In this document: positions 1 through 64,000 of the stretch, one piece after another
Layout of the letters: every line of letters begins with the position of its first letter
Numbering within the stretch: the first letter of the stretch is position 1
DNA from: Pelodictyon luteolum
GTDB lineage: Bacteria; Bacteroidota; Chlorobiia; Chlorobiales; Chlorobiaceae
Assembly (NCBI GenBank): GCA_020721225.1
Contig: DYNE01000010.1
Coordinates: forward strand, 1 to 64,000
DNA length: 64,000 bases
Direction of reading: 5' to 3'
Made by a program: the position numbers and the translations under genes
Notes under the pieces: model-generated
Told to the model about the DNA's origin: nothing
The model's database searches: none
Seen by the model: the letters and a program-made list of their open reading frames with translations, nothing else

Positions 1-50
1 AGTTACAGGATTTTTTAGGGTAAAAATCAAGCCCAACTGTAGAAGATCAG

Positions 51-1562
51 TCAAAGATAATCCATCGGCTTTCCCAACTTGCGCGCAACCAGCGATGCGC
101 ATGAAACTCCTGAATAGGTTACCGCAATAACTCCCTGTCCGGGAAAGGTACTGTCTCCTGCCGCAAAAAGGTTTCGCACCGGTGTACGGTTCTGCGGCTT
201 CTGCAGAATATTCTGGCCCGGCTTGAGCAGAGCCCCGTATGAACCTTTGTAGCGGTTCAGATAGCGCTCATGAGTTTGCGGAGTGGCAAGAATCCGTAAC
301 TCCACAGCATTTGAAAGACCTGGCAGAATTTTTTCCGTACGGGAGATGAGGCTGTCGGCATAACGTTCCTTTGCCTGACGGTAGGCCTCCCCGCCGCGTT
401 CATACGGATCCCACTCGCTGGTTTCTGATGTCACGAAAGCGTGAATGATATGTTTGCCCGGCGGAGCAAGAGAGGGCGCAAGAATAGTCGGAGCGGAAAA
501 GTATATCGTACCGCCAAGATTACTGTACGTCTGCCAGTCGTCAACAAGAATGTGGTGAACATGAAATCCGCTGGGGATCACGCGTGCGTCAACGCCGAGA
601 TACATCTGAAACCAGCTCGGAGCCCGTATAAAGCGGTCTTCATCGACACGGTATCTCGAATCCGAAATCAGACGATTGTAAGTATCCCAGACGGTTGCAT
701 TGCTGATAACGGCTTTTGCATGAACCGTTTCACCATTTGAGAGTTTCACGCCTCGGGCAACTCCGTTCTCCACAAGAATTTCATCGACACCGGAACTGTA
801 CCGTATCGATCCGCCAAACTTCTCTAATCCGCGGCAAAGCGCATCCGGTATGCTCCCGGCACCACCGAGAGGATAATTGATTCCTCCATGGTGCCGGTCG
901 GCAAGACAGATTCCCGCATTGACCAGAGGCGTGGAAAGAGCATCCTGCACCGCCCATGAATACGATTCGATATCGATAAAATGCAGCAGTTCTTCATCAC
1001 TGATATATTTTCGAGCGGTTTTTCCCATCGAACGAAAGGTTTTCAGTGCCAGCATAACCGTTTTCTGTGGAAATCGTCCGCCAACGGAGATAAGGTGAAC
1101 GACATCTTCAAGAGAACCTGCTGGCAGTGAACTGAGAATCTCATAAACATCTTCCAGTTCCCTGTAGAACGCCTCTATCCCTTTTTTTTCATGAGGAAAC
1201 CTCGCTGCAAGGGAATCGAGAAATCCCTGACGACTGTAGGCTGCGGCTACATTGAAACCATTCGGAAGGTGATAATGAATCTGGACAGGGTCCGGAACCG
1301 TTGCTACCTCAACTCCGAGTTTCCGAAATATTTTCGTGTGCAGATTCAGCGTACCGCTCCGGTCATTCTCCGAAAAACCGTAAAAAACCGAAGCTCCGGC
1401 ATCGAACGTATACCCGTTTCTGCAAAACGAAGAACAGCTCCCTCCCGGAAAAGCATTTTTCTCAAAGACCACGGTCTGTATCCCCCGCTCCTGAAGAAGC
1501 GCTGCCGCAGTCAGTCCGCCTATGCCTGATCCGATAACGACAACATCTGTCTGTTCACTCAT
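51..1562 (-). CDS. crtH: Carotenoid isomerase (CrtH/CRTISO-like), FAD-dependent
   Basis: This 503-aa FAD-dependent protein belongs to the phytoene desaturase/carotenoid isomerase family. An N-terminal dinucleotide-binding fold is visible (G11-x-G13-x-x-G16 in VVIGSGIGGL). A C-terminal FAD-contact segment (NLFAAGDSTFPGQG) is followed by a small-residue stretch. Length and end motifs fit CrtH/CRTISO, which converts poly-cis lycopene to the all-trans form after CrtP and CrtQ; green sulfur bacteria use this plant-like route (family knowledge). The start codon is ATG (MSEQ). It is divergent from the sigma-factor gene, with 233 nt between them. Another CrtI-family desaturase cannot be excluded without a phylogeny. 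Confidence 0.75.
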   Translation of the reverse strand: MSEQTDVVVIGSGIGGLTAAALLQERGIQTVVFEKNAFPGGSCSSFCRNGYTFDAGASVFYGFSENDRSGTLNLHTKIFRKLGVEVATVPDPVQIHYHLPNGFNVAAAYSRQGFLDSLAARFPHEKKGIEAFYRELEDVYEILSSLPAGSLEDVVHLISVGGRFPQKTVMLALKTFRSMGKTARKYISDEELLHFIDIESYSWAVQDALSTPLVNAGICLADRHHGGINYPLGGAGSIPDALCRGLEKFGGSIRYSSGVDEILVENGVARGVKLSNGETVHAKAVISNATVWDTYNRLISDSRYRVDEDRFIRAPSWFQMYLGVDARVIPSGFHVHHILVDDWQTYSNLGGTIYFSAPTILAPSLAPPGKHIIHAFVTSETSEWDPYERGGEAYRQAKERYADSLISRTEKILPGLSNAVELRILATPQTHERYLNRYKGSYGALLKPGQNILQKPQNRTPVRNLFAAGDSTFPGQGVIAVTYSGVSCASLVARKLGKPMDYL

Positions 1563-1690
1563 AACATAATATCAAATATTATTATAGGCACAGGGCATCC
1601 CGCCTGGCCGAACCTATTCGGGGTCTTACCACGAATGGAAAGGCAAATAGCCGACAACAGCTTGCAATCATCCCTATATCTCTCGAACTA

Positions 1691-1719
1691 TTGGACTTCT
1701 TTAAAATAAATATTATAAA
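1691..1719 (+). promoter_or_regulatory. Candidate sigma-70-type promoter of the ECF sigma gene
   Basis: TTGGAC at 1691-1696 and TATAAA at 1714-1719 are separated by exactly 17 nt, close to the vegetative consensus. The -10 lies about 75 nt upstream of the sigma-factor ATG at 1796. The region is AT-rich, so chance matches are possible. Confidence 0.35.
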
Positions 1720-1795
1720 TTAACTCTTTACCAGTGTTGCTCCATGCTCATACATGGTTGATGGGAAACTCCCCATATAAAGAATAAAGCCTGTT

Positions 1796-2425
1796 ATGGA
1801 TACCCAAAAATCCTCAGAAAAGAAAAAAACAAAACACGGCAAGGAAGTCCTTTCCAGAGAAGAGTTGAAAAAACAACAGGAATTCCAGGCTGAAGCCATC
1901 GCTCATATCAATTCGCTCTACAACTACGCTCTTCACCTGACCATGAACCCGGATGATGCCGAAGATCTGGTTCAGGAAACCTATCTCAAGGCTTATAAAT
2001 TTTTTAATTCATTTGAACGGGGAACAAACTGTAAAGCATGGCTGTTTAAAATCCTTAAAAATAACTATATCAACAGATTCCGCAAGAATTCTCGGGAACC
2101 GGGCAAAGTTGATTATGATCTGATCAAGGATTTTTACCATTCGATCAAAGATACTCGAGTAGATACGACTGAGGCGGATTCGGATTACTTCCACTCACTC
2201 ATGCACGAGGAGGTTTACCAGGCACTGCAATCGTTACCGGAAGAATTCAGGGAAGTTATACAGTTATGCGATATTGAGGGTTTCACCTATGAAGAGATAG
2301 CCAACATGGTTGAAAGCCCTATCGGGACAGTGAGGTCGAGGTTGTACCGCGGCCGTAAACTGCTTCGGGGTCAACTTGAAAATTATGCGAGAAAATATGG
2401 TTTCAACACAGACACAGAGGGATAA
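1796..2425 (+). CDS. RNA polymerase sigma factor, ECF (sigma-70 family group 4)
   Basis: This 209-aa two-domain sigma factor has region 2 at about residues 35-100, with the core-binding motif [17 protein letters not shown] and a [16 protein letters not shown] segment. Region 4 lies at about residues 135-195 ([11 protein letters not shown], then the [25 protein letters not shown]). Regions 1.1 and 3 are absent, which defines ECF sigmas. A charged Lys-rich N-terminal tail of about 30 residues precedes region 2. It is followed directly by a small zinc-finger protein that is probably its anti-sigma factor. This resembles RpoE/SigR-type pairs, which often respond to envelope or oxidative stress; the signal here is unknown. 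Confidence 0.9.
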
Positions 2426-2453
2426 TACACTATACATTCATACCTTTTTATCT

Positions 2454-2720
2454 ATGAACTGCAAAAAAGCCCATGTGCTTATGAGTTGCGCAGTTGACGG
2501 CGAACTCACTCCAAAAGAGGAAAAGGAATTCCTGCTGCATCTCTCGGAATGCAAGTCATGTACCGAAGCGTTCGGTGAAGCAAAGAAAACGAAGCTGATC
2601 ATCCGGGAAAAAATCGTGCGTGTCAAAGCTCCTCAGTCACTCGTCGATTCTGTGCTCAAAATGGGCGTCTTTCCTGGCATGGAAACAGAAAAAAACCTCA
2701 TCTTCGATCAGATCTCATGA
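2454..2720 (+). CDS. Putative zinc-finger anti-sigma factor (zf-HC2 type)
   Basis: This 88-aa protein (MNCKKAHVLMSC...) has the H-x3-C-x2-C core of anti-sigma zinc fingers in HLSECKSC, with further Cys residues near the N-terminus. Such ZAS domains bind the cognate ECF sigma and can release it on oxidation or zinc loss (family knowledge). It lies 28 nt after the ECF sigma gene, which supports pairing. In-frame ATGs at 2376 and 2397 would overlap the sigma gene and add residues of no obvious domain; 2454 places the Cys motif where the family has it. No transmembrane segment is present, so this would be a soluble anti-sigma. Confidence 0.7.
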   Translation: MNCKKAHVLMSCAVDGELTPKEEKEFLLHLSECKSCTEAFGEAKKTKLIIREKIVRVKAPQSLVDSVLKMGVFPGMETEKNLIFDQIS

Positions 2721-2729
2721 AATGCGATA

Positions 2730-2752
2730 AAGCCTGTAAATCAGGCTTTTTT
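2730..2752 (+). terminator. Rho-independent terminator
   Basis: AAGCCTG and CAGGCTT form a 7-bp perfect stem around a TAAAT loop, followed by a T run. It sits 9 nt after the anti-sigma stop codon. Confidence 0.8.
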
Positions 2753-2774
2753 GATTTGAATTGTATGAATTAAT

Positions 2775-2786
2775 AGCTATATAGCT
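2775..2786. promoter_or_regulatory. 12-bp palindrome upstream of ArsR-type regulator
   Basis: AGCTATATAGCT is a perfect palindrome about 70 nt upstream of the regulator's start codon. ArsR proteins commonly repress their own genes from such dyads. The assignment is by position only. Confidence 0.3.
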
Positions 2787-2856
2787 TTAACGTACAATTG
2801 AACACTACACTATGCTGTGCAGGCCAGACCGGTCTTCACGACACAACACGATTGTC

Positions 2857-3246
2857 ATGAGCAAAACGATCACGATCACCGAAGAAGAAGTTAAAAAGTG
2901 GAATCTTAAAATGCCCGATGAAATGCTTGAAGCCGTATCCAATCGCTTCAAGTTGCTTTCGGAGCCCATGCGCCTCAAGATTCTCAGGGCTCTCTGCGAA
3001 CGGGAACGAACGGTTCAGGAAATAGTCAACGAAGTAAACGCAAGCCAGGCAAACATTTCAAAGCATCTCGCCCTCATGCACGACAACGGAGTAGTCAACA
3101 GAAGAAAAGAGGGTCTTAAATGCTATTACCGGATCGCTGACGAAAGCATTATTTACGCCTGTTATCTTATTTCGAAAAGTGTTGTTGAAAACCTTCAGGA
3201 CAGGCTGAGCTGGATCCAGAAAGTAAACGACAATCTCACAGCCTGA
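2857..3246 (+). CDS. ArsR-family winged-helix transcriptional regulator
   Basis: This 129-aa single-domain winged-helix protein has its recognition region at about residues 50-85 ([29 protein letters not shown]) and a wing at [12 protein letters not shown], typical of ArsR/SmtB repressors. The metal-binding ELCVCD box of classical arsenic/cadmium sensors is absent, although Cys residues occur in the wing and in the last helix (YACYL). The effector is therefore unknown. The ATG at 2857 (MSKT) is preferred; an upstream in-frame ATG at 2812 would add 15 residues of no domain. No metal-resistance or transport gene is adjacent, so its targets cannot be inferred beyond possible autoregulation. Confidence 0.8.
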
Positions 3247-3610
3247 TCATACCGGTACTCTGCTGAACGAGCGATCCCCTGTCGATAGCTCGACCCATCC
3301 GAAAACCTTTTCAAGCATAACCTGCATCCAAAACCAACCGTTTCGCTCAATACCGAAGCACGGCTCTTGTTGTTATTCCCTGAAATGACATCCTTCCTGA
3401 AAAGGAAAACGCACAACGAAGCATGACATTTACAACAAAAAAACGCGCTAAAGCATGACAATTAAGACATGCGCTCAGTCATATTGTCAGAAACTGTCGC
3501 ACTCTACAGGGAATAGCCGCTTTGGCACGATTATTGTTGTTCTTATACCGTAACGATGAACAAAAACATTATCGGAAAAAACAACAAACAGATCATTACA
3601 GGAGGCAATC
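3247..3610. other. Noncoding interval upstream of hsp20
   Basis: There is no convincing gene in these 364 nt; the open frames across it have no recognisable domain. The right end holds a sigma-54-like promoter (3522-3538) and a strong Shine-Dalgarno sequence (AGGAGG, about 3600-3605) for hsp20. I see nothing else. Confidence 0.6.
3522..3538 (+). promoter_or_regulatory. Candidate sigma-54 (-24/-12) promoter of hsp20
   Basis: TTGGCACGATTATTGTT matches the RpoN consensus YTGGCACGRNNNTTGCW at every defined position except one (T for C in the -12 element). The GG-to-GT spacing is correct. It is 72 nt upstream of the hsp20 ATG. No enhancer-binding activator gene is adjacent. Confidence 0.45.
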
Positions 3611-4015
3611 ATGCTTGTCAAATTAGCAAAGGATCCAATGAGACTTTTCGACGATATCTGGTCAGGAACACAGATGCCGTCGACAAATGCCCCGGCATTC
3701 AAGGTTGATATTTCTGAAGACGAAACAGCTTTTCACATCGACGCCGAACTTCCAGGCCTTCAGAAAGAACTGATCGCACTGAACATCGAAGACGATGTAC
3801 TTACCATCAAGGCTGAGCGCAAACAGGAATCGGAAGAAAAGAAAAAAGATTACCACCGGATTGAAAGATCATACGGAAGTTTTTCACGAAGCTTCAATCT
3901 GGGAGAGATGATCGATCAGGATAACATCGGAGCTGATTTTGAAAACGGGATACTCCACGTTACCCTGCCGAAAGCAGCACCGGTGAAAAAAACAAAGGAA
4001 ATCTCCATCAGATAA
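3611..4015 (+). CDS. Small heat shock protein, Hsp20/alpha-crystallin family
   Basis: This 134-aa ATP-independent holdase chaperone has an alpha-crystallin domain at about residues 30-125. The segments [12 protein letters not shown] and [12 protein letters not shown] are characteristic, and a C-terminal I-x-I (ISI in KEISIR) serves as the oligomer-docking motif. The start is well supported by AGGAGG just upstream. It is followed by a terminator and then dnaK, so the two chaperones are neighbours, with dnaK either partly read through or expressed on its own. A sigma-54-like promoter lies upstream. Confidence 0.93.
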
Positions 4016-4021
4016 CATTCG

Positions 4022-4062
4022 GCATTCAGCTTCCGTTCTTCGACGGAAGCTGAATGCTTTTT
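4022..4062 (+). terminator. Strong hairpin terminator between hsp20 and dnaK
   Basis: There is a 15-bp perfect stem (GCATTCAGCTTCCGT with its complement at 4043-4057), a loop TCTTCG and a T5 tail. It may attenuate rather than abolish read-through into dnaK, which starts 26 nt later. Confidence 0.85.
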
Positions 4063-4088
4063 GCACACAATCAAGTTAAAGGAAAACA

Positions 4089-6008
4089 ATGGGTAAAATC
4101 ATCGGCATTGACCTCGGAACCACCAACTCCTGTGTAGCCGTCATGCAAGGCACGCAGCCGACGGTCATCGAAAATTCCGAAGGCAACCGCACGACGCCGT
4201 CAATGGTCGCGGTAACGAAAACAGGTGACCGTCTTGTAGGGCAGGCAGCGAAACGCCAGGCAATCACCAATCCGAAAAATACGGTATTCTCGATCAAGCG
4301 CTTTATGGGACGCAAATATGACGAGGTACCGAACGAGAAAAAGCTGGCATCTTATGATGTGATCAACGAAGGCGGCGAGGCCAGGGTAAAAATAAACGAC
4401 AAAATCTATTCGCCGCAGGAAGTTTCTGCAATGATTCTGCAGAAAATGAAGCAGACCGCCGAAGACTTTCTTGGTGAAAAAGTGACTGAAGCGGTCATTA
4501 CCGTTCCGGCATATTTCAACGATGCGCAGCGGCAGGCCACAAAAGATGCCGGAAGAATCGCCGGTCTCGATGTCAAGAGAATCATCAACGAACCGACCGC
4601 AGCGGCTCTTGCCTACGGGCTTGACAAAAAAATGTCAAGCGAAAAGGTCGCGGTATTCGATCTTGGCGGCGGAACCTTCGATATATCCATTCTCGAACTT
4701 GGAGATGGCGTCTTTGAAGTGAAATCGACCGATGGCGACACCCATCTGGGCGGCGATGACTTCGACCAGAAAATTATCGACTATCTGGCGGACGAGTTCA
4801 AAAAACAGGAAGGTATCGATCTGAGAAAAGACGCGATTGCCCTTCAAAGACTTAAAGAGGCCGCTGAAAAAGCAAAAGTCGAACTCTCTTCGAGAACGGA
4901 TACGGAAATCAACCTTCCCTTCATAACGGCAACGCAGGAAGGCCCGAAACATCTCGTCATCAACCTTACGAGAGCAAAATTCGAGGCTATGTGCGCCGAC
5001 CTGTTCGAAAAAATTCTCGAACCGTGCCATCGCGCAGTCAAAAACTCGAAACTCGATATGAAGGAGATCGACGAAGTGGTTCTCGTCGGCGGATCGACCC
5101 GTATTCCGAAAGTACAGACCCTCGTAAAGGAATTTTTCGGCAAAGAACCCAACAGAAGCGTCAATCCTGACGAAGTCGTCGCTATCGGCGCAGCCATTCA
5201 GGGCGGCGTACTCAAAGGTGACGTGACCGACGTGCTTCTGCTCGATGTGAGCCCGCTTTCGCTCGGCATCGAAACCCTCGGCGGCGTCATGACCAGACTT
5301 ATTGAAGCCAATACAACCATTCCGACAAGAAAGCAGGAGGTCTTCTCAACAGCCGCAGACAGTCAGACCTCCGTGGAAGTTCATGTTCTTCAGGGAGAAA
5401 GGCCGATGGCATCGGACAACAAAACCCTCGGACGCTTCCACCTCGGCGACATTCCGCCGGCACCAAGAGGCGTTCCCCAGATCGAGGTGACCTTCGATAT
5501 CGACTCGAACGGCATCCTGAGCGTCTCGGCAAAGGACAAGGCCACCGGAAAGGAACAGACCATCCGGATCGAAGCGAGCGGCAAGCTCAACGATGCCGAA
5601 ATCGAAAAAATGAAGCAGGACGCAAAAGAGCATGCTGCCGAAGACCAGAAGAAAAAAGAGGAGATCGACATCCGGAACTCTGCAGACTCGCTGATTTTCA
5701 GCACCGAAAAACAGCTCACCGAACTTGGCGATAAAATCCCGGCTGAGAAAAAGCCTCGCCTTGAAGGTTCTCTTGAAAAGCTCAAGGAAGCCTACAAGAA
5801 CGGCACAGCTGAATCGATCAAATCAGCCATGGACGATCTCAACAAAGAGTGGAGCGAGATTGCTTCCAGCCTCTACCAGACTCCGGACGCAGGCACCCCG
5901 GGTGCTTCCGGCCCTTCAGCCGGCGGTGAAGCAGAGGCTGGCAAAAAAGGCGGAGACGGCGAGGTACAGAACGCAGAATACGAAGTTATCGACGGGAACG
6001 ACAAGTGA
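4089..6008 (+). CDS. dnaK: Chaperone protein DnaK (Hsp70)
   Basis: This 639-aa Hsp70 chaperone has an ATPase domain at about residues 1-380 with the signatures [24 protein letters not shown] and [12 protein letters not shown]. The substrate-binding beta domain, the helical lid and a Gly/Ala-rich tail ending [10 protein letters not shown] follow. It folds nascent and stress-damaged proteins with DnaJ and GrpE, neither of which is in this window. The length is normal for the family. An AAAGGA ribosome-binding site precedes ATG 4089. It sits directly after hsp20, forming a heat-stress gene pair. A very stable hairpin terminator follows. Confidence 0.98.
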
Positions 6009-6055
6009 GCTCAATCCGCTTGCTTGTCGCCATCGTAACGGCGTAACAGCAATAA

Positions 6056-6100
6056 CGCGAGCAAGCCCCGGACAGAAAATCCGGGGCTTGCTCGCGTTTA
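6056..6100 (+). terminator. Terminator of dnaK
   Basis: A 17-bp perfect inverted repeat (6056-6072 with 6080-6096), loop CAGAAAA, is followed by TTTA. It is one of the longest stems in the window. Confidence 0.85.
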
Positions 6101-6195
6101 ATACACCCCTTCTCTCTCTGACTCAGCCCGATGCTGTCGATTGACAAAAAAAATGAAAAAAACAACCCATGAACCGGTGACGTTCATAAGAATAA

Positions 6196-6221
6196 CGTAC
6201 AGGTCTCAAAGTACCTGTACG
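6196..6221 (-). terminator. Hairpin downstream of thioredoxin gene
   Basis: CGTACAGGT (6196-6204) and ACCTGTACG (6213-6221) form a 9-bp perfect stem with an 8-nt loop, 20 nt past the thioredoxin stop. The minus-strand T tract is poor (TTATTCTTAT), so it could be a weak terminator or a protein-binding dyad. Confidence 0.4.
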
Positions 6222-6241
6222 ACTTATCGGACAAGAAAACC

Positions 6242-6550
6242 CTATCCCCCAAGAACCTTCACCACCTCTGCCCTGATCTGCTGGTACGACAGCGCGCCGG
6301 CAGTACGCCACACCAGTTTACCCTTCTCGAAAAGCATGAGCGCGGGGATACCCTGCACCTGAAACTGTGCTGCGGCAGCAGGCTGCTTGTCGACGTTTAC
6401 TTTTACCACGGTCAGCCGGCCTTTGAACTCTTCGGCAAGCTGCTTCACCGCAGGCGCCACCATCTTGCACGGCCCGCACCACTCAGCCCAGAAATCCACA
6501 AAAACCGGCACCGCACTCGACTGGATGAGATCGTTGAGTGATTGAGACAT
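6242..6550 (-). CDS. trx: Thioredoxin
   Basis: This 102-aa thioredoxin carries the classical active site W24-C25-G26-P27-C28 and the cis-proline segment GIPAL. It reduces protein disulfides in the cytoplasm, recycled by a thioredoxin reductase not found here. I use the ATG at 6550 (MSQS); an in-frame ATG at 6568 adds six residues (MKNCKH), and neither start has a clear Shine-Dalgarno sequence. It is slightly shorter at the N-terminus than E. coli TrxA. It is transcribed toward dnaK (convergent) and is followed by a hairpin. Confidence 0.92.
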   Translation of the reverse strand: MSQSLNDLIQSSAVPVFVDFWAEWCGPCKMVAPAVKQLAEEFKGRLTVVKVNVDKQPAAAAQFQVQGIPALMLFEKGKLVWRTAGALSYQQIRAEVVKVLGG

Positions 6551-6637
6551 ATGTTTACAGTTTTTCATTTATGATGCAAACAACGGTGAACGGTGATCTT
6601 TTTTTCAAACCGATCACAGATCATCAAGTCAAGAACT

Positions 6638-6781
6638 GAGGCACATCAATGAATTGTCGTGAGCGGCAGGAGTGCAAGGCGAACGGAACGCAGAAACCGG
6701 AGTGTACACGAAGTACATGAGGATTTCGAGTACCGCTCAACGAAGCAATCCTGACGCGGAACAAATTCATTGATGCACCTC
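6638..6781. repeat. 144-nt element bounded by 18-bp inverted repeats
   Basis: GAGGCACATCAATGAATT (6638-6655) and AATTCATTGATGCACCTC (6764-6781) are complementary except for two mismatches. They enclose GC-richer sequence unlike the flanks. No reading frame inside looks coding. The right arm forms the last codons and stop of the osmC gene. This looks like a small mobile or dispersed non-autonomous repeat; copy number elsewhere cannot be judged here. Confidence 0.55.
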
Positions 6782-7195
6782 CCGAACAAGCTCCGCATTC
6801 CACTCGATATGGCACCCAGACTGCCGGAGCATTGCCGAAACGCTACAGTATTTTTCTATCGAGAGCGAGACCGCCCGTTGAAGATCAGAAAGCGGACAGT
6901 CGGAACTTTCGAGCCTGAAAAGCATCCTGACTGCAGTGAAAACCTTCGGATGCTCCGCCGCCCGATCGGCATCTACTTCCACAATGAGTGCACCCGGATC
7001 CCTGCGTTTCTTTTTCAGGATGCTTATGACATCCATCATCGAACATGCCGCAAGCGACTGAAGCACCATCTCTATGGGAGAAGGGGCAGTGCCGGTTCCA
7101 TAAAACTCGGGCGAGGTATCGAACAGCGTGGTATGTCCTGCCCTGTTGGAGCCGCGAAGAGGCATCGATTCCCGGAAAGTTACCGAAACATGCAT
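6767..7195 (-). CDS. OsmC/Ohr-family peroxidase-like protein
   Basis: This 142-aa protein has the two conserved cysteines of OsmC-type thiol peroxidases, C51 in LAACSMMD and C117 in EKYCSVSAM, with the expected spacing. Members detoxify organic hydroperoxides using small dithiols or lipoylated proteins (family knowledge). The sequence fits the general YhfA/OsmC-like group better than classical Ohr, so the substrate is uncertain. The final residues EVHQ and the stop are encoded by the arm of an adjacent inverted-repeat element, so the C-terminus may have been remodelled by its insertion. It is divergent from the pterin operon. Confidence 0.8.
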   Translation of the reverse strand: MHVSVTFRESMPLRGSNRAGHTTLFDTSPEFYGTGTAPSPIEMVLQSLAACSMMDVISILKKKRRDPGALIVEVDADRAAEHPKVFTAVRMLFRLESSDCPLSDLQRAVSLSIEKYCSVSAMLRQSGCHIEWNAELVREVHQ

Positions 7196-7310
7196 GCGCA
7201 GGGTATATCTGTTTAAGGGTTCCCAATTGGATCTCTCCTGATAAACCGGTAAAAGGGGTTTTCAGTTTCACCCTTCAGCCATACAGAGGCTTTCGGAGAT
7301 GAAACTTATA

Positions 7311-7370
7311 AATTGCCCTCTCAGTTAGTTGTTCGAAAACCGTACCTTATCGCCTTGCAAGAGGGCAATT
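7311..7370 (+). repeat. 11-bp inverted repeat in the pterin operon leader
   Basis: AATTGCCCTCT (7311-7321) and AGAGGGCAATT (7360-7370) are perfectly complementary across a 38-nt loop, 69 nt before the first ATG of the operon. It could be a folded mRNA leader or paired operator half-sites. It does not match a riboswitch fold I recognise. Confidence 0.4.
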
Positions 7371-7438
7371 GCATCTGCCGAACCCCTCAGGTTACAACGG
7401 TGACTGTTCATATTTCCTGAAATTGAAATCGTCTGCCT

Positions 7439-7888
7439 ATGAACCATATTTTAGAGAAGCCGAGAAAAATCTACGTATCGAGAAAAATAGATTTCAATGC
7501 GGCTCACCGCCTTTTCAACCCGGAACTGAGCGATGCGGAAAACAGCAACATTTACGGCAAATGCAGCAATGAACACGGTCACGGCCATAATTACGAACTG
7601 GAAATAACCCTTTCGGGCATCGTTGACCATAAAACGGGCTTCCTGTTCGATCTCAAGGAGCTGAAAAGCATACTCGAAGAGGAAATTATTGCACGTTTCG
7701 ACCATCGACATCTCAATTACGACGTACCGGAACTTGATGGCTGCGTGCCGACAACCGAAGTGCTTGCAGTCCTCGTCTGGGATATTCTTGAAAACCGACT
7801 CAAACAATTCAACAACCGGGAAATCTCCCTTTACGAAGTCAAAATATATGAAACAGGAAAAAATGCTGTCCGATACCTTGGGGAATAA
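7439..7888 (+). CDS. 6-pyruvoyl-tetrahydropterin synthase / QueD family protein
   Basis: This 149-aa protein of the PTPS fold has zinc ligands H23 (AAHRL), H46 and H48. The C42-x-x-x-H-G-H motif carries the catalytic Cys shared by PTPS and 6-carboxytetrahydropterin synthase (QueD), and a YET segment near the C-terminus fits pterin anchoring. The substrate is 7,8-dihydroneopterin triphosphate, made by the next gene product (FolE). The product could be the queuosine precursor or 6-pyruvoyltetrahydropterin; Chlorobium is known to make a biopterin glycoside, so the latter is plausible. The frame overlaps folE by 26 nt, indicating translational coupling. Confidence 0.85.
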
Positions 7889-8522
7889 ATCGATAGTGTC
7901 ATCGGGACGGGCAAGCCAGTGCATCGACGATGATTGTCTGCATGAACTGCAGGATACCGATACCGGAGCACTCTCCAGAATTGCCGATGCCGTATCGAGC
8001 ATGCTGTATGGTGTGGGTGAAGACCCTGAACGTGAAGGCCTTGTAAAAACGCCTGAGAGAGTTGCCCGCTCCATGCGTTTTCTGACTCGGGGATACCGCC
8101 AGGATCCCGAAGAGGTGCTGAAAAAAGCGGTGTTTACCGAAGCTTACGATGAGATGGTGCTTGTACGGGACATCGACATCTTCTCGATGTGCGAACACCA
8201 CCTCCTCCCCTTTTTCGGCAAGGCGCATGTAGCCTATATTCCGGACGGAAAAATCGTGGGACTTTCGAAAATCGCCAGGGTTGTCGAGGTTTACGCCCGA
8301 CGCCTCCAGGTGCAGGAACGGCTGACCCAGCAGATCCGCGACGCCATACAGAACGTCCTGAACCCGAGAGGCGTAGCAGTCGTGATCGAGGCACGCCATA
8401 TGTGCATGGTAATGCGGGGCGTAGAAAAGCTGAACTCAATCACCACCACATCGGCCATGTCGGGCGAGTTTCTTGCCTCTCCTTCAACTCGAAGCGAGTT
8501 TCTTCGCCTTATCCGCCCCTGA
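7863..8522 (+). CDS. folE: GTP cyclohydrolase I
   Basis: This 219-aa type I GTP cyclohydrolase converts GTP to 7,8-dihydroneopterin triphosphate, the first step of folate and other pterin synthesis. Zinc ligands C110 and H113 ([12 protein letters not shown]) and C181 (RHMCMVMRG) are all present, as is the signature [21 protein letters not shown] choose ATG 7863 because AGGA precedes it at 7855-7858; an ATG at 7848 is possible. Any further upstream extension in this frame is noncoding relative to the gene before it. It forms a two-gene operon with the PTPS/QueD-like gene and ends in a strong terminator. Confidence 0.95.
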
Positions 8523-8541
8523 GAGATACGATACAGGTATA

Positions 8542-8582
8542 AAAGCAGGAGGGCCCGGATTTCCCGAGCCCTCCTGCTTTTT
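8542..8582. terminator. Bidirectional terminator between folE and hupD
   Basis: AAAGCAGGAGGGC (8542-8554) pairs with GCCCTCCTGCTTT (8568-8580). A-rich and T-rich flanks serve both strands, so the convergent folE and hup transcripts share it. Confidence 0.85.
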
Positions 8583-9054
8583 ACTCCCCCAGCCAACCCT
8601 GCAATATCGCCTTGCCCTCCCCGACCGCTTCGTCCAGCAGCTCGCGGGCTTCTCCACTGAGGCCGCTACCGAGATCGAGGCTTCGCGGCGGTATACCAAT
8701 CAACACAAACCGCTCCGGCATCCGCCCGTGCAACTGCGCTATGCCGAGAAGCTCGCTGAGCCCCATCTGGTGCGAGGACATCTTCCGGTGAATGAAGGCC
8801 GGCAGTTCGTCCTTGTGATACACATAGACCCGGCTTTCGAAATCCAGAGGAATAAGCGCATCGAACACCATCACGGCATCGCTCGACTCGATATAGTCAA
8901 GCAGATAGAGACCCTGTGTGCCGCCATCGACAAACTGAACCATCTCAGGATACTCTTTTTCCTTTTCAAAGGCCCGGATGGCCTCCACACCGAACCCTTC
9001 GTCGCCAAAAAGGATATTACCGAGCCCGAGAACGTTTATACGGTTGTATTTCAA
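8581..9054 (-). CDS. hupD: [NiFe]-hydrogenase maturation endopeptidase
   Basis: This 157-aa nickel-dependent protease of the HyaD/HupD family removes the C-terminal tail of the hydrogenase large subunit after Ni-Fe insertion. The nickel-sensing residues E19 (GDEG), D65 (VFDAL) and H95 (SSHQMGL) are all visible, as is the N-terminal GLGN motif. It is last in the hup operon and overlaps hupC by 4 bp. Its substrate is surely the large subunit encoded just upstream, which ends in the expected cleavable tail. Confidence 0.93.
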   Translation of the reverse strand: MKYNRINVLGLGNILFGDEGFGVEAIRAFEKEKEYPEMVQFVDGGTQGLYLLDYIESSDAVMVFDALIPLDFESRVYVYHKDELPAFIHRKMSSHQMGLSELLGIAQLHGRMPERFVLIGIPPRSLDLGSGLSGEARELLDEAVGEGKAILQGWLGE

Positions 9055-9734
9055 CTCGGTTCTTCCTCCACCTTATGTTTGTAACCGGTTACGATGGAAG
9101 AGGTGACGCTGGTGCGATCAACCACATCGTGACGGAACACGGCATAGAGATGCATGATCAGGTAGATCGGAAAAATCCATGCCAGCAGATGATGCGCGAA
9201 ATGCAGCGCATAGCTCCCGCCGAAAAGTGGAATCATCCAGCCAAAAAAGTTTTCCGAAAAACCTCCGGGATTGTTCTCGCCATACATGGCAAGGCCGCTG
9301 AGAATCATAAAGGTCGAACCGCAGAAGATGAAAATAAAATGGGCCAGTGCGGCAACAGGGTTGTGGCCCACATAGTTCGGTTCGTCACTGCGCAGAAATA
9401 GGTACGACTCGACCTGCTCGCGGAAGGGTTTGCCCCACCAGGCCGGTGACCATGGCCTGAAGCCACCGAAACGGGCATACTTGTCGTCTCCGAAAAGAGC
9501 CCAGTACATCCTGAAAAGAAAGTTCGCGATAAAAATAAACGCCGTAGCAAAATGCAGATAGCGCCACCAAGACATCCCGTTGTACCATACCGCTTCGCCG
9601 AGTGGCGGATTGATAACCGGAGCAGCAATATACATGCCGGTTACCAGCAGGATAACGGTACAGATGGCGTTGACCCAGTGGTAGAAGCGTACCGGCAGCC
9701 GCCAGACATAGATTTCCTCGATGATTCTGCCCAT
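9051..9734 (-). CDS. hupC: [NiFe]-hydrogenase cytochrome b subunit
   Basis: This 227-aa membrane protein is of the HyaC/HupC type, with about four hydrophobic segments and histidines in and near them (for example RFYHWVNA, HFATAFIF and YALHFAHHLLAW) as haem b ligands. It anchors the hydrogenase heterodimer and passes electrons from H2 to the quinone pool. Its position after the large subunit and its length match the family. It links H2 oxidation to the same quinone pool used by the nuo and ndh products. Confidence 0.92.
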   Translation of the reverse strand: MGRIIEEIYVWRLPVRFYHWVNAICTVILLVTGMYIAAPVINPPLGEAVWYNGMSWWRYLHFATAFIFIANFLFRMYWALFGDDKYARFGGFRPWSPAWWGKPFREQVESYLFLRSDEPNYVGHNPVAALAHFIFIFCGSTFMILSGLAMYGENNPGGFSENFFGWMIPLFGGSYALHFAHHLLAWIFPIYLIMHLYAVFRHDVVDRTSVTSSIVTGYKHKVEEEPS

Positions 9735-9746
9735 GGTAGCCTCCGT

Positions 9747-11465
9747 TTAAACGATTCTTACACTGGTAACTTCCTGGCCGTTCATATCGAACACATGCGA
9801 TGCGCAGGCAAGGCACGGATCGAAGGAGTGCACTGTCCGGATAATTTCCAGGGGCTGCTCCGGATTGGCCATCGGTGTGCCTTTCAGGGCCGCTTCATAG
9901 GCGCCTGAGTTGCCTTTGGCGTCCCGCGGAGATGCATTCCATGTCGAAGGCACCACAATCTGGTACTCCTTGATCTTCTGTTCCTGAATGTGAATCCAGT
10001 GGCCGAGGGAACCCCGGGGAGCTTCGCTGTAACCGAATCCCTTGCAATCCGCAGGCCAGGTGGACGGATCCCAACGGTCGCTGTTAAAGGTACGGTAGTC
10101 CCCTTTTTTGATGTTATCGACGAGTTGATCGTAGAAATGGCGCATGAATCCGGCGGTCTGCTTGCATTCGATACCGCGGGCTGCAGTTCTGCCGAGCGTC
10201 GAAAAGAGCGCTTCAGGCCCTACCTGCAACCTGGAAAGCACAAGTCCTACCGTATCCTTGATCATAGGATCGCCTTTCGCATATGCAATCAGCACACGGG
10301 CAAGTGGACCAACCTCCATTGGATGGTTTTTCCAGCGGGGCGTTTTGAGCCAGCTGTATTTCTTGTCGGTGTCGAGATGCTCGAACGGAGGCTTAGGTCC
10401 GCTGTATGCCGGCTTTGTCTCGCCTTCCCAGGGATGCAGCCCCTTGTCGTCACCTTTTGAATAGGTATACCAGCTGTGGCTGACCTCTTCGGTAACATGG
10501 GCGGCATCCCTTGGATCTACATCGTGCACCGTGGTGAGATCCTTGCCGAGAATCGCGCCTCTCGGCCAGAGCAGGGTCTTGAAGTCATCGAGCGAAGTTT
10601 CCGGGAAATCGCCGTAGCTGAGATAGTTGCCGAGCCCGCCGCCGTAGAGCCACTCCTTGTAGAACCCCGCAATGGCGATAAGATCGGGAATGTAGACCTG
10701 ATCGATGAACTGCTGGGTCTGGTCGATGATCTTTTTCACCATCGCAAGCCGCTCGATATTGATAGCCGTATCGCTGTTCGGATCGATCGCGCAGGCCATA
10801 CCGCCGACCAGATAGTTAGGATGCGGATTCTTTCCACCGAAAATGGTATGGATCTTGACGATCTCCTTCTGAAAATCGAGCGCTTCGAGATAGTGGGCCA
10901 CGCCGATAAGGTTCACTTCCGGGGGAAGCTTGTACGCCGGATGGCCCCAGTAGCCGTTCGAGAAAATGCCGAGCTGTCCGCTCTCCACAAATCCGATCAG
11001 ACGCTGCTGCAGATCCTTGAAATAGCCCACCGACGATTTCGGCCATGAAGAGATGCTCTGGGCGATATCTGAGGTCATTTTCGGATCGGCTTTCAGCGCG
11101 CTCACCACATCTACCCAGTCAAGCGCATGCAGATGGTAGAAATGCACCAGATGGTCCTGGGTCTGCTGGGTTGCGTTCATGAGATTGCGGATAATACGCG
11201 CATTGGTCGGCACTTCGATACCGAGGGCATCCTCGACGCACCTTACCGAGGCGAGGGCATGCACCGTCGTGCAGACGCCGCAGATGCGTTCTGCAAAAGC
11301 CCAGGCATCCCTCGGATCGCGTCCTCTGAGTATTACCTCGATGCCGCGCCACATGGTGCCGCTGCTATAGGCCTCCTCGATGATATTGTTGTCGTTGACT
11401 TTCGCCTCTATTCTCAGATGTCCCTCTATACGGGGAATAGGGTCGACTACTATTTTTTTAGCCAT
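9747..11465 (-). CDS. hupL: Uptake [NiFe]-hydrogenase large subunit
   Basis: This 572-aa catalytic subunit carries the Ni-Fe(CN)2CO site. The four cysteine ligands are present: C62 and C65 in RICGVC, and C551 and C554 in DPCLAC. Residues after H557 (15-aa tail VFDMNGQEVTSVRIV) are the expected HupD cleavage product. The motif set and linkage to a cytochrome b fit group 1 membrane-bound uptake hydrogenases. Substrate H2 is oxidised and electrons go through the small subunit. No hyp genes for Ni-Fe centre assembly lie in this window, so they must be elsewhere. Confidence 0.96.
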   Translation of the reverse strand: MAKKIVVDPIPRIEGHLRIEAKVNDNNIIEEAYSSGTMWRGIEVILRGRDPRDAWAFAERICGVCTTVHALASVRCVEDALGIEVPTNARIIRNLMNATQQTQDHLVHFYHLHALDWVDVVSALKADPKMTSDIAQSISSWPKSSVGYFKDLQQRLIGFVESGQLGIFSNGYWGHPAYKLPPEVNLIGVAHYLEALDFQKEIVKIHTIFGGKNPHPNYLVGGMACAIDPNSDTAINIERLAMVKKIIDQTQQFIDQVYIPDLIAIAGFYKEWLYGGGLGNYLSYGDFPETSLDDFKTLLWPRGAILGKDLTTVHDVDPRDAAHVTEEVSHSWYTYSKGDDKGLHPWEGETKPAYSGPKPPFEHLDTDKKYSWLKTPRWKNHPMEVGPLARVLIAYAKGDPMIKDTVGLVLSRLQVGPEALFSTLGRTAARGIECKQTAGFMRHFYDQLVDNIKKGDYRTFNSDRWDPSTWPADCKGFGYSEAPRGSLGHWIHIQEQKIKEYQIVVPSTWNASPRDAKGNSGAYEAALKGTPMANPEQPLEIIRTVHSFDPCLACASHVFDMNGQEVTSVRIV

Positions 11466-11478
11466 ACTTTACTCCTTG

Positions 11479-12564
11479 TTAAGCTTTATCCTCTGAATCC
11501 TTTCCTGCCTTGGCCTTTTTGACCGCCGTTACGGCGGCATGTGCCGCAGCTCCGGCTGCAGCTGCTCCTACGGCTATCACGCCGATCCTGTCGGCATTGC
11601 TGTCCGTACCGAGGAACGAAACATCGGCAAGACGCTCATAGAAAGGCCCCTTGTCCCAGAAGTTCGGTTCGGAGCAGCCGATGCACGGATGTCCGGAACC
11701 GATCGGGAAGCTGACCCCGCCGTTCCACTGAATTTTCGAACAGGAGTTGTATGTAGTCGGTCCCTTGCACCCCATTTTGTAGAGACACCACCCTTTTCTT
11801 GTAGCCTCGTCATCGAAACTTCTGACAAACATGCCGGCATCGTAAAATGCGCGTCTATAACACTTATCGTGAATCCTGGTGTTGTAGAAGGCTTTCGGCC
11901 TGCCCATGCGGTCGAGTTCAGGCAGGGTGCCGAAGGTGTGGAAATGCGCCACAACCCCTGTCATCACTTCGGAGATAGGTGGACACCCCGGAACGTTGAC
12001 GATTGGTTTATCCTTGATGATTTCCGAAACCGGTGCTGCACCTGTAGGGTTCGGATCGGCATTCTGCACACATCCGTAGGATGCACAAGCCCCCCAGGCG
12101 ATGATGGCTGCAGCATCCGCAGCAGTCTCCTTCAGCGTGTTCAGGAATGAATCGCCTCCCACCATGCAATAGACCCCGTCATCCTTCGTTGACGCGTTGC
12201 CTTCAACGGCAAGAATATATTTACCCTTGTACTCCTGCATGATTTTTTTACGCACATCCTCAAGTTGATGGCCCGCAGCAGCGCTGAGCACATCATCATA
12301 GTCGAGAGAGATCATGTTGAAGATGATATCTTCGATGGTGGGATGTGAAGAACGAATGAATGATTCCGAACAACAGGTACATTCAAGACCGTGAAGCCAG
12401 ATAACCGGAGTTCTCGGCTTTGTTTCCATAGCCTGAACGATCTGGGGTACAATCGAAGGTGAAAGACCGAGATAGACTGAGGTCAGAGAACAGAATTTTA
12501 AAAAATCCCGCCGGCTTATGCCGCTGGCCCTGAATATTTCGGCGAAGGTCTGATTGTTGTGCAT
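11479..12564 (-). CDS. hupS: Uptake [NiFe]-hydrogenase small subunit, Tat-exported
   Basis: This 361-aa small subunit carries three Fe-S clusters. The Tat signal S17-R-R-D-F-L-K lies near the N-terminus. Cluster-ligating motifs include [16 protein letters not shown] and [15 protein letters not shown] hydrophobic Ala-rich C-terminal helix anchors it in the membrane. Export through Tat places the enzyme on the periplasmic side, with the folded large subunit carried along. I chose ATG 12564 because a GGAGG sequence precedes it by about 6 nt; an upstream TTG/ATG extension adds 13 residues of no function. It is the first gene of hupSLCD. Confidence 0.95.
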
Positions 12565-12713
12565 TACTGCCTCCGTATTAAGTGAAACGGATGGTCGACA
12601 CATTCTTCCGCATCCGTCGTGCCCTACTGTGGTGAGAAATAATCAATCACTTAAATTAACAATCGTTGATTATATTTACCAATGATTTCCCCATAAAAAA
12701 CCGGTATAAAAAG

Positions 12714-12748
12714 AAAACCCTGTCGATTCATAAGATCGACAGGGTTTT
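12714..12748 (-). terminator. Terminator of the nuo operon
   Basis: AAAACCCTGTCGAT (12714-12727) and its complement (12735-12748) form a 14-bp perfect stem with a 7-nt loop, followed on the minus strand by TTTTCTTTTT. It separates nuoN from the hup promoter region. Confidence 0.85.
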
Positions 12749-12778
12749 TAACATTATTTTTTCAGGCAATCTGCCGTA

Positions 12779-14314
12779 TCAGTAGATCGTCATACCAAGC
12801 ATCGATGAAGAAATTTTTGCAAAATCCAGCAAGGGCTTGAAGAAAAGGCCAAAATAAATTGTCAGAATCATCAGTACCGCTATTCCTATCTGGTGAACCA
12901 TTCCCGTTGCCTCTTTACCTTCATCGGGCTGCTGCGACTCCCTGAGGTACATGTTCAGCGGAATGAGCATATAGTAGTAGAGAGAGATGACGCTGGTCAG
13001 TACACCGATCAGGGCAAGCCAGATAAAAACCGATCCTTTGGCAAGCAGAGCCGAAAAAATCATAAGCTTGCCGATAAAACCGATTGTAGGAGGAAGACCG
13101 ACAAGGGAAATAAGAAAAACGGTCAGTGCAGCACCTGCAAGCGGCATCTTTCTGCCAAGTCCACGGTAATCCTCGAGGTTCTCACTGCCAGTTCTGTTTG
13201 AAATCAGGATCACGACATAGAATGCCCCGATGTTCATGAGAAGATATCCAAGCAGGTAGAACAGGGTTGCCTGTGTACCGAGTTCGTCCATGGCGATGAT
13301 GCCAAGCAGCGCATAACCCGCATGAGCTATTGAGGAATAAGCAAGCAGTCTCTTCACGTTCTTCTGCCAGAGAGCTACGACATTACCATAAATCATGGAT
13401 GCGATGGAGATCACGATCAGAAGGGAGAGCCAGTCCATTCCGGCAATATCCTGAAAAGGTTCGCCTCCATGCGGAATGGCAACATAAAAAAATCGCATGA
13501 GTACAGCGAAACCGGCTGCTTTCGATCCTACCGAAAGATAGGCAGTGACCGGAGTGGGAGCACCTTCATAGACATCCGGACTCCAGAAGTGAAACGGCAC
13601 GGCACCGATCTTGTATCCGAAACCGGCAAGAATAAGCAGTGACGCAAGCATCATGACAAGTGGATCGTAACCGTGAAGTGCAAGTTCGGCACTGATCTTC
13701 ATGATATTTGTCTCGGCGGTAAGACCGTAGATGAGTGAAAATCCATAGACCATAAGTCCTGAAGAAACTGCACCGTAAACAAGATATTTCAGTGCACCTT
13801 CAGCAGAACGCGGATCGTTTTTCAGGTATCCGGTCAGCACATAGGCAGTAAGACCGACAAGTTCCATCGAAAGGAACATCATCAGAAGATCAGCCGATGA
13901 TGCCATCATGATCATACCGATAACCATGGCAACAATCAGTGCATAGTACTCACCGATGCTTCTGACCTGCCGGTTAAGCTGATCATCGGCAACCGATACC
14001 AGCACGGCAAGAATGCCTGACAGAACAAAAAAGTACTTGAAAAAGAGGGCAAACTCATCGAGAACGTACATCCCGAAAAAAATCTCTCCCGCTTCAAGCA
14101 GATGCTGCTGATAGATAAAATAGAAGGCGCCCGCGAGACCAAGAGCGGTAACTGCCGACAGCAGATTGTTTTTCCTGCCTTTCACCATCAGATCGATCAC
14201 GATCAGGAGCATGAAAAGCACTGAGAGATAGATTTCAGGTATGAAAAAACCAACGCCTGTTTTCAACGTAGCGATGATACTCTGTATTTCAGCACCTGAT
14301 GGCAGCTCGAACAT
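12779..14314 (-). CDS. nuoN: NADH-quinone oxidoreductase subunit N
   Basis: This 511-aa antiporter-like membrane subunit has about 14 hydrophobic helices. Conserved features of the proton-pumping subunit are visible, including FHFWSPDVYEGAPTPVTAYLS and a conserved Lys in the central helices. It is the last gene of nuoABCDHIJKLMN. It is one of three Mrp-antiporter-like modules (with NuoL and NuoM) that move protons as the peripheral arm reduces quinone. Confidence 0.96.
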   Translation of the reverse strand: MFELPSGAEIQSIIATLKTGVGFFIPEIYLSVLFMLLIVIDLMVKGRKNNLLSAVTALGLAGAFYFIYQQHLLEAGEIFFGMYVLDEFALFFKYFFVLSGILAVLVSVADDQLNRQVRSIGEYYALIVAMVIGMIMMASSADLLMMFLSMELVGLTAYVLTGYLKNDPRSAEGALKYLVYGAVSSGLMVYGFSLIYGLTAETNIMKISAELALHGYDPLVMMLASLLILAGFGYKIGAVPFHFWSPDVYEGAPTPVTAYLSVGSKAAGFAVLMRFFYVAIPHGGEPFQDIAGMDWLSLLIVISIASMIYGNVVALWQKNVKRLLAYSSIAHAGYALLGIIAMDELGTQATLFYLLGYLLMNIGAFYVVILISNRTGSENLEDYRGLGRKMPLAGAALTVFLISLVGLPPTIGFIGKLMIFSALLAKGSVFIWLALIGVLTSVISLYYYMLIPLNMYLRESQQPDEGKEATGMVHQIGIAVLMILTIYFGLFFKPLLDFAKISSSMLGMTIY

Positions 14315-14351
14315 AATTCTCTTCGTTTATTCTTTTACCTCAATCAGCAGA

Positions 14352-15989
14352 TTAATTCAACGCAGTCATAACCACAGGCGAAAGCACCTCAACCAGCTTG
14401 TTGATGCTTGAAGTCAGCATGCCAAGCACCGGCATCGGGTAAATACCGAGGAAAATGACGATAACGGCAAGCGGCACCAGCATGACAAGTTCACGTGCAT
14501 CGAGATCGAGTTTTCCTTTCCAGTCGTGAAAATGGATGTGTTCATGGCCGTCGGCTCCGACTTCAAGATCATAGGCTGCGTCCGGCTTTCTCTTTCCAAG
14601 GAACATCCTCTGGAGTGACCAGAGGAGATAGGCGGCACCAAACACAATACCGAGTACCGAAACGATGGCGACATTACGCGTGGTTTCAGAGCTGAATGCG
14701 CCCACAAAGACAAAAGCTTCTGAGATAAAACCGCTGAGGCCGGGAAGACCGAGCGAAGCGAACCAGGCGATAGTAACTACTGCTGCGTAAACAGGCATAT
14801 ACGATGCAAGTCCGCCGAACTTGTCGATCTGACGGGTATGTGCACGGTCGTAGATCACGCCTACGAGAAGAAAGAGCATGGCTGTAATGGTGCCATGGTT
14901 GAACATCTGATAAAGAGCGCCCACCATGCCTTCGGTGTTTGCTGCCGCAAGACCGAGCAGCACATAACCCATATGGCTGATGGATGAATACGCGACCATC
15001 TTTTTGAGATCCTGCTGTGCAAGAGCGCAAAACGCGCCGTATATGATATTGATGGCACCGAGAACTGCAATCACATAGAGCGAGGCCTGGAACACTTCAG
15101 GAAAGAGCGGGAAGTTGATGCGCATCATACCATAGGTACCAAGCTTCAGCAGCACGCCGGCAAGAATGACCGAAATAGGGGTTGGAGCCTCGACGTGAGC
15201 ATCGGGAAGCCATGTATGGAACGGAAACATCGGAACCTTGATGGCAAATCCTATAAAGAGCACAATGAAAGCCGCGTAACGCCACATCACGTTATCGGGA
15301 CCGAGAATGGCATCCTTGATATAATTTTCCTGGCTTGCCATGGCCACAAGACTGAATGTATGGTTGCCGGTAACAGGATCGGTAACACTGAAATAGAGCC
15401 CGATCATGACAAGAAGCATGAACACGGAACCGAAAAGCGTATAAAGGAAAAACTTGATGGCAGCGTATTCCCTGTTAGGACCGCCCCAGATACCGATAAG
15501 AAAATACATCGGAAGCAGCATGAGTTCCCAGAACACGTAAAACAGGAAGAAATCAAGGGCAACGAAACAGCCCATCATTGCGGTGGAAAGCAGATTGAAG
15601 AGGATAAAGTACCCTTTAACCTGTTTCTGGATAGGCCAGCTGGAAAGAACACCGATGATCGATATCAGCGCGGTGAGAATAACCATGGTTATCGAAAGAC
15701 CATCGACACCGAGGAAATACTCGATGTTAAGCGATCCCATAGTGCCGAGATCGAGATTGATCCACGGCAATCTTTCGATAAACTGGAAGGAACCTTCCGG
15801 GGCTCCTCCTGCTGCAGCGGTGATTCCCGGCAGAGAGGCATCATACCCCTGCCAGATCAGTACAGCGAGCACTCCCTGGGCGATTGCCGCAAGCAGTGAC
15901 ACCATTCTGATTATCTGCTTCTGTGACGAAGGCACGGCAAGAATCACCAGACCGGCAAGAATAGGCAGAAAAACGATAAGACTCAGCAT
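14352..15989 (-). CDS. nuoM: NADH-quinone oxidoreductase subunit M
   Basis: This 545-aa antiporter-like membrane subunit has about 14 helices. The family signatures FPFHTWLPDAHVEAPTPISVILAGVLLKLGTYG and LLPMYFLIGIWGG are present, including the buried Glu and Lys residues used for proton transfer. It lies between nuoL and nuoN with short spacers, as in most nuo operons. A charged, His-containing hydrophilic loop (DLEVGADGHEHIHFHDWKGK) near residue 475 is longer than usual but does not interrupt a helix. Confidence 0.96.
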   Translation of the reverse strand: MLSLIVFLPILAGLVILAVPSSQKQIIRMVSLLAAIAQGVLAVLIWQGYDASLPGITAAAGGAPEGSFQFIERLPWINLDLGTMGSLNIEYFLGVDGLSITMVILTALISIIGVLSSWPIQKQVKGYFILFNLLSTAMMGCFVALDFFLFYVFWELMLLPMYFLIGIWGGPNREYAAIKFFLYTLFGSVFMLLVMIGLYFSVTDPVTGNHTFSLVAMASQENYIKDAILGPDNVMWRYAAFIVLFIGFAIKVPMFPFHTWLPDAHVEAPTPISVILAGVLLKLGTYGMMRINFPLFPEVFQASLYVIAVLGAINIIYGAFCALAQQDLKKMVAYSSISHMGYVLLGLAAANTEGMVGALYQMFNHGTITAMLFLLVGVIYDRAHTRQIDKFGGLASYMPVYAAVVTIAWFASLGLPGLSGFISEAFVFVGAFSSETTRNVAIVSVLGIVFGAAYLLWSLQRMFLGKRKPDAAYDLEVGADGHEHIHFHDWKGKLDLDARELVMLVPLAVIVIFLGIYPMPVLGMLTSSINKLVEVLSPVVMTALN

Positions 15990-16029
15990 GTTCCGTATCT
16001 GTAGGTTTTCAATTAAAAATAAATGCCTC

Positions 16030-18354
16030 TCAAGAGATCAGTTGTGTAAAGTAATAGACAAAATACCCTATAACAGCAAGCATAAGCAATACGACATAGG
16101 TCTGAACCTTGCCTGTCTGCAGTTTCTTGAGGATTCCGCCTGTCGTATTGACGAAAAAGGCGGTGAAATTGACCGTTCCGTCAACAACATACTTATCGAA
16201 GCCGCCACTGGCGAATGCGACTTTTTTGGTCACAACGGCCACGCCGTTAACGATTCCGTCGATGATATTGGTGTCGAACCATGAAAATACTTTCGAAATC
16301 ACCAGAGAACCTCTGATGAATGTCGCCTGGTAAATCTCATCCCAGTACCACTTGTTGAACGAAAAGAGATAGAGCGGCCTGATGCTCTGCGCCGTTTTGT
16401 CGGGATCGATGATCCGGAAGACATAGACGATAAGCGCAAGGCTGATGCCGAGAACAACCATGATACTCGAAATCACTATGGCAGGATTGTGTGCCTCATG
16501 AGCCGCATGAGCGATAGCGGCCTGACGCGGATCGGAAAACTCGTGGCCGTGTGCCTCACCGTGCGTTGTTCCATGAACTGGCGCCGCTGAGCCATGCTCT
16601 TCGGAAGCGGCTTCCGAAGCTACTCCTTCGGAATGAGCATCGGTTTCAGCTCCGTGAGTACCACCCGGAACCGCTTCGGCAAGAAGATGGGCTGCATTAC
16701 CGGCAGCCGATGAGGTTTCGTGCGGTTGAGCTTCGCCTGGAGCAGAACCCACAACCGTTTCCGGAGTCGGCACCATGCTCATAAACCACCCCTTTGCACC
16801 GTCGAGCGGATCGGGAGAGTAAACGGCGAAGATAGAGAGAGCCGCAAGAATCACCAGTGGAGTCCTCATGTTCCATGCAACCTCATGAACTCCGTGCGCC
16901 TCTTCGTGATGATCGTCATGGCCGTGCGCCGCATGTGCATCGTGGCCGTGATGATGGTCATCGGCCGGTTTGAGATGCGTCCTGCTTTCGCCGAAAAAGA
17001 CGAGCCATATCTGGCGGCCCATATAGAAAGCCGTCAGCATTGCCGAGAAAAAGCCAAGAAAAGGAATAAGATAATAGATGCCGCCGCCTTCGGCATTGGC
17101 AAACCCGATAGCACCGGCAAGAATCGCATCTTTGCTCATGAACCCGCTTGTAAGCGGAAGACCTGCAAGTGCGAGAGTGGCAAGCGTAAACGTAGCGAAG
17201 GTCCATGGCATGTTCTTTCGAAGTCCTCCCATCCAGCGCATATCCTGTTCATGATGCATGGCATGAATGATCGCACCGGAACCAAGAAAGAGACAGGCTT
17301 TGAAAAACGCATGCGTGACCAGATGAAAAAGCGCTGCAGAATAAGCCCCTACACCGAGACCAAGCACCATGTATCCGAGCTGCGAAACGGTGGAATATGC
17401 GAGAACACGCTTGATATCATGCTGGGTTATGGCAATGGTGGCAGCCATGAAGGCCGTGAATGCGCCGATAAAAGCAATCACATGTAGTGCATCGGCAGTA
17501 AGCAGCACAAAAATCCTCGCAACAAAGTACACTCCGGCCGCGACCATGGTTGCCGCATGAATGAGAGCGGATACCGGCGTCGGGCCCTCCATGGCATCAG
17601 GAAGCCAGACATGCAAAGGAAACTGGGCAGATTTACCCACGCAGCCCATAAAGAGCAGAATACCTGCAGCTGTCAGCCAGGCCTCGCTCATGCCGAACTT
17701 TCCCGCAGCGAGATTCGCGAAAATCTCCTGGTAGCTGAAGGTATGGAACTGTGAATAGAGAATCAGAATGCCAAGCCACATACCGATATCGCCGACACGG
17801 TTGGCAAGAAAAGCTTTTTTCTGTGCATCGGCGGCACTGTCTTTCTCGAAATAGAAACCGATAAGGAGATAGGATGAAAGACCTACGAGTTCCCAGAAAA
17901 TGTATATGGCAAAGAGATTGTCCGATAGCACGATACCGAGCATCGAAAACGTGAAGATGCCGAGATAGGCGAAAAACCTCCCGTAATGCTTGTCCCCCGC
18001 CATGTAACCCGTCGAGTAGAGATGCACCAGGAAACTGATAAGAGTAACCATGGCAAGCATGATGGCCGTGAGGTTGTCGATCACGATACCCATCTTTATC
18101 ACAAGTGGCCCTACACCGGGAACATTACCGAAATCAATCCAGGTAAAATCCCATGCGACTCTGAAAGCCGGGTCGTAAGCCTGAACCACAACACTCCAGA
18201 ATATATAGAGCGACAGGGCGAATGTCGTACCGAGTATCCCGACACCGATAAAATCGCCTCTTCTCGGCAGCCGCTTGTTGAAGAAGATAAGAATCACAAA
18301 CGACAGCAGCGGCAGAAGCAGAACGGCTATTGATAACTGGATTAAACTGTGCAT
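16030..18354 (-). CDS. nuoL: NADH-quinone oxidoreductase subunit L, with long His-rich insertions
   Basis: This 774-aa antiporter-like subunit is about 150 residues longer than typical NuoL. Residues 1-450 hold the normal 12-13 helices with the signature HVWLPDAMEGPTPVSALIHAATMVAAG. The extra length lies between about 460 and 625: a His/Asp-rich stretch at about 466-490, a short hydrophobic segment, then a second Ala/Glu/His-rich hydrophilic stretch at about 540-622. The protein then resumes with the long amphipathic/lateral helix region and final transmembrane segment. The insertions carry no frameshift and look in-frame and translated. Confidence 0.95.
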   Translation of the reverse strand: MHSLIQLSIAVLLLPLLSFVILIFFNKRLPRRGDFIGVGILGTTFALSLYIFWSVVVQAYDPAFRVAWDFTWIDFGNVPGVGPLVIKMGIVIDNLTAIMLAMVTLISFLVHLYSTGYMAGDKHYGRFFAYLGIFTFSMLGIVLSDNLFAIYIFWELVGLSSYLLIGFYFEKDSAADAQKKAFLANRVGDIGMWLGILILYSQFHTFSYQEIFANLAAGKFGMSEAWLTAAGILLFMGCVGKSAQFPLHVWLPDAMEGPTPVSALIHAATMVAAGVYFVARIFVLLTADALHVIAFIGAFTAFMAATIAITQHDIKRVLAYSTVSQLGYMVLGLGVGAYSAALFHLVTHAFFKACLFLGSGAIIHAMHHEQDMRWMGGLRKNMPWTFATFTLATLALAGLPLTSGFMSKDAILAGAIGFANAEGGGIYYLIPFLGFFSAMLTAFYMGRQIWLVFFGESRTHLKPADDHHHGHDAHAAHGHDDHHEEAHGVHEVAWNMRTPLVILAALSIFAVYSPDPLDGAKGWFMSMVPTPETVVGSAPGEAQPHETSSAAGNAAHLLAEAVPGGTHGAETDAHSEGVASEAASEEHGSAAPVHGTTHGEAHGHEFSDPRQAAIAHAAHEAHNPAIVISSIMVVLGISLALIVYVFRIIDPDKTAQSIRPLYLFSFNKWYWDEIYQATFIRGSLVISKVFSWFDTNIIDGIVNGVAVVTKKVAFASGGFDKYVVDGTVNFTAFFVNTTGGILKKLQTGKVQTYVVLLMLAVIGYFVYYFTQLIS

Positions 18355-18403
18355 GTTCTTTCGGTTTTCAGGAAATAATAAAACTGATGGTTGTTCTGCC
18401 CGT

Positions 18404-18721
18404 TCACTCTTTCATGGTATCGATGGACGAAACATCGACGCTCCTGAAGATTTTATAGATGTTGATCACGATCGCAAGAGCTATGGCTGCCTCGGCAGCG
18501 GCAAGAACAATGACGAACAGACTGAACATCACACCCTCCATGCCCCCGTTGAACTTCGAGAAAGCCAGAAAATTGATATTGGCGGCATTGAGTATCAATT
18601 CGACTCCCATGAGAATCACAATGGCGTTCTTGCGGGTCATGACGGCAAAAAGCCCGAAACCAAAAAGAAGAGCCGATATGGTCAGAAAATGATTGAGACC
18701 TATGTTCGTGATCAGTTCCAT
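18404..18721 (-). CDS. nuoK: NADH-quinone oxidoreductase subunit K
   Basis: This 105-aa subunit has three transmembrane helices, with the conserved motif MGVELILNAANINFLAF that includes the membrane-buried Glu needed for proton translocation, and a second Glu in the following helix (AAAEAAIALA). Its size is exactly that of the family. It is separated from nuoJ by 12 nt. Confidence 0.96.
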   Translation of the reverse strand: MELITNIGLNHFLTISALLFGFGLFAVMTRKNAIVILMGVELILNAANINFLAFSKFNGGMEGVMFSLFVIVLAAAEAAIALAIVINIYKIFRSVDVSSIDTMKE

Positions 18722-18733
18722 GAAACAGATTGC

Positions 18734-19255
18734 TTATTGTTCGTTATTACGGACTTTATCATACCGGGCAAGAAATGCTGCACCGATCAGGACTGCAAGG
18801 AGCAGAATCGAAGCCATCTCGAATGGCAGAACATAACGAGACATGGTTTCGATACCGATGCGCTCGACAACGCTGCCGTGAAGCTGAACATCGGAAGGCT
18901 TCCATGTACCTGTAGTGTAAAAGGTGAAAAGCAGTCCACCAACGGTCGCCACAAGCAGCAGCGTACCCGGAACCACATGGAGCACGTCGCTTTTCAGATC
19001 TGCCTGCATGATACTGTTGGTGAACATCACACCGAAAAGCAGAAGCACGAGTATGCCTCCGACGTATACGACTATCTGGGTCACCGCGATGAAATCCGCA
19101 CTGAGAAATACATAGAGTGCGGCTACACCGAAAAAAGTGAAAAGCAGCGCGAAGGCTGAGTAAATCACATTCTTTGAAAACACAACGAATGCCGCAGAAA
19201 AAACCGTGATAGCGGCAAAAATATAGAAAATACTGATGTAGGTCGCGTTATTCAT
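18734..19255 (-). CDS. nuoJ: NADH-quinone oxidoreductase subunit J
   Basis: This 173-aa membrane subunit has five hydrophobic helices, including the conserved segment ALYVFLSADFIAVTQIVVYVGGILVLLLFGVM. That helix contains the pi-bulge region coupling quinone reduction to proton movement (family knowledge). The length and its place between nuoI and nuoK are normal. Confidence 0.95.
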   Translation of the reverse strand: MNNATYISIFYIFAAITVFSAAFVVFSKNVIYSAFALLFTFFGVAALYVFLSADFIAVTQIVVYVGGILVLLLFGVMFTNSIMQADLKSDVLHVVPGTLLLVATVGGLLFTFYTTGTWKPSDVQLHGSVVERIGIETMSRYVLPFEMASILLLAVLIGAAFLARYDKVRNNEQ

Positions 19256-19282
19256 GTGTTATAACCTTTTTTCATAGATCGT

Positions 19283-19897
19283 TTACTGTCCGCTGTTCTC
19301 TGCGGCCTTCGCCGCTGCCGCCTGTTTTTCTTTTGCGGCCTGGGCCTGCTGCTCGGCGACTTTGCGCTTCTTCGCCTCGGCCTCCAGACGGGAAAGATTA
19401 CCGAAATGGTAGATCATGTTCTGACGGTCGAACTCGGAAAAGTCGCTGACCGGAGTATGCACAAGACACTCAGTCGGACAGACTGAAACACAGATGCCGC
19501 AGGTCATGCATTTCGCCACGTCGATATCGAAAACGGGAACCCAGAACTTTTTCTGCTGCCCGCCCGAGGTCTTGCCGCATACGGCCAGATCTTCATGAAC
19601 TACCTTGATGGTCTCGATGGCAATGCAGGTAACCGGACATGCCCTTTCGCACTGACCGCAGCCGATACAATCCTCGATATCGTTATAGAGACGATATCTT
19701 GAGTTCACCGGTACAGGAACCGCTTCCCTGGGATACTGAAGGGTGCAGAGTCCGTCTACCTGCCTGAAATAATCGGGATCGTCGATACCGGCATCACCTT
19801 TCCGGTGGATAGCATTGAAAAAATGCTTCAGGGTAATGCTCATGCCGGTAGCAATCGTTACCGCGCTCGCCTTAATATTACTGAAATATTCGCTCAT
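19283..19897 (-). CDS. nuoI: NADH-quinone oxidoreductase subunit I (2x[4Fe-4S])
   Basis: This 204-aa ferredoxin-like subunit has two [4Fe-4S] motifs, CIGCGQCERACP (about residues 76-87) and CMTCGICVSVCP (about 119-130). They transfer electrons to the terminal cluster in NuoB. A Lys/Ala-rich tail (about residues 175-204) extends beyond the usual end. In complexes lacking NuoEFG, this subunit is a likely docking point for reduced ferredoxin or another donor (inference from cyanobacterial and archaeal relatives). Confidence 0.96.
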   Translation of the reverse strand: MSEYFSNIKASAVTIATGMSITLKHFFNAIHRKGDAGIDDPDYFRQVDGLCTLQYPREAVPVPVNSRYRLYNDIEDCIGCGQCERACPVTCIAIETIKVVHEDLAVCGKTSGGQQKKFWVPVFDIDVAKCMTCGICVSVCPTECLVHTPVSDFSEFDRQNMIYHFGNLSRLEAEAKKRKVAEQQAQAAKEKQAAAAKAAENSGQ

Positions 19898-19942
19898 AAT
19901 CTTCTTTCGTCATTACTTGCCTTGCAGCTTCAAACCGGTTTT

Positions 19943-21061
19943 CTACGGTACATAAATTTCCCAGATCGCCGTCAGCACGAAACTGATGAATGCGAACGGG
20001 GTGAGAACCTTCCAGCAGAGATACATCAGCTGGTCAACCCTGAGTCTGGGAAGTGTCCAGCGAAGCCACATCTGCACGAAAATAAAGAAAAAGCCTTTCG
20101 ATATGATCCAGAACGCGCCCCATACCGGGCCACTTGTCCAGTCATAAAGGGCAACGGAACCGAGATTCGGAAGCGGAGAGTTCCAGCCTCCGAGAAAGAC
20201 AATCGAGATTATCGCCGAAACCATGAACATGCTTCCGTACTCGGCAAGAAAGATGACGGCGAACTTCATGCCGCTGTACTCGGTGAAGTACCCGGCCACC
20301 AGTTCCGATTCGGCTTCGGGAATATCGAAAGGCGCACGGTTCGTCTCGGCCAGCGATGCGATGAAATAGATAAGGAAAGGAAGCCATGCAATCGGCGACT
20401 GGAAAAGAAAGAAATGCGCAAAACCGTAGGGGCCTGACTGCAGCACGCTGATCTGCTGCATATCGAGCGTTCCGGCCATCATGGCGCCGCAAAGCAGGGC
20501 TATGGCTGCCGGAATCTCGTAGCTTACGATCTGGGCGACACTGCGAACCGCACCGTAAAGCGACCATTTGTTGTTGGAACCCCAGCCGGCAGCGAGAATA
20601 CCCACAACCTCGAGAGAAACGATGCCGATTGCATAAAAAAGGCCGACATTTAGGTTCGCTCCTATAAATGCGGGACTGAACGGGAGTACGGCAAAAGCGA
20701 GAAAGGATCCAACAAAGAGAATACCCGGACCGATAACGAACAGGAATTTGTCGGCAGAGGTGGGGACAATATCCTCTTTCTGGAGCAGTTTGAGAATATC
20801 GGCAAGAGTCTGCAGAATACCCCACTTGCCAACCTCCATAGGACCAAGCCTGTCCTGCATGAAAGCCGAAATCTTTCGTTCTCCGTACACTCCGTAGGTC
20901 AGGGCGTAGAGGGCGATGAAAACAAGCGGAATAGCGGCAATAATCACCAGACCGAGAGGAAACCACGATATGGTGAGCCCGGCAAGTGCGTCCGACCAGG
21001 CATTTAAATTGTTACCCATAAGAAACGGCAGGCTGATTTGCGAAATGGCGGAAACACTCAT
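19943..21061 (-). CDS. nuoH: NADH-quinone oxidoreductase subunit H
   Basis: This 372-aa membrane subunit of eight helices forms the quinone chamber. Signatures include [18 protein letters not shown] near the N-terminus and [27 protein letters not shown]. Its start overlaps the nuoD stop by 4 bp. The length is slightly above the E. coli protein because of an N-terminal extension. Confidence 0.97.
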
Positions 21062-22260
21062 CGGTCAACCTCCCCGAGAACGATATCGATGCTGCCGATA
21101 ATAGCCACGAGATCCGGTATAAGCTGACCTTTCGACAGATCCTTCATGGCGGATAGATTGACAAAACAGGAAGAACGCGCCTTGCAGCGGAGCGGCTTGG
21201 TTGATTTTCCGTCGCTCTGGATGTAGAAGCCGAGCTCGCCGCGGGGATTCTCTGCCCTCGCATAAACTTCGCCGGCTTTCGGACGCACTCGCTTGGGAAC
21301 CGCGGATCTCGGGTTGAAACCATCTGAACCGGGCATTTTCGAGATGCACTGCTCGATGATATTGAGACTCTCCTCCATTTCAAGCGCACGAACCAGATGG
21401 CGCGAAAGACAGTCGCCGATATCGGAAAACTTGCCGTCAGGGACAGGAACATTGAAATCAAGCTCTGGATAGACCGAATAGGGGTCGTTCCTGCGAAGAT
21501 CCCACTGGACACCGGAACCGCGAAGCATCGGGCCGGACCATGCGTAGTTTATGGCGACATCTGCAGGCATGATGCCAATCCCCTTGGTGCGTTTCACAAA
21601 AATCTCGTTTTCTGTGAGAAGCTTGTAGAGTTCAACAACCTTCGGCCTGAAGTAATCGACGAACTCCTTCACCCGCTTGTTAAAATCGGCAGGAATATCG
21701 AAGGCGACTCCGCCGATCCATATATAATTATAGAGCATTCGTGCACCCGATGCCCATTCGAGAAGATTGAGAATATGTTCGCGGTCACGAAAACAGAAAA
21801 GAAAGGGAGTAAATGCGCCGAGATCGATTCCGTAAGTGCCGATAGCCACAAGATGCGAGGCGATCCTGTTCAATTCGGAAACCATCACCCTGATAAACTC
21901 GACCCTTCGGGGAATCTCTATATCGAGAAGCTTTTCAACGGCAATGCAGTAGGCCCACTCATTATTCATACCGGCAAGATAGTCCATCCGGTCGGTATAA
22001 GGAACAATACCAGGATAATCGACCACTTCACAGTGTTTCTCAAAACAGCGGTGAAGATAACCAAGGTAAGGTTCAGCAGAGGTTACCACCTCGCCATCCG
22101 TCATACATTCGAGCTTGAGGACGCCGTGAGTGGACGGGTGCTGAGGACCCATGCTCAGCAGCATCTCTTCGGTTGCGAGATCCTTCTCTATGACAACAAC
22201 GTTATCGTCCTTTCGGGATACTCTTATCGAGCCCTGCTCAGCCATTCCTAATTCCTGCAT
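21058..22260 (-). CDS. nuoD: NADH-quinone oxidoreductase subunit D (49 kDa)
   Basis: This 400-aa peripheral subunit forms the quinone site with NuoB and is related to hydrogenase large subunits. The motifs [12 protein letters not shown] and [11 protein letters not shown] mark the N-terminal quinone pocket. The Ni-binding cysteines of hydrogenases are absent, as expected. It is separate from nuoC here, unlike the E. coli NuoCD fusion. Confidence 0.97.
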
Positions 22261-22293
22261 ACTTGAGCTGCTTAATTGCTGTTTAAAACTCGT

Positions 22294-22821
22294 TTAATAC
22301 GGTACCTTGATCCCATGATAGCTCTCCTGTACCTTGTAATCCTTGCGTAGCGGAAACCCTTCCCAGTCTTCCGGGCAGAGAATCCTGCGATGATCAGGGT
22401 GACCGGTGAACTGCATGCCGAACATGTCGTAAGCCTCACGTTCATGCCAGTTTGCCGTATGCCATACATATGCCGCCGTAGGAATCGAACCTCCCTCACG
22501 GGAACACTTGACCTTGACGGCGATCCTGTGACCGAAAGCACCGAGCGACTCGAGGTTACAAACTATGCCAAGCTTCTCTTCAGCCGGATAATCGACGCCG
22601 GAAAGGCAGGCCATATAGTTAAACTTCAACTTCGGATGATCACGCATGAAAAGCGCGATATCAGGCCATTTTTCCGTTTCGATCACTTCAAAAAACGGCA
22701 TGGTCTCATTGGCGTCAAAATCCGAAATCGCATCGGCAAACTGCTCCCGGATTACCGCATATGCAGCCGCGCTCTGATGTAACGACTGAGACAACCCTTT
22801 TCCTTCTTCTATTTCTGCCAT
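22294..22821 (-). CDS. nuoC: NADH-quinone oxidoreductase subunit C (30 kDa)
   Basis: This 175-aa peripheral subunit has the family signature HEREAYDMFGMQFTGHPDHR followed by a conserved LRKDY. The ATG at 22821 (MAEIEEG) is chosen; an open frame extends about 65 codons upstream but overlaps the nuoB 3' end and has no homologous character. It is a small structural partner of NuoD in the connecting fragment. Confidence 0.94.
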   Translation of the reverse strand: MAEIEEGKGLSQSLHQSAAAYAVIREQFADAISDFDANETMPFFEVIETEKWPDIALFMRDHPKLKFNYMACLSGVDYPAEEKLGIVCNLESLGAFGHRIAVKVKCSREGGSIPTAAYVWHTANWHEREAYDMFGMQFTGHPDHRRILCPEDWEGFPLRKDYKVQESYHGIKVPY

Positions 22822-22847
22822 GCTTCTGCTGATTACAATTACATTTG

Positions 22848-23417
22848 TTAGGCACGGGCAACCTTGCGGTGCTGTTCGATAACCGATTGCGGATCGATAC
22901 TTTTTTCGGCAAGCTTCTTCAGTGCATCCGCTCTTGAAAGACCGATCTGCTCCATACGGATGAGTTCCTGCACTTTCATGAGCCCTCCGATAAGCGATTC
23001 CGGCCTCGGTGGACATCCCGGCACATAGACATCAACAGGAATAACCCTGTCCACCCCTTTCAGGACATGATAACCATGCTCCCAGTAAGGGCCGCCGCAA
23101 TTCGAGCAACTTCCCATGGAGAGCACATAACGAGGCTCGGGCATCTGCTCGTACAATCTGACCACCCGTTCAGCCATTTTCATCGTTACCGTTCCGGCAA
23201 CAATCATAAGATCTGACTGACGCGGCGAAGAACGTGGAAAAATTCCGAAACGTTCAAGATCGTAGTTTGAAGCGTTGGTCGCCATCATCTCGATAGCGCA
23301 GCATGCAAGACCGAAACCCATAGGCCACAACGACGACAACCTTGCCCAGTTCAGGACGTTGTCAACAGAAGTCACCACCACATTGTGCTTCGTTATACCG
23401 GCATCAAGTAAACCCAT
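22848..23417 (-). CDS. nuoB: NADH-quinone oxidoreductase subunit B
   Basis: This 189-aa subunit holds the terminal [4Fe-4S] cluster N2. The ligand pattern is clear: C39-C40 ([10 protein letters not shown]), C104 ([10 protein letters not shown]) and C135 (VPGCPPRPE). It reduces quinone together with NuoD. A C-terminal extension of about 30 residues past the core is hydrophilic. Confidence 0.97.
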
Positions 23418-23444
23418 AACTCGTAGGATCTGAATATTGGAAAA

Positions 23445-23876
23445 TCAGCCGCGGCTGCCGTCAGGCTTACCGGCAGGCAGTTCAGGCATTTTCGGAATAT
23501 CGGGAGTAGGACGAACCCAGTCAAGATCACCCTTGACCCAGGCATAGGCAAGTCCGAGGATCAGGATACCCGCAAAAACAAGGGCCTCAAAAAGTGCAAA
23601 TTCACCAAGTTGCTTGAAAATGGTTGCCCAGGGGTAGAGAAAAACAACCTCGACATCGAAAATGATAAAGATAAGAGCTACAACGTAAAATCTGATATTG
23701 AACTTCACCCATGCACTGCCCACAGCCTCCTCGCCACACTCGTATGTAGAATTTTTTTCAGGATTCGGCCTGCTTGGACGAAGCATTCTGGCCGTGAGGT
23801 ATCCGCCCGCGACAAAAACAATACCTAGAGCAAGAAAAACAAAGACATTTCCGAAACCACTCAGCGTCTGATCCAT
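23445..23876 (-). CDS. nuoA: NADH-quinone oxidoreductase subunit A
   Basis: This 143-aa subunit of three transmembrane helices has the conserved loop [44 protein letters not shown], whose Cys and acidic residues line the quinone channel. It is the first gene of the operon. About 210 nt separate it from the next gene and should hold the nuo promoter; I could not pick out a convincing -35/-10 pair. Confidence 0.96.
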
Positions 23877-24089
23877 GACCTGCTTATTAAGGTTATCCCA
23901 GGGATGCCGGAAGAAATTTTCGCACCTTTAACAATTATTGTTTCAAAGTGCGCCAAATATAAAAAAAATTCCCTTCAAACGAACAGAAAAAAACTCCGCC
24001 GAACGGGATCATCTCCCCATATCTGCGATGCGGCAAATTGATGAGGGAATCTAAAAAAAATCCATTCAATTCATAATTAAATGAAACGA

Positions 24090-24341
24090 TTAAGCTTTTT
24101 CACCGTAAAATCTTTCGCTTAGCGCACGAAACAGCCTTAATAAAAAAACAAGCGAAATTGCGGTAAGCGGTACGACGATCACCTGTACCAGTATAAATGA
24201 CTTCATGACCGGCAAGAGCAGCGGCACAAGAAACGCCATAAAGAGCATCCAGACGATTGGAGCCCAGGCAACAGCGAGAATGACAGGAAGACCGCTTTTC
24301 ATAAAACGCTTCCGGCTTTCAGGTTCAGGAAAAAACTTCAT
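24090..24341 (-). CDS. Small two-helix membrane protein, unknown
   Basis: This 83-aa protein has two long hydrophobic segments (about residues 18-42 and 47-68) and charged ends. I do not recognise a family. It overlaps the end of the TPR gene by 4 bp, so it is probably translated from the same mRNA, which supports it being real. A role in membrane assembly together with the TPR protein is only a guess. Confidence 0.6.
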   Translation of the reverse strand: MKFFPEPESRKRFMKSGLPVILAVAWAPIVWMLFMAFLVPLLLPVMKSFILVQVIVVPLTAISLVFLLRLFRALSERFYGEKA

Positions 24342-24943
24342 AACGGCTGGAAAAACAGGGTTCCGATCTGCTCCGCCATCACAGCGTCAAGATCCTTGAG
24401 AATATCATACTCTCTTTTCAGCCCTTTCATATCTCCTTTGGATACATAATACATGGCAAGCTTGCAGTGCGGCTCCGCGTCTTCCGGGGCAAGTTCGAAT
24501 GCTTTCTCGAACGCATCTTTCGCCTTGTCGGGTTCACCGATGTCGAGATAGACATCACCAAGCACGCAGTAAAGACCTGAATGGGCAGGATCTTTTTCAA
24601 GGGCGTTTTTCAGGGTTTTGAGCGCAGCTTCTTCCCTGCCGAGGGTAAGCTGTATGAACCCCAGATGCTTGTACGCCTCAAGAAAATCAGGATCGAGTGC
24701 GATGGTTCTGAGAAAATCGCATCCGGCCTTCCGGTAGTTGTTCATGGATAGATAGGCTACAGCTCTGGCATAGTAGGCCTGTGCATCACGGCGCCCGTTA
24801 CCGAGCATCCTGTCGAGAAGCTCCAGCGCCTGGCTGTTGCGTTCATGCTGAAGATAGCAGAGCGCAAGATCATACTGTTTCCGGAAATCATCAGGACTTT
24901 CACCAAGTTCGGCCTCAAATCTTTCTATCTCGTTCAAGATCAT
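24338..24943 (-). CDS. Tetratricopeptide-repeat protein
   Basis: This 201-aa soluble protein consists of at least four TPR units between about residues 20 and 165, with the canonical small/aromatic spacing (for example AYYARAVAYLSMNNYRKA, AYKHLGFIQLTLGREEAA and LYCVLGDVYLDIGEPDKA). No signal peptide is seen, so a cytoplasmic scaffold is likely. Its partner is unknown. It is coupled to the downstream small membrane protein. Confidence 0.85.
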   Translation of the reverse strand: MILNEIERFEAELGESPDDFRKQYDLALCYLQHERNSQALELLDRMLGNGRRDAQAYYARAVAYLSMNNYRKAGCDFLRTIALDPDFLEAYKHLGFIQLTLGREEAALKTLKNALEKDPAHSGLYCVLGDVYLDIGEPDKAKDAFEKAFELAPEDAEPHCKLAMYYVSKGDMKGLKREYDILKDLDAVMAEQIGTLFFQPL

Positions 24944-24974
24944 TTGTATTAAGGGTTAACGTCATGGCCTCCTG

Positions 24975-26030
24975 TCAGCCCATGCTCTCGAATGTCTTCT
25001 GAATGCTGTAAAGCGTTTGCATTTCACTGGTAATCCTCCGGGCAAGCCAGCAGGCGAATGGCTGTGATTCATTGATGCACGGAACATACTGCACCCTCGT
25101 GAAACCCGACCGGGTAAGCTCTTTACGGGCTTCGTACTCGGTTTCACTGTTATCGGCAAAAAAACCGTAGGGAAACATCACCACATTATCGATACCCTCC
25201 TCACGAAAAGCCGCAAGCGCCTTCTGGACGGTTTCCGATGTCCACTCCCCTCCTGCCGAATGGTTCATGCACCCCTGCCGTACGTCACTGAACATATTCC
25301 GCGAATCGGCCATAATCCGGTTTTTCATCATATCAAAAAACAGACCGGTCTCATCGAGTCCGGTAAACACCTTCGGGGGATTGCCTGCCCGGTCTCGTAC
25401 AAGAGTTCCGTGGATAACCAGCACAAGGCCGATCTTTCCCGCACCTTCCCCCTGTATGCCTGCATCGACCTGACTGAAAAGATAATCGACATAGATCCGA
25501 TGCAACTCCGGGTCGCGCCATAGCTTGTTGAGAAGCCGTATGCGTGAATAACGGTTTTCACTGAACTCATCGGCAACCATCCTGCAGGCGACACCGCAGG
25601 AAAACGCCGATTCAACGGGAATCATAGGCACAAGCACAACTCCGTCGCACTGCGACTGCTGCTCTTTCAGTACCGTTTCAAGATAAAGAGGTACAAAATA
25701 ATACGCATCGATAACTGCAACATCGACAATATCGAAAAGTGGATCGCGGCTTTCAGATATACAATGCGCAACAGCTTTGGTCTGAGCCCTGTTGATCGAA
25801 AGCAGCCTGGAACGGTAGCCGTTCAGTCGCCAGTTGATGAAATGCTTGGTCGAGCGAAAATCGGCAATAAAATAAACCAGTATTTTAGGAACCTTGACGA
25901 TCTGGCTGGTTATCACCTTGAGAATTCTTCTCGAACTCGGCCAGAGATTTCTCAGCGTCAGCTTCTCGACCTCTCCATATGTAACGATAAGAACGGCATA
26001 TCGTTTTTTTCTCACAACCCTATCCACCAT
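24975..26030 (-). CDS. Ferrochelatase-like protein (HemH family, divergent)
   Basis: This 351-aa protein has the ferrochelatase/chelatase layout. A metal-site histidine occurs in LVIHGTLVRD, then GGEWTSETVQKAL, then PYGFFADNSETEYEARKEL, corresponding to the family's C-terminal acidic segment. The first half is divergent and lacks the usual N-terminal ferrochelatase signature (GxP). It may insert iron into porphyrin for cytochrome haem, or act on another tetrapyrrole, in a group that mainly makes bacteriochlorophyll. The start overlaps the adjacent membrane-protein gene by 19 nt. Confidence 0.6.
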   Translation of the reverse strand: MVDRVVRKKRYAVLIVTYGEVEKLTLRNLWPSSRRILKVITSQIVKVPKILVYFIADFRSTKHFINWRLNGYRSRLLSINRAQTKAVAHCISESRDPLFDIVDVAVIDAYYFVPLYLETVLKEQQSQCDGVVLVPMIPVESAFSCGVACRMVADEFSENRYSRIRLLNKLWRDPELHRIYVDYLFSQVDAGIQGEGAGKIGLVLVIHGTLVRDRAGNPPKVFTGLDETGLFFDMMKNRIMADSRNMFSDVRQGCMNHSAGGEWTSETVQKALAAFREEGIDNVVMFPYGFFADNSETEYEARKELTRSGFTRVQYVPCINESQPFACWLARRITSEMQTLYSIQKTFESMG

Positions 26031-26605
26031 GTCAGTTCGGCAAACATTATCAGAAAGCCGAGAACCCCTCCCACAAGAGTCTGCATGAAATTATGCGCCT
26101 TGAGATACATTCTCGACCACATCAACAGAGGAACCAGCGTAAGAAACCAGAGTACATCAACACCGAATTTCAGAAACAGCAGTGCAATACAGGAAGTAAG
26201 GGTAAAAAGGTGAATGCTTATCTTCCATTGCAGGGTAACCAGAAGAATAAGCACCGTGTTGACCGCGTTGAACAGCAATATGCCGGTAAGCAATTTCGGA
26301 GCGTGGAGCTGCTGCATAAACTCGTACCCAAGCACATTGACGAAGGTCAGCACAAGCAGCGGAATAAAACGCTGCTCCCTGAAGGTAATATTATAGTCCG
26401 ATACCTTGCCAATCTTTTTCAATCCGTATATCAGCAGCATCGGAGCCGCCGTACTGGCCGCAAACAGCACGGTCAGGTACGAGAACTTGCGAGGGTCGTC
26501 AGCATAGCCGAGAAGCATGATCGCGCAATATACAGCAGGAGCTACAACAACAGGACTTATTGCCCATGAGATAATGTCTGCAAGACGATGAACATCAAAA
26601 CGCAT
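26012..26605 (-). CDS. PAP2-like integral membrane protein
   Basis: This 197-aa protein has about five hydrophobic helices. A basic segment (ITFREQRFIPL) precedes helix 3. A late motif WSRMYLKAHNFMQTLVGGVLGF matches the C-terminal SR-x5-H signature of PAP2-type lipid phosphatases, so it may dephosphorylate an isoprenyl or lipid phosphate. The central SGH motif of classical members is not obvious, so activity is uncertain. ATG 26605 is used; an in-frame GTG is two codons upstream. It is cotranscribed with the ferrochelatase-like gene. Confidence 0.6.
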   Translation of the reverse strand: MRFDVHRLADIISWAISPVVVAPAVYCAIMLLGYADDPRKFSYLTVLFAASTAAPMLLIYGLKKIGKVSDYNITFREQRFIPLLVLTFVNVLGYEFMQQLHAPKLLTGILLFNAVNTVLILLVTLQWKISIHLFTLTSCIALLFLKFGVDVLWFLTLVPLLMWSRMYLKAHNFMQTLVGGVLGFLIMFAELTWWIGL

Positions 26606-26714
26606 GGGCACAACCAGTCGAAGATATAGAAAATTATGCGTATTATACCGAAAAAGTATTTCGAAAGATAGTTTTTATAAAATAAAAAACCGCGTATATT
26701 CTTTGTCTCATAAT

Positions 26715-26796
26715 GCGAGAGTGGTGAAATTGGTATACACGCTAGTCTTAGGAACTAGTGCCGTGAGGCGTAAGGGTTCGAGTCCCTTCTCTCGCA
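26715..26796 (+). tRNA. tRNA-Leu (anticodon TAG)
   Basis: The acceptor stem GCGAGAG pairs with CTCTCGC. The anticodon stem is CTAGT/ACTAG with loop CTTAGGA, giving anticodon TAG at 26745-26747. A long variable arm is typical of tRNA-Leu, and the T arm is GGGTTCGAGTCCC. The discriminator is A. The 3' CCA is not encoded (ATA follows). Confidence 0.96.
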
Positions 26797-26811
26797 CATA
26801 TAAGTTTGTAT

Positions 26812-26898
26812 GCCAAAGTGGCGGAACTGGTAGACGCGCTGGACTCAAAATCCAGTGAGTGCAAACTCGTGAGGGTTCGAGTCCCTCCTTTGGTACCA
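26812..26898 (+). tRNA. tRNA-Leu (anticodon CAA), CCA encoded
   Basis: The acceptor stem GCCAAAG pairs with CTTTGGT (ending in a G-T pair). The anticodon stem is CTGGA/TCCAG with loop CTCAAAA, giving anticodon CAA. A long variable arm and T arm GGGTTCGAGTCCC are present. CCA is encoded at 26896-26898. It lies only 15 nt after the other tRNA-Leu, so they are probably one transcript. Confidence 0.96.
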
Positions 26899-26935
26899 TT
26901 GTCGATAACTTTTGTTCGGAAAAACAAGTCGCATC

Positions 26936-27454
26936 ATGCAGAGAATGTACTCACCGTGGCGTGAAGTCTACATGCAGTCCTTCAAGGATGTAAAATCTGC
27001 CATCAAGGAAGAGAAATCGGTTTTTGCCGACATCCCCCCGGAAGAGGATGAAGAGCGTTTTGTGCTCCACCGCGGAAAAACCTGTTTCATCATCATGAAC
27101 CTCTACCCGTACAACTGCGGGCACCTCATGGTGATTCCCTACTTTCAGACACCCGATTTCGCGGACCTCGACAGCGCGACAAAGCTGGAAATCATGAATC
27201 TAACCGATCTCTGCATCAAGGCACTCAAACAGACGCTAAAACCGCAGGGTTTCAATTTCGGAGCCAATCTCGGTCGAGTTGCCGGAGGCAGCGTCGATAC
27301 CCACATCCACTTTCATATCGTGCCGAGATGGGAGGGCGACACCAACTTCATGCCAGTGCTTGCCGATGCGAAAGTGCTCAGCAACGACATGAAAACCACC
27401 TACAGCAACCTGAAAAAAGCCATCGCGGCCCTTGTAGAAGCAGAGAAGTCCTAA
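26936..27454 (+). CDS. HIT family nucleotide hydrolase/phosphorylase
   Basis: This 172-aa histidine-triad protein has the catalytic motif H123-I-H125-F-H127-I-V. The N-terminal MYSPWREVYM and a FGANLGRVAGGSVDTH loop resemble Ap4A phosphorylase-like HIT proteins found in many bacteria. It probably hydrolyses or phosphorolyses dinucleoside polyphosphates or similar phosphoramidates. ATG 26936 is chosen over an upstream in-frame TTG at 26912. It is followed 16 nt later by a methyltransferase gene. Confidence 0.88.
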   Translation: MQRMYSPWREVYMQSFKDVKSAIKEEKSVFADIPPEEDEERFVLHRGKTCFIIMNLYPYNCGHLMVIPYFQTPDFADLDSATKLEIMNLTDLCIKALKQTLKPQGFNFGANLGRVAGGSVDTHIHFHIVPRWEGDTNFMPVLADAKVLSNDMKTTYSNLKKAIAALVEAEKS

Positions 27455-27470
27455 AACCAGTGCCCTCCAG

Positions 27471-28421
27471 ATGGAAACCCTTGCATGCCCGATCTGCGGC
27501 TTAAAGAGTTTCGAATCCTATATCGAAGTTCCCGACCGTTTCAACACCACAGCCAGATGGAAGATCGTCCGATCCCCTTCATCCGGCCTCATCATGCTTA
27601 ATCCCCGACCCGATATATCCGAAATAGCCGGCTACTACCATGAGGGCCCCGAAGGCTCGTACGATCCGCACCTTCATAAATCCAGCGCTGTTTCGAAGGA
27701 AGAGCGGCTCTACCTGAAAGCCAGAAGCCTTCTGCTGAGTCGAAAATCCTCGATGGTGCTCGCCGGAGCACTGAAACCCCTGGCCGAATGCAGGATACTT
27801 GAAATCGGCTGTTCAACCGGTGATCTCCTGAACTGCCTGCATCTGAAAAAAGGAATTCCTGCTGAAAATCTGTCCGGCATTGAAACCGATCCGGACGCGG
27901 CCTCCGCAGCGGAAACTTATAGCGGAATAAGCATATTCCGAAAAGGATTCCATGAACTGAAACAGGAAAGCACATTCGACAGAATTGTTTTCTGGCACGT
28001 ACTTGAACATCTGCACGACCTGAACGGGATACTGAGTGAGTGTTCCCGGAGGCTCAACCGCGACGGCATCATGGTCGTCGCACTTCCGAATCCGGAGAGT
28101 CTAGACGCCCGGCACTATCGAGAAAACTGGATAGCCTGGGACGCTCCGCGCCATCTCTGGCACTTCACCGCCGCTACTCTCGGCGCACTGCTTGAACGTC
28201 ATGAATTGGAGATTTTAAGAAAAGGGTACTGGCTGCCAGACACCCTCTACAACTGCTGGCACAGCGAAAAACTGATTGCGAGCCTCGAAAACCGTACATT
28301 CGGGCTTCGGGAAATAACCGAAACGCTCCTGCAGACAACCTTCGGCATAACCTCCTCACTCTTCAGCCTCAGGAATGCATCATCCATTGTCTATTATATC
28401 CGCCGAAAAAAACGAATTTAA
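27471..28421 (+). CDS. SAM-dependent class I methyltransferase with N-terminal CxxC ribbon
   Basis: This 316-aa protein has a small N-terminal zinc-ribbon-like pair C6-P-I-C9, then a class I methyltransferase domain from about residue 105. The SAM glycine motif ILEIGCSTGD is followed by an acidic ribose contact (GIETDPDAA), FWHVLEHLHDL, and a post-motif ALPNPES. The arrangement resembles SAM methyltransferases found in polysaccharide and lipid modification clusters, but the substrate is unknown. Its stop overlaps the tail of the convergent TolC-type gene by 4 bp. Confidence 0.8.
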   Translation: METLACPICGLKSFESYIEVPDRFNTTARWKIVRSPSSGLIMLNPRPDISEIAGYYHEGPEGSYDPHLHKSSAVSKEERLYLKARSLLLSRKSSMVLAGALKPLAECRILEIGCSTGDLLNCLHLKKGIPAENLSGIETDPDAASAAETYSGISIFRKGFHELKQESTFDRIVFWHVLEHLHDLNGILSECSRRLNRDGIMVVALPNPESLDARHYRENWIAWDAPRHLWHFTAATLGALLERHELEILRKGYWLPDTLYNCWHSEKLIASLENRTFGLREITETLLQTTFGITSSLFSLRNASSIVYYIRRKKRI

Positions 28422-29806
28422 CCCTTGACCGGAACCATCACTCCTGAACGTCCCAAAGTCCTGTCAAGCTGCACACTGGCCATTATATAATCGTATACCG
28501 ACTGCAGATAGTTGGTTTTAGCCTTGTTCAGCTGCAGTTCCGCATCGCTCAGTTCAAGACGCGAACCAATACCTTCGCGAAACCGGAGCTGGGAAATCCG
28601 GTAACTTCGTTCGGCAACGCTGATGGTTTTAGACTGCACCTCGATACGCTTCCGGGCTTCCCTGAAGGCCGAGAGACTCACCTCCACCTCGGTTCTGATG
28701 TTCGCCTTGAGATCCGCATAACGGGCAATGACCTGCAAACGGGCTATCCTGGCCTGCTCCACGCGAGCGCTGATCCTGAAACCGGTAAAAATCGGCATAC
28801 TCACCTGCAGACCTACTGAAGAGGAAACAGGCCAGTTCGAATCGGCAAGACTTACATCGTCGTTAAATGCCGTCTGGGTTTCAAGCTGGCCAAAGGCCGA
28901 CAAAACAGGAAATCGTTCCGACCGTGCGGAAAAGACCTTTTCATCTTCGGCCTCGACCTGAAGTTCAAGCTGCCTGAGATCAGGCCTCGATTCAAGTGCC
29001 TCACGATATGCTGAAGCTATATCGACAGGATAGGACGCGGGCGAAACCTCAAGCAGTCCTGTAAGCGTCACCTCACTTTCTGCAGCGACGCCCATAGCGT
29101 TCTTCAGCTTCGTCATGCTTATACCTACCATATTTTCTGCCTGTATCAGATCGGGACGAAGATTTTCAACCGACAGAAAAGCCTGCAATGTATCGATATC
29201 GGCAGCCACTCCCTGGCGGAACATCGCCCGCGTATCCTTTTGGGCAAGCTCCCAGCGCTCGATGCTCTGGCGAATAAGCTTAAGGCGATCTCTGGAAATC
29301 AATGCATCGAAATAAGCCTGCTTAATTCCGGCAACAACCGCAGACTCGCTGTTCCGATAGGCCTCATTGCTTATTTTACGTACAACCGAAGCCGCCCTGA
29401 TGCCGGCAATGGCCGCTCCATCAAAAATTTTCTGCCGCAAATCGATCCTCGCCGATGCAGAATTATCGGCACTTATCTCAAGAGGGGTAAACTGAGTGGG
29501 ATCCCCTCCGGAAAAAACATTGGGAAAAAAGAGTACCGTCGGCTTCAGCGAACGAGTGTAGGTAAAACCGGAGGAAAGCTGGGGCAGCACATCAGCCCAG
29601 GTCTCCCTGATTTTCTGCCCGGCCATCTCACGATCGAGGCGGGCGATTTCAAGCGAGCGGCTCCTGTTCAGGCCAAGATTCACGGCATCGTCAAGCGTAA
29701 GGACATACCTGCCGCTATCCCCAACGACAGCGACCGGAGCGGACTCGATAACCGCTGGAACGAAAAAAAAGAAAACCGCAAGAACCGGCAGTACAAACCT
29801 CTTCAT
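28418..29806 (-). CDS. TolC family outer-membrane efflux channel
   Basis: This 462-aa protein has a hydrophobic signal peptide (about residues 1-22) and two homologous helical halves of the TolC fold. The first half includes AVNLGLNRSRSLEIARLDRE; the second includes YREALESRPDLRQLELQVEAE and SYRISQLRFREGIGSRLELSDAE, typical of these trimeric outer-membrane channels. It should pair with a periplasmic adaptor and inner-membrane pump, but neither is adjacent, so the substrate is unknown. Confidence 0.9.
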   Translation of the reverse strand: MKRFVLPVLAVFFFFVPAVIESAPVAVVGDSGRYVLTLDDAVNLGLNRSRSLEIARLDREMAGQKIRETWADVLPQLSSGFTYTRSLKPTVLFFPNVFSGGDPTQFTPLEISADNSASARIDLRQKIFDGAAIAGIRAASVVRKISNEAYRNSESAVVAGIKQAYFDALISRDRLKLIRQSIERWELAQKDTRAMFRQGVAADIDTLQAFLSVENLRPDLIQAENMVGISMTKLKNAMGVAAESEVTLTGLLEVSPASYPVDIASAYREALESRPDLRQLELQVEAEDEKVFSARSERFPVLSAFGQLETQTAFNDDVSLADSNWPVSSSVGLQVSMPIFTGFRISARVEQARIARLQVIARYADLKANIRTEVEVSLSAFREARKRIEVQSKTISVAERSYRISQLRFREGIGSRLELSDAELQLNKAKTNYLQSVYDYIMASVQLDRTLGRSGVMVPVKG

Positions 29807-29899
29807 GGAAAAGCCACATCAGACATGTTGAAAAAAGCGAAACGGTTTTCAATGCGCAGATCGTCATCAATATACAAACCGCTGCAGGTTAACGAAAAT

Positions 29900-31249
29900 T
29901 CATGCCGGGTAACGTCCCCGCCATAACCCCCGCAATCTTTCGCCAAGAGCCTTTTCGCGACCTGAATCAGAGGGTCGGTAAAAAAGCTGTGTTGGCACTC
30001 CCTCGGGGAAATAGTGCTGTTCGACAAAATGTCCCGGATACAGGTGAGGATAACGATACCCTTCGCCATATCCGATTGTTTTCATAAGCGTGGTCGGCGC
30101 ATTACGCAGATGGAGCGGCACACCTGCGTCCTGAAAGGCTTTCGCTGCCCGCATGGCCTCGTTGATGCCCTCATAGCTTGCATTTGATTTCGGAGATCCC
30201 GCAAGATAGGTCACCCCCTGGGCAAGATTGATCCGGGCTTCCGGAAGACCGATCATCTGCACCGCCTGAAACACCGAAACCGCCAGAGAGAGTGCAAACG
30301 GATCGGCGTTACCGATATCCTCACTGGCAAAAATCACCATCCGACGGGCAATGAAAAGCGGATCTTCACCCCCTTCGATCATTCTCGCAAGCCAGAACAG
30401 GGCCGCATCCGGGTCACTCCCTCTCATGGACTTGATAAAAGCCGATATGGTATCGTAGTGTGCTTCTGCGCCTTTATCGTAATGAGGCGCCTTATGCTGC
30501 AGTGCCCGTTCAAGCAGTTCGCGCGTCAGCACAACCTCCCTGCTTTCCGGAGGCACGAGGGCTGCGGCTGCTTCTACGGCATTGAGTGCCTTGCGGGCAT
30601 CGCCACCGGCAAACTGCTGAACAAAAGCGGAGTCTTCAAGCACCAGCCGCTTTTCCTTCATGATGACATCACAAGTCACAGCCCGCAGAATCACCGCCTC
30701 GATATCCTGTTCTGAAAGCGGTTGAAGGATATAGACCTGCATTCTGCTGAGCAGCGCTCCATTAACCTCGAAAGAAGGGTTCTCGGTTGTCGCGCCAATG
30801 AGAGTAATCAAGCCCTGCTCGATGGCATGCAGCAGCGTATCCTGCTGCGCCTTGTTGAAACGGTGAATTTCATCGATAAAGAGAATGGTTCGCTGACCTG
30901 AACGCCGGGCCTGTCGAGCGCCATCGAGCGCTTTTCTCACCTCCTTGACCCCGGCATCGATGGCTGAAAGCTGTTCGAAGCGATAATGCAGCGATGTTGC
31001 GCAGATTTCGGCAAGAGTGGTTTTACCGGAACCCGGAGGGCCCCATAAAATCATCGAAGGAAGCCTGCCGCTTTCAAGAAAACTGCGCAGAGGGCCATCC
31101 TTCCCGACAAGATGCGTCTGACCTGAAAGATCGTCGAGCGTTCGGGGACGTACCCGCTCGGCAAGCGGTTTATACTGTTCAGGAGTGCTTACCGTTTCGG
31201 GATTCGGCAACCCGAACAGATCGGGCTGAAAAAGATCGGGGCCACTCAT
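29900..31249 (-). CDS. rarA: Replication-associated recombination ATPase RarA/MgsA
   Basis: This 449-aa AAA+ clamp-loader-like ATPase acts at stalled replication forks. Walker A is GPPGSGKTT (residues 70-78) and Walker B is [10 protein letters not shown] (D126, E127). Sensor-1 region GATTENPSF and the C-terminal domain (FEMVLSRTA-like tetramerisation segment, here around [16 protein letters not shown]) are present. Length is normal. Its ATG directly abuts the riboflavin synthase stop codon, indicating cotranscription. Confidence 0.95.
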
Positions 31250-31909
31250 CTAAAAACCGTTCTGAGTGAGCCACTCGACGCTGATACGCGAAACCGGAGA
31301 GGAAGAAGCCCCTGATCCCGGCAAAAGCTGACGAGCAACATACTTTCCGAGAATATCGAACTCAAGATTCACCCTGCTCCCTGAAAGCATAACGTTGACG
31401 GTAGTATGCAAAAATGTAAAAGGAATTATCGCCACGGCAAACGAAGCCTCGCCAAGCCGGGCAACCGTCAGGCTGATACCGTCGATGGTAATCGAACCGG
31501 CGGAAACGATAAACGGCTCGAACTCCCGAGGGTAGGCTATCCAAATCTCCCGGCTTGCGCCGAGTTCACGCACATCGTTCACCTCACCGACGCAATCGAC
31601 ATGACCAAGCACGAAATGACCGCCAAGACGGTCAATGGGTCTGAGTGCCCTTTCAAGATTGACTGCAGAACCGCTGCGGAGTGACCCGAGCGTGGTTTTC
31701 GCCAGAGTTTCCTCAACCGTATCGACCTCGAACCACCCCTCTCCGACAGCCACGACCGTCTGGCAGGCTCCGTTCACGCTGACGCTCTCGTCAATCGCAA
31801 GAGCCCTGAACTCCTCTTTTTCAGCATAGTGCACCCGCAGGCGTAAACCACCGTTACGCCGGCTGACACCGGTAACAGAACCGATACCCTTGACTATTCC
31901 CGTAAACAT
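31250..31909 (-). CDS. ribE: Riboflavin synthase, alpha subunit
   Basis: This 219-aa enzyme catalyses dismutation of two 6,7-dimethyl-8-ribityllumazine molecules to riboflavin. Two lumazine-binding halves are visible, each starting with the family pattern: [12 protein letters not shown] at residue 1 and [10 protein letters not shown] near residue 100. The second half contains [15 protein letters not shown]. Length fits the family. It is transcribed just upstream of rarA with no gap. I see no FMN riboswitch element in the 133 nt before it. Confidence 0.94.
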
Positions 31910-32042
31910 TCGACTCCTGACTTGTTACTTCGCTGATTTCTTGCCCTTTCTAATATACGGTTAACCGCCTTAATTTGCCGGATGCATCCATCCCGGAATC
32001 GCCATTTCTTTCGGTTCCGGAAAAGCGGAATATCCTGGCATA

Positions 32043-33995
32043 TCATCCGTAAACCACAAAACCTCCTGCCGGAACCGTAATTCGAATCGAAGATCCCTGC
32101 CGCGCTTCCACCGTAACGGCATAACACTGAAAATCTTCAGCAGTAGTATAGAGACACTGCATGGAGGTGCCGGGTGGGTGTATCGAACTGTCAACCACAA
32201 CAGAGACAGTCAACCCGTTATCCGTATCGGTATTGACGGCACAAAGCAACTCCCTCCGGGCGAAAATGCGGGACCAGGCGATAATCCAGTGTAATTGACC
32301 GTTCATCGGCTGAGGATAGTAAAAATCACCGTCGAAACCCGTAGCAGAAACCTGACGCAGATACTGCCGCCCACGCCTCAACTCGATATGATCACGACGT
32401 AACGCGGTCACATCGCGAATAAACCGATAAACCGGATGAGCTTCGTTGAAAAAATGTCTGCCGGTACTCTGCCTCGAACCGAACGGTCCGCCGAACATGC
32501 ACTCACGAAGAAAAACGTCGCTGTACGAGTCGTCATCCCGACGATGATCGGCACCGTTGAACGCCTGCTCGGTACCATAGTAAATACAGGGAATCCCCGC
32601 TGAAGCGAGGTTCACCCCAAGCACAACCGGCAGAAGCAGTTCGCTTCGGAAATCATCGCCCGCAAAACGGAACTTGTGCCTGACTCCAACCTGGTCGTGA
32701 TCGTCGAACATGGTGACGATATGCTTGCCGTACCACTGCCTGGTATGCTTGTTATCGAGAAGGCTGTTTCGAAAAAGATCGAAATACCCTTCCTGCTCAT
32801 CGGTATCGGGGTTACCGGGACTGCGCCACCCTTTCACCATGAACTCCAGCTTATCAGGAATGTCGTTGATACCCAGTGCGGCATCGAGACCCGTACTATC
32901 GAGAATAGACGCAGCATAGGAGCGTCCTCCGGTAATCTCGCCGATGATATAGAAGTTTTCCTTGCCTGCCGAAACGGCAAACTCATGCACGGCAGTTGCA
33001 AAATACCGCACTGCTCCTGGCTCCATATGTTTCACCGTATCGAGCCGATATCCGTCAATATCGGCATAGGCAATCCAGAACTGATAGATCTCCGTAAGAT
33101 GCCTGAGCGCATTCGAAGGGCTGAACTCGCGAATACGACGCTGCAGATCCCAGGCCAGGGCAGGATCTTTAGGAGCATCACCGAGAAGGACGTCCTTGAG
33201 GGTACAGAAATCCCCGTCGAGAAATTCCGGAAAACAGTCCCAGTTCCTGATTTCGCCATGCTTTGACCAGGTTTTTTCGTCCTGCAGTTCTTCCGGCCAG
33301 ACAGCTCCATCGGTGCTTTCGAAATCCATTCTGCCGAAAGGCAGGCTTCCCGGATCTCCGCTGTGCAGTCGGTATCCCTGCACCGGCCATGCACACCCAT
33401 CCTGATAGGTGTATTGCGCATTGCCCTCATAAGCGAACACATCGCCTGCATGATTGATGATAATATCAAGAATAACCCTGATGCCGGACTGATGCGCAGC
33501 GGCAACAAAATCTCTCAGCTCTTCCCTTGTTCCGAAATGCGGATCGACATCGAGAAAATTCTGAATACCGTAACCGTGATAATCGCCACTCCCCGTCACC
33601 TGCCTGAAGACCGGACTGATCCATACGGCCGTAATCCCGAGTCTTTTCAGATAACCCAGCTTATCCTTCATACCGGCGATAGTTCCGCCGCACCAGCTTT
33701 TTCCCGCCTCAAACCACGCATCCCGATCAACGGTTCCGGCATCGGTCTGCAGAGAAAAAAGAGGCGTTGATCGGCCTGAATCCCTTCCTTCAACCGGCAC
33801 TCCGTCAAGAGATCCAAACCCACCGGACTCTCGACCGTCTGAAAAACGGTCGAGAAAAAGAAAATAAAGCACCTCATCCTCCCACGACGCCGGGGAAGGA
33901 TAGAACTGCTTTCCTTCGACAAGCTCTGAAAAATCAATCTCCCTGAGACTGCGTTCAACAGGCCGTTTTTCTGTCAATACAGGATTATTTGACAT
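32043..33995 (-). CDS. Alpha-amylase family glycoside hydrolase (GH13)
   Basis: This 650-aa enzyme has the GH13 barrel with the catalytic triad. The nucleophile is D319 in GYRLDTVKH, the acid/base is E353 in IIGEITGG, and the transition-state stabiliser D434 is in FDDHDQ. The conserved region DIIINHAGD is also present. An N-terminal extension of about 60 residues precedes the barrel. No signal peptide is seen, so it probably acts on internal alpha-glucans (glycogen or maltodextrins). ATG 33995 is used; an in-frame TTG lies just upstream. The exact specificity (amylase, cyclomaltodextrinase, other) is uncertain. Confidence 0.85.
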   Translation of the reverse strand: MSNNPVLTEKRPVERSLREIDFSELVEGKQFYPSPASWEDEVLYFLFLDRFSDGRESGGFGSLDGVPVEGRDSGRSTPLFSLQTDAGTVDRDAWFEAGKSWCGGTIAGMKDKLGYLKRLGITAVWISPVFRQVTGSGDYHGYGIQNFLDVDPHFGTREELRDFVAAAHQSGIRVILDIIINHAGDVFAYEGNAQYTYQDGCAWPVQGYRLHSGDPGSLPFGRMDFESTDGAVWPEELQDEKTWSKHGEIRNWDCFPEFLDGDFCTLKDVLLGDAPKDPALAWDLQRRIREFSPSNALRHLTEIYQFWIAYADIDGYRLDTVKHMEPGAVRYFATAVHEFAVSAGKENFYIIGEITGGRSYAASILDSTGLDAALGINDIPDKLEFMVKGWRSPGNPDTDEQEGYFDLFRNSLLDNKHTRQWYGKHIVTMFDDHDQVGVRHKFRFAGDDFRSELLLPVVLGVNLASAGIPCIYYGTEQAFNGADHRRDDDSYSDVFLRECMFGGPFGSRQSTGRHFFNEAHPVYRFIRDVTALRRDHIELRRGRQYLRQVSATGFDGDFYYPQPMNGQLHWIIAWSRIFARRELLCAVNTDTDNGLTVSVVVDSSIHPPGTSMQCLYTTAEDFQCYAVTVEARQGSSIRITVPAGGFVVYG

Positions 33996-34511
33996 GATTA
34001 ACAAGCGGATTATGGGGTTAATTCTGTATGGAAATAATTATGCATGTTCATTTGTCTGAATTATACGTATAAAACTGTTAAAATAATCAGAACAAACAAG
34101 ATCGTAACAAACAGAAATGCATACATCCATGCCGATTTTTCTGTTGTCATGATACCGTTCACGAAACACTCCACCCCCATCCCGCAGTCAACTCCCGCTT
34201 CAGCAGTTCAAACGATACTGAACAGGCGTCATGAAAATCAGAGCACTTGTTTCAATGAAACCAACAGATCAACTAATCCGGGTACCCGATTGAGAATAGA
34301 CACATGCTCAGGACTTTCCATAACTCTTACTGTTTTAAATTGAAGAGCTTGTCGTGCCTTTCAAAAGGAGAATGGCTCACGGAAGGATCGATGCTTTGGC
34401 TCCGGAGCAACACTCAATAAATACAAGTACCGTATAAAACAATATTCGTAACAGATTCAGAAGGTACAATATTGCACTTGCAAAGCGTAGGAAAACTGAA
34501 CACATTACAGT
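33996..34511. other. Noncoding interval between GH13 and umuD genes
   Basis: In about 510 nt I find no credible gene; a 99-codon open frame at 34044-34343 has no domain and atypical composition. The interval holds a small dyad TTGCACTTGCAA at 34472-34483, 28 nt upstream of the umuD ATG, which may be an operator. It does not match the Gram-negative or Gram-positive LexA box. Confidence 0.5.
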
Positions 34512-34964
34512 ATGAAGCTATCCCGAATCCATACCAGTCCTGTACTGGATTTTTTCACAGCCGATCTTTCATCGGAACTTGAACTGCCGCTTTCCGGAAC
34601 CGGTATTGCCGCAGGCTTCCCTTCCCCGGCAGAGGATTATGAAGAGGTTACGCTCGACCTGAACAAGGCGCTCATCAAACATCCCGCGGCCACCTTCTAT
34701 GCCCGCGTCAAAGGAACGTCCATGACGGATGCCGGCATTCTCGATGGAGATCTGCTCGTCATCGACAAAGCCCTTGATCCCAGGGAGGGCGATATTGCAG
34801 TCTGCTTTATCGATGGGGCATTCACCGTCAAACGCATCGCCCGCACGAATGGCGAACTCTGCCTCATGCCGGCAAACGAAAGGTTCAAGCCAATTCTGAT
34901 TACTGAGGCAAGCGACTTCACTGTCTGGGGAATCGTCACCTACGTTATCCACAAAGCACGGTGA
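34512..34964 (+). CDS. umuD: UmuD-type S24 peptidase / polymerase V accessory
   Basis: This 150-aa LexA-superfamily self-cleaving protein has a cleavage site A34-G35 ([11 protein letters not shown]), catalytic serine S70 (GTSMTDAG) and lysine K107 (TVKRIA). It lacks a DNA-binding domain, so it is UmuD rather than LexA. RecA-stimulated cleavage would give UmuD', the partner of the polymerase encoded 52 nt downstream. Its own regulation by an SOS repressor cannot be read from the upstream sequence. Confidence 0.93.
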
Positions 34965-35016
34965 ATTCTCTCGGAAACAGCCGCCAACCGCACAACAATT
35001 CAAAAAACTACCGGTC

Positions 35017-36288
35017 ATGTTCGCCCTGATCGACTGCAATAACTTCTACGTTTCCTGCGAAAGGGTTTTCAACCCGGCGCTGACAGGAAAGCCCGTGGTC
35101 GTGCTCTCGAACAACGACGGCTGTTTTATCGCACGTTCGAACGAGGCAAAGGCTCTTGGTTTGCCGATGGGCGGCCCGGCGTTCAAATTCCGGTACCTCC
35201 TCAAAAAACATCATGTCAGGGTCTTTTCGGCAAACTTCCCGCTCTACGGCGACATGTCCTCACGGGTGATGGCCACACTTGCCGACCTTGCGCCTGAAAT
35301 GGAGATCTACTCCATCGACGAAGCCTTTGTCGATCTCGGCGGCTTCAGCCGATTCGGCACCGCCAGATACGCAAGACAAATAAGGAAAACCCTCACCAGG
35401 CACACCGGAATCCCGGTCAGCATCGGCATCGGCTCAACGAAAACCCTGGCAAAGGCGGCCAACCGGATGGCAAAAAAGGACCCTGGGTACGATGGAATCT
35501 GCATACTCTCTGCACCGGAAGAGATTCATGAGGCCCTTGCCGCATTAAAAGTTGAAGATATCTGGGGAATAGGTCGGCAATGGAGCAAACTGCTCGAATC
35601 GGGAAACATCCGGACTGCGCTCGACTACTCCCGAGCTCCGGCATCATGGATCCGGAAACACCTGCACCTCCCCGGCATCCGCATTCAGGAGGAACTGAAC
35701 GGCCATTCGTGCCTGCCTCTGGAACAGGTCCGCCCACCGAAGCAGAGCATCTGCACCTCCCGTTCATTCGGTCGCACGGTTACCGCATTGGATGAACTGC
35801 AGCAGGCCGTGGCAACCTTTGCCGGAAAATGCGCCGAAAAACTCCGAAAGGAGAACTCCGAGGCCTCAATGATCACTGTCTTCATCTGCAGCAGCCCGTT
35901 CAATGAACCGCAACAGAAATACTGGGGAACCCGAACCCTGGCCATGTCCAGACCGTCTCAGGACAGCATCGCCGTCATCCGTGCCGCCGATCTTGCTCTG
36001 GCATCGATCTTCCGTCAGGGATACGACTACAAAAAGGCGGGTGTGATCGTCAGCGGCCTCGTTCCGGCACAATCAGCCGAAAAAGAACTTCTCCTGTTCC
36101 CCGACGATGAATCGGCCGGGAATAATCGCCAGAAACGCCTCATGGAAGCAATGGACCGCATCAACCGACAGTACGGCCCCGGAGCAGTCCGGATCGCCGC
36201 CGAAAATGCCGAGACCTGGAAGCCGAATCAGGCAAACCTCTCCGAACACTATACCACCTCCTGGAGCGACATCATCACTGTCGGTTAA
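35017..36288 (+). CDS. umuC: DNA polymerase V catalytic subunit UmuC
   Basis: This 423-aa Y-family polymerase performs translesion synthesis with UmuD'. Metal-binding acidic residues occur at D6 ([10 protein letters not shown]) and D101-E102 ([10 protein letters not shown]). A helix-hairpin-helix-like segment ([11 protein letters not shown]) and the little-finger region follow. Length matches E. coli UmuC. The C-terminal [19 protein letters not shown] segment is the usual UmuC tail. It forms a two-gene operon with umuD. Confidence 0.95.
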
Positions 36289-36308
36289 TGGCAAAAACAT
36301 GTTGCCGG

Positions 36309-36322
36309 TTTTGCATGCAAAA
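36309..36322. repeat. 14-bp perfect palindrome
   Basis: TTTTGCATGCAAAA lies 21 nt after the umuC stop. It may be part of a weak terminator or a protein site; nothing else supports a function. Confidence 0.35.
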
Positions 36323-36337
36323 AAATAGTCTCTCAGG

Positions 36338-36443
36338 CATCAAATAAAAAAAATACCGCCATCACGACTATTCCGTGCAGAAGCAGGCTGTATTTAGATA
36401 GCACCGACGAGTGATTCCGCATGAATCCCTTTTTTATTTGATG
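36338..36443. repeat. 106-nt interval bounded by 14-bp inverted repeats
   Basis: CATCAAATAAAAAA (from 36338) and TTTTTTATTTGATG (36430-36443) are perfect complements, 78 nt apart, in the noncoding gap between umuC and the next gene. The inner sequence is not AT-rich and has no coding frame. It could be a small miniature element or a structured RNA. Confidence 0.4.
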
Positions 36444-36526
36444 ATGTTTTGCTAACTTGAAAACTGTTGAAGGTACACACCGCACCGCTGTGTGTTTTAT
36501 TTGCAAATCCAAATCATGCGCAAACG

Positions 36527-36961
36527 ATGCAACCTCAGCTCAGTCGGCCATTTACCAAAGATAACCAGGTACGCAAAAGCACCTCTGACCCTTGGTCGGG
36601 CAACGCTGTTCATAAAGCGGAAAAATATTTTATTACTTCCGCAAAAAGAGACCGGAACGACCGCCTTCAGCTTGAAATATATCCTGCATCAGGCCGTAGA
36701 AAACTTTCCCCAACCAGGGAAATGATCGACAAGATCATCTCTGGAGAAATAGAACTTTATGTACTGACAACACAGCCGGATATTGCCATAAATCTCGAGC
36801 AGAAGGTTCTGGACAATGAGAATCGTTATGTCATCGACTTCGACAAGCGAGGCGTCAAATGGACCATGAGAGACATCCCTGTTTTCTACAATTCGCTTGA
36901 CAGACAGTTAAGTGTTGAAATCGATCGTCGAACCTATACGCTTAACGAGTTTTTCAAATAA
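36527..36961 (+). CDS. Hypothetical protein, 144 aa
   Basis: I do not recognise this protein. It is hydrophilic, with no signal peptide or membrane segment and a basic N-terminal third. The middle ([23 protein letters not shown]) is probably helical, and the end ([29 protein letters not shown]) looks like alternating beta strands. ATG 36527 (MQPQ) is preferred over an upstream TTG at 36467. A strong terminator follows, which supports it being a real transcription unit. It could be a lineage-specific protein. Confidence 0.6.
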
Positions 36962-36983
36962 TTACCATCTTTTCTTCAGCTGC

Positions 36984-37023
36984 AAAAAAAAGCTATGCAT
37001 TGACGAAATGCATAGCTTTTTTT
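36984..37023. terminator. Bidirectional terminator
   Basis: A-run, GCTATGCATT with complementary AATGCATAGC, loop GACGA and T-run: a symmetrical structure serving the hypothetical gene on the plus strand and flavodoxin on the minus strand. Confidence 0.85.
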
Positions 37024-37051
37024 GTGATCTGCCCCTGCGTAAATACTTCTT

Positions 37052-37558
37052 TCAAAGAAGTATCGGCTTGATCTGTTTTATCCACTGCTGAATCCTCGAA
37101 GCCGTGAGATGATCCTGACTGTCAGCATCGAGGGCAAGCCCTACAAACGATCCATGTACAACGGCTTTCGAACAGGAATATTCATAGCCGTCAACAGGCC
37201 AGGAACCGGTCACCTTTGCACCCCTTTCGATAAATTTCTCATACAGCATGCCCATACCGTCAAGAAAATAATCACCGTAGCTCAATTGATCACCAAGGCC
37301 GAAAAAAGCAACGGTTTTTCCAGTACAATCGAGAGAGTCAAGGCTCGAAAAAAAATTATACCAGTCATCCTGCAACTCGCCGGCACCCCATGTTGAGGTT
37401 CCGATGATCAGAGCATCATATCCTGCAAGAGTATCGACAGTTGTGTGACTGATATTATAACTGTCCACTGTTTCATACCCCAAGGCACTGACAATGAGAT
37501 CGGCTGCATTTTCTGTATTACCGGTCTGAGAACCCCAGAAAAGACCTATTTTTTTCAT
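37052..37558 (-). CDS. fld: Flavodoxin (long-chain)
   Basis: This 168-aa FMN-binding electron carrier has a phosphate-binding loop GSQTGNTENAAD at residues 9-20. Trp in TSTWGAGELQDDW and Tyr in GLGDQLSYGDYFLDG stack on the flavin. The size and the loop insertion mark it as long-chain type. Flavodoxins substitute for ferredoxin when iron is short, in keeping with its place beside the feo genes. In this group it could accept electrons from the photosystem or donate to NDH-1 (inference). Confidence 0.93.
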   Translation of the reverse strand: MKKIGLFWGSQTGNTENAADLIVSALGYETVDSYNISHTTVDTLAGYDALIIGTSTWGAGELQDDWYNFFSSLDSLDCTGKTVAFFGLGDQLSYGDYFLDGMGMLYEKFIERGAKVTGSWPVDGYEYSCSKAVVHGSFVGLALDADSQDHLTASRIQQWIKQIKPILL

Positions 37559-37619
37559 ATTTGCTTTACAATTTAGTTATTGATTGATATTTCTGAAATT
37601 TACACCGGCCCTGCCCTAT

Positions 37620-37967
37620 TCACGTCTCTGCGTCAGGCAGGAATGATGTCCGGTCAAAAAGAGCCGGCAAACCAAGCTCCTCGGAAACTGCGTCATGAAT
37701 CGCTTTGCTGAACATGCTGAAATCATCTTCAGGAACGATCAGGGACACAATTCCCAGCATAATGATCATCGGCGCTGAACTCCGGCTCGATTTGTCGTCG
37801 GCATACTGCTCTTCCCGGCGATAACACTCATCCATGATCTGAAAAAGGGTATGCTTGTGCAAAACAACCATCGCATACCGATAATGCAGATGAAAGGCCC
37901 CGCACGTGCACTTCTGAACCAGACAAGCGGAATGGCACCCGTTACTCTTCTTTCCTTCCGATTTCAT
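37620..37967 (-). CDS. Unknown Cys/His-rich protein in the iron cluster
   Basis: This 115-aa protein has an N-terminal cluster C11, C15, C20 and C22 followed by two histidines (FHLHYRY), which looks like a metal-binding site, and a further Cys-Tyr (DECYRR). The second half contains a hydrophobic stretch and is acidic toward the end. A strong AAGGAGG ribosome-binding site lies 6 nt before ATG 37967, so it is surely translated. I do not recognise a family. Its position between feoC and flavodoxin suggests an iron-related role. Confidence 0.65.
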   Translation of the reverse strand: MKSEGKKSNGCHSACLVQKCTCGAFHLHYRYAMVVLHKHTLFQIMDECYRREEQYADDKSSRSSAPMIIMLGIVSLIVPEDDFSMFSKAIHDAVSEELGLPALFDRTSFLPDAET

Positions 37968-37986
37968 AGATTCCTCCTTTTTAATA

Positions 37987-38011
37987 TTTAATTAGACTTT
38001 ATATAATTAAA
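37987..38011 (-). promoter_or_regulatory. AT-rich dyad upstream of the Cys-rich gene
   Basis: TTTAATTA (37987-37994) and TAATTAAA (38004-38011) are perfect 8-bp half-sites separated by 9 nt, 20-44 nt upstream of the start codon and just past a terminator. It is a candidate operator for a metalloregulator such as Fur, but no match to a known box is claimed. Confidence 0.35.
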
Positions 38012-38021
38012 TCATAAGACA

Positions 38022-38051
38022 CAAAAAAAACGGTATGAGTGACAAACCGTT
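38022..38051 (-). terminator. Terminator after feoC
   Basis: AACGGT (38029-38034) and ACCGTT (38046-38051) form a 6-bp stem with an 11-nt loop, followed on the minus strand by T8. It separates the feo transcript from the Cys-rich protein/flavodoxin unit. Confidence 0.65.
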
Positions 38052-38075
38052 CATCGTCATTTCCTGTGCTGACTG

Positions 38076-38300
38076 TCAACCATCTACCCATTGATACCAG
38101 GTCACATGATCTCCTCCGCATTTTCCGCAGCAGGTACCTGAAAAAGCATCGCCGGCTTTCTTTTCGACCTTGCCTTTTCTTACCCAATGATCGAGCATCG
38201 ACTCCACGGTTCCTTTATCGGTATTGAAATGTCCTGCAATCTCGCCGACAGAAACCCGGTTTCTCTCTATGAGAAACCCCTTGAGATCTGTAAGTGTCAT
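38076..38300 (-). CDS. feoC: FeoC-like winged-helix protein
   Basis: This 74-aa small winged-helix protein has its HTH at residues 16-45 (VSVGEIAGHFNTDKGTVESMLDHWVRKGKV). The cysteine cluster C57, C58, C61 is characteristic of FeoC, which can bind a [4Fe-4S] cluster and modulates FeoB. It follows feoB by 78 nt in the same direction. Regulation of transcription is possible but unproven in the family. Confidence 0.85.
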   Translation of the reverse strand: MTLTDLKGFLIERNRVSVGEIAGHFNTDKGTVESMLDHWVRKGKVEKKAGDAFSGTCCGKCGGDHVTWYQWVDG

Positions 38301-38378
38301 ACGTTAACATGATTGGTTATATGAAAAGGGGCTGCCATACCGGCCAACCCCTCAGCGCGTCAATAAAAAACCTGTCGG

Positions 38379-40739
38379 TCAGGAGCGGCTTTTTCCGTAA
38401 GCAAAACCCCGCCCCTTGAGATACATCAAGCCTACTGCGATGGCACCCGCTAACATCATTGCTCCTATCCAGGATGCGGAAGAAACCGGATGCGCAGCGA
38501 ATGTTGCCGCCTGGTATGTGATAACGGCAAAGAAATATGCAAGCCCTGTCGTCCATGCGCCGGCAAAAAGCGTCCAGCCGAGGTTCGTTTCGCGATAGAC
38601 TGCCGCGATAGCGGCCGAACAGGGAAAATAGAGCAGAATAAAAACCAGATAAGCGAACGCCCCTGCCGTTCCGTCGAAAAGCGATACCATAGAACCAAAT
38701 ATGGAAGTGCTGACCTCCTGCTCTTCAGCAACGACTTTCGTATCGGATACATCCCCGATCGAGATTCCAAGCGGATCGAGCAAAGTTTCGGTTATACCGG
38801 CAAGATTTTCAGGAATAGTGGCGGCTGCTTTCGACATCGCTCCGAAAAGGCTGAACGATTCATCCTCTTCCGCGTGACTCTCGTCACTTGCCGACATCTG
38901 CCCGTAAAGGTTGTCGAGCGTACCGACGACAGCTTCTTTTGCAAAAATGCCGGTAAAGAGACCTACAGCAGCCGGCCAGTTATCCTGACTGACACCAAAG
39001 GGTTGGAATACCGGAGTAATCGCCTTTCCGGTAGCCGAAAGCACTGAGCGCTCTGTATCTTCATTCCCGAAAGATCCATCCGTACCGAGAGAATTCATGA
39101 AACTCAGCACCATGATGACTGGCACAAGAACCTTCCCCGCTTTGAAAAGAAACGACTTCAGCCGCTCCCACACCCTGATGGCGATACCCTGCAGCGTCGG
39201 CAGGTGGTATGCCGGCATCTCCATGATAAACGGAGAAACCTCACCCCTGAGCAGGGTGTTTTTAAGGATGAATCCGGTCAGAACGGCAACAGCGATTCCC
39301 ATCAGATAAAGCAGAAACACGAGATTCTGCCCTCCTGCAGGAAAGAATGCCGCTGCGAAAAGCGCATAGACCGGCAGCCTCGCCCCGCATGACATGAACG
39401 GAACCATCATGATCGTCATGAGCCGGTCTCGTTCATGGTTCATGGTACGAGCAGACATGATTGCAGGAACCGAGCAACCGAACCCTACAAGCATCGGAAT
39501 GAACGCCTTGCCGGGAAGTCCTATTGCCCTCATACCACGGTCCATAACATAGGCAGCCCTTGCCATGTATCCTGAATCTTCAAGAACGGAAAGAAAAATG
39601 AACATGAATCCGATTGGAGGAATAAAAGTAGCCATAGTCTGCAATGCACCGCCGAGCCCCCCTGCAAGGATGGTCACCAGCCACTCCGGAGATCCGAGGG
39701 ATGAAAGCAGAAGCCCGAATCCATTAACGAACAACGCTCCGGCCGCGATATCGAAGAAATCGATGAAAGCGCCGCCGACATTGATGGTAAACAGGAACAT
39801 CAGGTACATCACGAGAAGAAAAACCGGAATACCGAAAAACCGGTTAAGTACCACCTGATCGATACGGTCACTGAACGTCACCACTTTTTCGCGACTCCTT
39901 TTGACTGCGCTTTCCGACAGATCGCCGACAAAACGGTAGTGCGTATCGGCTATGACGATATCCGCATCATCTCCGAGCTGACCGGCAACCGCTTCGCGAC
40001 GGTGCACGACAAGCTCACGCACGGAGGGATCAAGCCGTGCCTCAAGATGATCGTCGCCTTCGAGTAACTTGAGCGCCAGCCATGCCGGATCGTACTGCAT
40101 CGCGCCGGCTGCTGCGGAAACCTCGGCCGACATCTCCCTGATCGCCTTGTCAAGCGGCCCCGGATAGGTAACACGCCCGCCTGCAACCCGTTTTTCCACA
40201 ACACCTTTTGCGATAGCCGACTTCAACTCATCAACACCATCTCCTCGTGAAGCGACAAGAGAAACAACCGGAGTCCCGAGTCGCCTTGAAAGTTCGGCAA
40301 CATCGGTCTCGATACCTTTTTCCGCAGCAACATCGATCATGTTGAGCGCAACGACTACCGGAACATGCATTTCAAGCAGCCTGCTCGTCAGATACAGATT
40401 CCGGTCAGGATTCGAAGCATCGACAATATTGACGATCAGATCAGCTTCACCGGATAAAATATAGTCCCGGGCAATCTCCTCATCCTGCGAGAGTGCGGAG
40501 AGTGAATAAATCCCCGGCAAATCGACAAGTTCGAAGCGGACTCCGTCACGCATAAAACGCCCTGTCTTCTTGTCGACCGTCACGCCGGGCCAGTTTCCGA
40601 CCCTCTGGTTCAAACCGGTCAACGCATTGAAAAGAGTTGTCTTCCCGCAATTCGGATTACCGACAACCGCAACGACGAAGCTTTTAAGCTTGACGCCCTC
40701 CGGTCTCACTGCCGCCCCAATCATTTCTTCAGTCTGCAT
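38379..40739 (-). CDS. feoB: Ferrous iron transport protein B
   Basis: This 786-aa Fe(II) transporter has an N-terminal G domain: G1 GNPNCGKTTLF, G3 DLPGIYSL and G4 NMIDVAAE. A regulatory linker follows, then a membrane domain with two Gate motifs (FGCSVPAIMSARTM and FTGIFAKEAVVG). FeoB is the major anaerobic iron importer. ATG 40739 overlaps the FeoA stop in TGATG; a GTG one codon upstream is possible. Length fits the family. It is the central gene of the iron cluster. Confidence 0.96.
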   Translation of the reverse strand: MQTEEMIGAAVRPEGVKLKSFVVAVVGNPNCGKTTLFNALTGLNQRVGNWPGVTVDKKTGRFMRDGVRFELVDLPGIYSLSALSQDEEIARDYILSGEADLIVNIVDASNPDRNLYLTSRLLEMHVPVVVALNMIDVAAEKGIETDVAELSRRLGTPVVSLVASRGDGVDELKSAIAKGVVEKRVAGGRVTYPGPLDKAIREMSAEVSAAAGAMQYDPAWLALKLLEGDDHLEARLDPSVRELVVHRREAVAGQLGDDADIVIADTHYRFVGDLSESAVKRSREKVVTFSDRIDQVVLNRFFGIPVFLLVMYLMFLFTINVGGAFIDFFDIAAGALFVNGFGLLLSSLGSPEWLVTILAGGLGGALQTMATFIPPIGFMFIFLSVLEDSGYMARAAYVMDRGMRAIGLPGKAFIPMLVGFGCSVPAIMSARTMNHERDRLMTIMMVPFMSCGARLPVYALFAAAFFPAGGQNLVFLLYLMGIAVAVLTGFILKNTLLRGEVSPFIMEMPAYHLPTLQGIAIRVWERLKSFLFKAGKVLVPVIMVLSFMNSLGTDGSFGNEDTERSVLSATGKAITPVFQPFGVSQDNWPAAVGLFTGIFAKEAVVGTLDNLYGQMSASDESHAEEDESFSLFGAMSKAAATIPENLAGITETLLDPLGISIGDVSDTKVVAEEQEVSTSIFGSMVSLFDGTAGAFAYLVFILLYFPCSAAIAAVYRETNLGWTLFAGAWTTGLAYFFAVITYQAATFAAHPVSSASWIGAMMLAGAIAVGLMYLKGRGFAYGKSRS

Positions 40740-40966
40740 CACTGCACCTCCTCGACAAGAATTCCTTCAACCTCATGCTTTCGAAGCGAGAGCCTGTAGT
40801 TTCTCACCAGCACCTCCATAGGGTCACCAAAAGGCGCAACGCCCTCGACCCGGATCACCTCTCCGGCCAAAACCCCCATATCGATAAGCCTTTTACGCAA
40901 TGCCGGCACGGCCTCTATCCTGAGAACCCTGCCGGCCTGCCCTTTTTTCAGTTCAGATAAATTCAT
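40739..40966 (-). CDS. feoA: FeoA-like protein (first copy upstream of feoB)
   Basis: This 75-aa SH3-like FeoA domain (MNLSELKKGQAGRVLRIEA, then LRKRLIDMGVLAGEVIRVEG) probably binds the FeoB G domain to control transport. Stop and start are coupled to feoB on one side and to the second FeoA on the other by short overlaps. Two FeoA genes in tandem occur in several anaerobes. Confidence 0.9.
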   Translation of the reverse strand: MNLSELKKGQAGRVLRIEAVPALRKRLIDMGVLAGEVIRVEGVAPFGDPMEVLVRNYRLSLRKHEVEGILVEEVQ

Positions 40967-41265
40967 GACAATATTCTCCTTACGATAATTTCCATTGCAG
41001 TACGCTTGTCAAGCGCCATTTTACCATCTCTTACCCTGAGCAGCAGCGGCACCCCGGGACTGTTCTGCACGACTTCTACAATCTGGCCGGGCGAAAACCC
41101 CATCTCGGACAAACGGGAGGAACGCTGCCCCCCCCTGCCGTACCGGCCGGAGACACAGCTGCCCTCCTTATCGTCACCAATCGAACCACCATGACGGCGA
41201 AGACCATGCCTCACACCGACAATCTCGCCAGACTCGCCGCAAGTCAGCATCGCTAAAGGACACAT
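40963..41265 (-). CDS. feoA: FeoA-like protein, Cys-containing N-terminal extension
   Basis: This 100-aa FeoA-domain protein has a core at about residues 30-98 (SGRYGRGGQRSSRLSEMGFSPGQIVEVVQ). The first 25 residues carry Cys residues (MCPLAMLTCGESGE) not present in the other copy. ATG 41265 is preferred because GAGGGGGAG lies about 6 nt before it; a GTG one codon upstream is also open. It lies between the porin gene and the other FeoA. Confidence 0.85.
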   Translation of the reverse strand: MCPLAMLTCGESGEIVGVRHGLRRHGGSIGDDKEGSCVSGRYGRGGQRSSRLSEMGFSPGQIVEVVQNSPGVPLLLRVRDGKMALDKRTAMEIIVRRILS

Positions 41266-41286
41266 CACACTCCCCCTCTTCGTTTA

Positions 41287-42288
41287 TTAAAATTCCATAG
41301 CCAGCTGCAGCGTCACCATATCGCTCTTCGCAAGATCATCGTTCTTCTGGTGCAGATACTCCAACGCAACCGTCGCCTGCTCTGCAAGATCGTAAGCAAG
41401 CGTAGCGCCATACTGCTCTTTCGCTCCGAAATCCTCAGCTCCTGCATAGCGCAATGCGAAGTGCATCGGAAGCGGGAGATCGTAACCGATCTCGACGTTG
41501 TAAGCCTGAGGTTTCAAGCCTGCAATATCGCCATCCGAAAACTCCCCGGCGGCCGCCAGGTATTCGGCTCGGAACTCGAAACTGCCGAATCCGGCAATAC
41601 CGTAAATACTGTACCCGCCGACAAAATCCGAGGTCTCGCCAAAAGAGGAATCATAAGAGTCCTGCAAACCGTCGGTATCGGAGATGTTGCTGATATACGA
41701 AGCTCCAAGACCGTAACGGATCGACTCATTCACCTCGCCAGCAGCGCTGATGGATGCAACGATGGTGTTGATGTCGTCTGTACCGATTTTCTGCACATCG
41801 CCCTTCATGACCGCGACCGAAGCCGTGAGCGGATCTGCTTCGAAACCAACCCTGAGGGTTGCATGATGCTTTGTTTCACCAAGTTCGAGGGTCAGGGGAT
41901 CGGAAATCATGCCTGTAGCAAAATTTCCGAAGGCCTGGGTCATACGACCGGCTTCCGCGAAGAAAGGCATATCCTCTTTTTTCATTCTGATATACGCTTC
42001 ATCGACGATCAACTCGTCATCACCGTCCTCCTCATAGAGAAGCACTGCACGCGCACTTAGCCAGTCCGTCACCTTCGCGTCAAGATCAAGCTCGAAAGTT
42101 GCAAGAGAGAGATCAGTCGAGCTGCCATCTTCCGTGTCGGCATATGAACCTTCTACCTCGACAAGTCCGGATACTGTTACCCCCTTCACTATCTCGATTT
42201 TTCCAGCCCCGCTTTCGGCAGCTGTAACGGGTGAGGCAAGAAGAATGCCAAGACATGCAAGAATAATGGATTTTTTCAGCGTTCTCAT
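41287..42288 (-). CDS. Outer-membrane porin, LbtU-like (siderophore/metal) family
   Basis: This 333-aa beta-barrel protein has a signal peptide (MRTLKKSIILACLGILLASPVTA, cleaved near residue 23) and ends in aromatic F, as barrel proteins do. Alternating polar/hydrophobic strands fill the rest. It resembles the LbtU siderophore-receptor porin family found next to iron genes; the family placement is from overall pattern and context. It is first in the feo operon, so it probably lets iron or an iron chelate cross the outer membrane. Confidence 0.75.
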   Translation of the reverse strand: MRTLKKSIILACLGILLASPVTAAESGAGKIEIVKGVTVSGLVEVEGSYADTEDGSSTDLSLATFELDLDAKVTDWLSARAVLLYEEDGDDELIVDEAYIRMKKEDMPFFAEAGRMTQAFGNFATGMISDPLTLELGETKHHATLRVGFEADPLTASVAVMKGDVQKIGTDDINTIVASISAAGEVNESIRYGLGASYISNISDTDGLQDSYDSSFGETSDFVGGYSIYGIAGFGSFEFRAEYLAAAGEFSDGDIAGLKPQAYNVEIGYDLPLPMHFALRYAGAEDFGAKEQYGATLAYDLAEQATVALEYLHQKNDDLAKSDMVTLQLAMEF

Positions 42289-42348
42289 ATCAATATATTT
42301 GGTTGGAAATATCTGCTATCTAAAATTATTCAACAAATATATTGATAT
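42287..42348 (-). promoter_or_regulatory. 15-bp inverted repeat over the porin start codon
   Basis: ATATCAATATATTTG (42287-42301) and CAAATATATTGATAT (42334-42348) are perfect complements 32 nt apart. The first arm includes the AT of the start codon. The arms are AT-rich and could be two operator half-sites for an iron regulator, or an mRNA hairpin hiding the start codon. Confidence 0.45.
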
Positions 42349-42374
42349 TTAGATCAGATACAAATAAATCGAAT

Positions 42375-42407
42375 AAAAAAGATAAACCCCGGATATACCG
42401 GGGTTTA
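42375..42407 (-). terminator. Terminator of the tol-pal operon
   Basis: TAAACCCCGG (42383-42392) and CCGGGGTTTA (42398-42407) form a 10-bp perfect stem with loop ATATA. The minus strand continues with TCTTTTTTATTC. It is downstream of cpoB. Confidence 0.85.
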
Positions 42408-42433
42408 CTCTCTGCCTGATTTCATTAACTCTC

Positions 42434-43201
42434 CTACAGAAGCTTCTTCTTTGCAAGTAGAGCCTCCGGAGATGATGGATAAACGCTGACGACATCCCTG
42501 AAACGAGCCCGGGCATTTACCTGATCGCCTAACTGCTCGAAAGCAAGAGCCTGCTTGTACAATGCTGTCGGCCGTTTATTGCTTTTGGTGTATTTGGCGA
42601 TAACGACCTGATACTCAAGAACGGCTTTTTCATACCATTTTTCGTTGAAGTAGCTCTCTGCGATAGTAAACTGAGCATCGTCAACCAAATCCGATTTCGG
42701 GTAGGTCTGCATAAGCAACAAAAAGCTGTCCCTTGCCGCAGAGAAGCTTTTTTTACCAAGCTTCTGCAGACCATCTTTCAAAAGCTCACTATCAGTCAAT
42801 GCAGATGAGGATTTCACGCTTTCAGGGCCTGCTGAAACGCCAGCATCCGGCTTCGTTATTGCCGTTTTTTGCACCCCGGACCCAAGCAGCTGCTCGATTT
42901 TCAGTAACCGCGTATCGATATTATCCAACTTATGAACGAGCAGCGAATCTTCAAGACCAAGACGGCCGAACACCTGCTGATTTTTGTAATCCATTTCATC
43001 AAAACGGCCCTTCAGTTGAGCAATCTCATCACGAACCTGTTGTACATCTGAATATGAGGCCGCTGACTGGGATCTTACCGTTTCCGTTTCAGTCTTCAGC
43101 TTTTTGACATCATCGGCAACAACGACAAATTCCGACTTCGATGCGCATGCGTTTAAAACAAACACAGGAAGCAGCAATAAAAAAGCGCGATATGTTTTCA
43201 T
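42434..43201 (-). CDS. cpoB: Tol-Pal system protein CpoB/YbgF-like, lipoprotein
   Basis: This 255-aa protein has a lipoprotein signal (lipobox LNAC, C at about residue 19), a coiled-coil N-terminal half (about residues 28-105), then TPR repeats near the C-terminus (LFKDGLQKL-like and SYFNEKWYEKAVLEYQVVIAKYTKSNKRPTALYKQALAFEQLG). This order is that of CpoB, which coordinates peptidoglycan synthesis with outer-membrane constriction. It is the last gene of the operon. Confidence 0.87.
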   Translation of the reverse strand: MKTYRAFLLLLPVFVLNACASKSEFVVVADDVKKLKTETETVRSQSAASYSDVQQVRDEIAQLKGRFDEMDYKNQQVFGRLGLEDSLLVHKLDNIDTRLLKIEQLLGSGVQKTAITKPDAGVSAGPESVKSSSALTDSELLKDGLQKLGKKSFSAARDSFLLLMQTYPKSDLVDDAQFTIAESYFNEKWYEKAVLEYQVVIAKYTKSNKRPTALYKQALAFEQLGDQVNARARFRDVVSVYPSSPEALLAKKKLL

Positions 43202-43255
43202 AGGTCAAACAAAAAATTGATCATCATAACGAAGTATTCTGTCAAAAAACAGCCC

Positions 43256-43765
43256 TTACTTTACAACAAAATGCGCCCGCCTGTTTTTGGCCCAGGCCTC
43301 TTCGTTCTGGCCTTTGTCAAAAGGACGCTCCTCGCCATATGTAACCGTCTCAAGGCGTGATGCTGAAACGCCAAGTCTGGCTATAAATTCTTTAGCAGTT
43401 ACAGCCCTGCGATCGCCAAGAGCGATATTGTATTCAGAAGTTCCTCTGTCATCGCAATGTCCTTCGATAACAACAGATTTTCCGGCATTGCTCTTCAGCC
43501 ATGCTGCATTTTGCGTTAATCGACTCTGTGCTTCGGCAGCGAGAATTGAACTGTCATAATCGAAAAAAACATCCCCGAGAGGGCCTGTCTGCCATTCGTC
43601 AAATCCATACGATCCCGATGATGACACTGTACCTGAAGAAGATCCGCCCTGCATTGAAGAAGATGAATCTGTTCCGCTATCCGTAGGGGTTACGGCACTT
43701 TTTGATGAACAACCAGCCGTTGCTATCATGGCTATTATTAAAAATCCCTTAATTCCGGTTTTCAT
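43256..43765 (-). CDS. pal: Pal-like OmpA-family lipoprotein (second copy)
   Basis: This 169-aa lipoprotein has a lipobox TAGC near residue 18, a Ser/Thr/Gly-rich linker, and a C-terminal OmpA-like peptidoglycan-binding domain with [19 protein letters not shown] and [24 protein letters not shown] 43765 is supported by AGGA 5 nt upstream; an open frame extends further but has no sense. It lies 83 nt behind the first pal and after a terminator. The two share about the same domain but have different linkers. Confidence 0.9.
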
Positions 43766-43790
43766 GGCGTCCTGGTATTTAATCATGAAT

Positions 43791-43820
43791 AAAAAAAGGG
43801 CAGACATGACTGCCTGCCCC
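43791..43820 (-). terminator. Attenuator/terminator between the two pal genes
   Basis: CTGCCC and GGGCAG arms (43814-43819 with 43798-43803) are followed on the minus strand by seven T. Read-through would be needed for the second pal and cpoB, or they have another promoter. Confidence 0.6.
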
Positions 43821-43848
43821 ATAGGATCGATAAAGCAGTCTGATAAAA

Positions 43849-44316
43849 TTACTTACCCTGGCCTACGAAATGAGCCCTTCTGTTCTGTGCCCATGAAGCT
43901 TCATCATGGCCAAGAGCAAACGGACGCTCTTCACCGTAGCTTACTGTCTGCATCCTTGCAGGATCAGCGCCGATATTGACCATATAATCCTTTGCTGCGT
44001 TTGCACGACGCTCACCAAGAGCCATATTGTATTCGTTGGTACCTCTTTCATCGCAATGTCCCTCAACGATAAGAGTTCCCGCTACATTCTGCTTCATCCA
44101 GTCAAAGTTTTTCTGAAGCTGCTCAACTGCTTCTGCACGGAGTTCTGATTTATCGTAATCAAAGAAAATATCTCCAAGCTCAACAGAAGGTGGTGGCGGC
44201 GGTGGCGGTGGTAACGGCACAGGAGCAACAACGACATCTTTCTGGCAGCAACAGGCTCCAAGAAAGAGCATGCCAGGAATAAACAGGCTTCTGAGTAGTG
44301 GTTTTACGGTTCTCAT
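43849..44316 (-). CDS. pal: Peptidoglycan-associated lipoprotein Pal
   Basis: This 155-aa lipoprotein has lipobox LGAC at about residue 21, then a run of Cys and a Pro-rich linker (eight consecutive Pro, about residues 35-43). Its OmpA-like domain ([19 protein letters not shown], then [21 protein letters not shown]) binds peptidoglycan and TolB, anchoring the outer membrane. It follows tolB by 35 nt, as in classical tol-pal operons. Confidence 0.95.
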
Positions 44317-44351
44317 GCTTCCCCCTTTTTAAGGTTATTTCAAAAATAGTA

Positions 44352-45686
44352 TTAACGGAACAAAGACCAGGATGGCTGCATCTGCTCACCATCCATCTGC
44401 AATAAACGCCTCTGGCTTTCTCCTGTCGAACTCATAATGTATAACTTCTTGCCGCCCTGACGATTAGACGTAAAGACTATCATACTGCCGTCCGGAGACC
44501 ACGACGGTGATTCATTCTCACGAACACCACTGGTAAGCCGTTTTAATCCCGTACCATCGGCATTTATAACAAATATATTGATTTCCCCACTTTTTTCCCA
44601 TGTCGAATATGCAATTTTATCGCCCGAGGGAGACCAGGATGGCTGCGTATTGTATCGACCACTGTAGGTAAGCCTGCGAGTCTGGCCCGACTGCACATCC
44701 TGAATAAAAATCTGGGGCATACCGTTTCTTGACGAAACAAAAGCCATCAGCTTTCCATCCGGTGAAAATGTAGGTGATACGTCAATTCCGCGACTGTTGG
44801 TCAATCTTCTGGAGATGCCTCCATCCATGCGGACAAGATAAATTTCCTGATCTCCTTCGAATGAGAGGGTCGTAGCCACTTCGCTGCCGTTTCTCCACCC
44901 CGGATCGACACTGACCCCATTCTTGCCAACAGCAGCAATACTGTTGTCGGACATGCTCCTGATATACAATGTAGGTTTTCCTGAAGTATAAGAGGTATAA
45001 GCAAGACGCGTTCCATCTGGAGAAAATACGGGAGTAAGTGAAATCGAGCGGAAATTTGTCAACTGCTGGATACCCTGTCCATCAAAATCACACTGGTAAA
45101 TCTCCTTGGATCCGGTCTTGTTCGATACGAATACGATCTTGCTTCCGAAATATGATTTTTTCCCGGTCAGCAACTCTATAAGATCGGCGCAAAAAGCATG
45201 TCCCATTGCACGAAGCTGATCTTCCGAACCGGTATAGGTTTTCTTCATCAGCAACTTTGTGCCGAAGGTGTCGTAGACCTCCATGCCGAGGTTAACCTTT
45301 CCGGATTTCCTTGAAACTGTACCTCCGGCATAAACTTCGGCACCTACAGAACTCAGCGCTCCAAAATTCAAGGAGGAACCCTTACCGTCACCTCCTGTCC
45401 TTATATTTGAAGGCGGAGGCAATACAGAAAACAAATCGGAAAAAATCAATCCATCCTTTATGATGGCATCGAGATTCTGGGCCAAACCGGACTCCTTGCT
45501 TCCTTTTGAAGCCGATCTGTCGAGAACAAGAGCTACCTTACCGGCTCCCTGTTTTCGAATTGCTATATACTCTCCGGCAGCTTCCGCATGAAGAGAAGGA
45601 GAAATAAAGACAAAACTCAGTAACATCAGAACCAGTACCAAAACAACAGTTGTACCACTTCCCTTATCTGGAACAATAATAGTCAT
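44352..45686 (-). CDS. tolB: Tol-Pal system periplasmic protein TolB
   Basis: This 444-aa periplasmic protein has a signal peptide (hydrophobic stretch at about residues 12-32), an N-terminal alpha/beta domain and a six-bladed beta-propeller of PD40 repeats. Successive blades contain the motif FSPDGTRLAYTS, FSPDGKLMAFVSSR, WSPSGDKIAYSTW and WSPDGSMIVFTSNR. TolB connects TolA to Pal. Length matches the family. It is separated from tolA by about 190 nt, unlike most genes here. Confidence 0.95.
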   Translation of the reverse strand: MTIIVPDKGSGTTVVLVLVLMLLSFVFISPSLHAEAAGEYIAIRKQGAGKVALVLDRSASKGSKESGLAQNLDAIIKDGLIFSDLFSVLPPPSNIRTGGDGKGSSLNFGALSSVGAEVYAGGTVSRKSGKVNLGMEVYDTFGTKLLMKKTYTGSEDQLRAMGHAFCADLIELLTGKKSYFGSKIVFVSNKTGSKEIYQCDFDGQGIQQLTNFRSISLTPVFSPDGTRLAYTSYTSGKPTLYIRSMSDNSIAAVGKNGVSVDPGWRNGSEVATTLSFEGDQEIYLVRMDGGISRRLTNSRGIDVSPTFSPDGKLMAFVSSRNGMPQIFIQDVQSGQTRRLTYSGRYNTQPSWSPSGDKIAYSTWEKSGEINIFVINADGTGLKRLTSGVRENESPSWSPDGSMIVFTSNRQGGKKLYIMSSTGESQRRLLQMDGEQMQPSWSLFR

Positions 45687-45878
45687 GTTTCAAATATAAT
45701 TAACCGTTATCTTATACTACTAAATATCTTTGTGAGAACAAAACCATCTTATGTCGCGCCGTGGGCAGCTGAAACGGCCTCCAATGTCATGTACAGTAAA
45801 TATGAACTGTAATACCAAATTATTACTCCGACAGCAAACCACATATTTTCGGTAATATACCGTTCAAAATACTGAAAA

Positions 45879-46205
45879 TCACATATCGATACCTTCAGGA
45901 GTAAACACAAAACCTATCGATAATCCTCCCGAACCATATTCCGAGGGCAAAGGCGGCAAAGGAGAAGACCTGTCAAGCGCCTTTTTCACCGAGTTGTTCA
46001 GATATTCGCTCGGAGCTCTTCTATCATAACGAATTTCATGTATCGTACCGTCACCCAGAATAGTAATATGCACATAAACCTCCATCCCATAACTATTCTG
46101 AAGCATTTTAGATGAAAATTCCCAATTTTTTTGAATTATCGCAGCTATTTTAACTTTATATTGATCAACGGTTCCCCCCCCCTCTGCCAGAACCGACACT
46201 TGCAC
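45879..46205 (-). CDS. tolA: TolA C-terminal part (out-of-frame continuation)
   Basis: This 108-aa reading frame carries a TonB/TolA C-terminal fold: TVDQYKVKIAAIIQKNWEF, then GMEVYVHITILGDGTIHEIRYDRRAPSEYLNNSVKKAL. It has no sensible start or signal and begins inside the glycine-rich end of the upstream tolA frame. It is best read as the second half of TolA, displaced by one base relative to the first half at a run of nine G. With eight or eleven G the two would be one protein of about 315 aa. Confidence 0.75.
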   Translation of the reverse strand: MQVSVLAEGGGTVDQYKVKIAAIIQKNWEFSSKMLQNSYGMEVYVHITILGDGTIHEIRYDRRAPSEYLNNSVKKALDRSSPLPPLPSEYGSGGLSIGFVFTPEGIDM

Positions 46206-46824
46206 CTACTCCTCCGCTGCCGCCACCGGTTCCAGATCCCTGACGCCTTCCCTGCAATGCAACTTTCTGATTAAGCCGTTCGAGAGCATTACCAATATTG
46301 TCCTGACGCTGCTGCTGCCTTGCCGCAGAGCTTTTACTCTCTACTGACTTCCTGAGTTTGTCAAAAGCCTTATTGAGATCATCCCGCTCAGTCCTGCTGA
46401 CCGGCGGCTTCGGCTCACTTTTTACCAAAGGTTTCTGCACCTCTTTTTCTGCCGGTTTTTTCTGCTCGATCTTCTCAGGAACTGTTTTTTTTACCGGTTG
46501 GCTCTCGGGTACCGGCACAACAGGGTCTGGCTCATTTCTCCGGGTCGTCTCCGACTCTTCCGGCAATGCTTCCGAAAATAATGGCTCGGTTTTTTTCTCT
46601 GTATCACTGCCCTGCTCTTCTCTGGATCCCGGCAACGATAAACCGCCTGGGCCAGGAAGTGAAACAAGACTTACATTTACGATTGTCGGCTGTTTTTTTT
46701 CCGCCCCCCAATAGTACTGGTAGAGCATTGCCGAAAAAAGAACAAACAGGTGAATACCTGCGTTTATAACGAGCCAAAACGTAAACTTTTTCCGTTCAAT
46801 CTGTAGTTCCTGAGTTCTCTTCAT
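46165..46824 (-). CDS. tolA: TolA N-terminal part (ends early at a poly-G tract)
   Basis: This 219-aa frame has a cytoplasmic basic start and one transmembrane helix (about residues 14-38). A long Lys/Glu/Pro-rich extended region follows, then a helical Gln/Arg segment and a Gly-rich end. This is the membrane anchor and periplasmic spacer of TolA, the energy transducer between TolQR and TolB-Pal. It lacks the C-terminal domain, which lies in another frame just downstream. It stops at TGA (46165-46167), 6 nt after the poly-G tract. Either a functional frameshift or a disrupted gene. Confidence 0.75.
   Translation of the reverse strand: MKRTQELQIERKKFTFWLVINAGIHLFVLFSAMLYQYYWGAEKKQPTIVNVSLVSLPGPGGLSLPGSREEQGSDTEKKTEPLFSEALPEESETTRRNEPDPVVPVPESQPVKKTVPEKIEQKKPAEKEVQKPLVKSEPKPPVSRTERDDLNKAFDKLRKSVESKSSAARQQQRQDNIGNALERLNQKVALQGRRQGSGTGGGSGGVGASVGSGRGGGNR
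46174..46182 (-). repeat. Homopolymer tract G9 in tolA
   Basis: Nine consecutive G on the coding strand cause the tolA frame to end early. Such tracts are prone to slipped-strand changes and to base-calling errors. Removing one G or adding two restores an open tolA. Confidence 0.9.
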
Positions 46825-46832
46825 TCTCGGGC

Positions 46833-47255
46833 CTACCTCTCTCGATCTGTTCGAACCGGAGCCGGTTCGGTCACCATGCCTATTTTTTCTATCCCCGCCT
46901 CCCTTATCTGAGACATCACATCCATAACAAGACCATAAGGAAGCGACTTGTCAGCTTTCAGGTAAACCTCTCTGGTCTGACGCACATCGAGAATGCCAGG
47001 CAAACGGTCTCGAACCTCATCAGCATCAAGTTGGTACTGATTGATAAAAACCTTACGGTTCCCGTCGATACTGATGATGAGGGCTTTTGCATCGATATCC
47101 ATTTTTTCGTGCGTGGTCTGCGGCGTATCGACTTTCACTCCATGGGTCATCATCGGAGCGGTCACCATAAAAATGATAAGCAGCACAAGCATGACATCGA
47201 CAAACGGCGTCACATTGATTTCGCTCATCAGCCCTTTTTTACCGGAAGTCATCAT
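46833..47255 (-). CDS. tolR: TolR/ExbD-family protein
   Basis: This 140-aa protein has one N-terminal transmembrane helix with the functional Asp (NVTPFVDVMLVLLIIFMV) and a periplasmic domain. It is a proton-channel partner of TolQ and drives TolA. Size and position (4-bp overlap with tolQ, followed 8 nt later by tolA) are standard. ExbD for TonB would look alike, but the linkage to tolAB-pal settles TolR. Confidence 0.93.
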   Translation of the reverse strand: MMTSGKKGLMSEINVTPFVDVMLVLLIIFMVTAPMMTHGVKVDTPQTTHEKMDIDAKALIISIDGNRKVFINQYQLDADEVRDRLPGILDVRQTREVYLKADKSLPYGLVMDVMSQIREAGIEKIGMVTEPAPVRTDRER

Positions 47256-47929
47256 ACGTTCCCTGCTTTATCTGTTTTTTCAAAACAGGCGGCAGCAAAG
47301 TCGCTTGAAAAATCATCGAGATCGCGCTCGATGCCCCCAATCTGCTGCGTAAGATAATTGTAACCCATAACGGCGGGAATCGCCGCAGCAAGCCCGGCTG
47401 CCGTTGCGACAAGCGCTTCTGAAATACCTGGAGCGACTGCAGCAAGAGATGCCGACTGCGTCAATCCGATATTGTGGAAAGCATTCATGATTCCCCATAC
47501 GGTACCGAAAAGACCGATAAAAGGTGCTGTATTTCCAACCGTGGCAAGAAAAGGCACAAGATGCGCCAAACGCTTGCTTTCAGCATTCGCCTCTCTTTTA
47601 ATAGCACGAGTGATGCGATCTTCTCTGTTACGGCTCTCTTCCGGTTTTCCAGGAGCACGGTACTCAAGATACCCTGAACGAAATACCCTGGCAAGAGAGG
47701 CGTTGCGGTATTTCTCACTTTCCGCAAAAACCCTGTCAAGATTGGATACCTCAAAAAAACAATCGAGGAACTCTCTCGATTCATGCATGGATTTCCTTAC
47801 AGTGATGAACTTGTATGCAATGATCGTCCACGAAAGCACTGAAAAAGAGAGCAGAAGAACAAGTACCAGAAGAACGACCGGTCCTGCATCCGAAACAAGT
47901 GAAAAAAGTCCAAATTGAGAATCAGTCAT
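47252..47929 (-). CDS. tolQ: TolQ/MotA-ExbB family proton channel
   Basis: This 225-aa inner-membrane protein has three transmembrane helices (about residues 15-40, 130-160 and 170-195) and the conserved segment ATVGNTAPFIGLFGTVWGIMNAF. It conducts protons with TolR to energise TolA for outer-membrane constriction at division. It is preceded by the large membrane kinase-like gene with a 23-nt gap, so both may be on one mRNA. Confidence 0.94.
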   Translation of the reverse strand: MTDSQFGLFSLVSDAGPVVLLVLVLLLSFSVLSWTIIAYKFITVRKSMHESREFLDCFFEVSNLDRVFAESEKYRNASLARVFRSGYLEYRAPGKPEESRNREDRITRAIKREANAESKRLAHLVPFLATVGNTAPFIGLFGTVWGIMNAFHNIGLTQSASLAAVAPGISEALVATAAGLAAAIPAVMGYNYLTQQIGGIERDLDDFSSDFAAACFEKTDKAGNV

Positions 47930-47952
47930 ATCGTTTATAAAATGAAAAAGGT

Positions 47953-49530
47953 TTAAAAAATCTTGAAGTTTTCAATAACGACATATGCAAGAGCGGAACC
48001 TGAAAGTGCGCAGAGGGTGTTAACCAGATCGTTGTTCACAAACGCGACGCCCTTAAGCAGACGGTTCTCGACCAGCGACCCGTCTTCTGCCAAACTGTGC
48101 GTTCTTTCGGTTACTTTCTCACGTATGGGATCGTAGTACTGAGCCTGAACGGTAGCACCGAAAAAACTGTCAACAAGACTTGCAACAAGGCCGGATACCC
48201 CGATCAGCAGCATGGATTGCACCACGCCAAACTCATACAGCCATCCATTGCTGACGAGAAGCGCACTCGCGCAGATAAACAAAGAGCCTATAAACGCTCC
48301 TGAAGTGCCGGGCACCGACACCCCGCCGGAGGTTCCAACAGGTACTTCCCTGAAAGACGTAACAAGCCAGGCCTTCGGATTGGGCCACATGGTACCAATT
48401 TCAGTAGCCCAGGTATCTGCCTGTACAGCCGCAAGTGTACCCAGATAGGCAAAAAACACGGCAGGATCTCCGGTAAGAGAAAAAATTATCATGAGAATCC
48501 AGGCAATGCCTCCATTTGCATACACCTGTCCAGAATCTCTCTGTGAACCTTTTTCAAAAACCAGATCAAATTTAGCTTTTCTTTTTTTGCCTAACTTCGA
48601 AAGCACCGACGAAAGAAGATAGAACGTCAACATCGGAACCGTCCATGTAATTCCTCCGAAACCAAAAATCGTGGTACCGAGCAGAAAGGTGGCCGTCGCG
48701 CCGCTGTTATTAAGAAATTTCACCTTGACAGAAAAAATCGCAAGGAACAGGGCAAAAGCACCGCCGATCAGAAAACTCTCGAGCTGAACGGTATGATTCA
48801 TCTCAAGAACATAGAGAACATAGGCAATCGAAAAGGGAATGAAGAAGTTGTCCAGGCCATAGGAAAGCAGTGCCTCGACAGCTGTTACAACAAGAGCGAG
48901 AAGGAGGGCGAAAAGAACGAGAATCCAGAATGGTCTCGATGCGAGTGCGCCGGATATTTCTGCACTGAAAAGAGAAAAACAGACAAGAAAAAGCAAAAAG
49001 GAAATAACGAACATGGTTGCCGACCCCTCGATCGTTTTCGGACTTTCCGTCAGATGCTCTATGTGACGCCGGCCAACACTGCTGCCGACAAGCGCCGCGA
49101 ACGAGTCACCAACACCCATTACAAGCATCGCCGTCTGCAGAATCCACTTGTGATCACTCCACAGCAGCAGACAGAGCAGAATAAACGCTAACGGAAAAAG
49201 CATCGAACCGTAACTGTTCACCTTCAGGCCCCCCTCCTGCTCAACGGTTTCAGTGTGCAGGGAGCGTAGCCACCCTCCGAAAACATTCGCGCCGTTAAGC
49301 AGAAGAAAAAACAGAGCGGCAAGCACCGGATAGAAGTTCGACTCGAAATAATCCGGTACAAAAAAAACGACTATGCCCATCCCGAGGTGGATGATCTTTC
49401 GAACAACGACGGTACTGACTCCGAAGCTTCTGATGAGCAACTCTCCAAGCAGAATAACCGACACCAGAAGTGAGATTGTCATGAAAAAGGCTGGAAGGTC
49501 CTGTGAAAACGGTGCTTGTAGATTCAGCAT
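47953..49530 (-). CDS. Fused phytol-kinase-like (VTE5/SEC59) and DUF92 (VTE6-like) membrane protein
   Basis: This 525-aa protein with about 13 hydrophobic helices has two homologous parts. The first, about residues 15-240, has the CTP-dependent lipid kinase pattern: R44-K45-x-x-H48, G141-D142-SFAALVG and K165-x-x-E168-G169-S. This is like phytol and dolichol kinases. The second, about residues 255-525, is a DUF92 domain (NNSGATATFLLGT, ADTWATEIGT and VSVPGTSGA motifs), the family of plant VTE6, a phytyl-phosphate kinase. It could convert phytol, farnesol or another isoprenol to the diphosphate in two steps. The assignment is by motif reading. Confidence 0.75.
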   Translation of the reverse strand: MLNLQAPFSQDLPAFFMTISLLVSVILLGELLIRSFGVSTVVVRKIIHLGMGIVVFFVPDYFESNFYPVLAALFFLLLNGANVFGGWLRSLHTETVEQEGGLKVNSYGSMLFPLAFILLCLLLWSDHKWILQTAMLVMGVGDSFAALVGSSVGRRHIEHLTESPKTIEGSATMFVISFLLFLVCFSLFSAEISGALASRPFWILVLFALLLALVVTAVEALLSYGLDNFFIPFSIAYVLYVLEMNHTVQLESFLIGGAFALFLAIFSVKVKFLNNSGATATFLLGTTIFGFGGITWTVPMLTFYLLSSVLSKLGKKRKAKFDLVFEKGSQRDSGQVYANGGIAWILMIIFSLTGDPAVFFAYLGTLAAVQADTWATEIGTMWPNPKAWLVTSFREVPVGTSGGVSVPGTSGAFIGSLFICASALLVSNGWLYEFGVVQSMLLIGVSGLVASLVDSFFGATVQAQYYDPIREKVTERTHSLAEDGSLVENRLLKGVAFVNNDLVNTLCALSGSALAYVVIENFKIF

Positions 49531-50043
49531 GGCACTTGTTTGTTTTCGTTACGGAAATGTCCGGTCGAGGAACGATTACCGGCTTGCCGGCATTTACCGG
49601 TTACTTACACTAACAAATTATAAGAAAATCTTAAGGAGCTTTTTGCATTTTTAGTACTTGCAATAACAAAAGGTAAGATGTAAATTAGTGCCGATTTTCT
49701 TTTATTTTTTATATGCAATTTTATTGCAGCCGAAAAAACCTGTAGTGACCGAGTAAATGCCTGAAACCGGAACACATAGCTCCTGCATAACATGCTCTCC
49801 CGCTGAAACGAGATCACGGATCTCTTTCCAAAACAGCGGCAACGCAGGTTACCTCTCCGATGTCCTCAGCATCACGATCGGAATCGAAGTATCTGTACTA
49901 CCTGTACAGGTCATTATTTCTGTACTCTGAACAGAAAGCCGATCCCAAGTCCATTTTTCCTCTTGACTGACAACACATCTGATGGCTTCGGGAACGGCAG
50001 TTCCGGAGTAGTTTTGTTTGTTAATCGTCAACATATTGCACCA
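49531..50043. other. Intergenic region with several palindromes, upstream of ilvD
   Basis: This is a divergent promoter region of about 510 nt without a credible gene. It contains TGCAAT-TTT-ATTGCA (49714-49728) and ACCTGTACAGGT (49900-49911). The direct repeat TCTGTACT occurs at 49892-49899 and 49919-49926. The open frame that extends ilvD upstream to 49963 is not supported. No T-box or branched-chain leader peptide was found. Confidence 0.5.
49892..49926 (+). promoter_or_regulatory. Candidate operator cluster upstream of ilvD
   Basis: A perfect 12-bp palindrome ACCTGTACAGGT lies between two copies of TCTGTACT spaced 27 nt apart. It is 118 nt or more before the ilvD ATG. A dimeric regulator of the operon could bind here; no family is assigned. 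Confidence 0.35.
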
Positions 50044-51741
50044 ATGAGATCTGATACGGTAAAAACAGGATTTGAAAAAGCCCCGCACCGCAGCCTTCTG
50101 AAGGCTACCGGAGCTATCGCATCCAACAATGATTTCAGAAAGCCCTTCATCGGCATCTGCAACTCATTCAATGAGCTTATACCCGGCCACGCCCACCTTC
50201 AGGAACTGGGAAGAATCGCAAAAGAGGAGGTCCGCAAGGCAGGAGGCGTTCCTTTCGAATTCAATACCATCGGCGTTTGCGACGGTATAGCCATGGGGCA
50301 TATCGGTATGCGCTACTCTCTTGCAAGCCGCGAGCTCATTGCCGACAGTGTTGAAACCGTTGCAGAGGCGCATCGTCTTGACGGCCTGGTCTGCATACCC
50401 AACTGCGACAAGATCACCCCCGGCATGATGATGGCAGCACTGCGTATCAACATACCTGTTATTTTCGTTTCGGGCGGTCCGATGAAGGCCGGATGTACCC
50501 CTTCGGGAAAAACCGTCGACCTGATCTCGGTTTTCGAGGCCGTCGGACAGTGCAGTACCGGAGAGATCACGGAATCCGAGCTTGAGACCATCCAGGACAG
50601 CGCCTGCCCCGGATGCGGATCCTGTTCCGGCATGTTTACAGCCAATTCGATGAACTGCCTCTCGGAAGCTCTCGGCATAGCGCTTCCCGGTAACGGAACG
50701 ATTCTTGCAATCGACCCGAGACGTAACGAACTGGTCCGGGAAGCCTCGCGAAAAATTGTCGATCTGGTCAACAACGACATACGGCCTAGGGACATCATAA
50801 CCAGAAAATCCCTGCTCAACGCCTTTGCCCTTGATTTTGCCATGGGTGGCAGCACCAATACGATCCTGCACACCCTGGCCATCGCCAATGAAGCGGAACT
50901 GGATTTCGACTTCTCGGAGCTCAATGCCCTTTCGGCTAAAACGCCGTATATATGCAAAGTCAGTCCGGCCACCATGGATGTCCACATCGAGGATGTCGAT
51001 CGTGCCGGCGGCATTTCAGCCATACTGAAAGAACTCAGCCGTATCGACGGCCTCCTCGACCTTTCTGCACCGACCGTTACCGGAAAAACACTCGGAGAGA
51101 ATATTGCCGGCGCGGAAGTGCTTGACAGGAACGTCATCAGAAGCGTCGAAGACCCATACTCCGCTACGGGCGGTCTGGCAGTTCTTTACGGAAATCTGGC
51201 CCCGCAGGGTGCCGTCATCAAAACCGGCGCCGTCAGCCCAGAAATGATGACCCATACCGGACCGGCAAAAGTTTACGACTCGCAGGATGAAGCGATCAAA
51301 GGCATCATGGACGGCGATATCTGCGCCGGAGATGTGGTGGTTATCCGATATGAGGGACCGAAAGGCGGACCGGGAATGCCTGAAATGCTCTCCCCTACCA
51401 GCGCAATCATGGGGCGCGGCCTCGGCGGTTCTGTCGCACTCATTACCGACGGCCGGTTTTCCGGTGGATCGAGGGGAGCATGCATCGGCCACGTCTCGCC
51501 GGAAGCTGCCGAAAAAGGACCGATCGCCGCGCTGGAAAACGGCGACATGATCACCATCGACATCCCGAACCGCGCAATCAGTGTCGATCTTCCGGAAACA
51601 GTCATTGCCGGACGTCTTGCCGCGCTCAAGCCTTTCGAGCCAAAAATCAAAAAAGGCTACCTTGCGCGTTACGCACAACTTGTCACCTCGGCAAATACCG
51701 GGGCGATCATGAAAAACCCTGCTTACTGTGAATCAAAATAA
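50044..51741 (+). CDS. ilvD: Dihydroxy-acid dehydratase
   Basis: This 565-aa Fe-S enzyme dehydrates 2,3-dihydroxy-isovalerate and 2,3-dihydroxy-3-methylvalerate to the 2-oxo acids of valine/leucine and isoleucine. The cluster cysteines are visible in [11 protein letters not shown] and in [18 protein letters not shown]. Start ATG 50044 ([14 protein letters not shown]) matches the family's N-terminus; the open frame upstream has a leaderless-looking extension. It is the first gene of the branched-chain operon, 7 nt before ilvB. Confidence 0.97.
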
Positions 51742-51748
51742 TCAGACT

Positions 51749-53470
51749 ATGCATGCACCAGGAGAGAAACTGAACGGGTCGGAAATATTCTTTGAATGTC
51801 TGCGGCGGGAAAATGTTTCCTATATCTTCGGCTATCCCGGCGGAGCGCTTCTGAAGGTCTATGAAACCCTCTATGATATCAAGGACATCAAGCATATCCT
51901 TGTCCGCCACGAACAGGGAGCCACCCATATGGCCGAAGGCTACGCACGCGCAACCGGCAAACCGGGAGTCGTACTCGTAACCTCAGGACCGGGAGCGACC
52001 AATACCGTTACCGGTATTACCAATGCCTATATGGACTCCTCGCCGATGGTGATCTTCACCGGACAGGTACCCAGTTCGCTGATCGGCAACGATGCCTTTC
52101 AGGAAGCGGACATCGTCGGCATCACGCGTCCTATAACCAAGCACAATTTTCTGGTCAAGGATGTCAGGGAACTTGCCTTAACCATCCGCAAGGCCTTCTA
52201 TCTCGCGACAAATGGCCGGCCGGGACCGGTACTTGTCGATATGCCTAAAGATGTGCTGAATGCCGTGTGCACGTTCGAGTGGCCCGAAACCGTTGAAATC
52301 AGGGGATTCAAACCCACGGTCAAATGCCACCAGAATCAGGTTGAAAAAGCGGCGCACCTTATTGCCAGGTCGAAAAAACCGCTTTTGTACATAGGCGGCG
52401 GAGTTATCAGCTCCGATGCATCGGAAGAACTGAAGCGGCTTGCCATCGAGCAGAACATCCCTGTCACCATGACCCTGCAGGGGCTGGGCGCCTTTCCAGG
52501 CGATCACCCGCTCTCCATGGGCATGCTCGGCATGCACGGCACGTTCTGGGCGAATCAGGCCGTCAACAACTGCGACCTGCTGATTGCAGTCGGCGCACGT
52601 TTCGACGACCGCGTTACCGGTAAAACCGATACTTTTGCCACACAGGCTTACAAGATTCACAACGATATCGACCCTACCAACGTCGACAAAAACGTCAAGG
52701 TCGACCTGCCGGTTGTCGGTGATGCAAAGCATTTTCTGGCCGCGATTCTCAAAGAGATGCCCGAGGAGAAAACGGACCGTTCCGAATGGCTTGCCGACAT
52801 ACGCGCATGGCAGAAGCAGTGCCCGCTGACATACACCAATGAGAGCGATTCGCTGAAAACCGAATACGTAATCGACGAGGTCTGCAGGCAGACAGGCGGA
52901 GACGCTGTCGTTACAACCGACGTCGGCCAGCACCAGATGTGGACATCGCAATACTACCGGTTCAGAAAACCGCGCTCGATCATAACCAGCGGAGGACTCG
53001 GCACCATGGGTTACGGCCTTCCTGCGGCAATCGGAGCGGCGTTCGGCGTCACCGATCGCCCGGTCGTGCTCTTCTGCGGAGACGGCGGATTCATGATGAA
53101 CGTCCAGGAGCTTGTTACGGCCGTGTACTATAAAATACCGGTCAAGATCTTCCTTCTCAACAACAGTTTTCTCGGCATGGTCCGCCAGTGGCAGGAGCTC
53201 TTCCATCAGGAAAAATACTCCTTCACCGATCTTGGCGACAGCAATCCGGACTTCGTTAAGGTTGCCGAAGCGTTCGGATGCCGGGCGATGCGGGCTGAAA
53301 ACCCGGATGAGGCTAAAAAAGCCATCAGCGAAGCCCTTGCGTGGAATGAAGGCCCGGTATTCGTAGAGTTCAAGGTTATCAAAAAAGATATGGTTTTCCC
53401 GATGGTCCCGGCAGGCGCCTCGATTTCCGACATGCTGCTCGACAGGTTAAACCCGAAAACAATGGTTTGA
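51749..53470 (+). CDS. ilvB: Acetolactate synthase, large (catalytic) subunit
   Basis: This 573-aa ThDP enzyme condenses pyruvate with pyruvate or 2-oxobutyrate. The catalytic Glu is in RHEQGATHMAEGYARATG, and the ThDP-binding motif GDGGFMMNVQEL is near the C-terminus with an FAD-associated central domain between. ATG 51749 is preferred; an in-frame GTG at 51728 would overlap ilvD. The length fits IlvB/IlvI. It is coupled to ilvN. Confidence 0.96.
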   Translation: MHAPGEKLNGSEIFFECLRRENVSYIFGYPGGALLKVYETLYDIKDIKHILVRHEQGATHMAEGYARATGKPGVVLVTSGPGATNTVTGITNAYMDSSPMVIFTGQVPSSLIGNDAFQEADIVGITRPITKHNFLVKDVRELALTIRKAFYLATNGRPGPVLVDMPKDVLNAVCTFEWPETVEIRGFKPTVKCHQNQVEKAAHLIARSKKPLLYIGGGVISSDASEELKRLAIEQNIPVTMTLQGLGAFPGDHPLSMGMLGMHGTFWANQAVNNCDLLIAVGARFDDRVTGKTDTFATQAYKIHNDIDPTNVDKNVKVDLPVVGDAKHFLAAILKEMPEEKTDRSEWLADIRAWQKQCPLTYTNESDSLKTEYVIDEVCRQTGGDAVVTTDVGQHQMWTSQYYRFRKPRSIITSGGLGTMGYGLPAAIGAAFGVTDRPVVLFCGDGGFMMNVQELVTAVYYKIPVKIFLLNNSFLGMVRQWQELFHQEKYSFTDLGDSNPDFVKVAEAFGCRAMRAENPDEAKKAISEALAWNEGPVFVEFKVIKKDMVFPMVPAGASISDMLLDRLNPKTMV

Positions 53471-53481
53471 AAATTGTACCC

Positions 53482-53961
53482 ATGAAACACATTATATCCG
53501 TACTGGTCGAAAACAAGTTCGGCACCCTTAACCGGGTTGCCTCCATGTTCAGCGCCCGAGGTTTCAATCTGGCAAGTATCTCAATCGGCGAGACAGAAGA
53601 CCCGGAAATCTCGCGCATGACTATCGTCACCCGTGGTGACGACCAGATCATCAGTCAGGTGCTCAAGCAACTGAACCGGTTAATCGATACCATAAAGGTT
53701 ACCGACCTGACAAAACAGCCTCATGTCGAACGGGAGCTGCTGCTGATGACCATGAAACTCAGCAGGACAACGCAGCATGAGATTTTCGAACTGATCAATG
53801 TTTTTAAAGGAAAAGTCGTGGATATAAAACAAAAATCCATTACTATTGAGGTCATCGGTTCTCCGGATAAAATCAATACAACCATTGATATTTTCAGGCC
53901 GTACGGGATCAGGGAACTGGCCCGGTCCGGCGCTGTCGCCATTCACCGGGGTGAATCCTGA
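53482..53961 (+). CDS. ilvN: Acetolactate synthase, small (regulatory) subunit
   Basis: This 159-aa protein has an N-terminal ACT domain (MKHIISVLVENKFGTLNRVASMFSARGFN) and the IlvH-type C-terminal half (GKVVDIKQKSITIEVIGSPDKINTTIDIFRPYGI). It binds valine and feeds back on the large subunit (family knowledge). ATG 53482 is preferred over a TTG at 53467. It is the full-length IlvH/IlvN type rather than the short E. coli IlvM. Confidence 0.95.
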   Translation: MKHIISVLVENKFGTLNRVASMFSARGFNLASISIGETEDPEISRMTIVTRGDDQIISQVLKQLNRLIDTIKVTDLTKQPHVERELLLMTMKLSRTTQHEIFELINVFKGKVVDIKQKSITIEVIGSPDKINTTIDIFRPYGIRELARSGAVAIHRGES

Positions 53962-54003
53962 TCATTATTTTTTACTTACAGTCAATCAAAACATCTTGAA
54001 GAT

Positions 54004-54996
54004 ATGAACGCTTATTATGAGCAGGATGCCGATCTCGGTTATCTGCAGGGAAAAAATATCGCCATACTCGGTTACGGCAGCCAGGGCCATGCACACGCCC
54101 TGAACCTCAAGGAGAGCGGTCTGAACGTCTGCGTGGGCCTGCGCCCCGACAGTTCCTCCTGTGACCGTGCCCGTGAAGCCGGACTGCAGGTCAATACCGT
54201 CGCCGAAGCCGTCAAATGGGCCGATATCGTCATGGTGCTCCTGCCCGATCAGTACCAGAAAGCCATCTACGAAACCGAAATCGCGCCGAACCTGCAACCG
54301 GGAAACACCCTTGCCTTTGCGCACGGCTTCAATATTCACTACAACCAGATCGTTCCGGATAAATCGGTAAACGTCATCATGATCGCCCCGAAAAGCCCTG
54401 GGCACCTGGTACGCCGCACCTACACGCAGGGCAACGGAGTTCCCTGCCTTATCGCCGTTCATCAGGACGCTACCGGCGAAGCCCGCCAGCAGGCGCTTGC
54501 CTGGGCAAAAGGCCTCGGCGGCACCAAAGCCGGCGTTATCGAAACCACGTTCAAAAACGAAACCGAAACCGACCTTTTCGGCGAACAGGCTGTTCTCTGC
54601 GGAGGCTCGGCCGAACTCATCAAAGCCGGATTCGAAACCCTTGTCGAAGCAGGATACCCTGAAGAACTCGCCTACTTCGAATGCATGCATGAGCTGAAAC
54701 TCATCGTCGATCTCTACTATGAAGGCGGCCTCTCAAGAATGAACTTCTCAGTAAGCGATACCGCAGAATACGGCGGCATGACCCGCGGACCGCGCGTTAT
54801 CACCCCCGCAGTGAAAGCCGAAATGAAAAAAATACTCGAAGAGGTTCAGGACGGACGTTTCGCCAAAGAGTTCATCGACGAATGCAACGGCGGTTACAAA
54901 AATCTGAACCGGCTCAGAGCTGAAAACAGCGGTCACGCAATTGAAAAAGTAGGCTCGAAACTGCGCGACATGATGAGCTGGCTGATCAAAAAATAA
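54004..54996 (+). CDS. ilvC: Ketol-acid reductoisomerase (NADP+)
   Basis: This 330-aa class I enzyme isomerises and reduces acetolactate and acetohydroxybutyrate. The Rossmann motif [21 protein letters not shown] is followed by [10 protein letters not shown]; the Arg and Ser residues there indicate NADPH preference. The Mg-binding/catalytic segment includes [14 protein letters not shown] and [16 protein letters not shown]. The stop codon overlaps the next candidate start in TAATG. Confidence 0.97.
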
Positions 54997-55013
54997 TGCA
55001 CCGGGAACAAAGC

Positions 55014-56072
55014 ATGTATAAAATCGTATCCATACCGGGTGACGGGATCGGCCCGGAAGTTGTAGCCGGTGCTCTGGCCGTCATGAACCGGCTCGCCGAA
55101 AAACACGGATTTACCATCGCAATCGAGGAACATCCTTTCGGCGGAGCATCCTACGACCTGCACGGAGAGATGCTGACCGAAGCGACGCTCGAAGCCTGCC
55201 GGAACTGCGAAGCGGTGCTGCTCGGAGCCGTTGGCGGACCCAAATGGGAAAGCCTTCCGCACGAACACAAACCGGAAGCCGCGCTGCTGAAAATCCGCAG
55301 GGAACTCGGCCTCTTCGCGAACCTCAGACCGGCAAAAGTGTACGACGCGCTTATCGACGCATCTTCGCTCAAGGCCGATGTGGTCGGTGGTACCGACTTT
55401 GTCGTCTTCAGGGAACTGACCGGAGGCATCTATTTCGGCCAGCCGAGAGGCTACGACGAGAACAAAGGGTGGAACACAATGGTATATGAACGCTATGAGG
55501 TCGAGAGAATCGCCCGCATCGCGTTCGAGGCCGCACAGAAACGAGGCGGCAGGGTCACCTCGATCGACAAGGCGAACGTCCTCGAGGTATCGCAGCTGTG
55601 GAGAAACGTGGTGCATGAAGTCCACCGGGATTTCCCTGAAATCGAGCTGAGCGACATGTATGTCGATAATGCCGCCATGCAGATCGTCCGGAACCCGAAA
55701 CAGTTTGACGTCATTGTAACCGGCAATCTTTTCGGGGATATCCTCAGCGACATTGCCGGCATGATCACCGGAAGCCTCGGCATGCTCCCTTCGGCAAGCA
55801 TCGGCAAATCGCATGCTCTCTACGAACCAATCCACGGCAGCGCACCGGATATTGCCGGTCAGAACAAGGCGAACCCGATAGCCACTATCGCATCGGTCGC
55901 CATGATGTTCGAGCACAGTTTCTGCATGCCGGATATCGCCAATGAGATTTACCAGGCAATCGAAACCACTCTCGCCGAAGGGCTGAGAACCGCCGATATC
56001 GCCAATGCGGGTCAGAGCGCCGTATCGACGACTGAAATGACTGCGGCAATTGTAAAGAATCTCGGCCAATAA
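55014..56072 (+). CDS. leuB: 3-isopropylmalate dehydrogenase
   Basis: This 352-aa NAD-dependent decarboxylating dehydrogenase has the signatures MYKIVSIPGDGIGPEVV, ENLRPA-like FANLRPAKVYDAL, and NLFGDILSDIAGMITGSLGMLPSAS. It makes 2-oxoisocaproate for leucine, and the same type acts on citramalate products. ATG 55014 matches the family N-terminus; the ATG at 54996 overlaps the ilvC stop. It sits just before leuC-leuD. Confidence 0.94.
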   Translation: MYKIVSIPGDGIGPEVVAGALAVMNRLAEKHGFTIAIEEHPFGGASYDLHGEMLTEATLEACRNCEAVLLGAVGGPKWESLPHEHKPEAALLKIRRELGLFANLRPAKVYDALIDASSLKADVVGGTDFVVFRELTGGIYFGQPRGYDENKGWNTMVYERYEVERIARIAFEAAQKRGGRVTSIDKANVLEVSQLWRNVVHEVHRDFPEIELSDMYVDNAAMQIVRNPKQFDVIVTGNLFGDILSDIAGMITGSLGMLPSASIGKSHALYEPIHGSAPDIAGQNKANPIATIASVAMMFEHSFCMPDIANEIYQAIETTLAEGLRTADIANAGQSAVSTTEMTAAIVKNLGQ

Positions 56073-56119
56073 ACCGTTCACAATTCAAAACCTTTCCAGT
56101 ACTGGGGGTTAAAGAAACC

Positions 56120-57415
56120 ATGGCACAAACAATAACCCAGAAAATTCTCTCGAGAGCCGCTAACCGGAAATTTGTCGATACCGGTGAAAACGTCTGGCTC
56201 AATGTCGACATCCTGCTCACTCATGACGTGTGCGGACCGCCGACCTTCGATATTTTCAAGCAGGAGTTCGGCCCGGATGCAAAAGTATGGGACCCCGAAA
56301 AGGTCGTGGTCCTGCCTGACCACTATATTTTTACAGCAAATGAGCACGCTCACCGCAATATCGACCTGTTGAGGCAGTTTGCATCGGAACAGAGTCTCCC
56401 CAACTACTACGATGTCGGCACCGACCGCTACAAAGGGGTCTGCCATGTAGCTCTTGCTGAAGAGGGATTCAATATTCCCGGTACGGTCCTGTTCGGCACG
56501 GACTCGCATACCTGTACCTCGGGAGCATTCGGCATGTTCGGCTCCGGAATCGGAAACACTGACGCAGCCTTCATTCTCGGCACAGGCAAGCTCTGGGAAA
56601 AGGTGCCTGAGTCCATGAAATTCATATTCGAAGGCGATATGCCGGAATATCTCTGCGCCAAGGATCTCATCCTGCAGATTCTCGGCGACATAGGCACAGA
56701 CGGAGCAACCTACCGGGCAATGGAATTCGACGGCGAAGCGGTTTACTCCCTTCCGGTCGATGAGCGCATGACCCTGTGCAATATGGCTATCGAAGCAGGT
56801 GGCATGAACGGCATCATCGCGGCCGACGCAGTTACCGAAGCATATGTAAAGGCTCACAGCAGCAAACCCTACGAAATCTTCCAAAGCGATCCCGACGCCG
56901 ACTATCACAGCGTTTACCGATATAACGTAAGGGAACTGGAACCGGTTGTGGCAAAACCGCACAGTCCGGACAACAGGGCTACCGTCAGAAGCATGCAGGG
57001 CACGAAAATCACCAAGTCCTATATCGGCTCCTGCACCGGAGGCAAACTGACCGATTTCATGCTTGCAGCGAAAATTCTTAAAGGCAAACAGGTTACCGTA
57101 CCGACCAACATCGTTCCGGCAACCGTGCTTGTAGCCCGCGCCCTGGAATGTGAAACATGGGAAGGAGTTACACTGAAAAAGATTTTTGAAGATGCCGGAT
57201 GCAGCATAGCCCTGCCCTCATGCGCAGCATGTCTCGGCGGGCCTGCAGATACCGTGGGACGCTCGGCCGATCAGGATGTTGTGGTCTCCACGACGAACCG
57301 CAACTTCCCGGGACGCATGGGAAGCAAGAAAGCCGAAGTCTATCTTGCCTCTCCGCTTACCGCTGCAGCATCTGCAGTTACCGGAAAACTAACCGATCCA
57401 AGGGAGTTCCTCTGA
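56120..57415 (+). CDS. leuC: 3-isopropylmalate dehydratase, large subunit
   Basis: This 431-aa aconitase-like Fe-S enzyme of the shorter (archaeal/HACN-like) type has cluster cysteines in SYIGSCTGGKL and PSCAACLGGP. The catalytic DSHTCTSGAFGMF loop is present. It isomerises isopropylmalate, and the same complex could act on citramalate as in citramalate-dependent isoleucine synthesis. It pairs with LeuD, encoded 38 nt downstream. Confidence 0.96.
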   Translation: MAQTITQKILSRAANRKFVDTGENVWLNVDILLTHDVCGPPTFDIFKQEFGPDAKVWDPEKVVVLPDHYIFTANEHAHRNIDLLRQFASEQSLPNYYDVGTDRYKGVCHVALAEEGFNIPGTVLFGTDSHTCTSGAFGMFGSGIGNTDAAFILGTGKLWEKVPESMKFIFEGDMPEYLCAKDLILQILGDIGTDGATYRAMEFDGEAVYSLPVDERMTLCNMAIEAGGMNGIIAADAVTEAYVKAHSSKPYEIFQSDPDADYHSVYRYNVRELEPVVAKPHSPDNRATVRSMQGTKITKSYIGSCTGGKLTDFMLAAKILKGKQVTVPTNIVPATVLVARALECETWEGVTLKKIFEDAGCSIALPSCAACLGGPADTVGRSADQDVVVSTTNRNFPGRMGSKKAEVYLASPLTAAASAVTGKLTDPREFL

Positions 57416-57453
57416 GAGGAGAAAAACGAATGAAACGTTAAGGAACAAGAGAC

Positions 57454-58020
57454 ATGGACACCATCATTCAGGGAAAAGCCTACGTATTAGGCAAAAATAT
57501 CGACACCGATCAGATCATACCGGCCGAACATCTTGTCTACAGCCTTTCCGACCCTGAAGAGGTCAAGCTGTACGGCAAATATGCTCTTTCCGGCGTACCG
57601 CCGGAACAGGGCGGCCTCCCGCAGGGAAACATTCCTTTCGTTACCGAAGGAACCTTCCATTCGGACTACACCATTATCGTTGCAGGCCCGAACTTCGGCT
57701 GCGGTTCCTCGCGCGAACATGCCCCTTTTGCCCTGCAGGTAGCAGGAGCGAAGGCCATCGTCGCTGAATCGTATGCCAGAATTTTTTACCGCAACTGTGT
57801 AGACGGCGGCTTTGTTATACCTTACGAAACCTCCGTTCCGCTGACCGGAGTAATAAAAACCGGTGATGAGCTGAAAATCGATATCGAAGCAAACACCGTC
57901 ACCAATCTTGAAACGAATATCACCTTTACGCTGAACCCGCTCGGCGATGTGTTCAGTATTGTCCGCGCCGGAGGAATTTTTGCCTATGCCAGGCAGGAAA
58001 ACCTGATGGCTCAAAGCTGA
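57454..58020 (+). CDS. leuD: 3-isopropylmalate dehydratase, small subunit
   Basis: This 188-aa swivelling-domain subunit of the isopropylmalate/citramalate isomerase has the motif [17 protein letters not shown] and the substrate-loop segment [21 protein letters not shown]. Its length is the short LeuD type matching the LeuC subclass. It ends 13 nt before cimA. Confidence 0.96.
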
Positions 58021-58033
58021 TGTTATCAACGAC

Positions 58034-59635
58034 ATGCCAATGGCAATAGAACTCTACGACACCACCCTGCGTGACGGCACGCAGGGTGAACATATCAACC
58101 TCTCCGTACAGGACAAACTGCTCATCACGGAAAAGCTCGACGAGTTCGGTATGGACTTTATCGAAGGCGGCTGGCCAAGCAGCAATCCAAAGGATGAAGA
58201 GTTTTTCCTCAAAGCCCGTAAACTGACCCTCGACCGTTCGAAGCTCTGTTCATTCGGTTCTACGGCCCGGTTGCTGCAGAACATTGATAACGACCCGAAC
58301 CTGCAGGGACTGCTGCACTCTGAAACTCCGGTCATTACGATTTTCGGAAAAACCTGGATCGCCCATACCTCCAAGGGACTTGGCATTTCGGAAGAAGAGA
58401 ACGCGGAACTGATCTACCGTTCGGTATCGTTCCTCCATTCGCACGGACGCGAGGTATTTTTCGATGCGGAACATTTTTTCGACGGATTCAAGGACAACCC
58501 CCTGTTCGCCCTGAGAATGCTTAAAGCCGCTGCAGAGGGCGGAGCATCGCGTCTTGTGCTTTGCGACACCAACGGGGGCTCGCTTCCCCATGAAATAGAC
58601 GCCATCGTGCGCAGGGTTCTCGCAGAAACCGGTATTCCGGTAGGCATTCACAGTCATAACGACGGCGATCTTGCCGTTGCGAACTCACTTGCGGCCGTCA
58701 TTGCCGGAGCGACGCACATTCACGGCACCATCAACGGAATCGGGGAACGGTGCGGCAACGCGAACCTTATCAGCATCATCGCAAACATCATGCTGAAAAT
58801 GGATCGTAACTTTACATTTGTCGAGCATCTTTCGCAGCTGACCTCGCTCTCGAAATTCGTTTACGAAATCCTGAACATGCCTCCAGACGGCAAGGCTCCG
58901 TTCGTAGGTCGATCGGCCTTTGCCCATAAAGGAGGAATTCATGTGAGCGCCGTCATGAAGGACAGTTCGCTTTACGAACATATCGATCCGAAACTTGTCG
59001 GCAACCGCCAGAGAGTTCTTGTTTCGGAACTGGCCGGTCAAAGCAATATCCGTTACAAGGCGCAGGAACTCGGCATCGAGCTGCCCGAAAAAGGCGAACT
59101 GCTTAAAAACCTCGTGAACCACATCAAGGAACTCGAACACAAAGGATACCAGTTCGACGGCGCCGAAGCATCATTCGAGCTGATTCTGCATCGGGAACTC
59201 GGCAACTTCAACCCGTATTTCGAAGTTCGTGAATCGAAAGTTACCATCGAATCACGAAAAGGATCGAAAAATGTCGATCAGGCCGTGCTCAAAGTAGCGG
59301 TAGGCAACGAAATCGAACACATTGCCGCAGATGGCGACGGCCCGGTCAATGCCCTCGACAAAGCCCTCCGCAAAGCGCTGATCCGTTTTTATCCGCAGAT
59401 AAAAACCATAAAACTGGTCGATTACAAGGTTCGGGTGCTTGAAGAAAAACGGGGCACCAGTGCTAAAGTACGGGTACTCATCGAAACCGGAAACGGACGC
59501 GATACCTGGGGAACCGTCGGCGTATCGACCAATATCATAGAGGCGAGCCTGCAGGCGCTCTGCGACAGCATGAACTACCATCTCTTCATACTGAAAGCCT
59601 CGATACCTTCAGGCGAGGAGCTCCTTCAGGACTGA
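58034..59635 (+). CDS. cimA: (R)-citramalate synthase, CimA
   Basis: This 533-aa LeuA-superfamily enzyme condenses pyruvate with acetyl-CoA to (R)-citramalate. The metal/catalytic motif YDTTLRDGTQGE is at the N-terminus. A long CimA-type stretch (LLQNIDNDPNLQGLLHSE, then FGKTWIAHTSKGLG) distinguishes it from isopropylmalate synthases. The His pair IHSHNDGDLAVANS and a C-terminal LeuA-type regulatory domain (about residues 390-530) are present. Citramalate is then converted by LeuCDB to 2-oxobutyrate for isoleucine. ATG 58034 or 58040 is possible. Confidence 0.87.
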   Translation: MPMAIELYDTTLRDGTQGEHINLSVQDKLLITEKLDEFGMDFIEGGWPSSNPKDEEFFLKARKLTLDRSKLCSFGSTARLLQNIDNDPNLQGLLHSETPVITIFGKTWIAHTSKGLGISEEENAELIYRSVSFLHSHGREVFFDAEHFFDGFKDNPLFALRMLKAAAEGGASRLVLCDTNGGSLPHEIDAIVRRVLAETGIPVGIHSHNDGDLAVANSLAAVIAGATHIHGTINGIGERCGNANLISIIANIMLKMDRNFTFVEHLSQLTSLSKFVYEILNMPPDGKAPFVGRSAFAHKGGIHVSAVMKDSSLYEHIDPKLVGNRQRVLVSELAGQSNIRYKAQELGIELPEKGELLKNLVNHIKELEHKGYQFDGAEASFELILHRELGNFNPYFEVRESKVTIESRKGSKNVDQAVLKVAVGNEIEHIAADGDGPVNALDKALRKALIRFYPQIKTIKLVDYKVRVLEEKRGTSAKVRVLIETGNGRDTWGTVGVSTNIIEASLQALCDSMNYHLFILKASIPSGEELLQD

Positions 59636-59661
59636 ATACCGAACCGATATTCTCTTTCCGT

Positions 59662-61005
59662 TCACTTCCCCTGCAACTGCACATCCGGGATGTACAGACA
59701 TCCCGGATCGACGTTCATGGCAACAGGCGCGGCCGGTTCGGCCTTTTCAGGAAGATCGGGATAGAAACGCCACTCTTTGTTGACGATGCGAGCTTCATGA
59801 CCAAAAGTGAAGTACGACCATGCCCACTGCATCAGCACGAAAAAGCGGTGCCGAACGCTGCTCAGATAATAGACATGCACGCCCACCCAGATCATCCAGG
59901 CAAAAAGGCCATGCAACCGAACGTTGCCTTTTTCCGCAATCGCCATCTTCTTGCCGATAGTGGCCATCTGTCCCTTGTCGCGATAACGGAACGGCTGCCG
60001 AACTTTTCCCTGTATTGACAGCAGAATATTTTTCCCGATAGTTCGTCCCTCCTGAAGGGCTACAGAGGCCATACCAGGCAATGTGCTTCCGTCTTCACGC
60101 GTAAAACAGGCCTGATCTCCTCCGGCAAAAACATCGCCGTACCCAGGCACACTGAGATCCTCTGTCACGAAAACCCTGCCGCTTCCATCGGTTTCAAAAT
60201 CGGTTCCCTGCACGAGCCTGGCCGCCTTTACTCCGGCCGCCCAGAGAACCGTGCCGGCCTCGATCCGCTCTTTGCCGACCTGAACTCCTCCGGCATCGAT
60301 GCCGCTCACAAGACTGCATGTCCAGACCTGCACTCCGAGTTTTTCAAGAGCGCGGGTCGCCCTTGCGGAAAGATCCGGCGAAAAAGTCTGCAGAATCCGG
60401 GGTGCGGAATGAACAATAAAAATCCTTGTCAGTTTCGGATCGATATTCCGGTAATATTTCGACAGATAGTACCTGCTCATTTCACCAATCGAGCCGGCAA
60501 GCTCAACGCCTGTCGGACCGCCACCAACAACCACAAAAGTCAGCATTTTACGTTTTTCAGCCGCATCCTGTGTCCGCTCGGCCTTCTCATAGGCATCCAT
60601 GACGCGCCTCCGGATTTCAGACGCCTGCGCTATGGTCTTCAAACCGGGCGCATGCTCCTCCCAGCCGTTATGGCCGAAATAGTGATGCTTTGCCCCACAG
60701 GCAAGCACCAGATAATCGTAAGTGATTTCACCGAAATCAGTAAACACCTTTTTTTCAAACGGGTCGATACGCTCAGCCACCCCTTTATAGACCGTAACAT
60801 TTTTATACCGGGCAAGCATCATTCTCAGTGGATAAGCAATTTCACCGGCGTTGAGCGCGGCCATGGCTACCTGGTAGAGAAGGGGCTGAAAAAGATGAAA
60901 ATTGTTTTTATCGAGAAGCGTAACCCTGACGTTCTTTCTGTTGCCGAGTTCCCGAACGACATTCAGGCCGGTAAATCCTCCTCCGACGACAACGACATGT
61001 TTCAT
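59662..61005 (-). CDS. ndh: Type II NADH:quinone oxidoreductase (NDH-2)
   Basis: This 447-aa single-subunit FAD enzyme has two Rossmann folds: VVVGGGFTGLNVVREL at residues 4-19 for FAD, and VVVGGGPTGVELAGSIG near residue 158 for NADH. The conserved quinone/FAD segment AGGDQACF (VFAGGDQAC) follows. Membrane association is via hydrophobic helices near the C-terminus (FAWMIWVGVHVYYLSSV). It gives a non-pumping entry to the quinone pool. It is convergent with cimA, 26 nt apart. Confidence 0.9.
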   Translation of the reverse strand: MKHVVVVGGGFTGLNVVRELGNRKNVRVTLLDKNNFHLFQPLLYQVAMAALNAGEIAYPLRMMLARYKNVTVYKGVAERIDPFEKKVFTDFGEITYDYLVLACGAKHHYFGHNGWEEHAPGLKTIAQASEIRRRVMDAYEKAERTQDAAEKRKMLTFVVVGGGPTGVELAGSIGEMSRYYLSKYYRNIDPKLTRIFIVHSAPRILQTFSPDLSARATRALEKLGVQVWTCSLVSGIDAGGVQVGKERIEAGTVLWAAGVKAARLVQGTDFETDGSGRVFVTEDLSVPGYGDVFAGGDQACFTREDGSTLPGMASVALQEGRTIGKNILLSIQGKVRQPFRYRDKGQMATIGKKMAIAEKGNVRLHGLFAWMIWVGVHVYYLSSVRHRFFVLMQWAWSYFTFGHEARIVNKEWRFYPDLPEKAEPAAPVAMNVDPGCLYIPDVQLQGK

Positions 61006-61364
61006 GGCTGAAAACCGGATTGTAGTGATATCAGCAAAACACTATATGAGCATACAGTTATAATTTAAAAGGAAACGTGATTTTTCCTAAAATTATTTAC
61101 ACAATAAAATATAGTTCCTTAGTTTTTTAGGTATTTTAAAGAAATAAACCTGAAGGAAACAACCCGGTCAATACAGGTGACGAGGCAATATGAACGGATG
61201 TACCATATGAAGTATTCGAACGGTATCGCTGAAAAGGCATTTTCCGGAGAAGGTTAACTACATTTAAGTATAAAATTTTAAGATTAATTTTATTATTTCC
61301 CGTAATATTTTAAGTTTACTGATAATTCAACAATGTTTTTTCAACAGTCAAGAGAGCATTCGCT
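61006..61364. other. AT-rich divergent intergenic region
   Basis: These 359 nt lie between ndh and the ATP-grasp gene and hold no credible gene. An imperfect inverted repeat (61061-61095, core AGGAAA/TTTCCT) may be an ndh operator or hairpin. The rest is very AT-rich and probably contains both promoters. Confidence 0.5.
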
Positions 61365-62813
61365 ATGATCAGCCTGTTTGAACGTTATGAAGCCTGTCCT
61401 GACAGGTTTTTCGATGAGGTTCTCTTACCGGAAGGAAAACCGCGGGAACATTACGACAAGATGATTCACCGCTTCGGGCAGTTTTCTACCGAAGACATCA
61501 GAACCCGCCGGCAGGTTGTCAATGTCTTTTTTCGCAATCAGGGAATCACCTTTACGGTTTACGGCGTCGATGAGGGTATCGAAAGAATCTTTCCATTCGA
61601 TCTCATTCCAAGAATCATTCCTTCAGATGAATGGCAGCGTATCGAGCGAGGACTCATTCAGCGGATCACAGCACTCAACGAGTTCCTGGCAGATATCTAT
61701 TCGAATCAGAAAATCCTGAGAGACAAGGTAGTTCCCGCAGAACTGGTGTTGGGAAGCAAACATTTCATAAGGGAGTTTATCGGGGTCAAACCTCCGCTTG
61801 GCGTCTATATACATGTTACGGGAAGCGACATCATCCGTGACGCGCAGGGCCGATATATGGTGCTGGAGGACAATCTGCGAACACCAAGCGGCGTCTCCTA
61901 TATGCTGCAGAACCGTCAGGCCCTGAAGCGGGCATTTCCGGTGCTCTTCGATCGATACAAGGTAAGACCCATCGACAACTACCCGCAGGAGCTGCTGCGC
62001 ACCCTGCAGGAAATCAGCCCGACGTCGAGACCCGAGCCCAACGTCGTTGTACTTACTCCGGGCATTTACAACTCCGCCTATTTCGAGCACAGTTTTCTTG
62101 CCCGGCAGATGGGCGTTGAACTTACCGAAGGTCGGGATCTTGTGATCAACAACAACAAGGTTTACACCCGCACCACAAAGGGACTGCAGCGTGTGGACGT
62201 CATCTACCGCCGCGTTGACGACGATTTTCTCGATCCGCTGGTCTTCCGACCCGACTCGAAGCTCGGAGTGGCCGGCCTCATCAACGCCTACCGCAAAGGA
62301 AACGTGGCGCTGGCCAACGCCATAGGAACCGGAGTGGCTGACGACAAGGTTATCTACAGTTTCGTACCGAAAATGATCCGGTACTATCTCAACGAAGATC
62401 CGATTCTTGATAATGTCGACACCTGGCTCGCCAACAACCCCAAGGATCTTAAATATATTCTCGAAAACCTCGACAAGCTTGTAGTCAAGTCCGCAAACGA
62501 ATCAGGGGGATATGGCATGCTTGTCGGGCCGGAATCGACTCTGGAAGAACGCGAACGGTTCGCCGAAAAAATTGTCGCCGATCCGCGAAACTATATTGCA
62601 CAGCCGACCATATCGCTTTCAAGACACCCAAGCTTTTTCAACGATTGCGAACTCGCCGGCTGTCACATCGATCTCAGGCCTTACGTGCTGTATGGCAAAA
62701 CACCGACCATCGTACCCGGCGGTTTAACCAGGGTTGCGCTCAAACGGGGCTCTCTTGTCGTCAACTCATCACAGGGAGGAGGAAGCAAGGATACCTGGGT
62801 GATCGATGAATAA
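61365..62813 (+). CDS. Circularly permuted ATP-grasp type 2 protein
   Basis: This 482-aa protein contains the DUF404/DUF407 circularly permuted ATP-grasp fold. The conserved N-terminal [30 protein letters not shown] and central [20 protein letters not shown] motifs are visible, as are [16 protein letters not shown] and [23 protein letters not shown]. The family is predicted to form peptide-like or amide bonds on unknown substrates. It is always found with an alpha-E protein and often a transglutaminase, as here. Function is undefined. Confidence 0.9.
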
Positions 62814-62832
62814 CAATAAAGATTGAAAAATC

Positions 62833-63900
62833 ATGCTAAGCCGTGTTGCCGAATCGCTTTTCTGGATGAGCCGCTATGTCGAGCGGGCTGAAAACACCGC
62901 GAGATTTCTTGAGGTCAATTTCAACCTGTTGCTGGATCTGAACGATATTGCCATAGTCGATCATCCTAACTACTGGAACCCGCTTATTCGGGTCTCAGGA
63001 GATCCGGATAACTTCGTCGAGCATTATACGGAGTATAACGCCCATACGGTTACCGATTATCTGGTCTTCAACCGCCAGAACAGCAACTCCATCAACTCTT
63101 CAATCGGAATGGCCAGGGAGAATGCCCGAAGCATTATAGACAGCATATCGAGCGAAATGTGGGAACAGATCAACAATCTCTACCATTTCCTGCAGAGCAT
63201 GACTCCGCAGCAGGTTCACAACGATCCCTTCACGTTCTACAAAGAGATCAAGAACGCATCACACCTGTTTCAGGGGATCACCGACAATATCTTTTCCAGA
63301 ACCGAAGGATGGGATTTCATCCAGATAGGCAAGTATCTTGAACGGGCCGACAATGCTGCAAGGCTTATCGACGTCAAATACCACATGCTTATGCCTAAAA
63401 ACGGCCAGGAACAAGATCCGGTGCTTGATTCGTTCGACACCATCCAGTGGATGGCTGTATTGAAAAGCTGCAGTGCTCTCGAAGCTTTCAGAAAAGTCTT
63501 CCTGTCGAAAATCGATCCTGAAAACATTCTCGGGTTTCTGGTGCTTGACCGTACGTTTCCCCGCAGCATAGCCTTTTCAGTCTGTGCCGCCCAGGAAGCT
63601 CTGTGGAGGATTTCCGGGAGTTCCCGGCACCGCTACGCCAACAACGCTGATCGGCTGATCGGCAAAATGGAAGCGGAACTCAGTTACACCACCGTTGACG
63701 ATATGTACAGAAAAGGACTCCATGACTTTCTTGTCGATATCGAACACGGACTCATCAGAATCGGAGAACAGATTCATCTGCTTTATTTTGCCTATCACAC
63801 TCCGAAAATCGAACCTCATGATATATCCGAAGCACTCCCCTTCACCGGTATCGCCGGAGGCCGGGCCAACTGGAGCCAGTCGCAGCAGCAACAGCAATAA
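62833..63900 (+). CDS. Alpha-E domain protein
   Basis: This 355-aa all-alpha protein (DUF403, alpha-E) has the N-terminal signature MLSRVAESLFWMSRYVERAENTARFLEVNFN and repeated helical segments (DFIQIGKYLERADNAARLIDVKYHML). It follows the ATP-grasp gene by 19 nt. The family is thought to assist the ATP-grasp partner. A Gln-rich tail (SQQQQQQ) ends the protein. Role unknown. Confidence 0.88.
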   Translation: MLSRVAESLFWMSRYVERAENTARFLEVNFNLLLDLNDIAIVDHPNYWNPLIRVSGDPDNFVEHYTEYNAHTVTDYLVFNRQNSNSINSSIGMARENARSIIDSISSEMWEQINNLYHFLQSMTPQQVHNDPFTFYKEIKNASHLFQGITDNIFSRTEGWDFIQIGKYLERADNAARLIDVKYHMLMPKNGQEQDPVLDSFDTIQWMAVLKSCSALEAFRKVFLSKIDPENILGFLVLDRTFPRSIAFSVCAAQEALWRISGSSRHRYANNADRLIGKMEAELSYTTVDDMYRKGLHDFLVDIEHGLIRIGEQIHLLYFAYHTPKIEPHDISEALPFTGIAGGRANWSQSQQQQQ

Positions 63901-63956
63901 CATACCGGCTCTGTTTATATAAGTGGGAAATCATCAAGAAATAAGTAGCTTAAGTA

Positions 63957-64000
63957 ATGATACTCAAGGTTGAACATACGACACTTTTCGAATACGTCTC
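63957..64000 (+). CDS. Transglutaminase-like protein, partial (runs off the window)
   Basis: An ATG at 63957 opens a frame reading MILKVEHTTLFEYV to the end of the window. This matches the N-terminal segment of bacterial transglutaminase-like proteins, the usual third member of ATP-grasp/alpha-E clusters. Only 14 full codons are visible, so it rests on the start pattern and the gene order. Confidence 0.6.
   Translation, partial: MILKVEHTTLFEYV

Follow-up and report, generated by a model that had tools for sequence, protein, structure and literature searches.

Does the tolA gene on this stretch of DNA (64,000 nucleotides, hereafter the window) carry a genetic switch, a site of recoded expression, or only an accidental number of G's? 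Nine G's lie between an AGA codon and AAC, inside the glycine codons of a Gly-rich linker on the minus strand, and the reading frame changes at that point (Table 1). Taken together, the two frames encode everything expected of TolA, namely an anchor, a long spacer, and a TonB/TolA C-terminal domain, and the locus lies 3' of tolQ-tolR and 5' of tolB-pal. The first ~180 residues of the TolA proteins of relatives align to the 5' part (tblastn), while the 3' part matches PF13103 (TonB_2; E value, 5e-23), with a domain that is 80 to 84% identical to those of the nearest relatives. Both halves are otherwise open, and the G run is the sole lesion. The preliminary description of the locus, which placed the anchor and spacer in one frame and the C-terminal domain in another, had the coordinates and both frames right, as well as the arithmetic by which 8 or 11 G's would give one continuous tolA frame. 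Its statement that the remaining tol-pal genes are intact and in order is borne out by Pfam matches to tolQ, tolR, tolB, two OmpA/Pal-like genes, and a YbgF/CpoB-like tetratricopeptide repeat (TPR) gene.

Table 1. Features of the tol-pal region, in window coordinates
Feature	Position	Strand	Remarks
tolQ (MotA/TolQ/ExbB), intact	47252..47929	-	PF01618
tolR (ExbD/TolR), intact	46833..47255	-	PF02472
tolA 5' part: N-terminal anchor, spacer, Gly-rich linker	46165..46824	-	219 aa; TGA just past the G run
G9 run, point of frame change in tolA	46174..46182	-	inside the Gly codons of the linker
tolA 3' part: TonB_2/TolA C-terminal domain, other frame	45879..46205	-	108 aa from GTG
tolB, intact	44352..45686	-	PF04052 and PD40 repeats
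pal-like OmpA-family lipoprotein, copy 1, intact	43849..44316	-	PF00691
pal-like OmpA-family lipoprotein, copy 2, intact	43256..43822	-	PF00691
ybgF/cpoB-like TPR protein, intact	42434..43201	-	PF13174

The tandem arrangement of Pal-like OmpA-family lipoproteins 3' of tolB (43256 to 44316) is also found in the relatives compared. The C-terminal domain of TolA contacts Pal and TolB. If the break is real, general knowledge of the system indicates that cells would make the anchor and spacer without this domain and that Tol-Pal would be off. Two ways around such a loss were considered and set aside. Compensation by a second TolA was rejected, given that the only other TonB-type C-terminal domains in the genome are two matches that lie elsewhere, each in a separate open reading frame (ORF). 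The GTG at 46205, which has GGAGGA just 5' of it, is a possible start for the C-terminal piece alone; a piece without its anchor would be expected to remain cytoplasmic, and this start was therefore not counted as a rescue.

The preliminary description had raised phase variation as one explanation, and a comparison with other Chlorobiaceae disposes of its conserved form. The TolA C-terminal domain is encoded in 83 of the 86 Chlorobiaceae genomes searched, and all relatives with a contig spanning the gene have tolA as a single open frame (about 274 to 382 amino acids for the best match per genome; two shorter frames, of 129 and 210 amino acids, begin near a contig end). Only the window genome is broken. 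A separate search, directed at named GTDB genomes, recovered 33 tolA loci, many of them identical to those already found. A Gly-rich, GRGGGGT-like linker is common to the relatives and reads GRGGGGTADPYK in two of the three nearest and GRGGGGKADPYK in the third. It is built from mixed GGN glycine codons, and its longest G run is mostly 3 to 6. None of the 43 distinct relatives read at the base level has G9 in this linker, so the tract is not kept at the same position in related genomes and conserved phase variation of tolA was rejected. This is the outcome that the preliminary description itself had named as making conserved phase variation unlikely. The linker of one relative, L063, carries an in-frame G8 run of its own at the GRGG motif.

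How surprising is a long G run at this site? When the linker was recoded by synonymous-codon sampling with the codon usage of 23 window genes, in which GGG makes up 11% of glycine codons, a run of at least G8 appeared in 2.8% of the recodings. At that rate, a few such runs would be expected across the family; for the 43 relatives plus the window genome, the expectation is about one, compared with the two seen (the window and L063). The window has three G8 matches, two of them from the tolA run, versus 1.85 expected in shuffles, and the 11 G9 matches genome-wide are ordinary for a family that ranges from 0 to 48. The tolA run itself is modest evidence, and judged by these frequencies it requires no special explanation.

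Slipped-strand phase variation in this species, with frequent length changes and reversible on/off switching, nevertheless has precedents in other bacteria. Intragenic tracts of at least G8 are switching sites in Campylobacter (PMC6321876), and homopolymers of at least 8 are mostly variable in reads of Neisseria (PMC5084427). As in contingency genes, a coding G tract of at least 8 sets the frame in tolA, and it lies in a linker that is tolerant of length change. Against this, the tract is unconserved, TolA is intact in the covered relatives, G9 runs are not overrepresented in the genome, and the other coding G8/G9 runs are in frame and occur in unrelated housekeeping genes such as mutL. TolA is also not an exposed, diversifying surface antigen, and we found no report of phase variation in green sulfur bacteria in the literature searched. 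We consider phase variation here improbable. Switching confined to this species has a low probability, and nothing found in this analysis favors it. The more specific proposal, that in this single Chlorobium-type species tolA has become a contingency gene through a recently expanded G tract, strikes us as very improbable. Were the contingency reading true, outer-membrane integrity and sensitivity to phages and bacteriocins would be switched on and off within the population, and mixed tract lengths would make this an example of a free-living phototroph that switches Tol-Pal.

The remaining G runs of the genome also bear on the quality of the assembly. Besides tolA there are eight further runs of at least G9 and a set of G8 runs; three of the runs of at least G9 lie outside genes. 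The frame is open on both sides of at least nine further coding G8/G9 runs, among them those in mutL and an NhaD-like antiporter (both named by eye). We compared the window (0 to 6 kb and 34 to 64 kb) with the syntenic proteins of five relatives. The window tolA is broken relative to four of the five (the region retrieved from the fifth ended inside tolA), and among the other window genes compared none was clearly broken. The remaining apparent frameshift signals were read as antisense shadow frames or cross-matches between pal paralogues. A generally indel-rich assembly was thus rejected: the in-frame runs argue against a wholesale indel problem and are compatible with a single miscall or a single real slip. 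The intact frames at these runs indicate that the assembly does not generally miscall long G runs, which leaves room for a real slip.

Several of these runs deserve mention in their own right. In the window, a FeoA-like protein (named by eye; 40963 to 41265) has an in-frame G8 run at 41128 to 41135. Outside it, the in-frame G9 run of the MutL-like gene (L076, ~2041; G000:C63:47040-47048) is a place where a slip would yield a mismatch-repair mutant. Also beyond the window, a run of 11 G's (L077:1221-1231; G000:C75) is found 7 bases 5' of a strong promoter-like pair, TTGACT-16-TATAAT (11 of 12 matches), which precedes a 557-amino-acid, exported-looking protein; this run is a better candidate than tolA for length-dependent expression. 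Two relatives with single-contig genomes have, respectively, a G16 run not crossed by any long sense-strand frame (L134:1993-2008; G002:C1) and a G13 run close to where an open frame ends (L138:1992-2004; G001:C1), both worth including in a survey of poly-G regulation across the family. The long G tracts of four relatives were often intergenic or near frame ends and did not clearly point to a poly-G switching system shared by the family.

Programmed or tolerated recoding, in which RNA polymerase or the ribosome slips on G9 and full-length TolA is made, would allow the gene to work as deposited. Slippage-type expression has been inferred for a poly-A run in dnaX of Chlorobium species (PMC3711429), and in AT-rich endosymbionts slippage is believed to restore genes with poly-A frameshifts (PMC3017870). 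However, the Chlorobium dnaX run is of a different type, and the homopolymer transcription insertions seen in Escherichia coli and Buchnera were all in A/T runs, with none in G/C (PMC5574713). No stable RNA structure was found 3' of G9 (z scores of +1.1 to +1.2), nor, by eye, a Shine-Dalgarno motif suitably placed for frameshifting there. The anticodon loop of tRNA-Gly(CCC), TTCCCAA, has the normal 7 nucleotides and is thus not of the frameshift-suppressor form. Neither the tract nor, as a programmed frameshift would require, the break is conserved across species. Programmed ribosomal frameshifting in tolA was rejected on these four counts, and we regard recoding in any form as extremely unlikely.

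The C-terminal domain 3' of the stop provides a measure of the age of the break. Its dN to the outgroup L014 is 0.190, compared with 0.205, 0.180, and 0.221 for the three nearest relatives, in which tolA is intact. The domain is neither decayed nor evolving faster, and the dN comparison shows no sign of relaxed selection. Given that it is as conserved as in the relatives, any break must be very recent, and we infer that the break is either recent or absent from the cell. A true pseudogene, lost in this lineage some time ago, would fit the broken frame and a genome without a second TolA-type gene. An old pseudogene was rejected on the conservation of the domain, which evolves at the slow rate of the relatives; the halves carry a single lesion, and the remaining tol-pal genes are all retained. 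We give long-standing loss of tolA hardly any credence.

Of the three options that the preliminary description offered for tolA, conserved phase variation and a programmed frameshift fall away, the latter for want of a supporting element and of conservation, and error or a recent slip is what remains. Judging from the sequence comparisons above, the break is very probably either a length error of one base, confined to this genome, or a recent, nonadaptive slip in a G run that grew by chance. We postulate that, in an ordinary tolA, synonymous codon drift would have turned the glycine linker into a G run, and that a one-off length at this run in the deposited sequence would then have broken the frame. 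How the two components divide is an estimate of ours: a length error in the consensus, whether from reads or assembly, has an even chance, and a real, very recent replication slip, carried by the clone or population that was sequenced and without an evolved role, is somewhat less probable. A break unique to one genome with intact homologues has the hallmarks of a singleton homopolymer frameshift, and in the GeneTack study singleton frame breaks backed by BLASTp were expected to be mostly sequencing errors (PMC3711429). The case serves mainly as a caution: a lone homopolymer frame break, seen in a single assembly, says little in favor of a switch, and comparison across the family quickly disposes of the conserved versions of that reading.

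Among known systems, the poly-G contingency loci of Campylobacter and Neisseria resemble tolA in having a coding G9 with out-of-frame sequence 3' of it; their tracts recur across strains, whereas the tolA tract is unconserved and known here from one assembly. The rescued frameshifted genes of Blochmannia and Buchnera share with tolA one homopolymer lesion in a gene that otherwise remains under selection. Their lesions, however, are in poly-A/T, where RNA polymerase slips, while the tolA run is of G, a type of run in which no such slippage was seen in E. coli and Buchnera. With the GeneTack singletons (PMC3711429) nothing distinctive differs: like tolA, they combine one genome, one homopolymer break, and intact homologues.
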